From: Cokeromyces recurvatus
Taxonomy: Eukaryota; Mucoromycota; Mucoromycetes; Mucorales; Mucoraceae
Assembly (NCBI RefSeq): GCF_025118155.1
Contig: NW_026251390.1
Location: 744,001 to 808,000, forward strand
Reading direction: 5' to 3'
Length of the DNA: 64,000 nt
Shown: positions 1 to 64,000 of the stretch, piece after piece
Position numbering within the stretch: the first letter of the stretch is position 1
Layout of the letters: every line of letters begins with the position of its first letter
The notes under the pieces: generated by a model
What the model saw: the letters and a program-made list of their open reading frames with translations, nothing else
Told to the model about the DNA's origin: nothing
Databases searched by the model: none
Position numbers and translations under genes: made by a program

Positions 1-865
1 AAGAAGAAGGATAAAGATCAAGATGTATTAGTAGAATTAATGGATCGATTAAAAGGATTAAATTCAAAGACAATAGGTTTATGTAAACTTTATTATTTCA
101 CTGTAATGAATTATAATAGCACAAATGATGATGATATTGAGAAAATAAGTGACATTATGAATACAGAATCTTTTATTGATGCCTATATTGGATTAACAGA
201 TAAGCAAAGACATCAAGTGAGTAAATAAATAAATAAGAAGAGATTTAAACAAACATGCATATTTATATAATTAGATTTATGATATAGATCAATATGACAC
301 TAAAGATTTATGTTATCATAATATGACAATTTTATTAAAAAAAGCAAATGATCTAGACCATTGGGAATTAGGAGAATTAATTGGAAATTCAATTTCAATT
401 ATAAATCTATCACAAGAAAAGTGGCGTAACCATTATTTGTCAACATGGTCAAATCAATGGAAAGGGAGAGAAGAAGAAGATTTATATGATGAAAGGTAAG
501 ATGGGATGATGATATTGATATAAATATGGGGATAGGATATTTTTTAGGGTGTGTAGGGTGTAGGGGTAGGGGTAGGGGTAGGGGGATGATAGTAAGATTA
601 AAAATATATATAAAATGTATACCTACTTATTTATAGTCAAACTTATCTGAAGAATTGTCTTGAAATTATCTATCCTTCTATACTAAATAATCCCAGTCAA
701 TATCTGTATAAAAATGTAATCATGATCGAATACATGCCAGAGATTAGAAATATGTGTATTTATGACAAAGGAATTGCTGGTAAAGGGAAAAAAGAAAGAA
801 CAAGAAAGAGAATAAGATATTTTAACCAATTAGATGATGAATCAAGAAATTATTTAATTCAGTAA
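1..865 (+). CDS. ELG1: ELG1/ATAD5-type RFC-like clamp unloader, C-terminal end (5' partial)
   Basis: This is the 3' end of a gene entering from the left. Exons 1-216, 275-495 and 637-865 join in frame through GT-AG introns and end at TAA. The last exon encodes VIMIEYMPEIRNMC followed by a Lys/Arg-rich stretch and RYFNQLDD. This matches what I know of the ATAD5 C-terminus, where an IIEYLPTLRNIC-like motif and a basic stretch precede the end. An earlier ESFIDAYIG segment resembles the ATAD5 SFLDALL region. The family replaces the large RFC subunit and unloads PCNA from chromatin after replication. The AAA+ domain lies outside the window. The identification rests on this short C-terminal similarity; another RFC-like large subunit is the alternative. 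Confidence 0.65.
545..585 (+). repeat. Telomere-like TAGGGG repeats inside an intron
   Basis: Degenerate TAGGGT/GTAGGG units are followed by about four perfect TAGGGG units. They lie wholly within the second visible intron of the ELG1-like gene (496-636), on the coding strand. The tract is G-rich in an otherwise AT-rich region and has the spacing of a potential G-quadruplex. Confidence 0.85.
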
Positions 866-1020
866 CAAATACAATAAATGCATATCAATGTATTTGAAAA
901 AAAAAAAAAGTCATATAATTAAATTATAATATGCAATAAGAATAATAATAATAATAATAATTTAATTCGTTTCTTTTTTCTTGTTTTTTTATTATAATTA
1001 ATAATTTTCATTTTCTTTAT

Positions 1021-1057
<37 letters not shown>

Positions 1058-1065
1058 TTTTCGCC

Positions 1066-4000
1066 ATGTTTCAAACATCTAATGATCTAATAAATGACAA
1101 ACAAATAAAAGAACATAAACCTTTGCATAGAAGATCTTTTCCAATATGTCCAAAATGTAATCAAAGCTGTTCAAAAGAAGATACTTTAGTTAGAGCGTTT
1201 AATCAAGTATATCATTATAAATGCTTTATTTGTGAGGTATATAACAGCATCATCTATATTATAAAGAGAAAGAAAAAAAAAAAAAAAAGGAGTTATTTAA
1301 GCAGATGAAAAGAAAGAGATTCCGATTTTTTTTTTAAAGGGGAGCACATTTTTTACTTTATTTTATTTTTTGTTTCTCTGTTCTTCCTTTTGCCTTCTTT
1401 TTTCTTTAACTTATATTCTTAATTATACGTAGGATTGTTTTATACCTGTAGCAAATAAATATTATCCAATCGATGATCAACAACAGCAAAAATATAGAAG
1501 AAGAAAATTATTAGTTGTTTGTGAATACCATTATTTAAAGCGATTAGGTTTAATTTGTTTGAAATGTGATAAGCCTATTGCTTCTAACGAAAGATATCAT
1601 CCTGAGTGTATTCAATGTCCACTTTGTGTTACACCAACAACTATTCATTATGACTATAAAGGTCAAAGTTATTGTAGACTTCATTTCTCCCTAATACCTG
1701 AAACGCATTGCGCTGGTTGTGAACAAGCTATTCTAAAACAATTTGTTGAACATCGTAATTTACCTAATCAAATATGGCATCCTGAATGTTATATGATTTT
1801 AAAATTTTGGAATGTAAAATTAAAACCAACAAAGAAACAAATGGGTAACAAAATGATGATGAAAGATTAACATACAAATGCACATTTATTGATCATTATT
1901 TATTTTAGACCATTCCAATCTTATTGACAATCAAACAAAAATTCATCAAAAAGTGAAACGAATATGGACAGATTTATCATCATTCGAGGAATCTTCTGCT
2001 AGTTGCATTTCAGACATGTTATTAAATGTGGCAGCAGGTGCATATACGGAAAGTATACGTATGGCTAATCAGTTTATCATGCATCTTGAAATTTTATTTT
2101 CTGCTTTAGACCTTATTCAACAACAATTAAAACTTCATCATCAAGGTAATTTTAACAAAAAAAAAAAAAAAAAAAAAGGGGAGGAAACTTCTTTTTTCTT
2201 AAATGTTTCTTTAAATCAATAGAGTTAAATTGTTCTCAAGAATCAAGTTCAATTTGTGACCAATTGATTCGTTTCTTACAATTATTAGCAACTTGCAAAA
2301 AATCGGATATAGCTACAACTCAAGAATTATTAGAACTGATTACTGGATTAGCACATAATTTAAAGACTTTGATCCGAATAGGCTTACTTTATGCCTTGAA
2401 TTTGGTAAAAAATAAAAATAGTTTGTAAAACAATACTGAGTACTAAAAAAAAAAAAAAAAAAAAAAAAAAGGAACAAGAGTTCGGAATTCAAAATGGAAT
2501 AAATCAATTTTTAGACCAGCTTTCAGGACTTGAGAAAAAGAGAGTTTGGATTGCAGGAAGATATTGGTTTAAAGATAATTTACCAATGGCATCAACTATA
2601 AATGAAGAAATATGTCATCAATGTAATCAGAGTCTAAAAGATACTGACTGTTTTCTATATCAACTACAGTATCTGAAATGGCATCCACATTGTTTTAGTT
2701 GCTCTGTTTGTTCATCATTGAACGAGAGCAATACTAATTCTATGTTACTTTATTCTTCTGTTAATAACGCACTTTATTGTCAAAATTGCTTTAATTCTAC
2801 AGAACATAAAGAGAATGATTCTAATATGCGTTGTACTTATGTCAGTCTTTTGCAACAAAACCTGCAAAATATGAAAGTATGTTTAACAAAAATTTCTTTA
2901 ACTACTAATAATGATATCAAGTTGAAAGAAGGTAATATTATCTTCTTCTTTATGCATACTATACAGACATAATATAACATTTCTTTCATTATTAGAGACA
3001 CATAAAAAAATCATTCGTGAAAAAGAAAGACCAGAAAGATTACTACCTCAAACAAAAAGACAAGGATCTATTTTACAAATCTTAGGTCAAAGAGCAATGT
3101 TACAGCGACATCAAGAATCTACAAGTAATAACTTGACGAATCGAGCAAATTCAATAAAAATGGGTCAAGTGGAAAAAAAGACATCATCATTTGGTGCTGT
3201 TACAAATTTAAAAAAGAAAAAAGAAAATAGTCTTATGATATCAACATCACCTGTGTTTAATACAGAAAAATCTTCGAGTCAACAGGAGGAAACTTTATCC
3301 CCAGTTACCTCTTTTATGTCACCTATTAGACAAAGAAGTAATAAATTAGCTAGAAGCCTAAGACGTACATTTAGTACACATAGCGAAAATAATAGCAATA
3401 AAATGGATACTAAACGAAGAAAATCTTCTACTTGTTATGATTTATTTGATTATCAACAGCAAAATGGATTACGTGGACCTAGAAAGGCCTCTCTTTTAGC
3501 TTCAATCATGGATGAGATACCTAGTAGCTCTATCATACTCCCAAATAAAACGATAAGAATATACATTGCGACACTGACTTTATCTCAGGATTTTGTTCTT
3601 CGTCATGCTGCTGTTATTGCTCTTTATCCTCTTGTATCATCTCATTTTTCTTTAGACGATTTGATTGATATAGTTGAGTCAAAAAAGAAAAAGAAAAAGA
3701 TAAAATTAAACTTGTCTACAGCACATGATGATACTTACAATAATACTTTATCGCTAAATTCTGCATCTATTCTTTGGGAAAAATTAATTATGCACATTAA
3801 AGCATCTCCTACTTCATTCTTGATAAAATCGCCAACAGGAGGAGATGGTAAGAAAGTCTTTGGTGTATCTTTAGATAAAATGATACAACGAGACCATATT
3901 CATACTAGCTTACAAAAGAAAGAAGCAGGTATTACTTTATGTGATTTTACTCCAACTTTAAATGCATGCTTTTCAGATAATGCATCCATACCTCTCTTTG

Positions 4001-5134
4001 TTAAAACTTGTATTATGGCTATTCTGCAATCAGGTAAATATATATTTATTTTATTATTATTATTATTACACCATTTGACTGTGTGTGGGTTGGGTTAGAT
4101 ATGTTAGTTGAAGGTGTCTTTCGTAAAAATGGTAATATCAGGCAATTAAAGATGCTAGCACAGTCGATTGATAACTTGTATGAAACGACAACGTCAGCTG
4201 ATATGAAAGTTTATATGGAAAAGTTATTAACGAATCAAAGTAGTATTCAGTTAACAGCATTATTAAAACGATATTTAAGAGAATTACCTGAGCCATTATT
4301 AACATTCCCTCTCTATAAATTATTTATTCAATGTGGAAAAGTAATGAATGATACGATAGAGAACAGAGATGATCGATTAAAGGCTCTTCATTTTGCTTGT
4401 TGTTTATTACCAAAGCCAAATCGTGATACTATGCTCATGATTTTTTGTTGTCTGAAATGGGTTTCAACATTTAGTAATATGAATAAAATGGATATTCATA
4501 ATTTAGCACGAATTGTGGCACCTAGCGTTTTATTCGAGAAGCCTATCGCTTCACCTGTATTTACGGATCATGATAAACGTCAATATAGTCGACAGGGAAC
4601 TGAAGAAGAAATTAGTGTCATTGAAGTTTTAATTCGGGAAATAGATAAAATATCCATTGTATGTAGTAATGATAACCAACTAATAGACTCATTTTATATT
4701 AATAATCCCAAGTATTTGATATCCATTTTTTTTTTTTTTAGATACCTGCTGATTTAAAAATACTGGCATTAAATGATGTTCATCAAGATTTAACCTGTTT
4801 AAATTCAAAATATTTTATAACACAATATCAGCAATTATTAGCTGAATTAGAGCAACAAGAAAATAACGACGGTCAATCGAATCAAAGATCTCTTCAAAAT
4901 AATTGTTCAGAAGTAAACACTAATTTAATACAACAGCCTACTTTATTATTGCTGTTTAAACGTCGCTTCAGTATTCCTAAACCCTCTTTTAATTCTAGAA
5001 ATCATCACAATCCTTCCAAGTCTTTTGACTCGAATAATAAAGCACTGCAACCACCACCACTGCCAGCTTCTAAACCTAGAAGAGCTTCATGGATGCCTGG
5101 ATTAACTCGAAAAAAGGAATATATAAACGAGTAG
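1066..5134 (+). CDS. LRG1: LIM-domain Rho GTPase-activating protein, Lrg1-like
   Basis: My model has exons 1066-1236, 1433-1844, 1909-2145, 2223-2404, 2472-2931, 2996-4033, 4099-4658 and 4742-5134, giving about 1150 residues. The N-terminal half carries LIM zinc fingers. LIM1 starts at CPKC near residue 28; LIM2 and a third finger (CAGC...HPEC) follow; another (CHQC...HPHC...CSVC) comes after a helical spacer. A Ser/Lys-rich linker leads to a RhoGAP domain with FGVSLDK and EGVFRKNGN, where Arg is the expected catalytic finger. LIM plus RhoGAP is the architecture of yeast Lrg1/Rga1; Lrg1 acts on Rho1 in cell-wall and polarity control. The tail is basic and Pro-rich. A ~32-nt poly(T) run ends about 10 nt before the ATG. 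Intron 4 carries ~30 A directly before its AG. Lrg1 versus Rga1/2 orthology is inferred. Confidence 0.88.
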
Positions 5135-6024
5135 CTATATATAATAGAATTATAATACTTATTATGTTTATAAATATATGATGACTTTCTTGTGTGTGTT
5201 CAATAGATATATTTGTATATACATACATACACGTATACATATTAAAAGAGATTGAGAGAAATACTTATTCTATAGATGGAAAAAGTATCTTTCATATATA
5301 TATATACATTTATTTATTACCAATTTTTAAGATAAGCTTTATTAGATTTGATCATACCATATACAATCAATAAGTTTCAATTCATTTATTTTGAATCAAA
5401 ATTAACTACAAATTTGATATGAATTGATTTTGAAAGCCACATTATATCAGTTCAATTTATTTAATAAAATATTCCTTATCATTAACATGCAAGTTAACTA
5501 CTCTTTTGATCTGATAAAAGCAGCTAGAACACAAACTACCTTTTTTTTTTTTTGTTCTAAAATAGTACACATACACAAAAGGGTATCTTACTTGTAATGA
5601 TAATAATGCTTCTAATCAAAATTATCAATCAATTAGTGCAAGTATTCTAATCATTTAATTTATATATTCATCTTTCCCTCTTTCCCTTTGTTTGTTTTAT
5701 ATAGATTTCTTCAACATACATGCTAGTGTTGACGCAGTAACGTGCATAATAGCGATTATTGAACTATAATTTATTTTTGTTCAACATCTTTCTCTTTTGA
5801 ATGATTTTTTTTTTTTTGAAAAAAAAATACACATATTTGTTTATATTTATTCAGACAGCAGAATCATCAGTTAGTTTTTATTATTACGTAAAGAAAAAAA
5901 AAGTAAATATTTATATATGCACAGATATACATATAAATGTATCTAATATGTAATACACATTATATCAAGGTACAATGTGTGTGGGAGAGGGGGAAAGGGA
6001 TTTTATGAAAGCAATTGTATATTG
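5135..6024. other. Convergent 3' intergenic region
   Basis: About 890 bases lie between two converging genes. The DNA is AT-rich with TA-rich tracts and short poly(T) runs. I see no credible ORF or RNA gene. Confidence 0.6.
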
Positions 6025-6983
6025 TTATCTTGATGGAGTAGTATAATCACAGGAATTAGTATTGGTAGCAGTAGATAATGATGAAGTTGTTAGATTATTA
6101 TTCATTTTCAACATTAAAACTTCTTGGTGGTATTCCTTATTATTGTCTATAACTGTATATTCACCTGCCTCTAATCTACGTCTCGTCTCTTCAATCTCTT
6201 TACTTCTTAATACCAATAAACTTGCAGTTTCTGTTGCTGTATAAACTGCCTCTCCAGTAGCAGATAATAGTTTTCCAATCATTGTTCGCACCACATGATC
6301 ATACCAAAAGGATACAATTGGAATTGCTTTTAATATACCTTTTATATAGATGTATATAGATGTGTAAATGACATGATTTACCTAGTGGAAAAAAAAAACT
6401 GATAACAATACCTTCTATCGACCAATGCTCTTCATGTGTATCTATCTTAAATAATCCACTCTCTTTATCTGTTTCTTTAAATTCGAGTACAGCAGTAACT
6501 GGTAAACTTATTTTAAACCATGGAATTAACCTTGGACATACTATTTGTGTTAAAAAGACAATACAGGTCTTTCCATTAAAACAAACATTATCTATTCTTG
6601 GTGATTCTTTATTTAATGCTTTCCAAACTAGCATAATACTGTTGTATGTATACCTTTTTAGCTTTATACATATATGCATATATATATATATATATATATA
6701 CTTACATACATATAATACTTACTGCTTTATATTATGTACTCCATTCGTTCTTAGGATAGGTGATGTAAATGTTGCGTTAGGAAAATAATAATGATCAAAA
6801 ATACGCTTTCGTTTTATATCATCAAATGAATATAAATCATTTACAACTTCTGTTATAAAGGTCAATATATAAATGAGGCTTTAAGCTTGTTACTAATTTG
6901 AATATATTACGGGTTATCATTTCATCAGAAGTAGAAAGTAAAATCTTATTGTCGTTAGTGAATGCATTATGTTCCATATCCAT
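6025..6983 (-). CDS. NTF2/SnoaL-like domain protein, function unknown
   Basis: Four exons (6911-6983, 6723-6849, 6382-6638, 6025-6338) splice in frame to 256 residues. The middle has the look of a SnoaL/NTF2-like fold: HYYFPNATFTSP, then NGVHNIKHIMLVWKAL, then repeated beta-strand-like hydrophobic segments ending in HEEHWSIEGIVIS. The C-terminal third is helical (TGEAVYTATETASLLVL) and polar, with Asn/Thr-rich residues at the end. I do not recognise an orthologous named protein. The fold call is by pattern only. Intron 2 holds a TA dinucleotide run. Confidence 0.6.
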
Positions 6984-7177
6984 TCTATTTATATATTGAA
7001 ATAGAAGAAAAAAGCAAATTATAGAGGATTGGAAAAAAAAAAAGGAGAAAAAAAAAAAGCATTACACATAAATGCTCTGATAGCCATATTTATAGACATC
7101 ATTTGGGGGTGTATGTATGGTTAGCATGAAAGCAAAAAAAAAAAAGAAAAAAAGTTACACGTATGTTATTTAGCTGT

Positions 7178-7222
<45 letters not shown>

Positions 7223-7404
7223 CAATGTAATTAGCATTATTAGTATTCTAATAGCTTTTATTAGAACAAACACAGATATTCTAATTTGTTTAGAATAAAA
7301 TGCTGTTATAAACTACTAAAATGAATGAAAAAAAAAATTGGCAAGTTTACTTATAATGTTTAAAACTAAATAAACTTTATTATTATGCTTCAATATCCAG
7401 GATT
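6984..7404. other. Intergenic region with 42-nt poly(A)
   Basis: Upstream of the SnoaL-like gene and downstream of the next minus-strand gene. It contains an A-tract at about 7180-7221 and several smaller A-runs. No gene seen. Confidence 0.6.
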
Positions 7405-7788
7405 TTATCGTTGAGCTTCTTTTATGATACGTGCAGCTTCAGTCGCGTTTGCTTTGGCTGTATTCTGGTCTTGTATCTTTTCAGATCTGGCTTGTTCCTC
7501 TAAAGCATCTACTTCTTCCTGTTATATATATATATATATATATATATCAGATATCATACTATCTCCATTACTACTTTCTTTTCTCTCTCATTTTACCCAT
7601 GCTTGTCTTTTACTGCCTCTAGCTAATGAATCAATACCCATATCGTCAGTTTGATAGTTTTTCAAGTTATCATCAGTTATACTAGTAGCAGAGTATGCAT
7701 GTTGTTGTTGTTGTCTCTGATAAAGCTTCTCATCTTCTTCTTCAGGATAATCTTCAATAGTAACATGATATTTAGGATTGTAATGCAT
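7405..7788 (-). CDS. Small hydrophilic protein, 101 residues, unknown
   Basis: Two exons (7597-7788 and 7405-7518) join at a phase-0 intron with GTAAAA donor and AACAG acceptor. The intron holds a TA dinucleotide run. The product is acidic at the N-terminus (DYPEEEDEK), has a short Gln run, and ends in an Ala/Glu-rich probable amphipathic helix (EEVDALEEQARSEK...EAARIIKEAQR). There is no signal peptide or membrane segment. I do not recognise the family. Support comes from clean splicing that continues the reading frame and from a plausible fold. Confidence 0.55.
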
Positions 7789-8410
7789 TTAGGAAAATAG
7801 TAAAAAAAAAAGAAAAAAAGAAAAAGAAAGAAATTTGTCTTATCAAGTCTCACCCTTTCTTATATTTATATCATTTTAAAATAGGGTGTGAATATTGTAC
7901 ATCATGGTTGTTATATTGTACATCAAGTTATTTGTTCAGGTTTCTAAATTAATTCATATTGCGACAATTGGCCTTTTTATTATTCCGTCATCTGCATAAA
8001 AAAAAAAAAAAAAAAAAAAAAGCCGGAGAAGAATGAAGCAAGTAATAAACTGAGTCATGTAGTTTATTAATACCCACATACATGCACGTTATTTATTTTT
8101 TGATTCTCTCACAATGATAAATAAGATAAGCTTGAGTGATAAAAATATAGATTTGACCGCTGCTTATATGAACATAATACTTATTATAACATATACAATT
8201 TTTTTTTGTTTTTTGTCAATATTACGTATTTTTTTTTGTTTTGCTTTTGCTTTTGCTTTAATTGAAATGGAAGGAAGTACACATATAGTAAGTAACTATT
8301 ATAGATGGGGTAGCGTATTTTTTTTATATAGTGTTGTATATGTATGTGTGTATGTATAAATATATATTCATGTATATATATATAGTCCTAAGCTTGATAT
8401 CCTTTCTTCT

Positions 8411-8449
<39 letters not shown>

Positions 8450-8502
8450 CATATACTTTCCCCCATCTCCCTTCCCTTCCCTCCCCCCTTTTTTTTTCTT
8501 TT
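7789..8502. other. Low-complexity intergenic region
   Basis: About 710 bases with poly(A) near 7999-8021, poly(T) at 8411-8445 and C/T-rich tracts just 3' of the next minus-strand gene. A short plus-strand reading frame at 8114-8359 is Phe/Ile-rich low complexity and not convincing. No gene supported. Confidence 0.6.
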
Positions 8503-10234
8503 TTATGACTCAAGCTGTCTTTCAAGCTTATCTAATCGTTCTCGTAATGTTTCTAACATAGTGAAATATTCATTTGGACCAATGTCTTGTTGTGATTTTA
8601 CAATAGTGGGTGGACTGATCAATAAGGAAGAAGGCTCCTGTGAAGATGATCTTACTTCACAGTTGTTTTCATCAGACGATTTTTGTTCAGTTACTACATA
8701 AGACACCATTCTTCTCTCTAAGGATGAAATCCGTTTAAATAAAGTCTCTATTGAATCTTCCATTCTTTGAAGAATTTCCTTTTGAGCCTCTTTAATTTGG
8801 CTGCGAATAAGGGATTCAATTGTAGTGGATGAAGTTTGTAAAGTTTGAATTAAAGTGGAGGAACGTCTAATTTGATCATCTAGTGTAGATTTTAATGTAC
8901 GAGTTGTTTCAATTGTTTCAAATAGATGTTCAAATGGCTGCATAAATTGCTGTTTTTGTAAAGAGGATGAACCATTTGGATGTAGAGTTGTAGGTGTCTT
9001 GGGTGGTAATAAAGAAGAATGGCTTGCTTCTGTCATAACCACACGTCCTGATGTAACAGGAAAACTGTGTCCATAAGCAGTGGATGGGTAATATTGAGGA
9101 GAACGAGGTGGAAAATGAGGGTGTTGTTGATGATACCCAAGATGATTATTTGTACTATTACTATTACTAGTAGTATGAGTATCTGATGGATGAATACTGC
9201 TTGGGTGTGCAGTATGGGGTGGTTGATGATAAGGTGCTTGTTGCTGCTGAAGTTGTTGTTGTGAAGGTACAATAGGAGGAATAGCAAATTCTGAGTTTAC
9301 AGTGGTGGATGAAGCAGGAGATAACATGGTAGCTTGTGATAAAGGATGAGGTTGTTGTTGTTGTTGCTGCTGTGGCTTTCCATGTGGAAACTTTGAATGA
9401 AGAGGTGCAGACCGAATACCATTTAATTGTTCACCATAAGAAGGAGTATAAATAGTTAAATTTCTTGTATTCTTATTGCTACTACTATTATTTAATCCAC
9501 CTAATCTTTTTGCAAGTAATGTCGAGGCTTGTTGCTGAGAACTGACGGTATGAATAGGTTTTGGTAAATGAGGAATACTAGTAGAATCATCACTATTATT
9601 CTTTTTTTGTTTTTTGTTTGGTTGTTCTTCCAATGTCCTAAAATATAAATTTAATGAGTATTTATTAAATATGTTTATCTATCTTATCTTATCTTATTTA
9701 CCTGCTTAATCTCCTTGTCTGTTGTTGGCTGCCCGCGCCTATTAACATGGTATCCAAGGCCATTGGATCAGAACGATGAGTAGAAATAGATGGAGGTGAT
9801 GTTGGTTCTGATTTTACTTTATTACTATTTTCTTGGTTGATTGCCCATTGTAACTGAATTTGTGTTATTGTAAATTGACTGTCATCTTTTTTAGATTTAT
9901 GATAGTTTAAACGCGATAATTTAGACAATATAGACTCATCCAGTGATGCAGCATAATCACCAGGCTTCAATTTGCAAAGTTCAGCCAACAGAAATTTGTT
10001 ATGTTTAATAGCCAATCTAGCTAACTCAGTTGTAGTCAAATAAATATCGGTAAGATTCTGTTTATCTTGATAACAAGGAACGGAATCTGTTTCTAGTAAG
10101 TCATGCTTTAAGTTAAATAAAAAGGCAATGTCTTCAAATTTAAATAACAGATGAGAGGTATGCTCGAATCTATACAAGTAAAAAGGCTTATTATTATTAT
10201 TATAGTGACCTAATAAAAGTGATAATAAATTCAT
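8503..10234 (-). CDS. Gln/Pro-rich probable nuclear protein with C-terminal coiled coil, unknown
   Basis: Two exons (9702-10234 and 8503-9637) join in phase 2 to give 555 residues. The N-terminal ~150 residues look globular and helical (FEDIAFLFNLKHDLLETD, then TELARLAIKHNKFLLAEL). They are followed by a Ser/Pro linker, a basic NLS-like NKKQKKN just after the splice, and a long Gln/His/Pro/Ser-rich disordered region. The last ~150 residues form a probable coiled coil (ETIETTRTLKSTLDDQIRR through LRERLDKLERQLES). The architecture suggests a transcription or chromatin cofactor, which is inference only. I do not recognise a homolog. It is divergently placed to OST2 with 389 bases between starts. 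Confidence 0.7.
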
Positions 10235-10623
10235 TTTATAATAAAGAAATATAATAAAAGAAAAGAAAAAAAAAAAAGGAAAGAAAGAAATCTTTATAAT
10301 TCCCTATTATATAAAAAAAAGGAGAAAAAAAAAAAAGGAGGGAAAGTCGGAAGAAGTTCAATTTTATTGTTCAAAAATGATATTTTTTTTTTCTATTTTT
10401 GTATCTAATTAGTTATATTTTATATTTGTATCAAGATCAGAAGCATGACAACTAATACTATGGTAATAAACTTTGAAGTGTAGTATACATTCTGCTGTTG
10501 TTTGTTGCTCAATGATTGGCTAAGAATAATTAATTCTTTATTTTTAAACTTCCACACAAAAATCATTTTCGTGTTTTTTATTTATTTATTTATCTATTTT
10601 TTTTTTTATACAAGTAGTCTAAA
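10235..10623. promoter_or_regulatory. Divergent promoter region
   Basis: This stretch separates the start of the Q-rich minus-strand gene from OST2 on the plus strand. It is rich in A and T runs; poly(T) ends shortly before the OST2 ATG. No TATA box or operator can be named. Confidence 0.5.
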
Positions 10624-11102
10624 ATGGAGCAACTCAATACAGCAATTAAAAAACTTATTACAGGATACAAGAATACAACACCACCTTCACTAAAGTTAAT
10701 TGACATTTACCTTGTTTACATAATGTTAACTGGAATTCTTCAATTTATATACATGGCAATAGTTGGCACTTTTCCTTATAATGCTTTTCTTGGTGGTTTT
10801 ATTTCGACTGTTGGCAGTTTTGTTCTGGCCGGTAAAAGAACATCTATTTTCTATACTAATAACAAGAATACGATTATTTATTTATTTACTTTTGTTGTTT
10901 AGCTAATTTACGTATTCAAACTAATCCAGAAAACAAAGAATCATTCAAAAGTACATCACCTGAAAGGTAAACTGGACATTTTATAAAAGATGAATGCCTG
11001 TGAAGTCAACTTTTCTAAAAATATAACTTTATTAGAGCTTTTGCTGATTTTGTTGTATGTTCACTTCTTCTTCATGGATTTTGTATCAATTTCTTAGGTT
11101 AA
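10624..11102 (+). CDS. OST2: OST2/DAD1, oligosaccharyltransferase subunit
   Basis: Exons 10624-10831, 10903-10966 and 11036-11102 give 112 residues, almost exactly the length of human DAD1. Diagnostic segments are LKLIDIYLVYIMLTGILQF, the loop GTFPYNAFLGGFISTVGSF, the cytosolic ANLRIQTNPENKESF and SPERAFADFV, and a C-terminal FLG. Three hydrophobic membrane segments are visible. The protein is a small ER-membrane subunit of the complex that transfers the lipid-linked glycan to nascent proteins (N-glycosylation). Both introns are short GT-AG, and the SPER|AFADF junction is restored exactly by splicing. Confidence 0.97.
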
Positions 11103-11533
11103 ACGATGATTTATTTAGAAATAATAATAAAAAAAAAAGAGATGCAAATATTTGAATACATGTGTGTGTCTTTACGTATATCTTGGAAATGTTCAATTGT
11201 GATATGAATAAAATGAGTACTTGCTAATCATTATACGAAAGCTAGAAATATTAATTTGGAGGAAATGTGCAAACGAACAGAAAAAAAAGGAAGGTGCTTT
11301 TTATCGTTTGCAGTATTTTTACTTTAAATTCAGACGATGTTAGTTTTTTTTTTCTCAACGAATGAAAATTAACTTTCAGATGTTTAGCTTACCTTTTTTA
11401 GACAAACGAAGAAGAAGTGAGATTAGTTTTTAAACAAAGTAAACATAATTTTCAGACGCTTACCTGTAAAGCATTCAAACAACAAAAGTTGAGTGAATGT
11501 GGTCATCTAAATACACTAGGTAAGCTGTGTTTA
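11103..11533. other. Intergenic, 3' flank of the Fanzor relic
   Basis: Between OST2 and the broken Fanzor-type gene. It contains three degenerate TTCAGA(C/T)G-like words at about 11328, 11372 and 11449. No ORF is supported. If the element carried a guide-like RNA it would lie here, 3' of the ORF, but nothing in the sequence demonstrates it. Confidence 0.45.
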
Positions 11534-12989
11534 TTACAGCGACGACTGCGGCGGTGTGGTGGTGGTGGTGGTGGTGGTGGTGGTGGTGGTGCGTTGAAAA
11601 GGTGTTGGTCTTTCTCGTCCCTGCCAAATGCTGATAGAGATTGTCAGCATGTTTCGGGAAGCATTAATGTTTCTTTGCCAAAGAGTATGACAAGAAGAAC
11701 AGGCAATCACACTCAATCTAGTAACAGGCGAGGCTGGAATCAAGGTTAGAGTTTGGCATTTACTGCATACTTTGGATGTGCGGAACTCGTCAATTGTGAT
11801 TGTGATAAGTTGTCCAGCTGCTTCATGCCTTCTCAGCGCGCGCCATAAAATACCTGTCGCCTCACATCTGAGCGTCCTGATCTTATTGGTGTCCCTATTG
11901 AACATTCCACTTTCAAATACTATCAGAGGAACCTTTGTCTTGTCTTCTTTGTATTTGATGGGCCTCCATTTGTTCAGTTTTTCTCTAAAGAAAAAAAAAA
12001 TTGAATTAATAACTGTTTGAATATATTCAAGTAGAAAATATTTATACTTGATAGCATCGTTCTTATTTGGTCTCTTCTTTCTTCTTTTGTTTCTTCTTTT
12101 TCTACCTCTTCTTGTTTCTCCTACTTTGATTATATTTGGTGTCACCGTTTATAAGCATATTGACCATAGTTTCTTGCGCTTTTTGCCTCCCTTGATAAAG
12201 TTGGAGGCGTTTTTTTTTTTGCAGTACTGGAATTGTAAAAGTTGAATAAAGTATTTATGTTATCAAACAGATATTGAACATAGTCTAAAGAACGCTCCGG
12301 GTTTGATGTCTTGGTTGTGGGAACTCTTGATTCAATATCCTCTATTCCGTTTTGACTTTTCAAAAATTGTTGGTGGGCAGAAAAAACAGTCAAACCAGTA
12401 AGATAATAATACTCTTTAGTACTGCAGCGGATTATTGGGTGCCTAGACTCGTTTAAACAACTCACGGCAGTGAATACAGACTTTTGCCTAGGGTCAACAA
12501 AAATTGGATGATAATCCTTTACTACTTCTGGTAAAGTAAAGTCGTGAAGAGTCAACTCAAAGCGTTACAAAGAAGGACCGTAACTGGCTTGACATCTTTT
12601 GTAAAACAAAAAAAAATCAACAACAAAACCATCAATCCGTATCAAGTTTCCAAAAAAGGATCTGGTTGTTTCCATCTGGTGTTAATTCAGCAATACTACA
12701 AATATAAAAGTAAGAAATACATAAGCCTGATTTGATACAATCTCTATCTATACTCACCCTCTGTAGCACAGTTTCCCAAAATTGAAAACATCATAAAACA
12801 ATCTTAGCTGTCTTCAGGTGTTATATTGTATGGGCATAAGGGAGATCTTGCTGTAGAATGATTATCACCACAGCATTTCTTACAATGAAGATTGATCATA
12901 TTATCATTTGTGGTCTTTTGTCGTTTTGCTGTTTGTTTAGCTTGCTTCAAACTTTTGCTTTGCCTTTCTTTTCTTGCTTGAAGTTCCAA
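11534..12989 (-). pseudogene. Broken Fanzor (eukaryotic TnpB/OrfB-like) RNA-guided nuclease gene
   Basis: Read on the minus strand, a basic N-terminus and zinc-knuckle-like LHCKKCCGDNHSTARSPLC (12890-12830) precede a RuvC-like core. The first RuvC segment is DYHPIFVDP; then LYQGRQKAQETMVNM, a Lys/Arg-rich stretch, VPLIVFESGMF, GILWRALRRHEAAGQL, and a C-terminal zinc ribbon (TSKVCSKC...CSSCHTLWQRNINASRNM). TSxxCSxC...CxxC...RDxNAAxN is the hallmark of OrfB/TnpB and Fanzor. Here the usual RD is RN, so the third catalytic Asp is Asn. Damage: an in-frame TAA upstream of LTLHDF, a frameshift in the A-run near 12215, another frameshift in the basic stretch, and apparent loss of the helical region seen in the 50.5-kb copy. 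A clean intron (AA|GTATAA ... TTTAG|A) restores DAIKEKLNKW, so the ancestor was a spliced eukaryotic gene. It ends in a poly-Thr run. Confidence 0.72.
11556..11590 (-). repeat. (GGT/ACC)n microsatellite
   Basis: About 11-12 GGT units encode poly-threonine at the C-terminus of the broken Fanzor-type gene on the minus strand. Confidence 0.9.
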
Positions 12990-13457
12990 CTACACATGAT
13001 CATTATTATACATAAATAGTATATTGTACGAAGATTAAACTTTAATTTTAGGCCTCATTTGATAAGGGATATGTATAGAATAGCATTGAGCTTAATAATA
13101 ACTAAGAATCAAAGAGGCAAGAAAAGGCCAGTCATTTAATCATAATATTACTTTTTAGCAATCAAAGACTTATTACCTTCTTATGCTTTAAACTTTATAT
13201 ATTTGATAATCAATAAAGGAAATACTAATTATTATTATTATTTTTTTTTTTTTTTTTTTTGAAGAAAAAGAAAAGAACATCATCAAACTTGTAAAAATAG
13301 CACCAGTTATTCATTCAATTACTTTTGATTGGTTAAAGTATTTCATATTGCATAGTCCCTTTGATTGTATAAAACCTGTTTGCTTGACCAGCACTAATAA
13401 ATATATAAAAAGAAAGCAACTGATGTAATTTTAATTTAGACAATGTATGAATCATAT
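12990..13457. other. Intergenic region, 5' flank of the Fanzor relic
   Basis: AT-rich, with a ~20-nt poly(T) near 13241-13260. I see no gene and no terminal inverted repeat that would mark the element boundary. Confidence 0.5.
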
Positions 13458-14492
13458 TCATCTTCTTCTTCTAGTAATATTATACGGTCTCCATGTATGT
13501 TTTGTTGCTTCATAATCTGCTGATTCACTTTGATGAATATGGAAAAAGCAATCTTTACAATATTTATTATCTTCTTCATCACAAACTTCACATTCAATTT
13601 GAGCATCTTCATTGCATATACCTAACGTAATAGTATATAAGGACTAAGTATTGAAATATATTTATGTATGCATATATATATGTATACACTTTACAGCACC
13701 AATCATCTATTTCATCATGTAACAAGTCATCGTCTGAAATTGGTTTTGGGACTGACCCTCTAGGCTTACTGCTATTAGCAGTAAAATTTATTGCTGGTGA
13801 ATTTGCTTTGAATTTTAAATATCTCTCTTCTAAATCTTGATCTCGCTTTGTCATAAATTGATTGTATTTTATTTCTAAGGAATTTTCCGTTTGTAGCCTT
13901 TGTATTAATTCATCTTCTTCATCGTTATTTATTACATTGCCTAAGGATGGATTCCCCAAAAAGATGTTTTGAATTTGATCTAATTTTGTTGATGTGTTCA
14001 AGTCATCCTTCTGTTTATTCTTTCTCAATGATGTTGAATCATCCTTCTCTGTTTTTATTATATTGTATATATACTCATCTAGAGCATCATCCTTTCCATC
14101 CTCTTCCTGTAATATATTCTCAATCTATTAAAACATGAGAAGAGAAACATTTAATAAGGGGGAAAAAAAAAAAGATCAAACTGCTTTAAGAAATAAATCG
14201 TACTTCTTCATCAATGTTAAGACTAGAGTATAAATCATCTGGTATGTGATAATTATTGAAAGAGTTTTTCCCTGTTTTAGTTGTTGATATAGGTTTAGTT
14301 GAAAAAACGTTAGTAAAACGTTGAGCTAACTCCTCATCACTAATAAAACAAAATAAAATCAATTGTTGTAATGCATAACATGTACTATATATATATTTTT
14401 TTTTATGCGTACGTTGGGTTCTTTAAAATAGTAGTGTCATTGGACACTAATCTGTTTATTCTATTTGTAATGTCATCATTATTTACAGGCAT
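13458..14492 (-). CDS. ANCHR (ZFYVE19)-like zinc-finger protein, abscission checkpoint type
   Basis: Exons 14413-14492, 14204-14339, 13695-14124 and 13458-13621 give 269 residues. The C-terminus is a compact zinc finger, DDWCCICNEDAQIECEVC...YCKDCFFHIHQ, closely resembling the C-terminal B-box-like finger of human ANCHR/ZFYVE19 (WCCICNEDA...). Upstream are acidic helical segments (TDEELAQRFTNVF, EEDELIQRLQTENSLEIKYNQF) like the MIT-interacting helices of that family. Human ANCHR binds VPS4 and delays ESCRT-III abscission. No FYVE domain is present in this protein. It lies 117 bases downstream of, and in the same direction as, VPS27. Orthology is inferred from the finger; the cellular role is by analogy. 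Confidence 0.7.
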
Positions 14493-14609
14493 TTTTCATT
14501 CGTGAGTAATAAAAAAAAAATGCATGTGTTTGTATATATCTGCAGAGCACTATTTTTATTAATATCATGTTATTTATTTTATTTTATTTTTTGGGAATAA
14601 AAATGTCAG

Positions 14610-16386
14610 TTATAAATCAATTAATGGAGCTTCTTCCACAGGCTTCTTTTGCTCGGTATTAGATTGAGTTGGTGAAGCGACTTGATAATGAGGAGGAGCA
14701 GAATAATAATATTGATTTATGTCTTGATTATTCACAGTAGGAGGAGGATAGTATTTATTTGTGTCATGCTCAGATGATGTCATATAATTATAATTTTGTT
14801 GTGGCTGATGATATAATGTTTGTGGCTGATAATGTTGCTCAGGTATATTATAGCTGGATCCTTGACTAATACCAGCTATTCTTTCTTCCAATAAACGATC
14901 ATATGATCTAACCACCCTATTTAATTTCTCATGAAGTTCAATAAAGGAATTACGCTTATGAATTGTTTCATTTAAACTTTGCACAAGCTTGGGCTGTAAA
15001 GTACCGATTTGAGTATATAATTGATTAATTTGAGGATCGTTTGAAATATCTTCTCCTGTAGCATACACTCTATCCATCAAAGTAGAGAATAACAGAATAT
15101 TTTCCATTTCAATGGGTGATAAATCATTTTGATGTATCTGTTGCACTACAGCTGAATCTTGAGAAACAACTTCCTTCTGTTGTTGCTTAGATATCTCAAG
15201 GTCACGTAAAGAAGCGGCAATAGCAGCTGCCAGGTCAGGATCGTCTTCAATGGATGATTCGTGTCTGTTATTCGTTTGATTATTAGATACATAACCTGCA
15301 CTGTAATTATTTTTTTGTTGCTCAGCTTCTTTTAAAGAAAGTTCAATCGCTTTCTTCATATCTTCATCTAAATCATCCTCATTACTTGTAGTTTGCTTTG
15401 TTGTTTCTGGAGCTGATGATATTGGCTTGTTGAGAGTCGCCTTATCCAACTTCAATTTAATATAACAACCATCACAAACACGAACTGATTCGTTGATACC
15501 TAATTTGGGTAAAGGCATTGTTTTTGATGAACATTGTTGACAAAAAGTACCACCACAATTACGGCAGTGATGCTTTCTATTTGTAAGTGTAAATGGTGTA
15601 CGACATCTATCGCATACGTCAGAATCTGACCATTCAGGGGCCTATCATTGAGTCATATTAGTCATACTCTACACATATCCAATATAAATAGACTTACACT
15701 AGAAGTTTCCAATAAAATTCCATCTATATTTTCATTTACTGGAGGAAATTGCATGCCTTCAGCCTTTAAAAGAGCATAGGTATCATACATGTAGCTTAAA
15801 CTAGGTTTATTTTTCGAAGCTAATCCCCAGATTTGAATTACATTCAAAATTTTGTTTTTAACATCGAGGTTACATCCAGTCTATTAAAATAAAATAAAGG
15901 AGTTAAAACTAATAATATACATACATTCATTCGTTCATATAAACTTACAGGTGCTTTTAAAATAGATACAAGCTCATCCATGAATTCTCTTGATGCAACT
16001 TCTCTAACAAATAATTCGCCTCCATTCTTTACACAAGTATCCACAAGCTAATTCCAATTGTTATTTTATAAATTCAGTATTTTTTTTTCACCCCCAAGGT
16101 TTTGGCAATACTTACAGAAATAGTTGCAAGTTGAACATTAGGATTTTTATGTCCTAATCTTTTTTTAATCGAGCGCATAGCATCTTTGGCATTTACTTTT
16201 TTACTACGAATTTGGTCACTTATTTCTAAGTTTAATACAATATCTTCCTGTCCTCCTGGTAATAATTCAGAAGTTGCTTTTTCTATAGTATTTGTCTGAA
16301 TAACTAACACTCTAATTTCTCTCTTTTTTAATATAATGAAACTTACCAACTATTTCATCAAAAGGATTTTGACCCCACCAAGACAT
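14610..16386 (-). CDS. VPS27: VPS27/HRS, ESCRT-0 subunit
   Basis: Exons 16347-16386, 16116-16282, 15949-16047, 15698-15880 and 14610-15641 give 506 residues. Domain order: VHS ([36 protein letters not shown]), FYVE finger with the phosphoinositide-binding RKHHCR and CQQC, then two ubiquitin-interacting motifs ([14 protein letters not shown] and [16 protein letters not shown]). A helical core and a Tyr/Pro/Gln-rich tail follow, ending in PLIDL, a clathrin-box-like terminus as in yeast Vps27. The protein binds PI3P and ubiquitinated cargo on endosomes and recruits ESCRT-I. At 506 residues it is somewhat shorter than yeast Vps27 (about 620). All introns restore the VHS frame. Confidence 0.95.
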
Positions 16387-16534
16387 TATTAATCAAGTAT
16401 AATGAAAGGAAAAAAACGAAAAAAAAAACAAAAAAAACAAAAAAAAAGGAAATTATCAATATTTCTTATTTTTGCTGTTGTTAAATTTTATTTTAAAAAG
16501 CAGCAATGCGAAATTTGCATATTTATTATTGTTA

Positions 16535-17158
16535 TTAATCAATCATATAAAAGCTTCTATTTACAAAAGAATCGCCTGTTTGTGAATTATTTTTTGTTGA
16601 AGCTAATATCATAATTGTACAAACAAATGAGAATAGAACAGCAACCATAAGATAACTGCCTCTTCCTGCTTCAACAAAAGTTGCTTGTTTTATCAGTAGT
16701 CTTTGATTTTTAAAATATTTTCCTAAGCCAACAAAAGAACATAGAAATCCGATAGCCACAAATATATAGCCAACAGGTTTACTTGATATTTCAAAGTTAG
16801 AGTCATTATTTGATGAGCCATCAGGTAACCTAAATTTGATTAATATAGTGAAGCCTAATTTGTAGAATACCTGTTATATGTGGTTCTATCGCATTATATT
16901 AAATAAAAGAATTGATGTCTAAATACCTAATATAACCAATGTACATGATAATCGAAACCATGTTAACCAGTTTCTTTCATTCGCTAACTGATCTCTTGCC
17001 ATACTAATGTTATTTGAAACTAAAACTGAATAGTCAAACAGATCTTCTAACAATGTTGCTTCAAAAACTCTGTTTTTTTGTGCTAATTCTAGTTTCATTG
17101 GTGAATCAGGCTTTGCGATTTTTTTAAATGATGAAGGCCCTGCTTCTGCATTATTCAT
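16535..17158 (-). CDS. DUF202 (YidH-like) small membrane protein
   Basis: Two exons (16927-17158 and 16535-16854) make 183 residues. The motif ARDQLANERNWLTWFRLSC is the signature at the start of DUF202, running into the first membrane helix (TLVILG...). Two more hydrophobic segments follow: VGYIFVAIGFLCSFVGLG and YLMVAVLFSFVCTIMIL. In fungi such proteins, including the related domain of VTC proteins, sit in vacuolar or plasma membranes. The function of stand-alone DUF202 proteins is unknown. An acceptor at 16855-16856 is the one that keeps the frame; the nearer AG does not. Confidence 0.85.
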
Positions 17159-17758
17159 TATAGAATTTATAATTTTTTATTTTTTTTCTTTTTTAAAAAA
17201 AAAAAAAAGATAATTGAAATAGAAACTTGCATATTTAAAAATGGATTACAATAAATCAAAAATACAAAAAAAAATGCGGGGGGGGGAGAAATGTACATTC
17301 TCAAATACTCATCATTTATACAAATTTTACATTAAAGTATATTAATTGATTATGAATGTTGAAATAATTCAAAGTCTCAACTACTCTTTTTATTATTATT
17401 TTTAATTGTCTAATGGATATAGCTTCCGTATATACTGGTTTTTAAGTCATTGTTAATCTATTCCTTATCCCTTTTTCTAAAAAAGAAAATAAAAAGAAAG
17501 GGAATTGTTTCTCTTTAAGCAAAAAAGGATTTCAATGAATAAAGCTAAAATAAATTGTAGTAGAGAATGCAAAGCTTTATAATTTATAATTTGAGTAAAG
17601 AAAATAAAATGAAATAAAATAAAATAAAATAAAAAATAATAAAAAAGCTCTGAGCAGTAATACTAAATTTAATCTCAATACTTTATTATGTAATTTGCAG
17701 CAATATCAATTTTTTTTTTTCTTTTTTTTTTTATTTTTTTTTTTTTATCAATATAAAA
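17159..17758. promoter_or_regulatory. Divergent intergenic region
   Basis: About 600 bases separate the starts of the DUF202 gene (minus) and the methyltransferase (plus). It has a short poly(G) at 17278-17287, AAAAT repeats near 17605-17645 and poly(T) just upstream of the plus-strand ATG. No gene seen. Confidence 0.5.
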
Positions 17759-18612
17759 ATGGTTGCTTCTAGTTCATTAGACGTTGTACCTGACGATCCA
17801 ACAGCTTATAAGACTAAACAATATTGGGAAGAGCGATATCAAAAGTAAATATAATTTTACATGCATTTATATATACAGATCCATTAGATTAATTTCTTTG
17901 TTTTTTTCAGAGAAGATTTAAATACTACTTTTGACTGGTTTAAAACATATGCTGATTTAAAACCATTTTTAAATGAAGCTATTCCAAACAAGGATGCCAA
18001 GATCCTTATGCTTGGATGTGGCAATTCAAGTAAGTTTAATTGCTATTATCGTGTTTATTTTTTTTTTTTAATAATCTATATTTTAATTGTTGTATATAAA
18101 ATAGCCCTAGGTGAAGACATGTATAATGATGGATACAAAAACATTGTAAACATTGATTATTCAAAAACAGTTATTGAAAATATGAAGATGCGTTGTGCTG
18201 ATAAACCTGAAATGTCATGTAAGTCAATATATATACATATATATATATATAGAAGAGTCTAACAAGAGTTCTAAAATTTATGTTAGGGTTAGAAATGGAC
18301 ATTCGTGATTTGAAGTTTGACAACGAGTCATTTGACGCTGTTATTGATAAAGGTACTATGGATGCTCTGATGTGCGATCGTGGCGATGTTTGGGATCCTT
18401 CAGAGGAACTCATTAATGACGTTAAAGGAGAAGTTGATGAAGTGCAAAGAGTTTTAAAAGTAGGAGGCACATTTTTATATATCACATTTGGTCAACCTCA
18501 TTTCCGCAAGAGACATCTTGTAAGGGATTGTTGGACTCTTGATATTAAAACAATGGGAGAAGCCTTTCATTACTTTTTTTATCGTATGGTTAAAATGAAT
18601 CCTGTGGCTTAG
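17759..18612 (+). CDS. EEF1AKMT4-like class I methyltransferase
   Basis: Exons 17759-17844, 17911-18029, 18105-18218 and 18287-18612 give 214 residues. Motifs: YWEERYQ, FDWFKTY, the SAM-binding ILMLGCGNST (motif I), NIVNIDYS (motif II acidic residue), WLEMDIRDLKF, DAVIDKGTMDAL and VGGTFLYITFGQPHFRKRH. This order is that of human EEF1AKMT4 and of the METTL13 N-terminal methyltransferase, which methylate lysines of elongation factor eEF1A. The substrate here is inferred from family. The C-terminus (FHYFFYRMVKM) matches the family's FHFHLYLM ending. Intron 3 contains a TA run. Confidence 0.88.
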
Positions 18613-18711
18613 ACTATTTGCATGGATAAGCATAAAAGTAAATATGTATACATAAATAGCATTCATCATCTATTTATTATTATATTTTTTTTTTTTTTTT
18701 AATAAATTTAA

Positions 18712-20205
18712 ATGTTAAGACGTCTTTTCTCAACAAAAAAGTGCTTGTCTGTAGACCAGCTTGAAAGCATTTATAAATTATCAACAGCTGTCAATAGTAA
18801 TTCAAGTAAACTAGAGAAGCAAGCAATAATAAAGCAATACCCCGCATGTCATTCAATTTTAAAACGTATATATGATCCTCATTTAAGGCATCATGTGTCT
18901 TCAAAGGCAGCTATCAAATATTTAAAAAAGTATCCAATAACTGACTTGGATAAAGCTGTCAAATATACCAATGTAAATGATTTATTAGATGCTCTATCTT
19001 CGCGAACTATTAAAGGACATGCAGCATGTGCAGCCATTGCTTCCTTTTATAATACATATTGTAAAACAAAACCTCATCAAGATATATTTTGGCGCATCAT
19101 TGACCGTAATCTGAAAATGGGAGTCTCCGTCATCACCATTCGTCGACTATTATCTGCTAGAACAACCAGTGAAAATACGATAAACAAAGAGAAACAATCT
19201 ACAATAAATATTCAAGTTGCCTTAGCCTTCCCAATGTCTGCTAACAAAAATGGGCTTAATATCCAAGTTGACAGCTGGTATGTCTCGCAAAAACTAGATG
19301 GTATTCGATGTATTACGATAATTCAAAAAGATAAAAATGGACAATACGATATTGAATTTTATTCGAGAACAGGAAGACCATTCACTTCTCTCCAAAAAGT
19401 CAAAAATGATCTTGAAGATAGACTTGAAGAATTAGGGGATCAAATAAAGGATGCATTTGTGCTTGATGGTGAAATTTGTGCGTACAGCAACGACTTGGGT
19501 AGGATAAATGAGGATTTTTTAAAGGCCGTAAGTCAAATACGACGATTAAATGAGCAAATGGAGAACCCTGTCTATCAAATATTCGATTGTATCACTCTTC
19601 ATGATTTTTTAAAGACAAAAGGAGAACAATTATTTGCTGAGCGACAAGCAATTTTAAAGAATTTTGTAGGGAACATACAAAGAGCCCATGTAAAGATGGT
19701 AAAACAAATCAAGCTGGAAAGTTTGGAGCAGTTAAATAGGCTTAAACAGAAATCAATTCAAATGGGTTGGGAAGGTTTAATTTTAAGAAAAGATGTGTTT
19801 TATGAAGGAAAACGAACGTAAGGCTATTCTATTTTATCAAATACTTTATAAACTAATGAGTGTCTTTTCTTTTTCTTTAGTCGAAATATGCTTAAAATAA
19901 AAGAATGGGAAGATGCAGAATATATTGTGAAAAGTATAGAGACAGGATATATGAGAATGCCTGATACTGGTGAAGATAAGCTTGTCCTTACTAGTGTTAA
20001 TATTGAACATAAAGGGAATATTGTCAGTGTTGGATCAGGATTTTCAATACAAAAACGTATCATTTATGCTGAAAATCCTAATTTAATTCTTGGTAAGCCT
20101 ATCACTGTTCGTTACTTTTCTGAATTCAAGAAAGAAAATGGTACTGTCTCATTACGGTTCCCAACTGTTAAAGCAGTTTACGAAGAAGGGGAAAGAGATG
20201 TTTAA
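18712..20205 (+). CDS. ATP-dependent DNA ligase, phage T4-like, probably mitochondrial
   Basis: Two exons (18712-19817 and 19881-20205) give 476 residues, far shorter than LIG1 or LIG4. The nucleotidyl-transferase core has motif I SQKLDGIRC (Lys is the AMP-accepting residue), motif III-like FYSRTGRPF, VLDGEICAY (motif IIIa/IV), GWEGLILRKD (motif IV) and MLKIKEWEDAEY (motif V), then a small OB domain (VSVGSGFS...VRYFSEFKKENGTVSLRFP). An N-terminal helical domain (residues ~20-150) contains TIKGHAACAAIASFYN and WRIIDRNLKMGVS, as in T4-type ligases. The first residues, MLRRLFSTKK, look like a mitochondrial leader. A viral or phage origin and an organellar role are inference. The start codon follows a poly(T) tract. 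Confidence 0.88.
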
Positions 20206-20349
20206 ACCATTTTTTTTTATTTATTACATAATAAAATAAAAGCAGTCATTTGTAATCTATATTCTTATTTCCTAATTGCTTTAAGAAAACAAAATATTTT
20301 TTTTTTCACATCTATTTAGATTTCAAATCTTCACATTTGATTCAAAGAA

Positions 20350-21827
20350 ATGCAACCCTTTTTTGAAACTTCAGGGTGGTCTTTACCAACCACTATTGCT
20401 CCTCAAAAGCCAAAGGAAACCAACAAAAAAAATCAAAAGGTTGATAATATGAAAGAAACCATTGTCACAAAAGAAGCAGATCAACTTCAAGCACAATTGG
20501 TGTCTTTAAATAATCAAGCCACTTCAAAAAATAAAAAGAATAAGACCAATAAGAAGCGTGTATTGGAACAGGAACAGTCTAAACAACAAAACAAAAAAGC
20601 TAAGAAGGATGCTAAACAAATGACAGTAAAGCAGCCCGAGACAAGTAATAAAAAGACTCAACAAAAGAAAAAGTTACAGGAGGTAAAAAAAGGGAAATTT
20701 ACATATCCATATTGTATGCTTAAAGTCATTATATAATCTTAGTTGTTATCAAAGAAGAATAAAGCTAATAAAAATACGAATACAAATGTAAATAATAAAC
20801 AACAGGGTTCAGAGGTAAAGAAAAATGTTTCTTTTTGTGTGTGTGTGTGTCTAACTTGGATTTAGAAACAAAATATAGAAAAAGTAGCAACTAAGAAAGC
20901 TGCTACCCTAGTTAAAAAATCAGAAGACTTGGATGATGGCCTTACTCCTCTTCAACGTAAAATGAAAGAAAAATTATCAGGGGCTCGTTTCCGCTGGTTA
21001 AATGAGCAGCTTTATACAACACCTGGTAAGCAGTCTTTTGAATTATTTCAAGAAAAACCAGAATTATTTGATGAGGTAACTTAACTTAATACAAAGAATT
21101 CAATGAAGTGATTATGTAATAATACTGGTATAGTATCATGAAGGTTTCCGTCATCAAGTTGAATCATGGCCAGAGAACCCCGTAGATATTTTTATTGAAC
21201 AATTAAAGAAGCTTCCAAAGAATACTGTAATTGCAGACCTTGGCTGTGGCGATGCTATGATTGCTCAAACATTGACGAAACAAAAAGTATTGAGTTTCGA
21301 TTTGATTGCAAAAAATGAATATGTTACAGCTTGCGATATTACGAAGCTACCATTGAAACCCAATTCAGTAGATGTAGCTGTCTTTTCATTATCATTAATG
21401 GGCACTAATTATCTTGATTTCCTTAAGGAAGCATATCGAGTTTTGAAAGTTGGGTAAATAGGATGAATCATGATATGCGTATAATGATTAGTAATTGATT
21501 GTATATATATAAATATGTATATTTAGGGGCGAATTGAAGATCGCTGAGGTAGTGAGTAGATTCACAGATTTGGATGCCTTTATCAGTCTTTTAGAAAATT
21601 TGAACTTTGAATTTATCGATAAGGACGATAATAACAAGATGTTTATCATGCTGTATTTTACAAAGCAACCTAAAATCGAAGATGAATTAGACAATGAAAT
21701 TTTAGCTGGTTTAAGTAAGACTCAAAAGAGAGCACTCAAGAAAGGTGCAGGAATCAATCATTCCAAGTCTAAATTACAAAAGAAAGCCCAACAATTATTA
21801 AAGCCTTGTTTGTATAAGAAACGTTAA
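20350..21827 (+). CDS. RRP8: RRP8, 25S rRNA adenine-N1 methyltransferase
   Basis: Exons 20350-20682, 20743-20814, 20866-21075, 21134-21453 and 21527-21827 give 411 residues. The N-terminal third is Lys/Gln-rich and nucleolar-like. The catalytic part begins GARFRWLNEQLYTT and YHEGFRHQVESWPENPVD, then SAM motif ADLGCGDAMIA, CDITKLPLKPNSVDVAVFSL and LMGTNYLDFLKEAYRVLK. These are signatures of Rrp8, which makes m1A in helix 25.1 of large-subunit rRNA. The C-terminus is basic. All five exon joins keep frame. It is followed tail-to-tail by the CCDC43-like gene with about 50 bases between stops. Confidence 0.95.
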
Positions 21828-21876
21828 ATCAATAAATATTATATCTATTATTTATTCCTAACAATAACAAATTTCG

Positions 21877-22903
21877 CTACATTCGTCTTCTTTCTCCTTT
21901 TTGTGTCTTCTTTTTTTCTTTATCTAACTCTCTTTCTTTCTTTTGTTTTTGTTGTAACATTTTATTACGTTCTTTTTCTTTATCTGCTGCTTGTTTCATT
22001 TGTTCACGTCGTTGTTGTTCCTTTTCTTTTACTAATTCAGCATTTCGATTCGCTTCAAGTAATGGATCTATTATATACAAATACTGTTATTGTCCATTTT
22101 TCTTTGTTTTTTTTAAAAAAAACTATTCGAACCTTTAGGTGGTAATGTCTTTCCTCTACGACGATCTCTAGGACTTAATTCAGTGACCTCTTCCTTCTTT
22201 TCATCGTCTTCATCTCCTTCAGCAACATAACCATATTGTGCCATTAACTTTTCACGTTCTAGTTTTTCCTCTTTTGTTAATTGCTTTTGAGCTATACGAA
22301 GTGATACATTTTCTTCTTGTTCTTTTTCTGCTTTAAGACGTCTTTCCTCTTCACGAGCTAACAAATTGTATTTAAATAATTTATTTTGGCTTATTGACTA
22401 TTAAATTTCCTTTTTTTTTTTTTTTTTCTTTGAAAATTAACTTACCTCGTGCTTCTTCAATAAGTTTTGATTTCTTTTCTTCTTCTTCTTTTGTCTTCTT
22501 TTCTTGTACTTTTTTCCAGTCACTTAAAAGTATTGTAATCAAATTTTCGGTATTTTTGTCCTATGTTATGTTATATACACACATATATATACATATATAT
22601 TTATATTCATTAAATGAAGAAAATACTTTAGTGGATCATAAAGTAAAAATCATAACATATGATGAAATAAAACTTACAGTAGCTTCAGAGAGGAATTCTG
22701 AGATAACTTCACGTTTTTCAGTTTCTTCCATTGAAGCATCTTCAATAATGCCTGTAATGTATTCTGAAATATCGTCGTCTGTAATCAAAAAAAGAGGTAT
22801 ACTGAATTTAATACTTTAACTCCATTTTTCAGTTCAATGATCAAGGATTACCCTTAAGATCAATTATAGCTAATTGTTCTGTTACTTGATCAAATAAATT
22901 CAT
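21877..22903 (-). CDS. CCDC43-like coiled-coil protein
   Basis: Five exons (22852-22903, 22678-22778, 22446-22560, 22133-22357, 21877-22067) give 227 residues. The N-terminus has a PWI-like helical fold (DISEYITGIIEDASMEETEK, then REVISEFLSEAT and NLITILLSDWKK). A long Glu/Lys/Arg coiled coil follows, with KLMAQYGYVAEGDEDDE in the middle and a very basic C-terminus. This order matches metazoan CCDC43, whose role is unclear. The PWI-like fold and orthology are inferred from pattern. Confidence 0.75.
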
Positions 22904-24372
22904 TGCTTTTTATCAATTTAAATTTTTCTATTTTTGAAGAGTTACTGAAAAGCTTTTTTTCTTTTTTTTTTTTTTTGCCACCAGTCAAATTTATACTCCG
23001 CGTATGGACCCTTTTTTTATATATTTACAAGTATGTATTTCTTCATATCTTTTTTAATCATCATCAAACTAATATAGATGTACATGAGTGTATTATTCGT
23101 TTAGAACATTGCTTAATAAATAGAACTTTATATTTCGTTGTAATAACTTTTTTCCCAAAGAAAAAAAAAAAGGGTAGGAAGATAGAGTAAATAAATTAAA
23201 AAAAGCGGCCTTTATCACACATGTAAAGTTAAATTAAAAATAAGCCTAAAGTTATTAAGAATTTAACTACACAAATACTTGGTCCGGCTTATCTTGAATA
23301 ATGACTTCAACAAGTAAAATAAAAAAACATTGTATTATATTACTAATAGTGAATGGGATATTTCTTATCTAATTAAGATTATTATTCATATAATATAATT
23401 ATTATTACTACTATAATATTAATTGGTAGTATTCTTTGTATATCTTCTTCCGAGGAATAGTATAGTAAGTGTAATATGAAACATTTAAATCTCTTCTCTT
23501 TCTCCCCCCACTTATTTTATTTCGTTTAAATGATTACCCGATTTTTTTATATATGTTAATACTTGATAAATGGATGTAATATAAAGGTTTATATTCACAT
23601 ACATGTCCTTGGTATTTATTTGATACAGAAACAACCTGATCTCCTCTCTTTTTTTTTTCTTTATTCCTTTGAGTGTGTATGCGTGTATAATCTATATGAA
23701 ATCTAATTATATACATTTACTTTGTATGTGTGAGTCATGTTCTCTTCTTCTATTTTCCTATCTCTGATCGGACCATTTATTGAATCTCAGGAACCAAGCA
23801 AGCTTCCATCAAAAATACTCCATCAATTATATATCCAAGTTCTTTTTTTTTTTTTTACTATAACGTTTTATATACATATATATTTATGTATATGTATACA
23901 TCTCTATTTTTATTCTTTTTATTTAAAGGCTTATAAATGCTTATTTAATATTTTCTTTTCTATTCTTTTTAACAAAATAAAAGGAGACTCTAATTTATGC
24001 AAGCATTGTTATACTTTGATGAGGGAAAAAAACTACAATTGTTATTTAGAGAACTAATAGTTTCGGAGATGGTCGTGATTCAAGTGTATTTTTATATTTT
24101 TATGTTAATTTTTCAGCATGACAATTTATGTTTTGACGTTTTTAACCAATCATATTACTTTTAACCCCACAACAAGACAATTTATAAATATCTTATCTTA
24201 AAAAAGCAGTCCCTTTTTTTCTATCATATACGGACACACCTTCCTTTCTGCTCCTTTCTCCCCCCCTTTTTTTATTTTTATTTTTATATTTTTATAAATC
24301 TTTTCCTTCTTTTTTTCTTTTTCTTTTTTCTTTAGAAAAGATATTTTTTTTTCTTCCCTTTTAACTTACATT
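22904..24372. promoter_or_regulatory. Long intergenic region upstream of glutamine synthetase
   Basis: About 1.47 kb separate the CCDC43-like start (minus) and the GSIII start (plus). It contains poly-pyrimidine tracts, including CT-rich blocks and C7 near 24261-24267 within 110 bases of the ATG, typical of strongly expressed fungal promoters. Short open frames here are Phe/Ile/Tyr-rich and unconvincing. No RNA gene recognised. Confidence 0.5.
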
Positions 24373-26956
24373 ATGTCCCATCAGGCACGTATTAATACTG
24401 TGGTTGAGTCTCTTACTAAGACTCCTCGTTTTGTTGAGTTCCCTCAAAAGAATGGTCAAAATCAACCTATTTCTGAGGTGTTTGGTAAAAATGTCTTTAC
24501 ACGTACAGAAATGTCCAAGATGTTGCCTAAACCTGTTTATAAGAGATTTATTGAAACCTTGAAGGGTAAGAATACGATTGATAAGGTCACTGCTGATGCT
24601 ATTGCCCATGCTGCTAAGGTTTGGGCCATTGAACGTGGCGCTACCCATTTTACTCATTGGTTCCAACCTTTAAATGATTCTACTGCTGAAAAGCATGATT
24701 CTTTCTTAACTTTGAAGTCTAACTTTATTGAAGGTTCTGAAGTTGTAAGTGTTATATGAAGAAGAAGAAAAAAAAAGATCTATGCAAATGCCTATGACAG
24801 ATGCAGGATACTTTGACAACTAAACTGATATATATATATAAATATATACACATTTATATTATTTCCAAATAGAGTTAATCTTATCTTTTTTTTTTTGTAT
24901 CACAATTAGGTTACTGCTATAGATACTTTCTCCGGCTCTCAATTATTACAATCTGAACCTGATGCTTCTTCTTTCCCCTCTGGTGGTATGCGTACCACAT
25001 TTGAAGCTCGTGGTTATACTGTTTGGGATACAAAGAGGTAAAATAATGATTTAAAAACAAAATAGAGAATTAGTTATTTATATCTATCAATTCTTATCAT
25101 AGTCCTATGTTCATTCAAGAAGGTCCTCACGGCACTTATATTTTATATATTCCTTCAGTCTTTATCTCTTATAATGGTGAAGCTTTAGATGAAAAATCCG
25201 TTCTTTTAAGATCCTCAGAAGCTTTAGAAAGAGTTGCCTTAGAAGTTCTTAATGTTATTGAACCTAAAGATTGTGGTAACGATAAAAATAATAATAAATT
25301 AATTTATAAATGGAGAAAACTAAAAGATTTGATTATTATTTTTTATTTTATTTTTTTTTAGAAAAACGTTCTGAACTTGTTTATACTACACTTGGTACTG
25401 AACAAGAATATTTCTTAATTGATCGTGGCCTCTATACCCTCCGTCCTGATCTTAAAATCACAGGCCGTACTTTGATTGGTGGCCTTCCTCCTCGTCATCA
25501 ACAACTCGAAGACCACTACTTTGGTAAGATCCCTACTCGTGTTCTCTCTGCTATTAGTGAATGTGAACTTGAATTAGCCAAGTTGGGTGTCCCCATCAAG
25601 ACTCGTCATAATGAAGTCGCCCCTGCCCAATTTGAAGTTGCTCCTATCTTTGAGGAAGCTCTCTTAGCTGTCGATCATAACTTATTGACAATGGATGTCC
25701 TTCATCGTGTTGCTCATCGTCATAAACTTAAAGTCCTTTTCCATGAAAAACCCTTCCGTGGTGTGAATGGCTCTGGTAAACATTGTAACTGGAGTATGTC
25801 AACTGATAAGGGTGAGAACCTTTTGGAACCCTCTAGCAACCCTGAAACTAACTACCGTTTCTTGATCTTCTTGGTTGCTACCTTAAAGGCTGTCCATGAT
25901 CATGGCGATCTTCTTCGTGCTGGTGTTGCCTCTGCTTCTAATGATCACCGTCTTGGTGCTCAAGAAGCTCCTCCAGGAATCATCTCTGTCTTCTTGGGTT
26001 CTCAATTGACAGAAGTCTTGAATGCAATTGAAGAAGATCGTCCTGTCAATTATGGTGCTGCTGGTCTTGAATTCCAACACGTTCGTGTTAAGGGTACTGT
26101 CTTGGATCTTAAGGTAGCTAACTTGCCTCCTATCTCTCGTGATTTGACAGATCGTAATCGTACCTCTCCTTTCGCCTTCACTGGTAATAAGTTCGAATTC
26201 CGTGCTGTCGGTTCTAAGCAATCACCTTCTTTCCCCATGACTTTGCTCAACTCTGCTGTTGCCAAGGCATTAACCGAGGTCCTTGCTGATTTGAAGGAAG
26301 CTAAAGGTGATAAGCCTGTCGCTTCCGTTGAGGATCAACTTAAGGTAATTCGTAAATACATCAAGTTGACCAAGAATATTCGTTATGAAGGTGACAACTA
26401 TTCAGATGTCTGGGTTCAAGAAGCCGCTAAACGTGGTTTGCCCAATATCACCAAGAGTCCCGCTGCCTTTGCTCGTCTCTTGAGAGATGAAAATGCCAAT
26501 ATGTTGAAGGAAATGGGTGTTTTCTCTGAAGCTGAATTAAACTCTCGTTATCATATCTTGATTGAAAAATATGCCAAGGATGTTATTATCGAAGCTCAAA
26601 CAATGATTACTATGGTCATTCAACAAGTCTTACCTGCTGCTTTTGAATACAGACGTAGTTTGGCTGAAGCCGCTAACTTTATGAAAAACATTGGTGTTGA
26701 ATCCAGTCCTGAAGTCGATTTGTTGAATGAATTAACACCTATCGTTGCCACTCTTCAAAAGGACATTACCGCTCTTAAATACTTTATGGTTGATCTTAAC
26801 AAGGTGGATGATGTAGTTGAATTATGTAATGCTTGTTGTGATGAAGTTATTCCCAAGATGGAAGCTATCCGTGAATTAGCTGACAAATTAGAACGTAATG
26901 TTTCTGACAAGTTATGGCCTTTACCCAAGTATACTGAATTGTTCTTGAACATTTAA
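24373..26956 (+). CDS. Glutamine synthetase type III (GlnN family)
   Basis: Exons 24373-24744, 24910-25037, 25103-25275 and 25362-26956 give 755 residues, the length class of GSIII (about 700+) and about twice fungal GSII. Diagnostic segments: [12 protein letters not shown] at the N-terminus, [78 protein letters not shown] and [20 protein letters not shown]. The reaction is ATP-dependent ligation of ammonium to glutamate. There is no obvious targeting peptide, so it is likely cytosolic. Codon choice (many CGT, CTT, GTC, AAG, frequent C endings) differs from the AT-biased neighbours, as expected for high expression. GSIII is mainly bacterial and protist. Confidence 0.97.
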
Positions 26957-27205
26957 GTTTAATTATTGTTTTGTATTTTATTATTTTCATTTTTTTTTTC
27001 TTTTTTCATACTTTTAAAGGAAAAAAAAAGGGATATTGAATTGTATTATAATTTGAAATACCTTTTTTTTGTACAATAACATTATCATTTTATGTATTTT
27101 CTTTTGTGAATAATATTAATAATAATAATAAAAAGGGAATTCCTTATAAACCATTAATGCTTCCATTTTCATAAATGGATAATTAGTAGAGATCAACAAA
27201 TAGTG

Positions 27206-27241
<36 letters not shown>

Positions 27242-29667
27242 AAGCATTGTAGAAGGATATAAGTTAGCGCTAAATAGTGGGTGCATCAACATGTAAACTA
27301 TGAAAAAAAAGTCATCGAATAGCAAGAAGCATCGTACATGATAAAAGATGGCAGTAGTTTCTTGTTAAATGTATGTTCACATCATGTGCATTAACTTTGG
27401 TTAATTTATAGTTTTTCCTTTAATTAATCCATGTAATGAGACAAATTCACTGAAGGAGCAGTTACCCTTTATATTCTTTATGATGAAGTCAATGCTCATC
27501 CAAAAGCAATATGTAACTGATAAGAACCTCAAAACAATAATGACCTTCATTAATATCACACTAAACGATTGTATCTAACAGTATCGTTTTCCAGAAACGT
27601 GTTGTTACGTTTTACAAGTAATGTCAAAGGACAACCTTTTTTTGTTTTCATGATAGACTTCAAGAATACGTTTCTTGTATTAAGTGACATTATACCATCC
27701 GTAGATACGATACGGAGGAGTAAAGGATTTATCTTTGCGGAAAATTTTATAATAAAAAAAAATAAGATTTCTTTGCAAAAGCTGAGATATTTTAACAACT
27801 TCTTTTCGATGAATCGGTCAAGCCTTCCTTTAGTCCTTATACATATATAACTACTCAATAATCAATACCCAAAGAAAATTTTCCTTGGAGAAAATTGTGC
27901 TGAAAAAAAAATTATTAGTTGGAAAACCAAAGTTAGTTTGTTTCCAGATAAAATAATGATGGTAAGGCTTGAAACAACTTCAAGTTATACCCTGGAAATG
28001 AACAGTCTTTTGTACAGCAATCAGATTATGAATGCTCATTACGAATGTTGACTAATTTTAGTCTTATTCTGGTAATTTACATTCTAGTGATGCTGAATTT
28101 ATTTAACCATACAGAACTTACCTTGAGAGGAAAGGAATCTTAGGGAAAATATACAATAGTCTTTTTAATATTTATACACTGTGCTGCTATAGTCTTTCAC
28201 CACTTTTGTTAATGAAAGAATTACACGCTTAATTATTAAATATTATTAGAGAAGCAGCTTTATTATAAAACGATTTTTATTAAATTATTTTTTTTTTTTT
28301 CATTTTTGTTAATATTATAAAAAAAAAAAAGATGCTTTTCTTAGTTCTCAAATCTCTTTAAAAGAGACTTGATACTAACAGGATTAACCACGAGAAGGTG
28401 AAAGCATATCTAATCCCAAAAATAATATTACAACCCATACAAATTGATACGGGCTGTAATTTTTTCTTCTCCCTCTAAATTTCTACTTGAAAGATAAACG
28501 TCCAATTTCAACTAGTAGACACTTGGCAAAGTACCAACCTGACCCAAGCCTTGCTAGAAGAAAAAGATAGGATTCTTCACCCCATAACCCAATAAAAAAA
28601 TACAGTTGGATGTAAGTTTCATTGGAAGCCGGGCTAAACATTCTGACCTGTAGCGTGGCGAAGTGGAAGAAATCCAGATACATGAAGTGCACGACCTGAC
28701 TATTGTTTACCTGAGAATGTCCCTTCTTTGACCCCTAGCATCTACTTTTGACTTAACAGTAAATACAAGTTGGGATTCTTCAACTAAATAAATAGATGAA
28801 AAAACCACGGTCAGAAACGTAAGCTGTGCATCCTTATCTATTTTTATTTTATAAACAGCAACTAGATAAAAATAAAAAGAAGGAAAAACCTCCAAAAAGA
28901 AAAACAGAAAAACTAAACCTTGAGATAAGCCCTTTCAATGGTGCAGACAAAGAGTACGCTAATCTCCCTAAAAAAGGAACAGGTTTACAATTTCCAACCC
29001 CAAGTATCCTTTTTATTTCCCTCCTCCTTTGGAAATAAATCAAACTTGAGCAGTCAAAATTCGATAAGGTCCCATCAATTATCTAAGGTTGCAATAACCC
29101 AAGGTGAAGGCGGATATGCATGTAGTAACCAAAAGAGAGTCTAGGCCCTCTCCTTTAGCCATGTTATAAACGGACAGTTCTACAAACTCAAGTAAGCCAA
29201 GCTATGTGACTTGAGCACACTTCATAACCCTGACAATGTCTACCCATAGTTTCAAGTAAAAATAAAGAAGAATAGGAAAAATAAAAAAAGCTAAAGAAAA
29301 AAGAAGAAGAAAAAAAAAAGGAAAAAAAACGAAAAAATGTACTTTTTTTTTATTGTAAAATTCAGGAGAAAAAAAAAATAAACGAAAAGAAGGAGAAGTT
29401 ATTAAAGTTTAATTTTAGCGTATTTTTTTTTTTTTTTTTTTTTTTTGGTTTTAATTTACTTTGCGTTAAATCTTCTCTCCTTGTCTTTTTTTTTCTCTTT
29501 TCTTTTTAATACTTTAGAGATGATTTTTGCCTTTTATTTGAATGTAGTAAAGCATTACTTTCTTCTTTAAAAGAAAGCAAGAAAGTAAGAAAGTAAGAAA
29601 AAAATATGAAGAAGTTTGTTTACTTTTTTTATACATTTTTATATTCATGTGAATATATTGAGCATTC

Positions 29668-29739
<72 letters not shown>

Positions 29740-30178
29740 GCCAAAACTAGCCAAATGCAGTTACACGACAGAGCATTATATTCATAGATAAGCTATCAAT
29801 AATATAAAAAATAACATTTTATACAACAATTTTATTTTTATTTTTAGACACACACAATCTAGACGCTTCTTTTTCTTACAATTTTACAAGATGTTCCCTT
29901 TTAGCTTTGTTGTAGAATGCTTTTTTTTTTCAATTGCACAAGATATTCTTAGCGGTTTATGCATTTTAAATAGTTAGGCTGTAAGCTTTCTTATTACTGT
30001 ATTATGGCAATTGAGCTTTTTTTTATGATGATCATGAAAACAAGGCCTTTTAGATTTTGATCAGTTTGAAAGGAATAATGGCTTTGAACAGAAGAAAGAG
30101 ATAGAGTTTCAAAGACTATACAAAAGATAACATGATGAAAAAAAAAAAGAAAACAACTAGCTTTTTAGAAAAAAAAAG
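26957..30178. other. Gene-poor AT-rich region, probable decayed repeats
   Basis: About 3.2 kb downstream of GSIII. It contains A-tracts at 27206-27240 and 29672-29736. Open frames on both strands at 27556-27858, 28483-28692 and 28707-29144 show no motif I recognise. The stretch 28450-29260 is less AT-biased than its surroundings and may be an old mobile-element fragment, but I cannot assign it. Confidence 0.4.
29672..29736 (+). repeat. 65-nt uninterrupted poly(A)
   Basis: A pure run of 65 A follows TTCTTGT. It is the longest homopolymer in the window. It could be a retroposon tail or a microsatellite expansion. I see no complete SINE or LINE directly upstream. Confidence 0.9.
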
Positions 30179-30791
30179 TTAGGATGTCAATTTTGAAAAT
30201 TGAAAATGAGACAAACAACATAAAAATAGGACAAAGGATAAAAAGAGAAGTTGATATTCTCGTTGTTCAGCCCAATCTCGAACAAGGCTAGCCTTGTAAA
30301 TGGACGCGTTATCAAGCACTAGATGCTTATCATTCATATTAGTTACAGCAAATGTAGTAAAGATATGCTTTATGAATTCCAAAAAGTCATTACTAGTTGT
30401 GTCTTTTCTTTTTTACAGCTAGCGTATCATCAGTTTGTTTTTACTGTAGTGATATTCTCCTCTCGTGAAAGAGCAATAAAACCATCTTTGCAAATGGCGT
30501 CTGGGATACTGACGTTTGGTACTTTTTATTTTGCAAGATATTTCTATTTCACACCAACCATAAGAGCGGTGCATGTTTCTATTGAATCTAGCCTTATCAA
30601 TAAACATACAGTCATTCATAAAATCTATTTTTTGATGAATCTAGAAGTTTACTATATCATACGATTTAATTACAGTTTCTTCACTATCTCGTACAAAATA
30701 TCGCGGGATAATGTGTTTACAAGTGAAATAACATCTTTTTTTTTCTTTTTTTACGAGTTGCTACTAATCTTGGGATAATTCGGATTTCCCT

Positions 30792-30832
<41 letters not shown>

Positions 30833-31110
30833 GCAAAATTGATCTGCGACAGTTTCAACTGCTATGACTAACATTTCAAAAATAAATACAGTATATATGT
30901 CCTTAAGCGTCAATTTAAGGCCCTTGTGCTCTTTGGATATTACGAATACCTCCCTAGTCAGAATTGTTTGTCGTTTTGTTCCTTTTTTTTATCTTGTTTA
31001 CAGATATCGACTTTGAAAGTTCTACCTTCTTAGCCGCTTCTCTAATGAATGGATAAGTGTTCAAATTCCTGCATTAAACTAATCAAGTTTACCACCTTTG
31101 GTCCTTTTTT
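30179..31110 (-). pseudogene. Decayed IS630/Tc1/mariner-type DDE transposase
   Basis: Read on the minus strand, a helix-turn-helix-like segment IREAAKKVELSKSISVNKIK (31040-30980) is followed by TLTLKD-like residues, then CMFIDKARFNRNMHRSYGWC (first catalytic Asp region; family usually D-E-A-x-F), then MNDKHLVLDNASIYKASLVRDW (second Asp region; typical LDNASIHK). The end LLFLSFVLFL is a garbled form of the LPPYSPFLNPIE motif, so the final Glu is missing. Several frame changes and stops separate these blocks, and a poly(T) run (30794-30830, poly(A) in coding sense) interrupts the gene. It is clearly non-functional. Confidence 0.65.
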
Positions 31111-31116
31111 TTAACT

Positions 31117-31155
<39 letters not shown>

Positions 31156-31700
31156 TACACCTAGAAATTGACAAGATGAAAAGCTAGGATGTTCAATTGA
31201 TTAAATACTACTAATTTCTACTGTTATCCAAGTTACTTTGAAAGAATAAAAAACGTCAAGGAGACAAGCTATTACGAGATACTTCATATATCTCGGTCTT
31301 TTGGCCGCTCATTTCTTAATAGTGTTACACAATTTACTTACTAATGCCTTTTATAGAATCAATATAATTTTGTCTTACCTGAAGTTTTCTAGAGTGTTGT
31401 ATGTACTCTGTGAATATATTCATACTGACATATTTCTTTCGGATAAAAAAATAATTAGAATTGGAATCATTCATAATGGATGAGTCGAAAGAACTATAGT
31501 TATTGTAAGATCCTTTGATCCGGCCTGACTCTTTCTATTACATGTTTTGATTAGCAAAAAGATAAAGAAAGAGAAATGAACAGAAGACAAGTCTGTGAAA
31601 ACTTTGTATTGTATAGTTTATTAAAGATAATACAAAAATTGTACAATCGGAAATTATATGAAAAAATTGAGGGCTATTTATGTTTTTACGAGGTAAGTGT
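31111..31700. other. Intergenic, poly(A) and AT-rich DNA
   Basis: An A-tract lies at about 31121-31153, just 5' of the DDE relic. Two short frames at 31301-31483 and 31576-31770 have no recognisable motif. No gene supported. Confidence 0.45.
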
Positions 31701-32304
31701 TGTTATAGAACAAGCTCCGGATATAAGCATAAATAATAATATAATAGATGAATTACATAATAAAGGATAAACTATACGCTTGAATATAAAATAAAACTCT
31801 GTAGATAACATCTTGTAAATAATATAAAACTTAATGACATCCAATCAACTAAATGTGTCAACTAAATAAGATATCGCATCAGTTCTAAATATTTATTTTT
31901 ATAACCTTGACAAAGGATTCAGGTCGCCTTTGATCCAATAAAAAAAATATAGAAGACATCAGGAACATATACTCAGATCAAACAATTTAAAGCCTCAATC
32001 AGATCATTATAACACCCAATAGATAATCCATAAATCATTCTCTTGAATCAACAAGATGTATATTCGAATACTAACACTGTTTCATGACTCATGTCCTTTG
32101 ACGGTTGTTTTTATTTCTTTGATTCAGGATTCATTAATATAAATACAAGCAGTTGTTTAGACACAAAATAATCTTGAACTTCTTTCTTCAGCTTTTTCTT
32201 TTAACTTTATTTATTGAATAAAAAACAGTCTCAAACTATACTTCCTTTTGTTCCCTTTCTCTCTTTTTATTTTGTCTTTTATCTTTTATTTACCTTCCAT
32301 CACA
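31701..32304 (+). repeat. ~604-bp LTR-like dispersed repeat, copy A
   Basis: Begins TGTTATAG and ends CCATCACA (TG...CA, as in LTRs). It is near-identical to the inverse complement of 35131-35738 over its first ~480 bases and also matches 49918-50535. A putative TATAAATACAAG-like promoter box lies near 32139 (ATATAAATACAAGCA). The polypyrimidine-rich right end is followed by no recognisable primer-binding site. No target-site duplication is visible. No protein is encoded. Confidence 0.85.
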
Positions 32305-32537
32305 GTTATATTTTTTAACCATTAAACAAATCTTTAAATGCTAATATCTCTATCAATTCTTAACCAAATAAAAAAATTTTAACATATTCGAAATGAGCAA
32401 ATTTTTCTCTTTCATTTGGTATAAAAATTTTTTAAAACTTCCAATTTTCAATTTTTGATTGTAAAAGGTCACCTTTTACAATTGTGACTGGGTCACCTTT
32501 TACAAACTTTTACAATTGTAAAAGTAGACTTTATTTG

Positions 32538-32945
32538 CAGTGCAATTTCCATAAAAGGAAATTCAAAATTTTAAACTCCGACGGCGGTATATGTCCAGGG
32601 ATCCAATAGAATGCTTATGTTCTAAGGAATTTAATGATACCTTTTTTGATGATGTAGCTCTATTTTTCGGGGGAGAAAAACAACTTTAAAATCCGGCTAT
32701 GCATTTGCTTAGTTTTGTGATCATGCCTAATTTTGATTTTTGGGCAATACCACAAGCTGGTATTTAAACCCAGAAAGCCTAAATTGATACCATCAACCTA
32801 CCTAGCGGCACACTCTGCTTACATAATATTTTCTCTTAAATAACTATCCTATATTACATAACACCAGCAAGGTTAATTCCCCATATACCGATGCCGCCGT
32901 CGGACTTTGAAAGATATCATTTCCTTTTATTATAATACCAGTAGT
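32538..32945. mobile_element. MITE-like element with Tc1-type termini
   Basis: The left end CAGTGCAATTTCCATAAAAG, with an inner CTCCGACGGCGGTATATG, is mirrored on the right by CATATACCGATGCCGCCGTC then GGACTTTG and ATTTCCTTTTAT. The interior (about 290 bases) has no ORF. The same terminus recurs at 33156-33220, at the start of the neighbouring transposase relic, so this looks like a non-autonomous derivative of that Tc1-like family. Exact ends are uncertain by a few bases. Confidence 0.65.
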
Positions 32946-33155
32946 AGTGATAACCTACAGCTAAAATATGTTGGATTGACCAGTCTATTAGGAACGAAGT
33001 AAAGAACCAACCAATAGAAGTAGAGTACAATCTATCGTTTAGAACTAATAGGCAAAATAAAAGAATATTTACGCCGATAGTAAAGGATTCAGACGTGAGA
33101 AGAAAGAAGTCAAGAAACGACAAAGTCGGTATTTTTTTCACTAGTAATATATTAG

Positions 33156-33649
33156 AGAGCCATTTCCATAAAAGAAAATTGCATTTTTCAAAGTCCGACG
33201 GGCGGTATATGGGGAAGGATCTGGATGGTTACACAAGATAGAAGATAATATGAACAAACACTTGTATAAAGTGATTTTAGAGGATGAACTGGATAAAACA
33301 GTCGATTATGTGTGCGGAAAATTGAATCTCCGAAAAGACCAAGTAATTTTTCAGCGGTAAGCATACCTCAGATGTCGCTAAAAAATATCTTGCATCTCAA
33401 GAATATCAAGTAATGAGCTGGCCTGCACAATCTCCAGATCTTAATCCTATAGAAAACATGTGGAGATTATTAAAAATTCGATTAAATGAATATAATACAT
33501 TATCTAGAGACATGAACGAATTGTATGAACGTATTATCGAAATATGGTACAATAAAATTACTGTAGAAGAGTGCCAAAAGATAATAGAAACTATGCCTTA
33601 TCGTATTCAACAATGTATCAAAGCTAAAAGTTACTGGACTGACTATTGA
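33156..33649 (+). pseudogene. Tc1/mariner transposase fragment (3' part)
   Basis: Starts with a terminal-repeat-like CCATTTCCATAAAAGAAAAT and the GC-rich CCGACGGGCGGTATATG. A frame from 33251 (MNKHLYKVILEDELDKT) reaches VIFQ, then a small deletion and stop destroy the expected QDNDPKHT motif (second catalytic Asp lost). The frame resumes at KHTSDVAKKY. The remaining 78-codon open frame at 33413-33649 contains WPAQSPDLNPIENMW, the iconic Tc1/mariner third-catalytic-residue region. The DNA-binding half and first Asp are missing. Confidence 0.85.
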
Positions 33650-33875
33650 TGCCAGGTTTCTATATTTGAAATACTTTTTTAACATGCTCACAGAACTGAG
33701 CGAATGCTATCGTTGACTTTAAAGCTTTGTAACGTAGCAAATACTTGATTATTTTTTAAGACAAATATAGTAATAAACTCGTAAAAACCTCATCTTTTAT
33801 TCCAGTATATTCACAAATATACCATATTAAAAAATACTTATTACATAAATGATTATGTAATAAAGTTGTGAATAT

Positions 33876-34475
33876 TTGCTCAGTTTTGCGTGTCACTGTA
33901 TTCCCTCCCAAATAGTCAACACACTCGCCAATATTAGTACCGCTAGTTATATGAAGATTTTGCCGTCCACACATTGGGCACAAGCAGCATATTTTCTAGA
34001 TCCAAAAACAATCAACGAATCATTACTGGAAACACCTTTGTCGCCTCTAGTTGCTATTGAGTATGTGTTCAGCAAGCAAGAACAGTCATTATTTGGATTA
34101 GAGAAGAAAGATGATCCTATTGTTAAGATGTTATACGCAATTTCTAAGAAGGCTTTGGATAGACAAATAAGCACAGATGAAAAAACGATACATGTATTAT
34201 TGGATGTTTGCAACAACACGGGCAACCAACTTAAAAGAATTATTGATGCTGTGGAACAAGATGGTCCAGACATGAAAAGGACCAAGCAATATGCTTTCGA
34301 TGGCGCGCGCTACACGACCTCATGTATCTCAAAATACTTGCTACAAGGCTCCCCCAGTTCAACTATGCCAGAACCAATCAGTTCATCAACAAATGTTGAA
34401 CCTTCAGCCAACTACCAAGCACAACAAGTATTAAAGGAAATCTCGATTACAAAACGAAAAACGGATATGGAATGA
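33876..34475 (+). CDS. Unrecognised 199-codon intronless ORF
   Basis: An uninterrupted frame with a balanced composition and helix-rich segments (PLVAIEYVFSKQEQSLFGLE, KKALDRQISTDEKTIHVLLD, NQLKRIIDAVEQDGPDMKR), then a Ser/Pro-rich stretch and basic C-terminus. It lacks the Phe/Tyr low-complexity look of chance frames here. No motif is recognised. It lies between inverted repeats A and B with the Tc1 relic, so it may be transposon cargo, a captured gene fragment or part of an unknown element. The real start may be downstream of the first ATG (for example MKILPSTHW). Confidence 0.45.
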   Translation: MLSFACHCIPSQIVNTLANISTASYMKILPSTHWAQAAYFLDPKTINESLLETPLSPLVAIEYVFSKQEQSLFGLEKKDDPIVKMLYAISKKALDRQISTDEKTIHVLLDVCNNTGNQLKRIIDAVEQDGPDMKRTKQYAFDGARYTTSCISKYLLQGSPSSTMPEPISSSTNVEPSANYQAQQVLKEISITKRKTDME

Positions 34476-35130
34476 ACCATAGAATTCGTCGACCAATTTA
34501 AGAAGTAAAATAGAAAAATGAGCTGGAAGAATTGCTATCAGCTTGGACTCCCAGAAGGATACTTCAAATCGTTGAAAATCCGTCGGAGCTTAAAATCGAC
34601 GTATCATAGTTGGGTGAATAATCAGAAATAACAATCATAGAGGGGGGTTTTTTTTTTCATCGTCATTCAATATTCTTAGGAAGATGATTATTACTGTTGT
34701 TATCATTATATCTTAAGCTTGCTATGATATTTTCTTTTTATTCTTTATTTTAGTTTACTACTTTATTTGGCTATGATTTTACATACATTATTCTTATGAT
34801 AAAACAGTATATAGCAACCTATTTCTCTCATAGTAGAGCTACATAAATACATGACATGATAGGTATTGCAGTGACTCACATAATTGCTTCAATAACTTTT
34901 CAAATTTACTCGTTTTCACTCTTGTTTACATATGCTTTTCATAAGAAGTAATATATATCAAACATATAGTTATAACTCTCCATCATTATATAGTTTTATC
35001 TCTTTCTAATGAGATGAAGCTTATAAAAAAAAAATACATATTATGACGCATATTATATAAATTCGGAAGTTAACGTGGCAATGTTCTATGATTTTTGGCT
35101 CTTTTAATGCACAACATAAATGAATAAAGA
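34476..35130. other. Intergenic region inside the inverted-repeat island
   Basis: AT-rich DNA between the 199-codon ORF and repeat B. There is an eight-G run near 34644. A short frame MSWKNCYQLGLPEGYFKSLK at 34519 is unrecognised. Nothing else seen. Confidence 0.45.
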
Positions 35131-35738
35131 TGTGATGGTACATGATCCAATAAAGAAGATAAAAAGAAAAAGAAAAGAGAAAGAGAACAAAAAGGAAGAA
35201 TAGTTTGAGACTGTTTTTATTCAATAAGTAAAAATAAAATAAAAATAAAAGAATTAAAGGTTAAAGATTATTTTGTGTCTAAACAACTGCTTGTATTTAT
35301 TTTAATGAATCCTGAATCAAAGAAATAAAAACAACCGTCAAAGGACATGAGTCATGAAACAGTGTTAGTATTCGAATATACATCTTGTTGATTCAAGAGA
35401 ATGATTTATGGATTATCTATTGGGTGTTATAATGATCTGATTGAGGCTTTAAATTGTTTGATCTGAGTATATGTTCCTGATGTCTTCTATATTTTTTTTA
35501 TTGGATCAAAGGCGACCTGAATCCTTTGTCAAGGTTATAAAAATAAATATTTAGAACTGATGCGATATCTTATTTAGTTGACACATTTAGTTGATTGGAT
35601 GTCATTAAGTTTTATATTATTTACAAGATGTTATCTACAGAGTTTTATTTTATATTCAAGCGTATAGTTTATCCTTTATTATGTCATTCATCTATTATAT
35701 TATTATTTATGTTTATATCCAGAGCTTGTTCTATAACA
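35131..35738 (-). repeat. ~608-bp LTR-like dispersed repeat, copy B (inverted)
   Basis: Inverse complement of repeat A; on the minus strand it runs TGTTATAG ... CCATCACA. Over the first ~480 bases it differs from A at only a handful of positions, but its last ~120 bases diverge markedly while A and C agree there. Flanks AAAGA and AAACT do not form a target-site duplication. Confidence 0.85.
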
Positions 35739-38232
35739 AAACTATCAAATGTCTATACAAAGAACCTCTCTAAAAATATTTAATAAAATTACAAAAAAAC
35801 CTTTGCGACAATACGTTTTTCCTAAAATGACTAATTGAATTTTCTTTTGCGATAGTTATTTCTCAACTGCCGATAAATATTTGTTAATTGGCAACTATAT
35901 CCATCGTACTGGCTGTACCCAAAAATTTATGCTAATATCTATATCAATTCTTAACCAATTAAATAAGCATTTTTTTCTTCACTACTGGCAATTCACTATT
36001 GGTAAGTTGTTGGACGGCAGTCAACAGGGTAACTTAGTACGTATGAGTGTATCTTTACGACTTGATCGTATTGCTCTCCTCTGCTTGCTCGCTCTGCAGA
36101 CAACTAATGGCTTGACCAGATAAGCTGTCTGTATGATAAAGTTGCGCCCCAGCTGTTATACTTAAGTGTATCTTTGCGACTTGATCGTTTGGCTCTCCTT
36201 AGTCTGATTCCTATATTAATACTTAGTAAGTCAGCATGCAAATAATGTTTACTGCGCACCGGCAGAAACCTGTTTATATAGAAGCTGCCTGTTGTATTGC
36301 CCGTTTTGTATGTTGTTTAAAGAATACGACTATACTAACTGTTCTATTCGTATTATATATGTATATTATCCACTTTCCTCACCATTATACTGATATTGTT
36401 ACCGAGTTATTGACAAGATTATGTTCTGCCTTTTCTTCTTACATTTGTATAGTTATAATGGCTCCAAGCATTGTTGGATCTCACCTCTATCGGGTGAATT
36501 TTTTTGTTTGTTCCATTTGATTATCAAGCCATCGTCTACAAAGAAATTTTTTTTATTGGTGCTAGATGTAACACAGTTCAATCTAATCCATTCCTTCACC
36601 AAAAATTCTTGACCCTATTTTTCGAAAAGTCAAGTAATTCATTTACAAAAAGATTACACATTAGATCGTTTGTGAATATCTTTATGTTGTTAGTCTGGTG
36701 ATACAGTTATGAATCAATCTTCTGGAGTAAGATAAAAAAAAATATGTGTTATTACGTATCCTTTGTATATATTTAGTATATATAAGAAAATTGGCACGAA
36801 GGGAATATTATTAGATTCCCCATTCTCCCTTTGCTATATATAAATAAATGTTTTCCTAAAAAGCCCAAACTGTTGAGAAGTCAGAAAAGGTAGGCATAAT
36901 CACTCATTTGGCGTTGCTACTGTATTCTCAACTATCATCTTAATATTCTTAAAATAATGCGCACTTTTTTTTTTTTGAAAATAAATTGGTCACAAAATAA
37001 AATTCACTTGGTTAACTCTTTGATCATATAGATTTAGTTAGGTACAAAAGAAAAACGTCTAGATGGAGTTTTTATTGAGGCAGTTATCGAATTGGTTACA
37101 GAATGTTGAATAAAGTATTTCAAACGTTCAACGGAAATAGCCTCACTTGCCTTGATGATTCTTGAACTGACTGTCTCAACGTCACTAAACTTTGTTCGCT
37201 TCACTTTGCTTTTATATTTTAAGATGCCAAAAAAAAATCATAATATCTGTTGAGAAAAAAGAGAGGTATTGTATTCTCTGTACCTCTTTGAATAGAGCCT
37301 TTTCAATATCTACAATGTGGATCCATCATTTTGTCTATAATGTTGTTTTAATCAGCAGGACTTAATTTTATATCAAAAGAAAAGAATAAATATGAATAAT
37401 CTTGGGAATAATAAAGCCCAAGTCTTTAGTTCTAGTAAGTACCCTAGTCATCCAAGACTTTATACTCAAAAAAGACACTATTCCTTAAATAATTGCAGAC
37501 GCTAGCAACCAAGTTGCCCAATCATCTTTTGAAAGGTTAGTGTGCTATTCTACTAGACGTTTCGATGGCTGCCCTGCAAGACATCCTATTTAATAAACAA
37601 TTATATTTACAGCACAACACTCTTTTCTTGAATTGTGCGACATCATTTTGGCAAAAGGTGTATGTTTGTATATTGTAAAAAAAAAATTATTTTGAATTAT
37701 TTTTTGTTTGTCACTCAATTCTATCTATACTGATTTCATGCTCTGGCTACCAAAGAAAAAGCTTGTCTATAATTCGAAGCTTGTATTGAAAATTTGGTCA
37801 ACATCAAGCCTATGCAACACTAATCTCTCTTCTCACAAGAAAATATACGAACATATGTAGTTAACTCTCTATGGCTCAAGCCGTTAAAGTGTCTTTGTCA
37901 CTTCCTTCTAAACAAATTACTTTCTCAACAGCTTAAGTTTTGTATTTCAGTATTACACTGAGTTAATCATAAGCACCCGATTATAGATGATAGGACTCTC
38001 TAGCATACAACAAAGTCTTTCCTCTATCACTTAATCTTAGATATCCATTATTGGATTGGCCATTTTATAGCTTATTAAATTGCTTCATATTCTGATTTTT
38101 ATTATGCGTCCTAACATATGTATGTAACTCTTATATTAAAAGACCTTTTTTTTTTTTCAGTCTCCTTTCCTTCTTCTTTAAACTGTATTGAGCAAACCCA
38201 ATAATATACCTGAGATATTGTTTCGCTTAAAA

Positions 38233-38305
<73 letters not shown>

Positions 38306-38579
38306 TGTTTAACCTTAGGGTTTATATAAAATAGGAGCTTACATGTATTACATTTATAAAAAAAAATGTATCTCCTTTTTTTTTTTCTAGAATTCATTAT
38401 TGTACACGATACAATAAAATACCTTCTTCTTTTCTTCTTGTTTCATTTTATATTTTATTCAAGACCTTGTCGTTCCTTTCTCCTTCCCCCCCTTTTTTTT
38501 TTCTTTTCTTGCCCACTTAATTTATATACATATAAAGAGCACAGCTATATCAAGGGATGGTGACGCTTAAAAAGATAGT
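35739..38579. other. Gene-poor AT-rich region
   Basis: About 2.8 kb with no convincing gene. It holds a short direct repeat of sequence found after repeat A (GCTAATATCT...CAATTCTTAACC at 35931 and 32341), a ~42-base direct repeat at 36042 and 36165, an (AAT)n tract near 38238-38269 running into ~32 A, and several poly(T) tracts. Short frames at 36236-36701 are unrecognised. Confidence 0.45.
36042..36207 (+). repeat. Two direct repeats about 123 bases apart
   Basis: AGTGTATCTTTACGACTTGA-TCGT at 36042 and AGTGTATCTTTGCGACTTGA-TCGT at 36165 share about 40 bases ending in GCTCTCCT. They are the remains of a tandem duplication or element end; the identity of the element is unknown. Confidence 0.6.
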
Positions 38580-38617
38580 ATGTTATATTGTTCTTCATCA
38601 ATTTTTGTTTTAACAGG

Positions 38618-40145
38618 ATTTTTTTTTTTTTTTATGTGGCGAAGAATACTAGAATCAACCAATCAAAATGGACAAAGCTATATATTCTTGTTGCTTGCTT
38701 ACAAGGTATCACCATCATTGCCTTACAGACAACGATTGCTTATTATAATACAGCTCAAGTTAATAAAGGACTTGAGTCCGACGCAATATTAACATATGAC
38801 CTTAATGAAGATGAACAAGCATCAATCACAGATGCTATTGAACGGCTCAAGCGGATCAAATGGGAAAACATTGCTTTTGTTGGATTCCAATTGTGGTTTG
38901 TGTGCATGTCTTTTGATGCCGTAAATATAAACATAAAGTAGACAGATACACACACACACACACACACATTACTTTCTTTTTACCTTTTATTATGATTATG
39001 ATTTTCTTATACGATCTATATAGACAGTGTATCAAAATGCAGCAGAAGTAATCACTTTAGCTATTATGAATTTTGCTTGTGCAATATTAGGTGCACTTGA
39101 AGTAATAGATGGGAAAAGATGGCTCTCGATTTTAACAGATATAAAATTAAAGTACAAGATCCCAATCATTGTAGTACCTATTCAAACAGCATATTATGTA
39201 GAGATTGCACTATCCATTTGTGTAGGTGTATATGCTATTATCTTTGCCTACGTTTCTTATGCTGTTGTTCGAGAATTTGGTTGGATAATCTATAAAAAGA
39301 TTGGTGCTGATATTTCTATACAACGTAAAAGCCCCAACTTATTATTATACATGCTATACTGTATATTAAAAAAAAAAAAAAGGAAGCTAATGATACAAAG
39401 GACTTTTTTTTTATATAAAATAGGCATGTATCGAATTTTACAATTTTTTGTATTAGCATTAAAGATAGATATTTTCATTGAATTTCTTGTGTCCGTCTTT
39501 TATTTAATTCAATTTGCTTTGAAGAGTGGATTCAATTCTTGGACTACAATTGTGTTTATTGTCATTACATTACTTATCTTGCCTATGCTTTACTTTGGTC
39601 GAGTTGCTGTAAAGTATATAATATGATGTCTTTCAACAACAAAATTTATATGTAACTAACTACTGTCAATTATAATAGGTTGCAAGCGAAAGTCTTTTAC
39701 AAATGACTGTGTTTATTCTATTTCAATTGTGTGTCGGCTTTCAGTTAATTTTGATTGCTGTAGAAGCAACAGATAGTGAAGATTATTGGTATATATGGAT
39801 TTGTTTTGGTAATTTTATAGTTCATAAAAAATAGGTTCTTACAATGACACTTAACATTTATATCTATTTTCTTTCTTACAAGTTATACTTGGTTTGATAA
39901 TTGCTGCTGTATGTTTAAAAATGTATAGATTACTGTTATCATTACAAGAATTCATTCTTTTCTTTTTTTTTTAAAAAAAAATATATATTTATATGTAGGC
40001 AACTGTGGTTTTGGCCTTGCTATGTATCATTAATTTTAACAAAGGATTGAAACCTTATATTCAAAGAGGCATTGAAAAGAAAGAAACCCTACATCAGCAA
40101 AATCCAAAAAATTCAGGCGAAGGATGGATTATTGATGAAGATTAG
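38618..40145 (+). CDS. UPF0658 Golgi-type multipass membrane protein (5' exon unresolved)
   Basis: In-frame exons about 38618-38920, 39024-39324, 39424-39608, 39679-39808, 39883-39908 and 39999-40145. The start NQSKWTKLYILVACLQG and the later FGWIIYKKIGADISIQ-RMYRILQFFVLALKIDIFI are typical of the UPF0658 family (Golgi membrane proteins in fission yeast; function unknown). At least six hydrophobic segments are visible, including IPIIVVPIQTAYYVEIALSI and WTTIVFIVITLLILPMLYFG. The tail EGWIIDED is acidic. No in-frame ATG precedes the first conserved residues. A short upstream exon must supply it, and ATGGTGACGCTTAAAAAGAT at 38558 does not splice in frame by simple GT-AG. The adjacent 14-T run could also hide an indel. 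Confidence 0.75.
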
Positions 40146-40239
40146 TAATAATAATAAAAGCATATTCTGTTTATTTATTATTATTATTATTCTTATTATT
40201 GCTATTGATTTTTTTTTTTTTTTTTTTTTTTTTACTTAT

Positions 40240-41337
40240 TTAATATCCTGGACTTCTACTTCTTCTTCTTGTACTTCTTCTAGATTCACGATGTCTGTCA
40301 TCATCACGATATCTGCCATTATCACGATGTCGATCGCTACGTTCATCTCTATGTCTGCTATAATAATCGTCACGATAACTGTGATGTCTACTATTACTGC
40401 TGCCACTATGTCTATCATCTCTAGAACGAGATCGATGTCGTCGAGAAGGTGATCGACTATATCTTCTGCTACTTTTATGTTCATCCTATATATAAAAGTG
40501 AATATGATAACATTTATTTCCCTACGCAAATATGACTTACAAGGCGTGATCTTCTTCCACTTTCTCTCAAATCTTCCATTTCCTCCATTTGCTTTTTACG
40601 AATAGTATCCATAACTGATTCACGTTGAGCTCTTCTTTCTTCTTCTTCTGCTTTCTTTCTGCGTAACTCTTCTTTCTTTTGTTCAATAAATTGTGCTGGA
40701 ATACCACCTACAGAGTTTTGCGCACTTAGTAATAAATTCCAAAGTTCACTTAAAAAATCTTTTGTTTTGCTTTCCAAAAATCCAGTTAAATTAATCTGCA
40801 TTCTTTTAGGATCCAAATCCTAATCATTAATATATACATGTATATATATAAAAAAAAATGAGTATGTCGAAATAATTATACAGTATATACATATATTTAT
40901 AGACTTTACAGGTTCTTCTAATAAACTACAAGTATAATCAATAACAACTTCATCTTCAAGTCCGAGCAGCTCTGTAATTTTATTACTTATCCAAGGTTTA
41001 ATAACATCTAAATTAACTTTTTTTATATCCACCTATTTACATTTAAGAATTAATGAAGGGGTTTTTTATTTATTTATTTTATTTTGTTCATTTTTCAAAT
41101 TTAAAAAATAATAATTTTATTATATATATACCTTTTGATCAAATTCGGGAGGAAAAGACATGGATTTTAATAATTTCTTTTCTTTATTACTAAATCTACT
41201 ATCTTGATCGGCACTTGTACCCTTTTTTAATTTTAGACACGTTACAAGTTAATCCAAATAGAATTACATCATCAAAATGAGAAATAAAGGTCCCATTTGT
41301 CTTCATTATTTACCTTAAAAAAGCCTGCATCACCCAT
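40240..41337 (-). CDS. SRRM1/SRm160-like PWI-domain splicing coactivator
   Basis: Exons 41314-41337, 41132-41221, 40910-41032, 40541-40819 and 40240-40485 give 253 residues. It begins MGDAGFFK-GTSADQDSRFSNKEKKLL, nearly the SRRM1 N-terminus. The PWI domain follows: VDIKKVNLDVIKPWISNKIT, VIDYTCSLLEE and MQINLTGFLESKTKDFLSEL. Next come a Glu/Arg coiled segment and a C-terminal RS-type tail of alternating Arg with Ser, Asp and His, ending RRSRSPGY. The human protein links exon-bound SR proteins to snRNPs and 3'-end processing. The fungal one is shorter, lacking the long RS region. Confidence 0.93.
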
Positions 41338-42891
41338 TTTTTCTTTTACTGATTAATTTTAATAAATTACACGTTAAAATAAAAAGAAATAGAAGGAAAG
41401 AAATAAGACAATTGTTTTCCTTTTTAAAAAAATAAAATAAAATAAAATAACATAAAAAAAATAAAATAAGAATAATAAGCTAGAATAAAAAAGAAAACAC
41501 GGACTTTGAAAAAAGTAGATCAAGAAGCTCATGTTAGGAACATCAAAAATCAACACTACACTATTTCCTTAAAAATACTAGGATATACTCGAGAATAAAC
41601 AAAACAGATAAAGCGATTTATAAGCTTGAGGCTTATCCAGCGTACGTGTATATCAAGAAATTTTTTACACTCATTTCCACCCCACCCCCACCCCCTTGAG
41701 CATATTTAGGTAATACACGCCGCATCTATTTTATTAGTTTGTCTTTCTTGTACTAAAGAATTCATTTTTGCCTGTCTTTGATATATGTTAACTTTTGTCT
41801 TTTTTTTATTTATTAATACTATTATTATTTCCAATAATTTCTGCATAAAATGTCATTAGAGACTATAATTATTTGGATAAATATAGCTTGCTTAATACAA
41901 ATTTTTTCTGTATTTTATCATTAAACAATTATAGACTAAACATTAAAAGAATAATAGCTTTATTACATAAATGTTTAACCTTTTTTTTTTCAATCTCAAT
42001 TTACTTGTCTACTTATGAATATTGACCACAATTATTGCTATACTTGTCTATGTTTCGTTTTATAGGCTTTGAAAGAATAGTGTTAACTTGATTAAAATAA
42101 TTGATTACCTTTATATATTTTTGATAATTTGAATTAATATTACATTCTATTTCTTGATTTTATTTGGCAGATATATATATGTAGGTTTAGCTGTCTGCAA
42201 CATTATTAGTAACTATAAGCTTATTAACATGTAATGCTCTTATCATGTAGATTTCTATACCAACATAAAATCGTGTATAAATGAGTATATTTTATGAACA
42301 GTATTATTCTTAATAAACTAGCTATGATATAAGCAGCTTCTTTCTGTTAGCTCTAGATATACTAGACTTTTTTTTTTAGCATAGTAGTAAGGGCGGGTGA
42401 GAAAAATCAAGACTTTTTATAGTAAAATAATGCTTATCAAAATCCTTGACTCCTGTCTACCTTAATTCTATACCACTAATGATTTCATATGTATGTATAT
42501 ACAGATATATATATAAGTATGACTTTATATTATTCAAGTGTTCTGGTGGTATCTTAATCACATATTAGGTTGTAAAAGCTATTAATAGGAACCTAGTATA
42601 TTACTCTAAACATGCTGATAAAAGTAAGTTATGGATATTATAGTCTAAGCTTATGTTGACTATTTAACAGATGATTTAAAACTGTGTAAGTGAATTTACT
42701 CGTCATTTTGATCTTGATCGCTCGCTTTAAAATAGAATTTGGGTTAGTTTTCGTAATATGAAATTTGCAATTTTTTTTTTTTTTTATTGTGTACAAATTC
42801 ACTCCCAAATTAGTACCTATGACTGTGGGTTAATACACATATAAGGTGAAATAGTGTCACTCCACGACATTCATCCTCTTTATACAACTAA
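41338..42891. other. Divergent intergenic region
   Basis: About 1.55 kb between SRRM1 (minus) and the SDR gene (plus). It has AAAAT repeats near 41428-41460, a C-rich patch at 41680-41695 and poly(T) at 42772-42785. No gene or RNA recognised. Confidence 0.5.
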
Positions 42892-44146
42892 ATGTTTTTT
42901 TCAACAAAAAGAAACTTTTCATTTGAACAAATTCCTGATTTAAGTGGAAAAGTTGCCATCATTACTGGTAGCAACACTGGTGTAAGTCAAAATTCATCAT
43001 TTACTTGTAACATTGGCTTGATTTTTTTTTTATTAACTTTTATTATTATTATTATTATTATCACTAATTTCTTGGGGAAAAAAAAAAAGATTGGTAAAGT
43101 ATGTGCTTTAGAGATGGCAAGAAAGAATTGTACAGTGTAAGGCTTTAATAATATAAAGTGTAGCTTTGTTTTTTTTTTTTCTAGAATTGATTTATTTTAT
43201 ATATATTTGTTAAAAGTGTTTTGGCTTGTCGTAATGAAGAAAAGACAAAGGCAGTGGTTGAACAAATTAAATCAGAAACAGGAAACCAGAATGTAGAGTT
43301 TATTCGGATTGATTTATTAGAATTAGCATCTATTAAACAATTTGTTGAACAATTCCTTACTCGTCACGATCAACTTCATATTTTAATTAATAACGCTGGT
43401 GTTATGTGTTGTTCCTTTGGTCTTTCAAAAGATAATATTGAGATTCAATTCGCTACAAACCACGTTGCTCATTATTATTTGACTAGTCTACTTTGGCCTA
43501 CAATCGTAAAGTCAACACCTAGCTGTCGTATTGTGAATGTGAGTTCGATTGGACACATGATACCTTTCAAGGAGTTGAACTTGGAATCTATTAGTGATCC
43601 AGCAAAATACAATAAAATAATCCATTATGCAAAATCGAAAACATGCAATATTCTTTTTACAAGGGAATTAACTAAGCGTTTACAAGATAAAGACATTAAC
43701 AATGTAAGCAGTATATATGATGACTAGAGTATGAAAAAAAAAAGTAGATTTACATAGGTTCGTACATATACAGGTTTATGTGAACTGTAGTCATCCTGGT
43801 GCTGTCAAAACTGATCTTTATCGTCATTTGACTCGAATTGATGAAAAAACATTTGTCTCTTTTATAAACTTATTTTTGATTACCCCTGAAGATGGAGCTA
43901 TAACTCAGCTTTACTTGGCCACAAGTCCAGAAGTTGAACAAAAGGATATTAAAGGACACTATTATGTAAAGACACAGATAATGATGATTTATTTCTTATA
44001 TTAAATGTTTATCATAGGTTCCTTATGCAAGCCCTAATAAGCCTTATGGTGTTGCTGCTTCAAAAGATGCTCCAAAAGAATTATGGGATTTTACTGAAAA
44101 ATTATTAAAGGAGAAAGTGCCTGACTATACAGGCTTTCCTATTTAA
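42892..44146 (+). CDS. Short-chain dehydrogenase/reductase, retinol-dehydrogenase/WWOX-like
   Basis: Exons 42892-42981, 43090-43136, 43217-43703, 43774-43965 and 44018-44146 give 314 residues. The Rossmann motif IITGSNTGIGKVCALEMA is split by intron 1. LACRNEEKT suggests NADP preference. NNAGVM, NVSSIGH (catalytic Ser) and YAKSK (catalytic Tyr/Lys) are all present, so the enzyme looks active. The C-terminal SHPGAVKTDLYRH and GHYYVPYANP match retinol dehydrogenase-like SDRs. The substrate is unknown. Intron 1 ends in GGGG plus ~11 A directly before the AG. The 3' end lies about 36 bases from the converging ATG11-like gene. Confidence 0.92.
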
Positions 44147-44182
44147 AATTTATTTATAGTGATACATCATTACATATTTCTA

Positions 44183-47100
44183 CTAATAAGGATACATTCC
44201 AGTCATATAAGCAGATTCCATAGACTATAATACAAATACAAATATAAATATAATAATATAGTATGTATCCTATCCTTCCTTAATTACCTCTTCTAAATTA
44301 TTATTATGGGCTTGTAAGTTTGTTATATTTCCTAGTGTTCTCTTTAGTAGATCAACTAAGGATATAGTATCGTCGTTATCTACAAAAGTCGTATAGTTTG
44401 GTTGTGAAATAGATAATAAATCTTTAGCAAGTCTTTTTGCAACTAACTGTTCTTTACGTAAATGTAACAATTCTAGATTTGCCTCATTTGTTTCCCTTTT
44501 AAAGTTAATAAAATCTTTATAGATTTTATCTCTATCTGCTTTTAGTTGACCTATTTCGTTTTGAAGATCATCCTTTTCCTCTTCCATTTGCACTGTATGT
44601 ATTTGTAATATATTAATTTCCTTATTTAACAACCTTGTTTCTTTATCGTCATGATGATAAGAGAAGAGTGAGTTATTTGAAAGATCATTCTTCACTTGAG
44701 TAAGTTGATCTAATAATTGTGTCTTTTCAGCTGCTAATGCATTTACTAATGCTATCACATCAGCATGATCACGTTCCTGAATATCACGAAATTTTTGTAA
44801 TTGTGCTGCACGCTCTGCTTCCCAACGCTGCTGTAATTGTTGAATCTCCTGTGCATGGTCATATCGTAATTGTTGAATAATCCTTCTTTCGTGTTCGTTT
44901 ATGGATAAAACAGGATCTTGCTCATAATAAGGTGTAGTGGGTTCACTTTTTATAGTTTTTATATTCTCATGTGGAGGAGATAATAAAGGGCATTGCATCA
45001 TATCTCTTTGCTTGTCATCTTTTTGATTTATTTCTTTTATTTGCAATGATAAGTTTTGAATCTAAAAGATACCAAGACCTTTAAATATTTATAATGAAAA
45101 TAACTTTTTTTTTTCTTTTCTTACCTCTTGTTGATGTTTCGTTTTCATTTCTTCTATATATCTTTCCTTACAGTTTAATTCCTCTAATAACTAACATGAC
45201 GAATATGATTCAGTTTACATATTGCAGTCATTTTTATGATTATTTTTTTTTAATTATTTATACATTCTGTTTGTCTTTTTTATATTGTTCATGCTTGAGT
45301 TGAATTTCCTTGATACGACTTTTATATTCTTGAAATTGTTGTAATATCTACTAAACAACACAAAGATAAATATGTGTATAGTGTATTCATATTTGAATTT
45401 ACCAAGGTTTTGTCTTTATTACTTTCAATAGAAGAATCTTGATCTGCATACATTTTCTTATTATTATATGTCTTTGATATGTTTATAGATGAAGAAGGGA
45501 AAGAAGAGTTAAAATTCGATAACATGAAAATGAATAATAATAATAATAATAATAACTTTTTTTTTTTAATGCATTCAGCTTTTAAATTTATTACCTTTAT
45601 TGGAACATAAGCTGTTAAGACTATTTTCTCTTTATCTCCTTTCATCGATAATTCTATTATGCACATATTTATATAATTATATAAACTATGTATACATGTT
45701 ACATTTTACCTAATTGCATCCGTTCTTTATTTAATCTTTTTGCTTCTATTTCTAACTTGCGTTTTAAAATGGATGCAACATCGAAAGACAATACATCAAC
45801 AATACTATTCTCTTTATAAAAGCCATGAACTATTTGAATATAAGCTATAATAATGATATACCATCATTAGCAGCAAAGAGGACTTTATATGTGTATATGT
45901 ATATGTATACCTTCAATATCTTTTATTGATATTCTATTTGACTCTTCATTAGATACTGGTAAACTATTTAAATCCTCTTTATCATAGTTATGTTAAAATG
46001 ATATACTCTATCAATTCGTATCATTATACCTTGAATGATAAATGGTAAAATAGCTCGTCGTTTTTTATTGTCATCAACGTGGTGTAGACTGACGAATAGT
46101 TTATCTTCTTTTTGTTCTAAACAAATAACTTCATTTTCGATAAAGTTTTTTCGATAGTCATCTTCTCTCTTTTTAAAATGTTCAAATAAATCGCCCAGCA
46201 GATTTGTATTTTTCATTATAAGCTTTATATATAGAATAGTAAATAATCATCTAAATTAGGTATGTATGTATGTATGTATGTATATACAGAGAGAGAAATA
46301 GATGGATAGAGAGTAGTTTATTTACCTCTGAATATGTGCTTCTTCTCCATACTTCACATAACAATATACCCTAACTCCCAAATATAAAATAAGTTATAAT
46401 TTATATAAAAAAAAAAGCACACACATAATATGTATGTATGCATATATCTTATCTTGATTGCCCTTCTCTATTACTTACATAGCCTGTAATTACTTTTCTA
46501 GCTATAGCACCTTGCCCATATTCTATCTCAAATCGTAGTTGCTTCATCCTTTTTTCTAATTCAGCTAGTCTTGGGTAAATCTGCATCACAGATTGTTCAA
46601 TTTTACTGACAGATTGCATACACTGAATAAAATTGTCAAAAGTGGTCTTCTTTTCCTCCAGGATAGAACATTCAGACTCATAGATGAGTTGATCATACAA
46701 ATAGAGCAAATGGATTGTATTCAAAATAGTATCGTCTGCTGTTTTCCTTTTCTGTTGTAAATGATTAAAATAACTAGGGGAATCGTGTAGATTAAGAGGC
46801 GAGGATTGTGTTTGTGTGATATCCAAAGGAAACGACGAGATAGAATGATCTCCTTTGATAGTAGTAGTAATAGAAGAAGACCATCCCCTTTGCTCTACAT
46901 CAATCAAGGTATATACAAAACGATCTACTCGTTGTTTCATTTTTGTCACTCTTTTCTTGATCACGTCTGATGTCATTCGATGTAGACTCATTGTATTCGC
47001 TGTCTGCTGATTTAAATAGACCATTTTATTGCTTTGTTCCCGAGTAGCGTTCACGAGTTCATCATATTCCTTTAAAAGGAATCTTCTCTTGATCTCCTTT

Positions 47101-48026
47101 AATTTCTCGACAGGAACAAATTCAGCAAGTAATGTATTTGAAGAAAGGGAAGATGATTGAATCGGGATACTCGAGTGTAAATTAATTTGCTTTAAAAGTT
47201 CTATCTCTAAATCTATACTTGCAATTGCAATAGCATCCTTGGCAAATTCTCTTTGAGCTATTCGATCAAATTTACTCACATTTTGAAGTGCTGCCCTATC
47301 ATAAAATAAAATAATTTTTTTTTTTATTTGATTTGATTTATTTCATCAGCAAGACGTCATTCATAATATAACACATGTATTTCCATATAGTTACTTGACA
47401 TGAGATTCAAGGTTATTTAGAGCAGAATTCAACGCAATAGATTGTGAACCTATTTCTTTTTTAAGTTTATCTATGCATCTTTTACGATGGATACATGCTT
47501 CTAAAACTATCTATGAAGATATATAAATAAAGGGACTAATGATATTCATTCATTCTCTTATTTACCTGGGTATTCTCCTTGATCTTCTTTATCAATTTTG
47601 ATCTATTTTCTTCATCTTCATTATTCTGTATCGATATTAAAGCAGCTTCTAATTCCTTCAATTGAAGAATAGCCTCCTTTGTGCTAATGGAGGAGGATTG
47701 TTGCTGATGATGATAAGTAGATATTAAACTTGATGGGTCTTGTAACAAACGTCGATTAAATAAGATCAGGACAATATTGATATTGGTACTATTATCTTTA
47801 ATTTGTGTTCCTGATGGAGTCAATAATATTTGGTTGGATGGTTTAATTTGTACTTTATTTGATATGGCTTGTTTCAAATCGTTTAAACTACAACATGAAT
47901 ACGATAAGAAAAACTAACTTTATAGTTTTATTTTATTTATTTTTGTTACTCATCAATGTTTAATGTCTTTAGAAATGAATTACTTAATTCAACCTCTTGA
48001 CCTGAATCAGCAATTATAATTCTCAT
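44183..48026 (-). CDS. ATG11: ATG11/RB1CC1-like autophagy scaffold
   Basis: A multi-exon minus-strand gene. It starts MRIIIADSGQEVELSNSFLK and runs into LKQAISNKVQIKPSNQILLT, a ubiquitin-like N-terminus as in RB1CC1/Atg11. The 46449-47279 exon carries the Atg17-like helical region (KFDRIAQREFAKDA, KKRVTKMKQRVDRFVYTLID), then AIARKVITGY-GILLCEVWRRSTYSE, matching the family's YG..L.E..RR motif. Exons near 46200-45700 include YIQIVHGFYKENSIVDVLSF. The C-terminal ~350 residues (45450-44280) are coiled coil. Atg11 organises the selective-autophagy initiation site and binds Atg1/Atg9 and receptors. A claw-like C-terminal domain is not seen. The end is uncertain: read-through stops at 44270 (EEVIKEG), while a GTAATT...TATAG intron gives a last exon ending at 44183 (MESAYMTGMYPY). 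Several internal junctions are approximate. Confidence 0.72.
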
Positions 48027-48144
48027 TATTATACGTTTGAAAGAAAAAAAAAAAAGAAAAAAAGAAAAGAAAAAGGAATAGGAAATAGATCAGAAGATGA
48101 TCATAAAGTGTTTGTTGCATAAATGATTTGTATCCAATCAAAAT

Positions 48145-49387
48145 TTATGATACAAATAAATTATCTTTTTGTGCTCTTTCTAATTTACTTGCTCTTAAAT
48201 GATATACTTTACGAAATTCTCTAAATTGTTTTACAAAACTATCATTGTCTAAATTGCCTTCCAAGAAACTCTGTGCGACTGATTCTGATAATTCATCTGA
48301 TTCATATACACTTGCCTTTAATCTTGTTAAAACAGTGGATGACGAGAATCTCTACATTCCATGTTAGATTCTTTCTTTTAAAAAATAAAAAAAACTTACA
48401 TTAAATGCTTCTTGTTGTAGTCTTTCTTTTTCATCAAAAGCTAATTTATCTATTATATACTGAGAATACATTGCTTCTATTTCTGTTCTCAATTTGACTA
48501 GTTGATCCTCTTTACTCAAATTCTTATCTATCACATGGAATGGTTAACTTGAACATGTAAATAAATTACATGTATACAAATATAAATGTATATACATACA
48601 TGCAAGTTGTTCATTGCCATTTCTTAAATCTTCTTGAAATGCTTTTAAATTCTTTACTCTATCTAAAGTATGAAAGAATATATCAAATGCAGTTTCATTT
48701 TGAAGTAATTCTTCTATTTGTTCATAACTAAATAAACATGTTTAATTATAATCATTCTTCTTTGAAGTAGCTCTTTTAATTACCTTAATTTAGATATTGC
48801 ATTATATTCTGGATTAGACATTAAATTAGAATTGTTATTTAAAGAGGCTGAAGGTATAGGTGGTGGTGGACGAGAACCGTATCTATATTTTTTTTTTTTT
48901 CATACAAAAAAATAAAATAAATACGAATATAAATGACATTGACTTATATTTGTATTACCCTTCTTCATTAATGGGTTGTTGTTGCTGTATAGGTGATGAT
49001 TCAATTATATTCTTTTTTGCTGGTGGTCTTTGAGCAAATTCATTACGAATATCTTTTATGAATAAACCTAAATTAGACTGTAAATTCCAGCTAGGTAAAC
49101 CGTCATGCATAATGACATCGTCTTCTATCCAGGGGTGACGCATGCCTGTAGGTGAAATGGTAATTACAGGAGGCTCTTCTGGAAAATAAGTTGGTAAATT
49201 GACAATCAAAAACTTGTTCTTATCTTCTCCATCTAACGGCACCTCGTAAATTTGTTCGTCAACCACAACAACAGTTAGCGGATTATGTGTTAATAATGAA
49301 TTAATCTGTTTCCTCTTTCTAATGTGTATGTAGTTAGTTTGTTTTTCATTTAAATTTAGTTTGTCAATTTTACAATTCTTGTGACAT
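48145..49387 (-). CDS. VPS37: VPS37 (VPS37A-like), ESCRT-I subunit
   Basis: Preferred exons 49374-49387, 48959-49318, 48784-48882, 48600-48727, 48400-48527 and 48145-48351 give 311 residues starting MSQEL-KRKQINSLLT. A long open frame upstream of 49318 (Phe/Ser-rich) contradicts family structure, so I chose the 14-nt first exon. The N-terminal ~110 residues form a UEV-like domain (FLIVNLPTYFPEEPPVITIS, MRHPWI, NLGLFIKDIRNEF) as in VPS37A. A Pro-rich linker follows, then the Mod(r) domain (YEQIEELLQNETAFDIFF, SFLEGNLDNDSFVKQFREFR, YHLRAKLER). It stabilises the VPS23-VPS28 heterotrimer in cargo sorting to multivesicular bodies. Confidence 0.88.
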
Positions 49388-49559
49388 GATCTTGTTATAT
49401 AATAAAGATTGTAAGAAAAAGAAAAGAAAAAAGAAAAATAAAAAGAGCTTGAATCCACGTGACATTTAATTTAAATAATTATTCATTGGTCAGTAAGAAG
49501 AGAAACTATAATACGATTAAAGAATTTTATTTAAAAAAAATTAAAAAATGACCAATGAC

Positions 49560-49917
49560 CACATAGCAGTTATATATGCTGTTTTGCCCTGGTCAGATCA
49601 CTATGGAAAGAAAAACCCTTTTGGGATAAAAGGGAAAATGTTAAAGTATATGTATAAGTGATGATAATTAACTATCAGAAATTCGTTTTTGTATTGAAAG
49701 AAGATGATTGATAAAGGGTTCACCAAGATGGTCAGAGGGTTCAGGGATTTGGGAGTGAGCTGGATAGTCCATCTCCAAGCAGAATGGCACATATGGAAGG
49801 CCAGCGTATGAGCCAGGCATCAATTGATTTTCTCACTTTCTTAGTAAGGAATATTGATGGTAATAAATTCAAGAGATAAGAGAGTGGATCTTCAATAGAT
49901 TCGGGCATCTGAGGGCG
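49560..49917 (-). pseudogene. Transposon protein fragment, possibly a LINE reverse-transcriptase tail
   Basis: On the minus strand, from the edge of repeat C, one frame reads PESIEDPLSYLLNLLPSIFL and IDAWLIRWPSICAILL. After a one-base shift near 49778 it continues EMDYPAHSQIPEPSDHLGEP and FINHLLSIQKRISDS to a stop. The style (DPLSYLLN...RWPSIC.LL..D...) resembles C-terminal regions of mucoralean non-LTR retrotransposon polyproteins as I remember them. This is weak evidence. It is broken by the frameshift and truncated at 49917 by repeat C. Confidence 0.35.
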
Positions 49918-50535
49918 TGTTATAGAAGAAGCTCTGGATATAAGCATAAGTATTATTATAATAGATGAATTACATAATACAGGATAAACTATAAGTCTGA
50001 ATATGAAATAAAACTCTGTATATAACATCTTGTAAATAATATAAAACTTATTGACATCCAATTGTTTAGATGTATCAACTATAAAACATAGTATTATTTC
50101 TAAATATTTATTTTTATAACCTTGACAAAGGATTCAAGTCGCCTTTGATCCAATAAAATAAAACATAAAAGATATCAGGAACATATACTCAGATCAAACA
50201 ATAAAGTTTTTATTTAAAGCCTCAATCAGATCATTATAACACCCAGTAGATAATCCATAGATCATTCTCTTGAATCAACAAGATGTATATCCGAATACTA
50301 ATACTGCTTCATGACTCATGTTCTTTGACGGTTATTTTTATTTCTTTGATTCAGGATTCATTAATATAAATACAAGCATTTGTGAAGATTCAAAATGATC
50401 TTTAACTTCTTTCTCTTAATTTTTCTTTTAACCTTCTTTATTTTTATTGAATAAAAACAGTCTCAAACTATACTTCCTTTTGTTCCCTTTCTCTCTTTTT
50501 ATTTTATCTTTTATCTTTATTTACATTCCATCACA
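49918..50535 (+). repeat. ~618-bp LTR-like dispersed repeat, copy C
   Basis: Third copy of the TGTTATAG ... CCATCACA repeat, in the same orientation as A. It is more diverged from A and B in the first 480 bases, but close to A in the last 120 (CAGTCTCAAACTATACTTCC and beyond). Its right edge coincides with the break of the Fanzor relic and its left edge with the break of a different transposon fragment. There is no target-site duplication (GGGCG versus GTTTG). Confidence 0.85.
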
Positions 50536-51235
50536 GTTTGGTGTTAATTTTAACTTTAGGATATTTTTCTTTATATTGGTCCCACACACGAAGGGGATCT
50601 CCAGGTATTTTTTTTTCTTGATTTGTTCTACGTTGATTGTTCACGAGTTGACATATGCTATACCAAAAGTTCTTGTTAAAAAATGCCAGAAGGTGGAGAC
50701 CTGGATATATCTTGCAAAACATAATAGTTTATAAAAATCTTCGCTCTAATCACAATCTGTCTAACTATGGCACATGCATTGATTATCACTTGTTTAATTT
50801 GTTGAAAACCATTTCTGATACATTGATCAAATGGAACTTTTCTAGTGAAGACCTTGTAATTATTACCAAGATTATTACGAATCACATGAGCTTTGGGTAG
50901 TATATTGAAAGGGTGTAAGGAAGTTCTTGCAGATGAATATCTATCTCTATTGTATTTATTACAGTGAAGAGTTTCAGGAGCGTTATTATCAACCTTTTGC
51001 TTTTTTGCTATTTTTTGTCTGCTTTTGTCACATCACTCTGTTTTCTTTTGTTCTTGCTTGAGCCAACCAATATCCGAAAACACAATTTTAGAGAATAAGT
51101 TACAACAATTACACCTAAAGTTGGTTCAATAATATCCGAATCTGTTGTAGAAGGAACATATAGTTTGCATTTATAATAACTCCTAGTATAATGTCCAAGC
51201 TCAATACAATCAACGCAAATGACTCCTGTTATCAT
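50536..51235 (-). pseudogene. Second Fanzor-type relic, N-terminal half
   Basis: On the minus strand: a zinc-knuckle-like CVDCIELGHYTRSYYKC at the start, a basic stretch, then ETLHCNKYNRDRYSSARTSL and PFNILP, which aligns with LHCKKCCGDNHSTARSPLC and PYNITP of the 12-kb copy although its later cysteines are lost. It continues VFTRKVPFDQCIRNGF and IRAKIFINYYVLQD, a one-base shift near 50690, then FWYSICQLVNNQR and ends at repeat C. The RuvC core and zinc ribbon are absent. Stops, the frameshift and truncation mark it as dead. Family assignment relies on similarity to the first copy and to mucoralean Fanzor N-termini. Confidence 0.55.
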
Positions 51236-52917
51236 ATTAATATAAATGATGAGTGCCTTGCAGCTCTTTTTTTTTTCAGTATAAAAACATCAATACCAGT
51301 AGCCTCTTGACTCTTTCGTATTTCAAAAACGTCTTGCTTTTTTTTTAAAAAAAATAGCTGTTTTATGCATAGTCATATTTGAATGTAAAGAAAGAGAAAA
51401 AGAAGTGTACTTGTCAATAATTTTTTTAACAATTTAAGCAAGTAAAGTCACATATGTTGTACGATTAATATTAAAACTAAGTGGCAAAGCCATATTATAC
51501 AATTAATTAGATTTCTGTGATGATCCATACTAATCTAAAAGCTTTGAGAGGAACCTCATTATGTGTATTACATTTAGACACAGAAACTCCAGATTGCACC
51601 ATTTCCTAGTCTAGAAATCAATATATATTAACTATGTATGACCCTTCACAAGTCTATTATTTGATAGCTGGATTGCAGATAATACTCTGGAAGACTGTAA
51701 AGATTAAGTCAAGCAGACTAATAGTTACGTGGGCAAAAGAAGTTTTGATCTGTCTGAAATAGAAGTTGATTATGTCCTAAAAAAATAGAAAAATTCTGAA
51801 AACCATTTTTTTTTTTACAAGTCTAAGCATAAAACTTTCTGTTTAAATTTTGTATTTACTTTATCCAAAAAAGGTAAGCAAATTGTCTGAATTTAAATTT
51901 TGACTCGTCCAAAAAAAAAAAAACTAACATCGTCTGAATTTGAAGTAGAAATACTATATATGGTATAATTTAAATCATCTCCCTCAGCATAAGCACCGAA
52001 ATTCTCAGGATGTTTCTGCTTGGTTCTATCGCTGGCCAGTTATGTGTACCATTCTACAGGAAATAGATTACTTAATGCACGATAAACTACCCCCTCCACT
52101 TCTTGATCCAGGCAGAAAATGACTCAACTGGTTGTCTCTTTAAATTTGTTAGCAACATTCCCCCTTTCTTTCTCACCTTCCCTTCTTCCTTTCCTTTACC
52201 TGTTTACCCCTTGTCCCATAAGAGGGTTTTTAGATACTTTTTTTTTACATAATTTGAACTGACCTGGGCAATCCAATATAATAAAGATATTATGTGCCCA
52301 TAGGTCGCTTTTTAAATTTTAATTTATAAAAATAATAAAAGAAAAAAAATTGTTTAATCATATGTGGTATAATTTGTACACATGATTGAAGTCGACTCAT
52401 ATTGGAATATATTATTATTTAATAAAAAAAAAACATATAGAATGTATCGTATCCTACGCGTAACTATTTATAATCATTTATTCCCTTCGAAAAAAGGGGG
52501 AGGCGGGATATAGATTTATATATGACACTATTATTACTATTACTTCCACTTCTGCTGTAAAATTACTTAAAAGAAAAGTGTGTGTCTTTGTCTATAAATA
52601 GTGTTTTGTCAAGGTACACGTCTACCTTTTATGCCCACCTCAGCCCCACTTACAAATAAACTCATTTCTACTATTTCAATCATAGTATTAGAAGAATTAA
52701 AGCTTCTTCACTTGTCTTTAATAAATAAAATAAAATAAAATAAAGAAAGGGAAAAAAAGAAGGGGAAAAAAAAAGAAAGGAAAAAAAGAAAAAAAAAAGG
52801 TTTAATATAGTTTAATTTTAATTGGTCTTACTTTTTTTTTTTTTCTTTTTAACAAGTAAACAAAAGATCGCTCACTTTAAATTTACTTTTTCTTCTCCTT
52901 TTTTTTTCATATTAAAA
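51236..52917. other. Gene-free AT-rich region
   Basis: About 1.7 kb. The last 200 bases before the kinase are purine-rich (A/G) then T-rich, a likely promoter. The rest holds short frames without motifs and may include remains of the element at 50.5-51.2 kb. Nothing further can be named. Confidence 0.5.
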
Positions 52918-54559
52918 ATGGGATTATTTAAAACACTTGATACAATTGTTCATGGGGGAATACAGCAACCAGATTCATATGATAGGAAAAAGAATTATAA
53001 ATTCTCAGAAATTTTAGGTAAATTAAATATTCATATGTAAATAAAATCATATTAACTTGTGTTATAAAGGTAGTGGATCATTTGGTTCAGTAAAGAAAGC
53101 AATAAGAATAAATGATGGTAAAGAAGTGGCTATTAAAGTTATACCAAAAAAGAATGTAAAGAATCATTTTGATATGGTAAAAGATGAAGTAGCCGTACTT
53201 CAAGCTTTACATCATCCAAATGTGATTGGATTTTATGATTATTTTGAGTCAAGGTATAATAAAAAAAAAGAAGAAGAAAGACGATTATAATAAAACTATT
53301 CTAACTTGATTTAAGAGATAAATTTTATCTTGTATTTGAACTGTAAGTAAGCTTAGGCTTAAACTTTTTTTTTTTTGGTAATAATTATTAAATCTGTTTT
53401 CTATCAAAAAAAGTGCTACAGGTGGTGAATTATTTGAAAGACTATTTGAAAGAGGAAAATTCACGGAAAAGGATGCAGTTTTAGTTATTAAATCCGTCTT
53501 AACTGGATTAGAATATTTACATAAAAACAATATTGTTCACAGAGGTAAAGAAAAGAAAAGAAGAAAAAAAAAATATCACCTAAAAAAAATTTTAGATATG
53601 AAACCAGAGAATTTGTTATTTAAAACACCTGAATCAAATGCTGATTTAGTTATTTGCGATTTTGGGTAATAAAATTAATTTTTATGGTTCATTTTTTATA
53701 AAATACTCAAAGGAGTTGAGTCTATAGGATTGCAAAGTTTAATTCTCAAACAACTGCACTAGAAACAGTATGTGGTTCACCTGGTTATGTTGGTAAATTT
53801 ATTGTTATGGTTACCTTAATCGTGTTTACTAATTTTTTTTTTTATCTATCATAGCACCTGAAGTTTTATTACAAAAAGGTTATGGCTCTGCTATTGATAT
53901 GTGGGCTGTTGGGTAACTAATAAAGATAGAAAGGAATAAATAAAAGAATTAACTTTTATTTATTTATTTATTTAGAGTAATTACATATACACTGTAAAGT
54001 AGTCATCTATTTCAATCATGTCTATGTGTGTATGTTTATATTAAATAGTTATTTACATGTGTATTTAAAAATAGTCTTTGTGGATATCAGCCATTCCAAG
54101 CAGAAGATCAGGTTGAATTAATCGATGAAATTACTCATGCTAGATATGATTTTCATGAAAGATATTGGAGAAATATCTCTATTGATGGTAGTGATGATTA
54201 TATATATATATATCTGCATAATAGACACGATGTATTAATAGATATGACCTTTAAATTATTTAGCAAAGAATTTTATTAGAGCTCTTTTAGTATTAGATGA
54301 TAAAAAGAGATTGACTGCAACAGAAGCTTTAAACCATAAATGGATGACAAGTAATGATATAAATGAAATTGATATTCTTAGTACTGTACGTGAAAATTTC
54401 AATCCACGTAAAGCATTAAAGAGCGCTATCGGTGCCGTCCTTGCAATAAATAAAATAAGGACAAATACAGGTGATTTAAATTCTGTAGTATTATCGAAAA
54501 ATGAAGAAAATAATCAAGAGAAAGATTCAACCCCTATTATTGCTATACCTGCTCAATAA
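52918..54559 (+). CDS. Calcium/calmodulin-dependent protein kinase I-like (CMK)
   Basis: A kinase of about 340 residues split by many short introns. In order: FSEILGSGSFGSVKKA (Gly loop), VAIKVIPKK (ATP Lys), LQALHHPNVIGFYDYF, ATGGELFERLFERGKF, NIVHRDMKPENLLF (catalytic loop), LVICDFGIAKF (DFG), ETVCGSPGYVAPEVL (activation loop Thr and APE), [20 protein letters not shown], and LLVLDDKKRLTATEALNHKWM. The GELFERL and CGYQPF sequences are typical CaMK. Downstream, NPRKALKSAIGAVLAINKI is the expected autoinhibitory/calmodulin-binding helix. A T-rich leader precedes the ATG. The last 40 residues are polar. Confidence 0.93.
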
Positions 54560-54593
54560 ATAAATAAAGATATAATTCTTGTTTTTTTATTTT

Positions 54594-55558
54594 TTATTTT
54601 AATCTTTTAGAAGCCCTCATAATATAATTCACTTCTAAGGATTCATATCCTCCAATACCCACTATTCCATTACGTTCAGCTACTTTCCATTCACGACTTA
54701 GAGGATTCCATAAGATGCCACGAATATCTTTAACTTCCCAATCATCTCCAAATGATTCAATAGCATCTTTTAATTCTTGACTCTTAATATATTTATACCA
54801 ATCATGAGTACCGTCATGGACCATACCAAGCACCTTCTCTGCTAATAAAACAGTCAAGACATAAGCTGCAGGGGTACGTGACATGGTACTCAAAAAGAGG
54901 TCTCCTCCTGGTCTTGTTAGTTGCGCACACGTTCTTAAAAATTCTAAAGGTTGATCTACATGTTCAATAATCTCCATAGCTAATACTACATCAAATAATT
55001 CTCCACTCATCAACATCTCCTCAGCTGTTGAATTTCTATATTCAATCTTCCCAGGTCCACGCCATAAAACAGGATCTTTACGAGCGTGTAACTTGGCCAT
55101 TTGAATATTATCATAAGAAGCATCTACACCTACAACATTTCCACCTAGTCTTACAAGCGACTTTTTGATAGATAGATAGATAGATAGATATACATGTAAA
55201 CATATATTATCATCGTAAATAAATATCTGTTTACCTCGGATAATAAACCTCCCCCGCATCCAATATCTAGCATTCGAATCCCTTTAAATGGAATTCCGCT
55301 CTTTGTTGCTTCACTATCTACTCCAAAAAGCTGATCACGTACATAAGACACGCGAGGTGGATTCAATAATTGTAACATGGAGAATTCACCTGAAGGATCC
55401 CACCATTCTGATGCTTTGTCACTAAATTTTTGTACTTCAGCTTTGTTCACTGTTGAAAAACTAGGCTTATTATTAACTGAAGCTGTGGTGTATAAACGAT
55501 AGATAGGTTGTATACGTGTATATGAAGTACGTATACTATTCAAAGTACATTTCAACAT
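54594..55558 (-). CDS. COQ3: COQ3, ubiquinone biosynthesis O-methyltransferase, mitochondrial
   Basis: Exons 55235-55558 and 54594-55160 give 296 residues. A Ser/Thr/Arg-rich leader (MLKCTLNSIRTSYTRIQPIY) looks mitochondrial. Then come FSDKASEWWDPSGEFSMLQL and NPPRVSYVRD, SAM motif I MLDIGCGGGLLSES, VVGVDASYDNI, FDVVLAMEIIEHVDQP, RPGGDLFLSTMSRTPAAY and GTHDWYKYI. These are signatures of COQ3/UbiG, which performs both O-methylations of the ubiquinone ring on the matrix side of the inner membrane. The single intron holds a (TATC)n microsatellite. The stop lies 34 bases from the CMK stop (tail to tail). Confidence 0.97.
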
Positions 55559-55695
55559 TTATTACTCGAAAAAAATAAAATAAAATAAATAAATTATAAT
55601 AAACAAAGAGCTGCATTGAAATCCTCAGCTTTTTTTTTTTTATTATTTTTTTTTTTTTTCCGTATTCAAAAATAAGCTCAGAATTTATTATGTAA

Positions 55696-58086
55696 TTATT
55701 TCGTTGATGAAGAATTCTCTTGGTTTGAAATCATTTCAGATATATTTTTTTGTAATAAACTCCAATCTTCAGGCTTAGGACTAGCCATCTATTGTTAAAA
55801 GGAAGGGAAAATTAGTTTTAAATTCAATATTTACAATTTTTTTTTTTTTTTTACCTCTCCAATGTCATAAATATAAACATGTCCATCACTAGAACCAATA
55901 GCTATCTTTTTGCCTTCCTTATCCCAAGCAAGTTTATTTAGTGCTTTGCCTGATCCAACTTGTGTACTTACAAAGGGTTCTTCTGTATCGGCATTCAAGT
56001 TCCATAAATCAAATTGACCTGTACCATCTACTGTGCTAAACAAAGCAGGATGAGTAGGGGACCATTTAACATCATAAATATAATCATCAGCATGTTCAAA
56101 TGAATAAAGAGGTGTCATTACTGTAGGTTGACTTGAAGTCTTTGAAATAGACTTTGCTCTCCATAATTTAACAGTCCAATCAACAGAAGAAGTAAGGTAA
56201 AGATCAGAGAAATCGACAGGTCCATGTAAAGGATGGAAATTTAATCCAGTTACCATACCATGATGGCCACGATAAGTATCATATTGATTGATACCCGCTT
56301 TACTAATTCATGATAGGAAATAAGCAATTATGTACGCACTAACTTCACTCTTTTTTTTTTTTTTGTTTCTTTGGACGTTACCTTCCTGCTCTATCATATC
56401 TATTTGCTTGATAAATATTACCTTCTTCTGTACCTACCCAAAATGCAGTCGTTTCATTATCAGGAAATCCGATACACGTTACAGAGACTTCATCCGTTTT
56501 ATTATGAGCAGGATGAAGTAATTCTAAATAATCTTGTGGTTGTGCTAACATATCTAATTGCCATGAACATACAAATCCGTCTGTACTGGCTGATATCAAA
56601 TTATGAGCATTTTGCGTACCAACCATCTCAAGTGAATAAACAGGATGAGTATGTCCTCCAGCAGATAATGGCGTCTTTAAAACAGGTAATGACTTTGCCC
56701 TTGTATCCCATAAAACAATTTGACCTGAATAAGTGCCACCAATGATATAATTAGGATGAAATTTACTAAACATAACACTAAGTACATCAGACTACAAATG
56801 AAGTTAGATAAATATCAACATTACTATTTCTAACTTCATCTTACCTGTGAATGGAATATAAATTCAGGTCGATCTAATAAATGCTCATTCCAAACCAAGA
56901 CAATACCATCAGGTTCATTAGGTGCAAGAGGATTTTTATTATAGGAAGCAGCGACTAATTCTGGGTACTAGATAAAAATATGAATATATGTGAATATATA
57001 TGTGTGTATGTATGTATGTCTATTATACTTACTTTAAGTGACCAATTCACATCTGTAACAGATCTATTCTTACACCATTTTTCATCCCAAAATTTACAAA
57101 TAAACTTGACGTGTTTACCAGAGTTTTCATCGCTTAATATAAAGTTAAATTTAGTACTCTACAATACACGTCTTTTTTTTTTTCTTTTACTTTTCCGTAT
57201 CAATGCCAAGGGTATAATCTTTCATAAAATCATATTTCTCATTTAATGCTCTTTCGACCAATTTAGTAGAAATATCAATAAATTCAGCAAATTCTTGCGA
57301 CTTTTGTATCTTTTTTGCTTCTTCTTCAGTCAAGTCTATAATAGTGGTAAAGTTAGTTTTTTCTTTTTTTTTTTTTTTTTTTCCTCAAGTACTTGAAATA
57401 TATTTATTCATTACCTTTAATTTCTTCTTGTTTTTTTTCCTGTTCAGCTTTTCTAATTTCCTCTTCTAGTTGAGCTATCTTTTGTTTCTCTCTGGCTTCA
57501 AATTCCTCCATTATTTGCTTTCTAATCTCTTCTTCGGATATTTTAGGCGCTTCCAATGATCCGTCTGTTGTCTGAATCTCTTTACTGTAAACAACGTGTT
57601 CCTAAATAAATAAAATTAATGAGAAGATAATACATTTAATTGCATATAAGGTGTTATTCTTTACAAGAGGAGGAATATCAGCAATAAATGCTTGCGTTTC
57701 CGTTAGTTCTGCAACATAATGAGGTGTAGGTTGAGAAGAAGAAACAGAAAGCATCGAAAGTCTTCCTCCTTCTGTTCTATATAATAATAATTTTATTTTA
57801 TCTTTGTCAATACCTCCTCCTTTATTTTATTCTAATGTTCTATATCACTTACTGAACAGGTGTTCCTGGAGTAGAATATCCATAATTAACAGAAGTTGGA
57901 CGTGAATTAGAAAAGTCAGATCCTACATCTGAACCTCGATCACTTCCACCATTAGCAGCAGGTGTAGAAGGTCGTTCACCTAACACAAGTGCAACAAGAT
58001 CATCAATGGCTTTTCTATCTCTTCCAATAGTTGAACTAGTTGTAGTCTATAAAATATGTGCATCATCAGATTAACGATTCCATTCT

Positions 58087-58118
<32 letters not shown>

Positions 58119-58264
58119 GTACGCATTGTTTTCTTATTTTATATATATATTACTGTTGACTGAGTAGATTGACTTTCAAGTAAAGCTCTTCTTTCTTCTC
58201 GAGCACGTCGAAGCTCAGCTAATTTTTGTCTCTTTTTTTCTAATTCTTCTTTTCGGCGATCCAT
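55696..58264 (-). CDS. Cytoplasmic dynein 1 intermediate chain
   Basis: A multi-exon gene of roughly 620-650 residues. The start [20 protein letters not shown] is the conserved p150-dynactin-binding helix. A Ser/Thr/Pro-rich segment ([10 protein letters not shown]) is followed by [20 protein letters not shown] and a Glu-rich helix. WD40 repeats then run to the end: [101 protein letters not shown] and [19 protein letters not shown]. The tail ENSSSTK ends at TAA (55696-55698). It bridges the dynein heavy chain, light chains and dynactin for minus-end transport. It is divergently placed to NBS1. Confidence 0.95.
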
Positions 58265-58369
58265 AAAACCAAGTCAAGAGGAGAAGAAAGAAAAAAAAAA
58301 AAAGGAAATAAATTGGTACCTATATCCCCCTTCTCTATTTTGATGTAACATATGTAATTGCTGACATTC

Positions 58370-58402
<33 letters not shown>

Positions 58403-58681
58403 TAATTATCTTAAACAAGACGGTTGGATTTGGGAGTTTTTATTTCTAAATAACAATATGATGGTGGTAATGTACTTTCACACTGAGCAATATATTACTT
58501 GTCCGACTAAATAATTTGTTGAGAATAGAGGGATTCAATGTGCGCGTATCATTAAAATGCATTAAAATGTTAAATTTAAAATTGCGCGTTTAAACGTGTA
58601 AAAAAAAAAAAAAATACATTGACTGTCAAAATAAAAAGGGGAGAGAGTCAACAACTGTTCTTTATTTTTATTCTTTAAAAT
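58265..58681. promoter_or_regulatory. Divergent promoter between dynein intermediate chain and NBS1
   Basis: About 417 bases with A-tracts at 58370-58396 and 58600-58614. A short palindromic-looking ATGCATTAAAATG-type repeat occurs near 58556-58570. No defined motif can be assigned. Confidence 0.45.
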
Positions 58682-61119
58682 ATGTGGTTTTTGTACATTA
58701 TTAACAGGGAAAATAATTATCGTGGCTCAGCTTATTTAAGATTATGTCCAAATAAAACCTATACTATTAATAATGGAGGTAAATATATACATGTAAAGAG
58801 TAATGAATATATTAGCTTCTAACAATAAAAGAAAAAAAGTCAATAAATTTACCCTCCATGTGGGTCCAATGTCAGAAGAGCAAGTGGTAATGATTTACAA
58901 TATAATTCTGGGTTATTATTTCGTACATGTTTTTCTTTTCTTTCTTACAGTATTATTATAGAAAAATGTTCGATTCCAGCCTACGATTCGCTTAACTACG
59001 ACTCTTACAGATATGACAGTGGATGATGAATTAGTAACAACAGAAAAATATTTACTTGATCAACATTTAATTCACAATGCTCACAGCAATGATCAATTTC
59101 GGTAGCATTACATTGAAAATAGATTTTTTTTTATTTCATGATATAAACTTCTTTTTGATAGTTTACAATGGGAAGAATTGAATATATATCACTCTAAATC
59201 GGATAACGAATCAAGTTATGAACAACTCATCAAGAAAGGGCAAAAATATGGTATATATTTATAATGGAATATCTTTTATAACTTTTATCTAAAGGAGAAA
59301 TTTTCTTTCTTTTAAAAGGTTTTCATGTTGTGAAGCAAGTTAAAGAAAAGGAAACAACCCATTTTTATTTATCTCAATCTAATCAAATGGCATCTATTGA
59401 AGTATCAAAATATTTACTAGCTGCACTCGTTATGCAAATACCTTTTATAACAGAAGAGTGGATTGACAATATGACACATACACATGATAAAGGATTTGAT
59501 TTGCATGCATTCAATAATAGCCAACCTATTATTGTAGAAAGATATGGTCCTCTTCAAAGATCTGCTGTTTTCGGTCCTGATAAAAGAAGAAAAACCTTAT
59601 TTCGAAATTTGCACTTTTGGTTCTTTGATGAGAACCAATTTAAGGACAAAAAATATTTTATTGAACGTGCTGGTGGTAAAGCAAGTCTTCATACGTTTGA
59701 AGAAGCACTAGAATCAACAATTCATCCTGGGATTTTATTTGTTCAAGTTCCTTATGAAACAGAAGCATGGGTGCCGGTAGAAGAGAGATTTTGTCTAGAG
59801 TAAAAAAAGAAAAAGAAAGCGTTTTACATAATACAAAATAACTTACTGCCTCTTATATATAAATATATATATTTATAGACAAGATGCAACAAGATGTATT
59901 ATTGATTTTGAAATATTTTTTAGTATCATTTATTGTTCAACTAACTTCATGTGTAACCCCAGTGCCAACTTGAAAGATCATATATCGCCCGATGATCCAA
60001 TTTATGAATCATTGCCCACAATGTATCCAACCATGCCAACAAGTTCTCTTCGTCCAGTTAAGGTTGAAGCTATGGTATCAAACTCTTTAGCAGATACTTT
60101 ACCGATAAATGATAATGATCTTGACATTAAAATCAAAGAGGAACCTATTCCACTCGAGTTGTCCCTTTATCATGATAATCATTTGACAATAGACGAAAAG
60201 CACTCCTTAACACTCAAATCTTTTATAGAAGAAGAAGATCCAACACTCAATTATAGTATTCATGATGATGTTGGACCTAATACATTGGATGACATCGAGC
60301 TTCCCTCTAATATGAATGACATGAGTGACTTCTTTAATGAAATGCTACCTATTCTAAATAATCCATCCAAAAAGAAAATTCAAAAAGATACAGAAAATCA
60401 AAGACGGGAAGAAGAAGAGGAAAGACAACAACTCCGTCAACAAGAAGAGAAAATGAAACGACAAGAGGACATGATGCGCCAACAACAACAAGAAGAAGAA
60501 GAAATGGCAAAAGCAGAACAAAGACGTAAACGTGAGCGTCAAGTTCAAGAAAGAGAACGAGAACGAGAAAATGAGCAAGTGAAGCGACAAAGGTTAGAAG
60601 TTGAATTGCAACATCAAGAACAAGAAGTTAGTTATTTAAAGAAAGAAGAAGTTCATGAAACATATACAGAACCTATAATTCAAAACGATACCCTAAATAA
60701 TGAATTAAGCACAGACAATAACCAAGGGAAATTTACTAAAGTTGTATTTGCATCATTAGTTGTTAAATCGAGGCCACCACAACGACAGCTACAGTTAGAA
60801 CAGAGTACAGGCATTAACTATAAAAGATTTAAAAAAGTACGTCCACTTCAATCAGCAAATATAACTGATGTTATTCGATTAACTGCGAACCATAATGACC
60901 GAGGTGACAACTGTTTTTTTTTTTTTTTTTTTTTTTTTACATTTTTTATATTATTTGTAAACTTATTTTTTTTTTTTTTCACTTTTATTAGTGCATGATC
61001 ATAGAGCAAATCAACACCAACACACTCCTATACCAGCAGTAAGAGTTCAAGATACAAATGAATTAGACCCAGATATCGCTATTCGTCCAGTAATTATTAG
61101 GAAAAGAACGATAAGATAA
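58682..61119 (+). CDS. NBS1: NBS1/nibrin-like MRN complex subunit
   Basis: A multi-exon gene of about 600 residues or more. The N-terminus MWFLYIINRENNYRGSAYLR and LCPNKTYTI starts a degenerate FHA domain (KFTLHVGPMSEEQ, VRFQPTIRLTTTLTD). A BRCT-like domain follows (FHVVKQVKEKETTHFYLSQS, KYLLAALVMQIPFITEEWID), then a second (TLFRNLHFWFFDENQF, YFIERAGGKASLHTFEEAL). An acidic linker and a long Gln/Glu/Arg coiled stretch lead to INYKRFKKVRP, which matches the KxFKKF-type Mre11-binding motif of nibrin. The complex senses and processes double-strand breaks. The FHA signature Arg/Gly-Arg is not obvious, and I do not see the C-terminal ATM-binding EExxxDDL motif. The last intron carries an 18-T run. 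Xrs2-type nomenclature would be equivalent. Confidence 0.8.
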
Positions 61120-61445
61120 TATAGTTTACTGAGAGGAGAAAATTATTGAAAATGGAGCTTTTTTTTTTTCTTTTTTTCTAGCTTCATTTATTATACGTAT
61201 TCAATTGTAAGTTATGCCTTAAAACGATATATATTTATTGATTTCCTAGTTATGCATTATGATGTCTCTAATAATGTAATAATAGTACACCAAAAAAAAA
61301 AATCTTACTCCCCTTCCTCCCTCATTAAGTTATATGTAATATTTCATCTTAATAATACCATGAATAATGGAAGTAAATAATATACATATTACATCTAATA
61401 AACAAATTTATAATAAATGACTCGATTTTCGTATTACAACATAAT
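61120..61445. other. Convergent 3' intergenic region
   Basis: About 326 bases between the NBS1 stop and the stop of the next minus-strand gene. AT-rich with a short A-run; nothing else seen. Confidence 0.55.
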
Positions 61446-62050
61446 TTAATCTTTCTTTGCTTGTTGCTGTCCTTGCTTCAAAAATGCCTTTACTTGGCTT
61501 GCAGTAGCTGTGTACCAGGCATATAAAACAAAAGCTTGAATACCATGAAAAGCTGATAAAGCCCAACTTGTTTGAACTGTAAGAGGGCCCTCATTACGTA
61601 ATTGAAATATAACTAAACTCATAATCATGTGATAGAATAAGAATCCACAAGCTATACATATAAACATTATTATTATTTCCCATATATTTATGTATATGTA
61701 TATGTATATAATATATACTAATATAGTGTTGTTTCTTTTACCTGCACCGCGTTTACAAGGTAACATATTTGGCATATTACGACATAATAAGCTAATGATG
61801 GCAATGGAAGCAACAGAAGCACCATAAAATCGAAGTAGTAAAATATGAGTTGCATCAAAGTTTTGGGCAATAAAAAAGTTGGCAGTAAATGGAAGAAGTA
61901 AAAGTTGAATTGCAATTACGGCTTGAATGAAGCCATGCTGTGTATTGTTAAAGAAAAATATATACATATATATAAATACATTAACTTTAATGCTCTATAT
62001 ACATACAATCAAAAACCTACAGCAGTAAAGATGGCATTAAGTGCAGACAT
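61446..62050 (-). CDS. Four-helix membrane protein, unknown
   Basis: Three exons (start 62050; the first encodes MSALNAIFTA, then HGFIQAVIAIQLLLLPFTAN onward, then ACGFLFYHMIMSLVIFQLRN onward) give about 150 residues. Four hydrophobic helices: FIQAVIAIQLLLLPF, ILLLRFYGASVASIAIISLL, CGFLFYHMIMSLVIFQL and AFHGIQAFVLYAWYTA. The tail is basic and Gln/Lys-rich (KQGQQQAKKD). I do not recognise a named family; small fungal proteins of this shape are usually annotated as conserved hypothetical. The intron after the first exon contains TA-rich repeats, as does the second. Confidence 0.7.
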
Positions 62051-62174
62051 TGCTTTTTAGATTTATTACTGTAAAAGAAATGTACATCATTGTTTATTTT
62101 GGACTCTTTTTTTATTTTTTATTATTTTGACAATATGTCCATTAGTTGGGCTAATCCATTATTTGGGGAAGCCG

Positions 62175-64000
62175 TCACACATTTAATAGACCTCTCTTCG
62201 TTGTTCCTTCAAATACCTGATTTAAAAATTTGTTTTTGTTCAAAACACGTAAAGCATATTCAGGAGATAATTTCGAATTTGATTTCTTATGAAGAAAAGT
62301 AAGCAACTCTTCTTCTTTGTTGTCTTCTTTTGATGATTGAAGCTCTAACTCCTTTTCTTCTATCTTTGTCAAGCTGTCCTGTTCTTTCTTAATTGAGCGG
62401 TCAATATCACGGATCGTACGACGTAATGAATACATAGTAAATTCACTATAGAATAAAAATGCATGTGTTAATATACATGTATATGAAGAGAAAGATAAAG
62501 GCATAAGTATACCCTCTATTGTATTTGTTGTGGCTTGCGGGCTTTTTAAGTTGTGATTCTAAATTATTAAATTGTGATTCCAAATTTTTAAGCATTTCTT
62601 CTGTATCGGCTGTCCTATCCATTAGCTCTTCGCCTTGGAATATAAGTTCATCTTCTAAATGTACATCCTTAAGAGGCTCTTCAAAATTATTAATCTCAAG
62701 ATAGGACCCAATTATGTCTTTTTTCGAAGAGTCTATATTTAAAGTAAAAAGGAAAAGAGGGATCATTTAGTGCTACTTGTGCTTTTTAATATAATTACTA
62801 TATTACATTTATCAAGAGTATTGCATAGATTTTCAGTTGATTCTTTAATAAGTGGTAAAGTAACATATAATTTTTCCGCTTCTTCATTTAATGAATTTGT
62901 CATAGTTGATATATCTTTAGCATCAGATAATTTCCAGATAAACTCTGTGTTATCAAAGTAAGACGTATCTTTTAGAGCATATGAAGTCCTTGATTGAAGT
63001 TTAATTTCATCTCTGATATCAATTAATAAGTTACATGTCTGTTATTCAAAAATATATTAGTTATTAGAAAGAAAAGGAAAAAAAGTACTTATATATCCTA
63101 CCGATTCAACATCTTCACGTGTGCCAAGATAATATTCCTCTATTTCTTTAGCCATGCCTGTGAGTTCAGGATCTCTATTATAATGTATTTGCTCTCTATC
63201 CTGTCTGTTACTCAGAGCGATAATTAAATCAGGTCTCATAGCTGCAAGTCTTTCTGCTTCGAGTTTTTCTGCTTTAAGTCGTTCTTCCTCTGCAATACGC
63301 TTTTCTTCTTCGATACGCTTTTCCTCTGCAAGTCGTCTCTCTTCCTCAATACGCTTTTCTTCTGCAATACGCTTTTCTTCTTCAATGCGCTTTTCTTCTT
63401 CAATGCGCTTCTCTTCTTCGATGCGCTTTTCTTCTTCTATGCGCTTTTCTTCTACAATACGATTTTCCTCTGCAAGTTGTCTCTCTTCTTTAATACATTT
63501 TTCTTCATCCTTATCAGACTTAGCTTCATCTTGGGTATCTTCCTCTTCTGCAGACTCCGTATATATCTCACTGTTTTCATCATCTTCAGATGATGTAGTC
63601 GTTTGTTCTTCTTTTTCAATATGAACATAACTTGATGTAGTTGCATCGTCATGAAGACTACTGTTAGTACTGTTTGTTTTGGAAGTATCACTACTCGTGC
63701 TATGATCCTCAAATGGCTTGTTTAATGATAATTTAAGGTCCAACTCTTTTTCATCAAAATCATCATCTACCCTCTCTTCTTGCTTGAAGGACTTTATTTC
63801 ACTGGATTGTTGTGATTGCTTTGTTGTTGGTATAGCTGTAGTCTCATTTTGAGGAATAGTGGCTTCCTTCGAATTTTCTACGTCTTTACTTGTGTCCTTT
63901 GTTGTAAAAACATCATTTGAAGGTGATGAGGTACCTCCGAATGATGTACTTCCAAAGGGCATTTTAGGGTTGTAAGCTACATTCTTAAAGCCACCAAATG
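62175..64000 (-). CDS. NUP159: NUP159/NUP214-type nucleoporin, C-terminal half (5' partial)
   Basis: Enters from the right edge. It starts with FG-type repeats (FGGFKNVAYNPKMPFGSTSF, GGTSSP), then a Ser/Thr/Asp-rich disordered region. A striking array of (EEKRIEEEKRI)-like heptads around 63300-63470 precedes LAAMRPDLIIALSNRQDREQ and helical coiled coil (CNLLIDIRDEIKLQ, TNSLNEEAEKLYVTLPLIKE, LKNLESQFNNLESQLKK, SLRRTIRDIDRSIKKEQDSL). It ends KFLNQVFEGTTKRGLLNV. FG repeats followed by a C-terminal coiled coil is the layout of yeast Nup159 (human NUP214), which sits on the cytoplasmic face of the pore with Nup82 and Dbp5. The beta-propeller lies outside the window. Nup159 is the best fit; other FG-coiled-coil nucleoporins are possible. 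Confidence 0.62.

What the first reader, a model, noticed from the sequence alone, without database searches (positions are those of the whole stretch)
11534..12989. Fossil Fanzor (eukaryotic TnpB-like) gene with intron and Asp-to-Asn change at the third RuvC site
The minus strand carries a recognisable OrfB/TnpB zinc ribbon (TSKVCSKC ... CSSC ... QRNINASRNM) and RuvC-like segments. The conserved RD of RDxNAAxN is RN here, an in-frame TAA and at least two frameshifts are present, and an intron splices cleanly. The element was therefore once a spliced nuclear gene that is now dead. Such fossils help trace programmable nucleases in Mucorales and suggest intact relatives elsewhere in this genome.
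Basis: partly seen in the sequence, partly recalled or inferred. Interest (0 to 1): 0.75.

Follow-up and report, generated by a model that had tools for sequence, protein, structure and literature searches.

The report
Decayed copy of a Fanzor transposon
The window holds a dead, cut-down copy of a fungal transposon that once carried a Fanzor (a eukaryotic relative of CRISPR nucleases); the copy was already missing half of its nuclease gene when it spread, but it still carries a well-preserved guide-RNA-like segment.

Summary
Window 11311-13023 (-) is a decayed Fanzor1-type gene: TnpB zinc ribbon (PF07282, E 9.9e-9), RuvC segments, two GT-AG introns, broken frames, RN for RD. The genome is very probably Cokeromyces recurvatus (Mucorales), with at least 70 PF07282 matches. 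(1) The copy did not die in place: it belongs to a subfamily that lost the same 946 bp (N-terminal half) once; 8 copies are contiguous across that junction, 2 keep the piece, and both of those are broken too. The 'in-frame TAA' follows from the deletion. (2) Asp-to-Asn is no death mark: GtFz1 has Asn naturally and SpuFz1 D606N cuts better (PMC11423790). (3) Substitutions fit neutral decay. (4) At the stop codon begins a two-hairpin element that covaries across 16 copies of other subfamilies: an omega-RNA-like scaffold, as in PpFz1. It stops 103-221 bp inside the transposon end, at CAG|GTAAG. Boldest, unproven reading: splicing there joins scaffold to flanking DNA as guide. A second Fanzor relic (5' half) lies at 50516-51962. 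Ordinary as a fossil; the RNA architecture is worth testing.

The parts
11311..13023 (-). remnant of a TA-target TIR transposon carrying a Fanzor1 gene; left end cut off at 13023, right tip at 11311
   Evidence: blastn to L027, L028, L029, L035, L047, about 90-95% identity, starting at 13023 in all five; alignment; tip
12816..12989 (-). 5' coding remnant with a zinc-knuckle-like motif (HCKKCCGDNHSTARSPLCPY)
   Evidence: sister copies; aligns to Mucor flavus P0001 residues 33-83, E 0.001
12815..12816 (-). junction of the 946-bp internal deletion (about residues 84-369 of P0001 missing)
   Evidence: same junction in L029, L035, L047; 8 copies genome-wide contiguous across it, 2 split
12696..12757 (-). 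intron 1, GT-AG, 62 nt
   Evidence: present in the sister copies, its end deleted in L028
12148..12695 (-). exon with RuvC-I (VDPR, Asp codon 12495-12493) and the ESR[IV]P motif, frame interrupted
   Evidence: tblastn of P0001 residues 370-559, E 5.8e-39; SpuFz1 8gkh aligns to this exon of L027; codon checked
11985..12047 (-). intron 2, GT-AG, 63 nt
   Evidence: P0007 gene model reads AIK then EKLNKW here
11534..11984 (-). last exon: IDEF (11794-11780, presumed Fanzor-type RuvC-II Glu), C4 ribbon 11648-11803, Asn at the third RuvC site 11671-11669, stop codon 11536-11534
   Evidence: PF07282 E 9.9e-9
11456..11546 (-). omega-RNA-like scaffold: stem SL1, extended SL2, ending CAG|GTAAG (donor-like GT at 11463-11462); its 5' edge overlaps the last codons
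   Evidence: model R1, built without this DNA family, hits 11505-11540 at E 0.003; covariation in other subfamilies; fold of this stretch z -2.2
11311..11408 (-). right terminal inverted repeat (about 98 bp)
   Evidence: inverted match to left ends of L027, L028, L029
50516..51962 (-). second Fanzor relic: 5' half with left TIR (51924-51962), other subfamily, 3' half missing
   Evidence: tblastn P0001 E 1.2e-26, P0006 E 3.1e-25; TIR pattern

Best explanation
A truncated, neutrally decaying copy of a non-autonomous transposon. An ancestral TA-target TIR element (Tc1/mariner-like) carried a spliced Fanzor1 gene plus its omega-RNA scaffold. One copy lost 946 bp, the N-terminal half (WED/REC by the known Fanzor domain order, recalled, not mapped here), with a frame change. 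This deletion form was multiplied in trans by a transposase encoded elsewhere (inferred), giving at least eight copies. The window copy later lost its left end and collected further lesions, Asp-to-Asn among them. It makes no nuclease. It could at most make an RNA from its preserved scaffold (inferred).
For: Fanzor1 identity. Fold: the model of the relative P0001 has seven PDB matches at E 1.3e-13 or better, all Fanzor1; the next is at 0.56. Shared junction. The missing piece occurs in only 2 copies. In the fetched copies the homology ends at the TIR tips and flanks are unrelated, with TA on both sides of L027 and L028. Neutral decay: 18 of 76 private substitutions synonymous in four deletion copies, 28.7% expected without constraint, p 0.38.
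Against: No transposase with this TIR was found: 8 of at least 184 DDE_3 loci were looked at. The left end is missing, so the copy's own target duplication cannot be checked; its right flank reads CA, not TA. Only four of the eight deletion copies were read; of these only L029 keeps both TIRs. L047 is nearer to full-length L027 (94-95%) than to the other deletion copies (91-92%), so gene conversion or uneven decay is not excluded.
Confidence: 0.88

Rival explanations
1. A once-working Fanzor gene died in place by point mutation.
For: Introns, RuvC segments, stop and frameshifts are present.
Against: The main lesion is shared with seven other loci and very probably predates this insertion.
Confidence: 0.06
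2. The deletion form is kept as a guide-RNA-only 'ghost' element: its scaffold is used by Fanzor proteins made by other copies.
For: The window copy has 0 private substitutions in the 128-nt segment behind the stop codon, against 19 in 1027 coding sites. SL1-like cores occur at 52 places (5 with the reversed pattern), 23 of them not behind a PF07282 match. Ghost loci are known in Spizellomyces (PMC10432273, section 7).
Against: The lack of change is not significant (about 2.4 expected), one private change lies at the scaffold's 5' edge, and the four deletion copies together have 7 in 512, close to their coding rate of 76 in about 4,100. L035 has a change inside SL1. No expression data.
Confidence: 0.2
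3. An unrelated zinc-ribbon transposase.
For: None found.
Against: Sequence and fold matches to Fanzor1.
Confidence: 0.01
4. The retained C-terminal RuvC-TNB part is selected as a truncated regulator.
For: An independent deletion form (L057) of another subfamily also lost the N-terminal half.
Against: The frame shifts at the junction and substitutions fit neutral decay.
Confidence: 0.03

Closest known systems
Fanzor1 proteins of Mucorales (Mucor flavus P0001, Mucor plumbeus P0003, Parasitella parasitica P0006) and the SpuFz1, PpFz1, GtFz1 structures
   Same: TNB ribbon, RuvC motifs, Fanzor1 fold of the relative P0001, 3' two-hairpin RNA like the 75-nt PpFz1 omega RNA (PMC11423790, section 5)
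   Different: this copy lacks about 295 N-terminal residues, is frame-broken and has Asn at the third site (as GtFz1 has)
Fanzor1-bearing Mariner elements without transposase (PUl-4 type; Bao and Jurka 2013, PMC3627910, passages seen)
   Same: TA target, TIRs, Fanzor as only gene; the paper lists Fanzor1 families in Rhizopus, Phycomyces and Mucor
   Different: internal-deletion subfamily outnumbering full-length copies 8 to 2; TIR of about 98 bp lying between scaffold and end
Partial Fanzor loci and ghost elements of Spizellomyces punctatus (PMC10432273, section 7)
   Same: many partial copies beside full ones; TIR-bounded forms without a Fanzor
   Different: there the omega RNA runs through the inverted repeat into flanking DNA; here the scaffold stops well inside the element
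IStrons, bacterial TnpB elements with a group I intron (recalled; no paper found)
   Same: splicing and guide-RNA making meet at a transposon end
   Different: self-splicing group I intron there; a presumed spliceosomal donor here, in the novel reading only

Membership tests
Fanzor1 | C4 ribbon (pfam07282) preceded by [TS][TS]xx | tested here: met
   PF07282 E 9.9e-9; TSKVCSKC
Fanzor1 | RuvC-I Asp 125-275 residues before [TS][TS] (motif of PMC3627910) | tested here: met
   219 residues in the spliced reading of the sister L027; in this copy the Asp codon is kept but frames are broken between
Fanzor1 | RD (third RuvC Asp) | tested here: not met
   RN; the other five sister copies read RD; Asn is natural in GtFz1
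Fanzor1 | closer to Fanzor1 than to TnpB or Fanzor2 | tested here: met
   sister L027: Mucor Fanzor-like proteins E 3.4e-214, SpuFz1 best PDB hit E 4.6e-4 before the TnpB-like LaTranC 0.0076; relative P0001 fold hits Fanzor1 only at E<=0.001. The window fragment alone hits TnpB-like chains weakly and no Fanzor chain. No tree built
Fanzor1 | N-terminal WED/REC half | tested here: not met
   deleted in this copy; so a Fanzor1 pseudogene, not a working Fanzor
Fanzor1 | structured omega RNA at the 3' end | tested here: met
   structure by covariation and model; expression not tested
Fanzor1 | RNA-guided DNA cleavage | not testable with these tools
   needs biochemistry
Tc1/mariner element | TIRs and TA target duplication | tested here: met
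   in L027 and L028; L029 has TA left, CA right; in the window copy only the right end remains, flank CA
Tc1/mariner element | DDE transposase in or matched to the element | tested here: inconclusive
   none recognised in the element; at least 184 DDE_3 matches in the genome, 8 looked at, none with this TIR

The most novel reading that the evidence does not exclude
In these fungal Fanzors the guide is joined to the omega-RNA by the spliceosome. The ~50-nt scaffold ends in a conserved 5' splice site (CAG|GTAAG), the terminal inverted repeat acts as an intron with a CTAAC branch site, and the transposon tip plus TA target (CTG-TA-G, or ATACAG in another family) supplies the 3' splice site, so splicing removes the transposon end and fuses scaffold to flanking DNA.
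Probability: 0.18. Interest if true: 0.88.

Novelty: new member of a known kind. Interest (0 to 1): 0.42.

Why it matters
As a fossil it is ordinary: partial Fanzors are known. It matters for three reasons. It shows in one genome how a Fanzor transposon turns into a multiplying non-autonomous form that keeps the guide-RNA end. It corrects the idea that an Asn at the third RuvC site means a dead Fanzor. And it poses a concrete question: how does a scaffold that stops 103-221 bp inside the element obtain a guide from flanking DNA? If splicing does it, that would be a new way to make guide RNAs.

Tried and rejected
Searches were meant to search the TIR and the N-terminal half, but I took the coordinates in the wrong orientation and queried flanks; for the same reason queried an exon, not the junction. 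They are not used for TIR or N-terminal claims; searches are the corrected searches. In alignment A1 L017 and L057 were given on the wrong strand; A1 is not used.

YAG depletion as evidence for splicing: 7 YAG against 19.8 in base shuffles over eight representatives, but the reversed triplet GAY is equally rare (8 in all), so the test says nothing for splicing. In this copy's own family the GGUAAG pairs with CUUACC in the predicted fold, so there the donor-like letters may be structural. Of six single-sequence folds, those of L031, L012 and L010 do not give both hairpins as minimum, and five of six have z-scores weaker than -1.5 or positive; the hairpins rest on covariation. A comparison of left and right flanks for a TAG preference was planned but not made: too few left ends were read.

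Rfam has no match in the window. No tRNA. Papers: searches for Fanzor with splicing, TnpB with guide RNA, splicing, intron and transposon, Fanzor with terminal inverted repeat and fungi and IStron with guide RNA (none) showed me titles and abstract starts in which I saw no spliced guide; this is no proof of absence. Of PMC11423790 I read sections 4, 5, 7, 11, the outline and passages; of PMC10432273 section 7 and passages; of PMC3627910 and PMC10711439 passages only.

Full report
What is there. The minus strand of 11311-13023 holds a broken Fanzor gene inside the remnant of a transposon. The last frame (11534-12148) matches the TnpB/Cas12f zinc ribbon PF07282 at E 9.9e-9 and, far below cut-off, NCBIfam's TnpB models. 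Upstream lie RuvC-I (VDPR), the ESRVP motif and, further up, a zinc-knuckle-like motif. Two GT-AG introns are recognisable, 12757-12696 and 12047-11985; across the second a gene model of the same fungus, P0007, joins the codons.

Which organism. The window lies in a 28-Mb genome of 64 contigs. A protein relative, P0007 (79% identity over 31% of the query), is named Cokeromyces recurvatus and comes from a contig of 2,298,495 bases, exactly the length of contig C1 of this genome. I therefore take the genome as Cokeromyces recurvatus (Mucorales); this is inference from that length and name.

Fanzor identity. The reading of the full-length sister copy L027 finds 17 proteins, best a Mucor flavus one (E 3.4e-214, 48% over 98%), with Mucor plumbeus, Parasitella and others, and SpuFz1 as best PDB hit (E 4.6e-4). 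The window fragment alone hits only TnpB-like and designed chains weakly in the PDB (best E 2.8e-4 to a designed protein). A structure model of the Mucor flavus relative P0001 (mean pLDDT 66, weak in the RuvC part) matches seven PDB chains at E 1.3e-13 or better, all Fanzor1 from Spizellomyces, Parasitella and Guillardia; the next hit has E 0.56. The fold test is on the relative, not on the fossil.

Copies in the genome. PF07282 has 70 matches, 60 over the cut-off; the tool calls such counts lower bounds. I read the 42 best-scoring of the 70: 41 in 40 fetched regions and the window copy. Asp at the third RuvC site is Asn in 2 of 42, this copy and L024; a further element, L057, also has Asn. 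Asn is not a sign of death: GtFz1 has it naturally and SpuFz1 D606N is more active than wild type, though the same change does not help TnpB or Cas12 (PMC11423790, section 7).

A copy born broken. Five fetched regions are close DNA relatives: L027, L028, L029, L035, L047, about 90-95% identical. L027 and L028 are full length (about 3.4 kb, TIRs of about 98 bp, TA on both sides). L029, L035, L047 and the window copy lack the same 946 bp; the junction letters CACCTGAAGACAG are the same in the four. Genome-wide, eight copies match contiguously across that junction and two are split; the missing piece itself occurs only in L027 and L028. Other Fanzor subfamilies here have parts or all of the N-terminal region, so it was deleted, not gained. 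Both full-length copies are broken too: an in-frame stop in L027, a deletion over an intron end in L028. In four deletion copies 76 private coding substitutions comprise 18 synonymous, 55 non-synonymous and 3 stops; 28.7% synonymous is expected without constraint (p 0.38). The window copy alone has 3 synonymous of 19.

The RNA end. The 42 ribbons and L057 make 43 copies; 23 belong to the clade of this family, and in all 23 I located, at or just behind the stop codon, a core of two hairpins and TTTTTACAGGTAAG-like letters: 18 by pattern, L011, L012, L020, L029 and L041 by hand-set anchors. On 16 sequences of the other subfamilies (L032 left out as identical to L031) the nine pairs are formed in 92.4% of cells, with 22 cells changed on both sides (6.9 in shuffles, 0 of 500 as high) and a covariation score of 0.503 (0.196 in shuffles, at most 0.125 when slid); the number of pairs with such changes, 6, is reached by 40 of 500 shuffles and the number of pair types by 96; all four pairs of SL2 have changes on both sides. 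SL1 alone on 21 sequences including this family: 90.5% paired, score 0.243 against 0.161 at best when slid, while the counts of changed pairs and pair types do not exceed the shuffles. A covariance model built from the 16 finds all six copies of the window's family at the right place (E 2e-5 to 4e-3; window 11505-11540, E 0.003); off-site hits begin at E 0.006 (50 sources). Size and two-hairpin form fit PpFz1, whose omega RNA has 75 nt, two stem loops and a four-pair SL2 (PMC11423790, section 5). An SL1 pattern occurs at 52 places in the genome, against 5 for the reversed pattern; 29 of 52 lie within 450 bp behind a PF07282 match.

The puzzle and the bold reading. In published cases the omega RNA runs through the transposon end into flanking DNA, which becomes the guide (PMC10432273, section 7; PMC10711439, passages). 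Here the scaffold ends 103-221 bp inside the right tip in the 23 copies measured (13 of this clade, 6 of B1, 4 of B2; 153 in the window copy). The letters at its end read as a 5' splice site: GT follows in 38 of 41 located copies (21 of 23 in this clade, 17 of 18 in the other families, where B3 has one base between CAG and GT; L021 and L039 have lost the place), and GTA in each of 11 groups that I set apart by eye. The place was partly found by those letters, so the count is not independent. In family B1 what looks like a plain intron with a TACTAAC branch site lies directly before the scaffold. In this clade CTAAC or CTAAT sits 33 bases before the tip in 11 of 13 copies, but it is part of the inverted repeat and may be kept for the transposase; the tip plus target reads TAG or CAG in 8 of 13 copies; in family B2 the tip itself is a YAG and, but for one at the donor in L009, the only one (4 of 4); in B1 the last YAG is 12 bases inside the tip (6 of 6 measured), which fits less well. 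Against it: YAG depletion is not specific, the donor letters pair in the fold of this copy's family, this copy has no YAG between donor and 60 bases past the tip, and there is no transcript. I give it 0.18.

Surroundings. The element stands between genes whose sequences look like DAD1/Ost2 (10618-10902) and a FYVE-domain protein (14610-15641); these names are recalled, not tested. A second Fanzor relic, the 5' half with its left TIR, is at 50516-51962. L057 is an independent N-terminal deletion form of another subfamily, with both TIRs in about 1.6 kb. The transposase is unknown: at least 184 DDE_3 matches exist, eight were inspected and none bears this TIR.

Verdict. Observation confirmed; interpretation partly supported.

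Noticed in passing
window 50516-51962 (-): Second Fanzor relic: N-terminal half with zinc-knuckle-like motifs and the left TIR, no TNB, so a ribbon search misses it.
   Followed up: partly
L057 (1-1751), near-duplicate L058: 1.6-kb TIR element of another Fanzor subfamily that independently lost the N-terminal half; also Asn at the third RuvC site. L057 and L058 are 99.7% identical including flanks (segmental duplication or assembly).
   Followed up: partly
L014, L016, L018, L019, L022, L025, L026, L036, L037, L040, about 60-190 bases after the ribbon: Family B1 seems to have an intron with a TACTAAC-like branch site between the ORF end and the presumed RNA scaffold, which then reads as a separate exon.
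   Followed up: partly
genome places listed, e.g. C3:405727, C27:313838, C56:568218: SL1-like cores without a PF07282 match nearby (23 of 52, about 5 expected by the reversed pattern): possible guide-RNA-only ghost elements.
   Followed up: no
L015: Two Fanzor ribbons on opposite strands, tail to tail, within one stretch bounded by TIRs.
   Followed up: no
L049-L054: Tc1/mariner-like elements with 146-148-bp TIRs (98.6% identical arms) and open DDE_3 frames of 452-461 aa: look recently active.
   Followed up: no
P0006 and L027 N-termini: Two CCHC-like knuckles at the N-terminus of Mucorales Fanzors; Pfam zf-CCHC only E 0.47 in P0006.
   Followed up: partly
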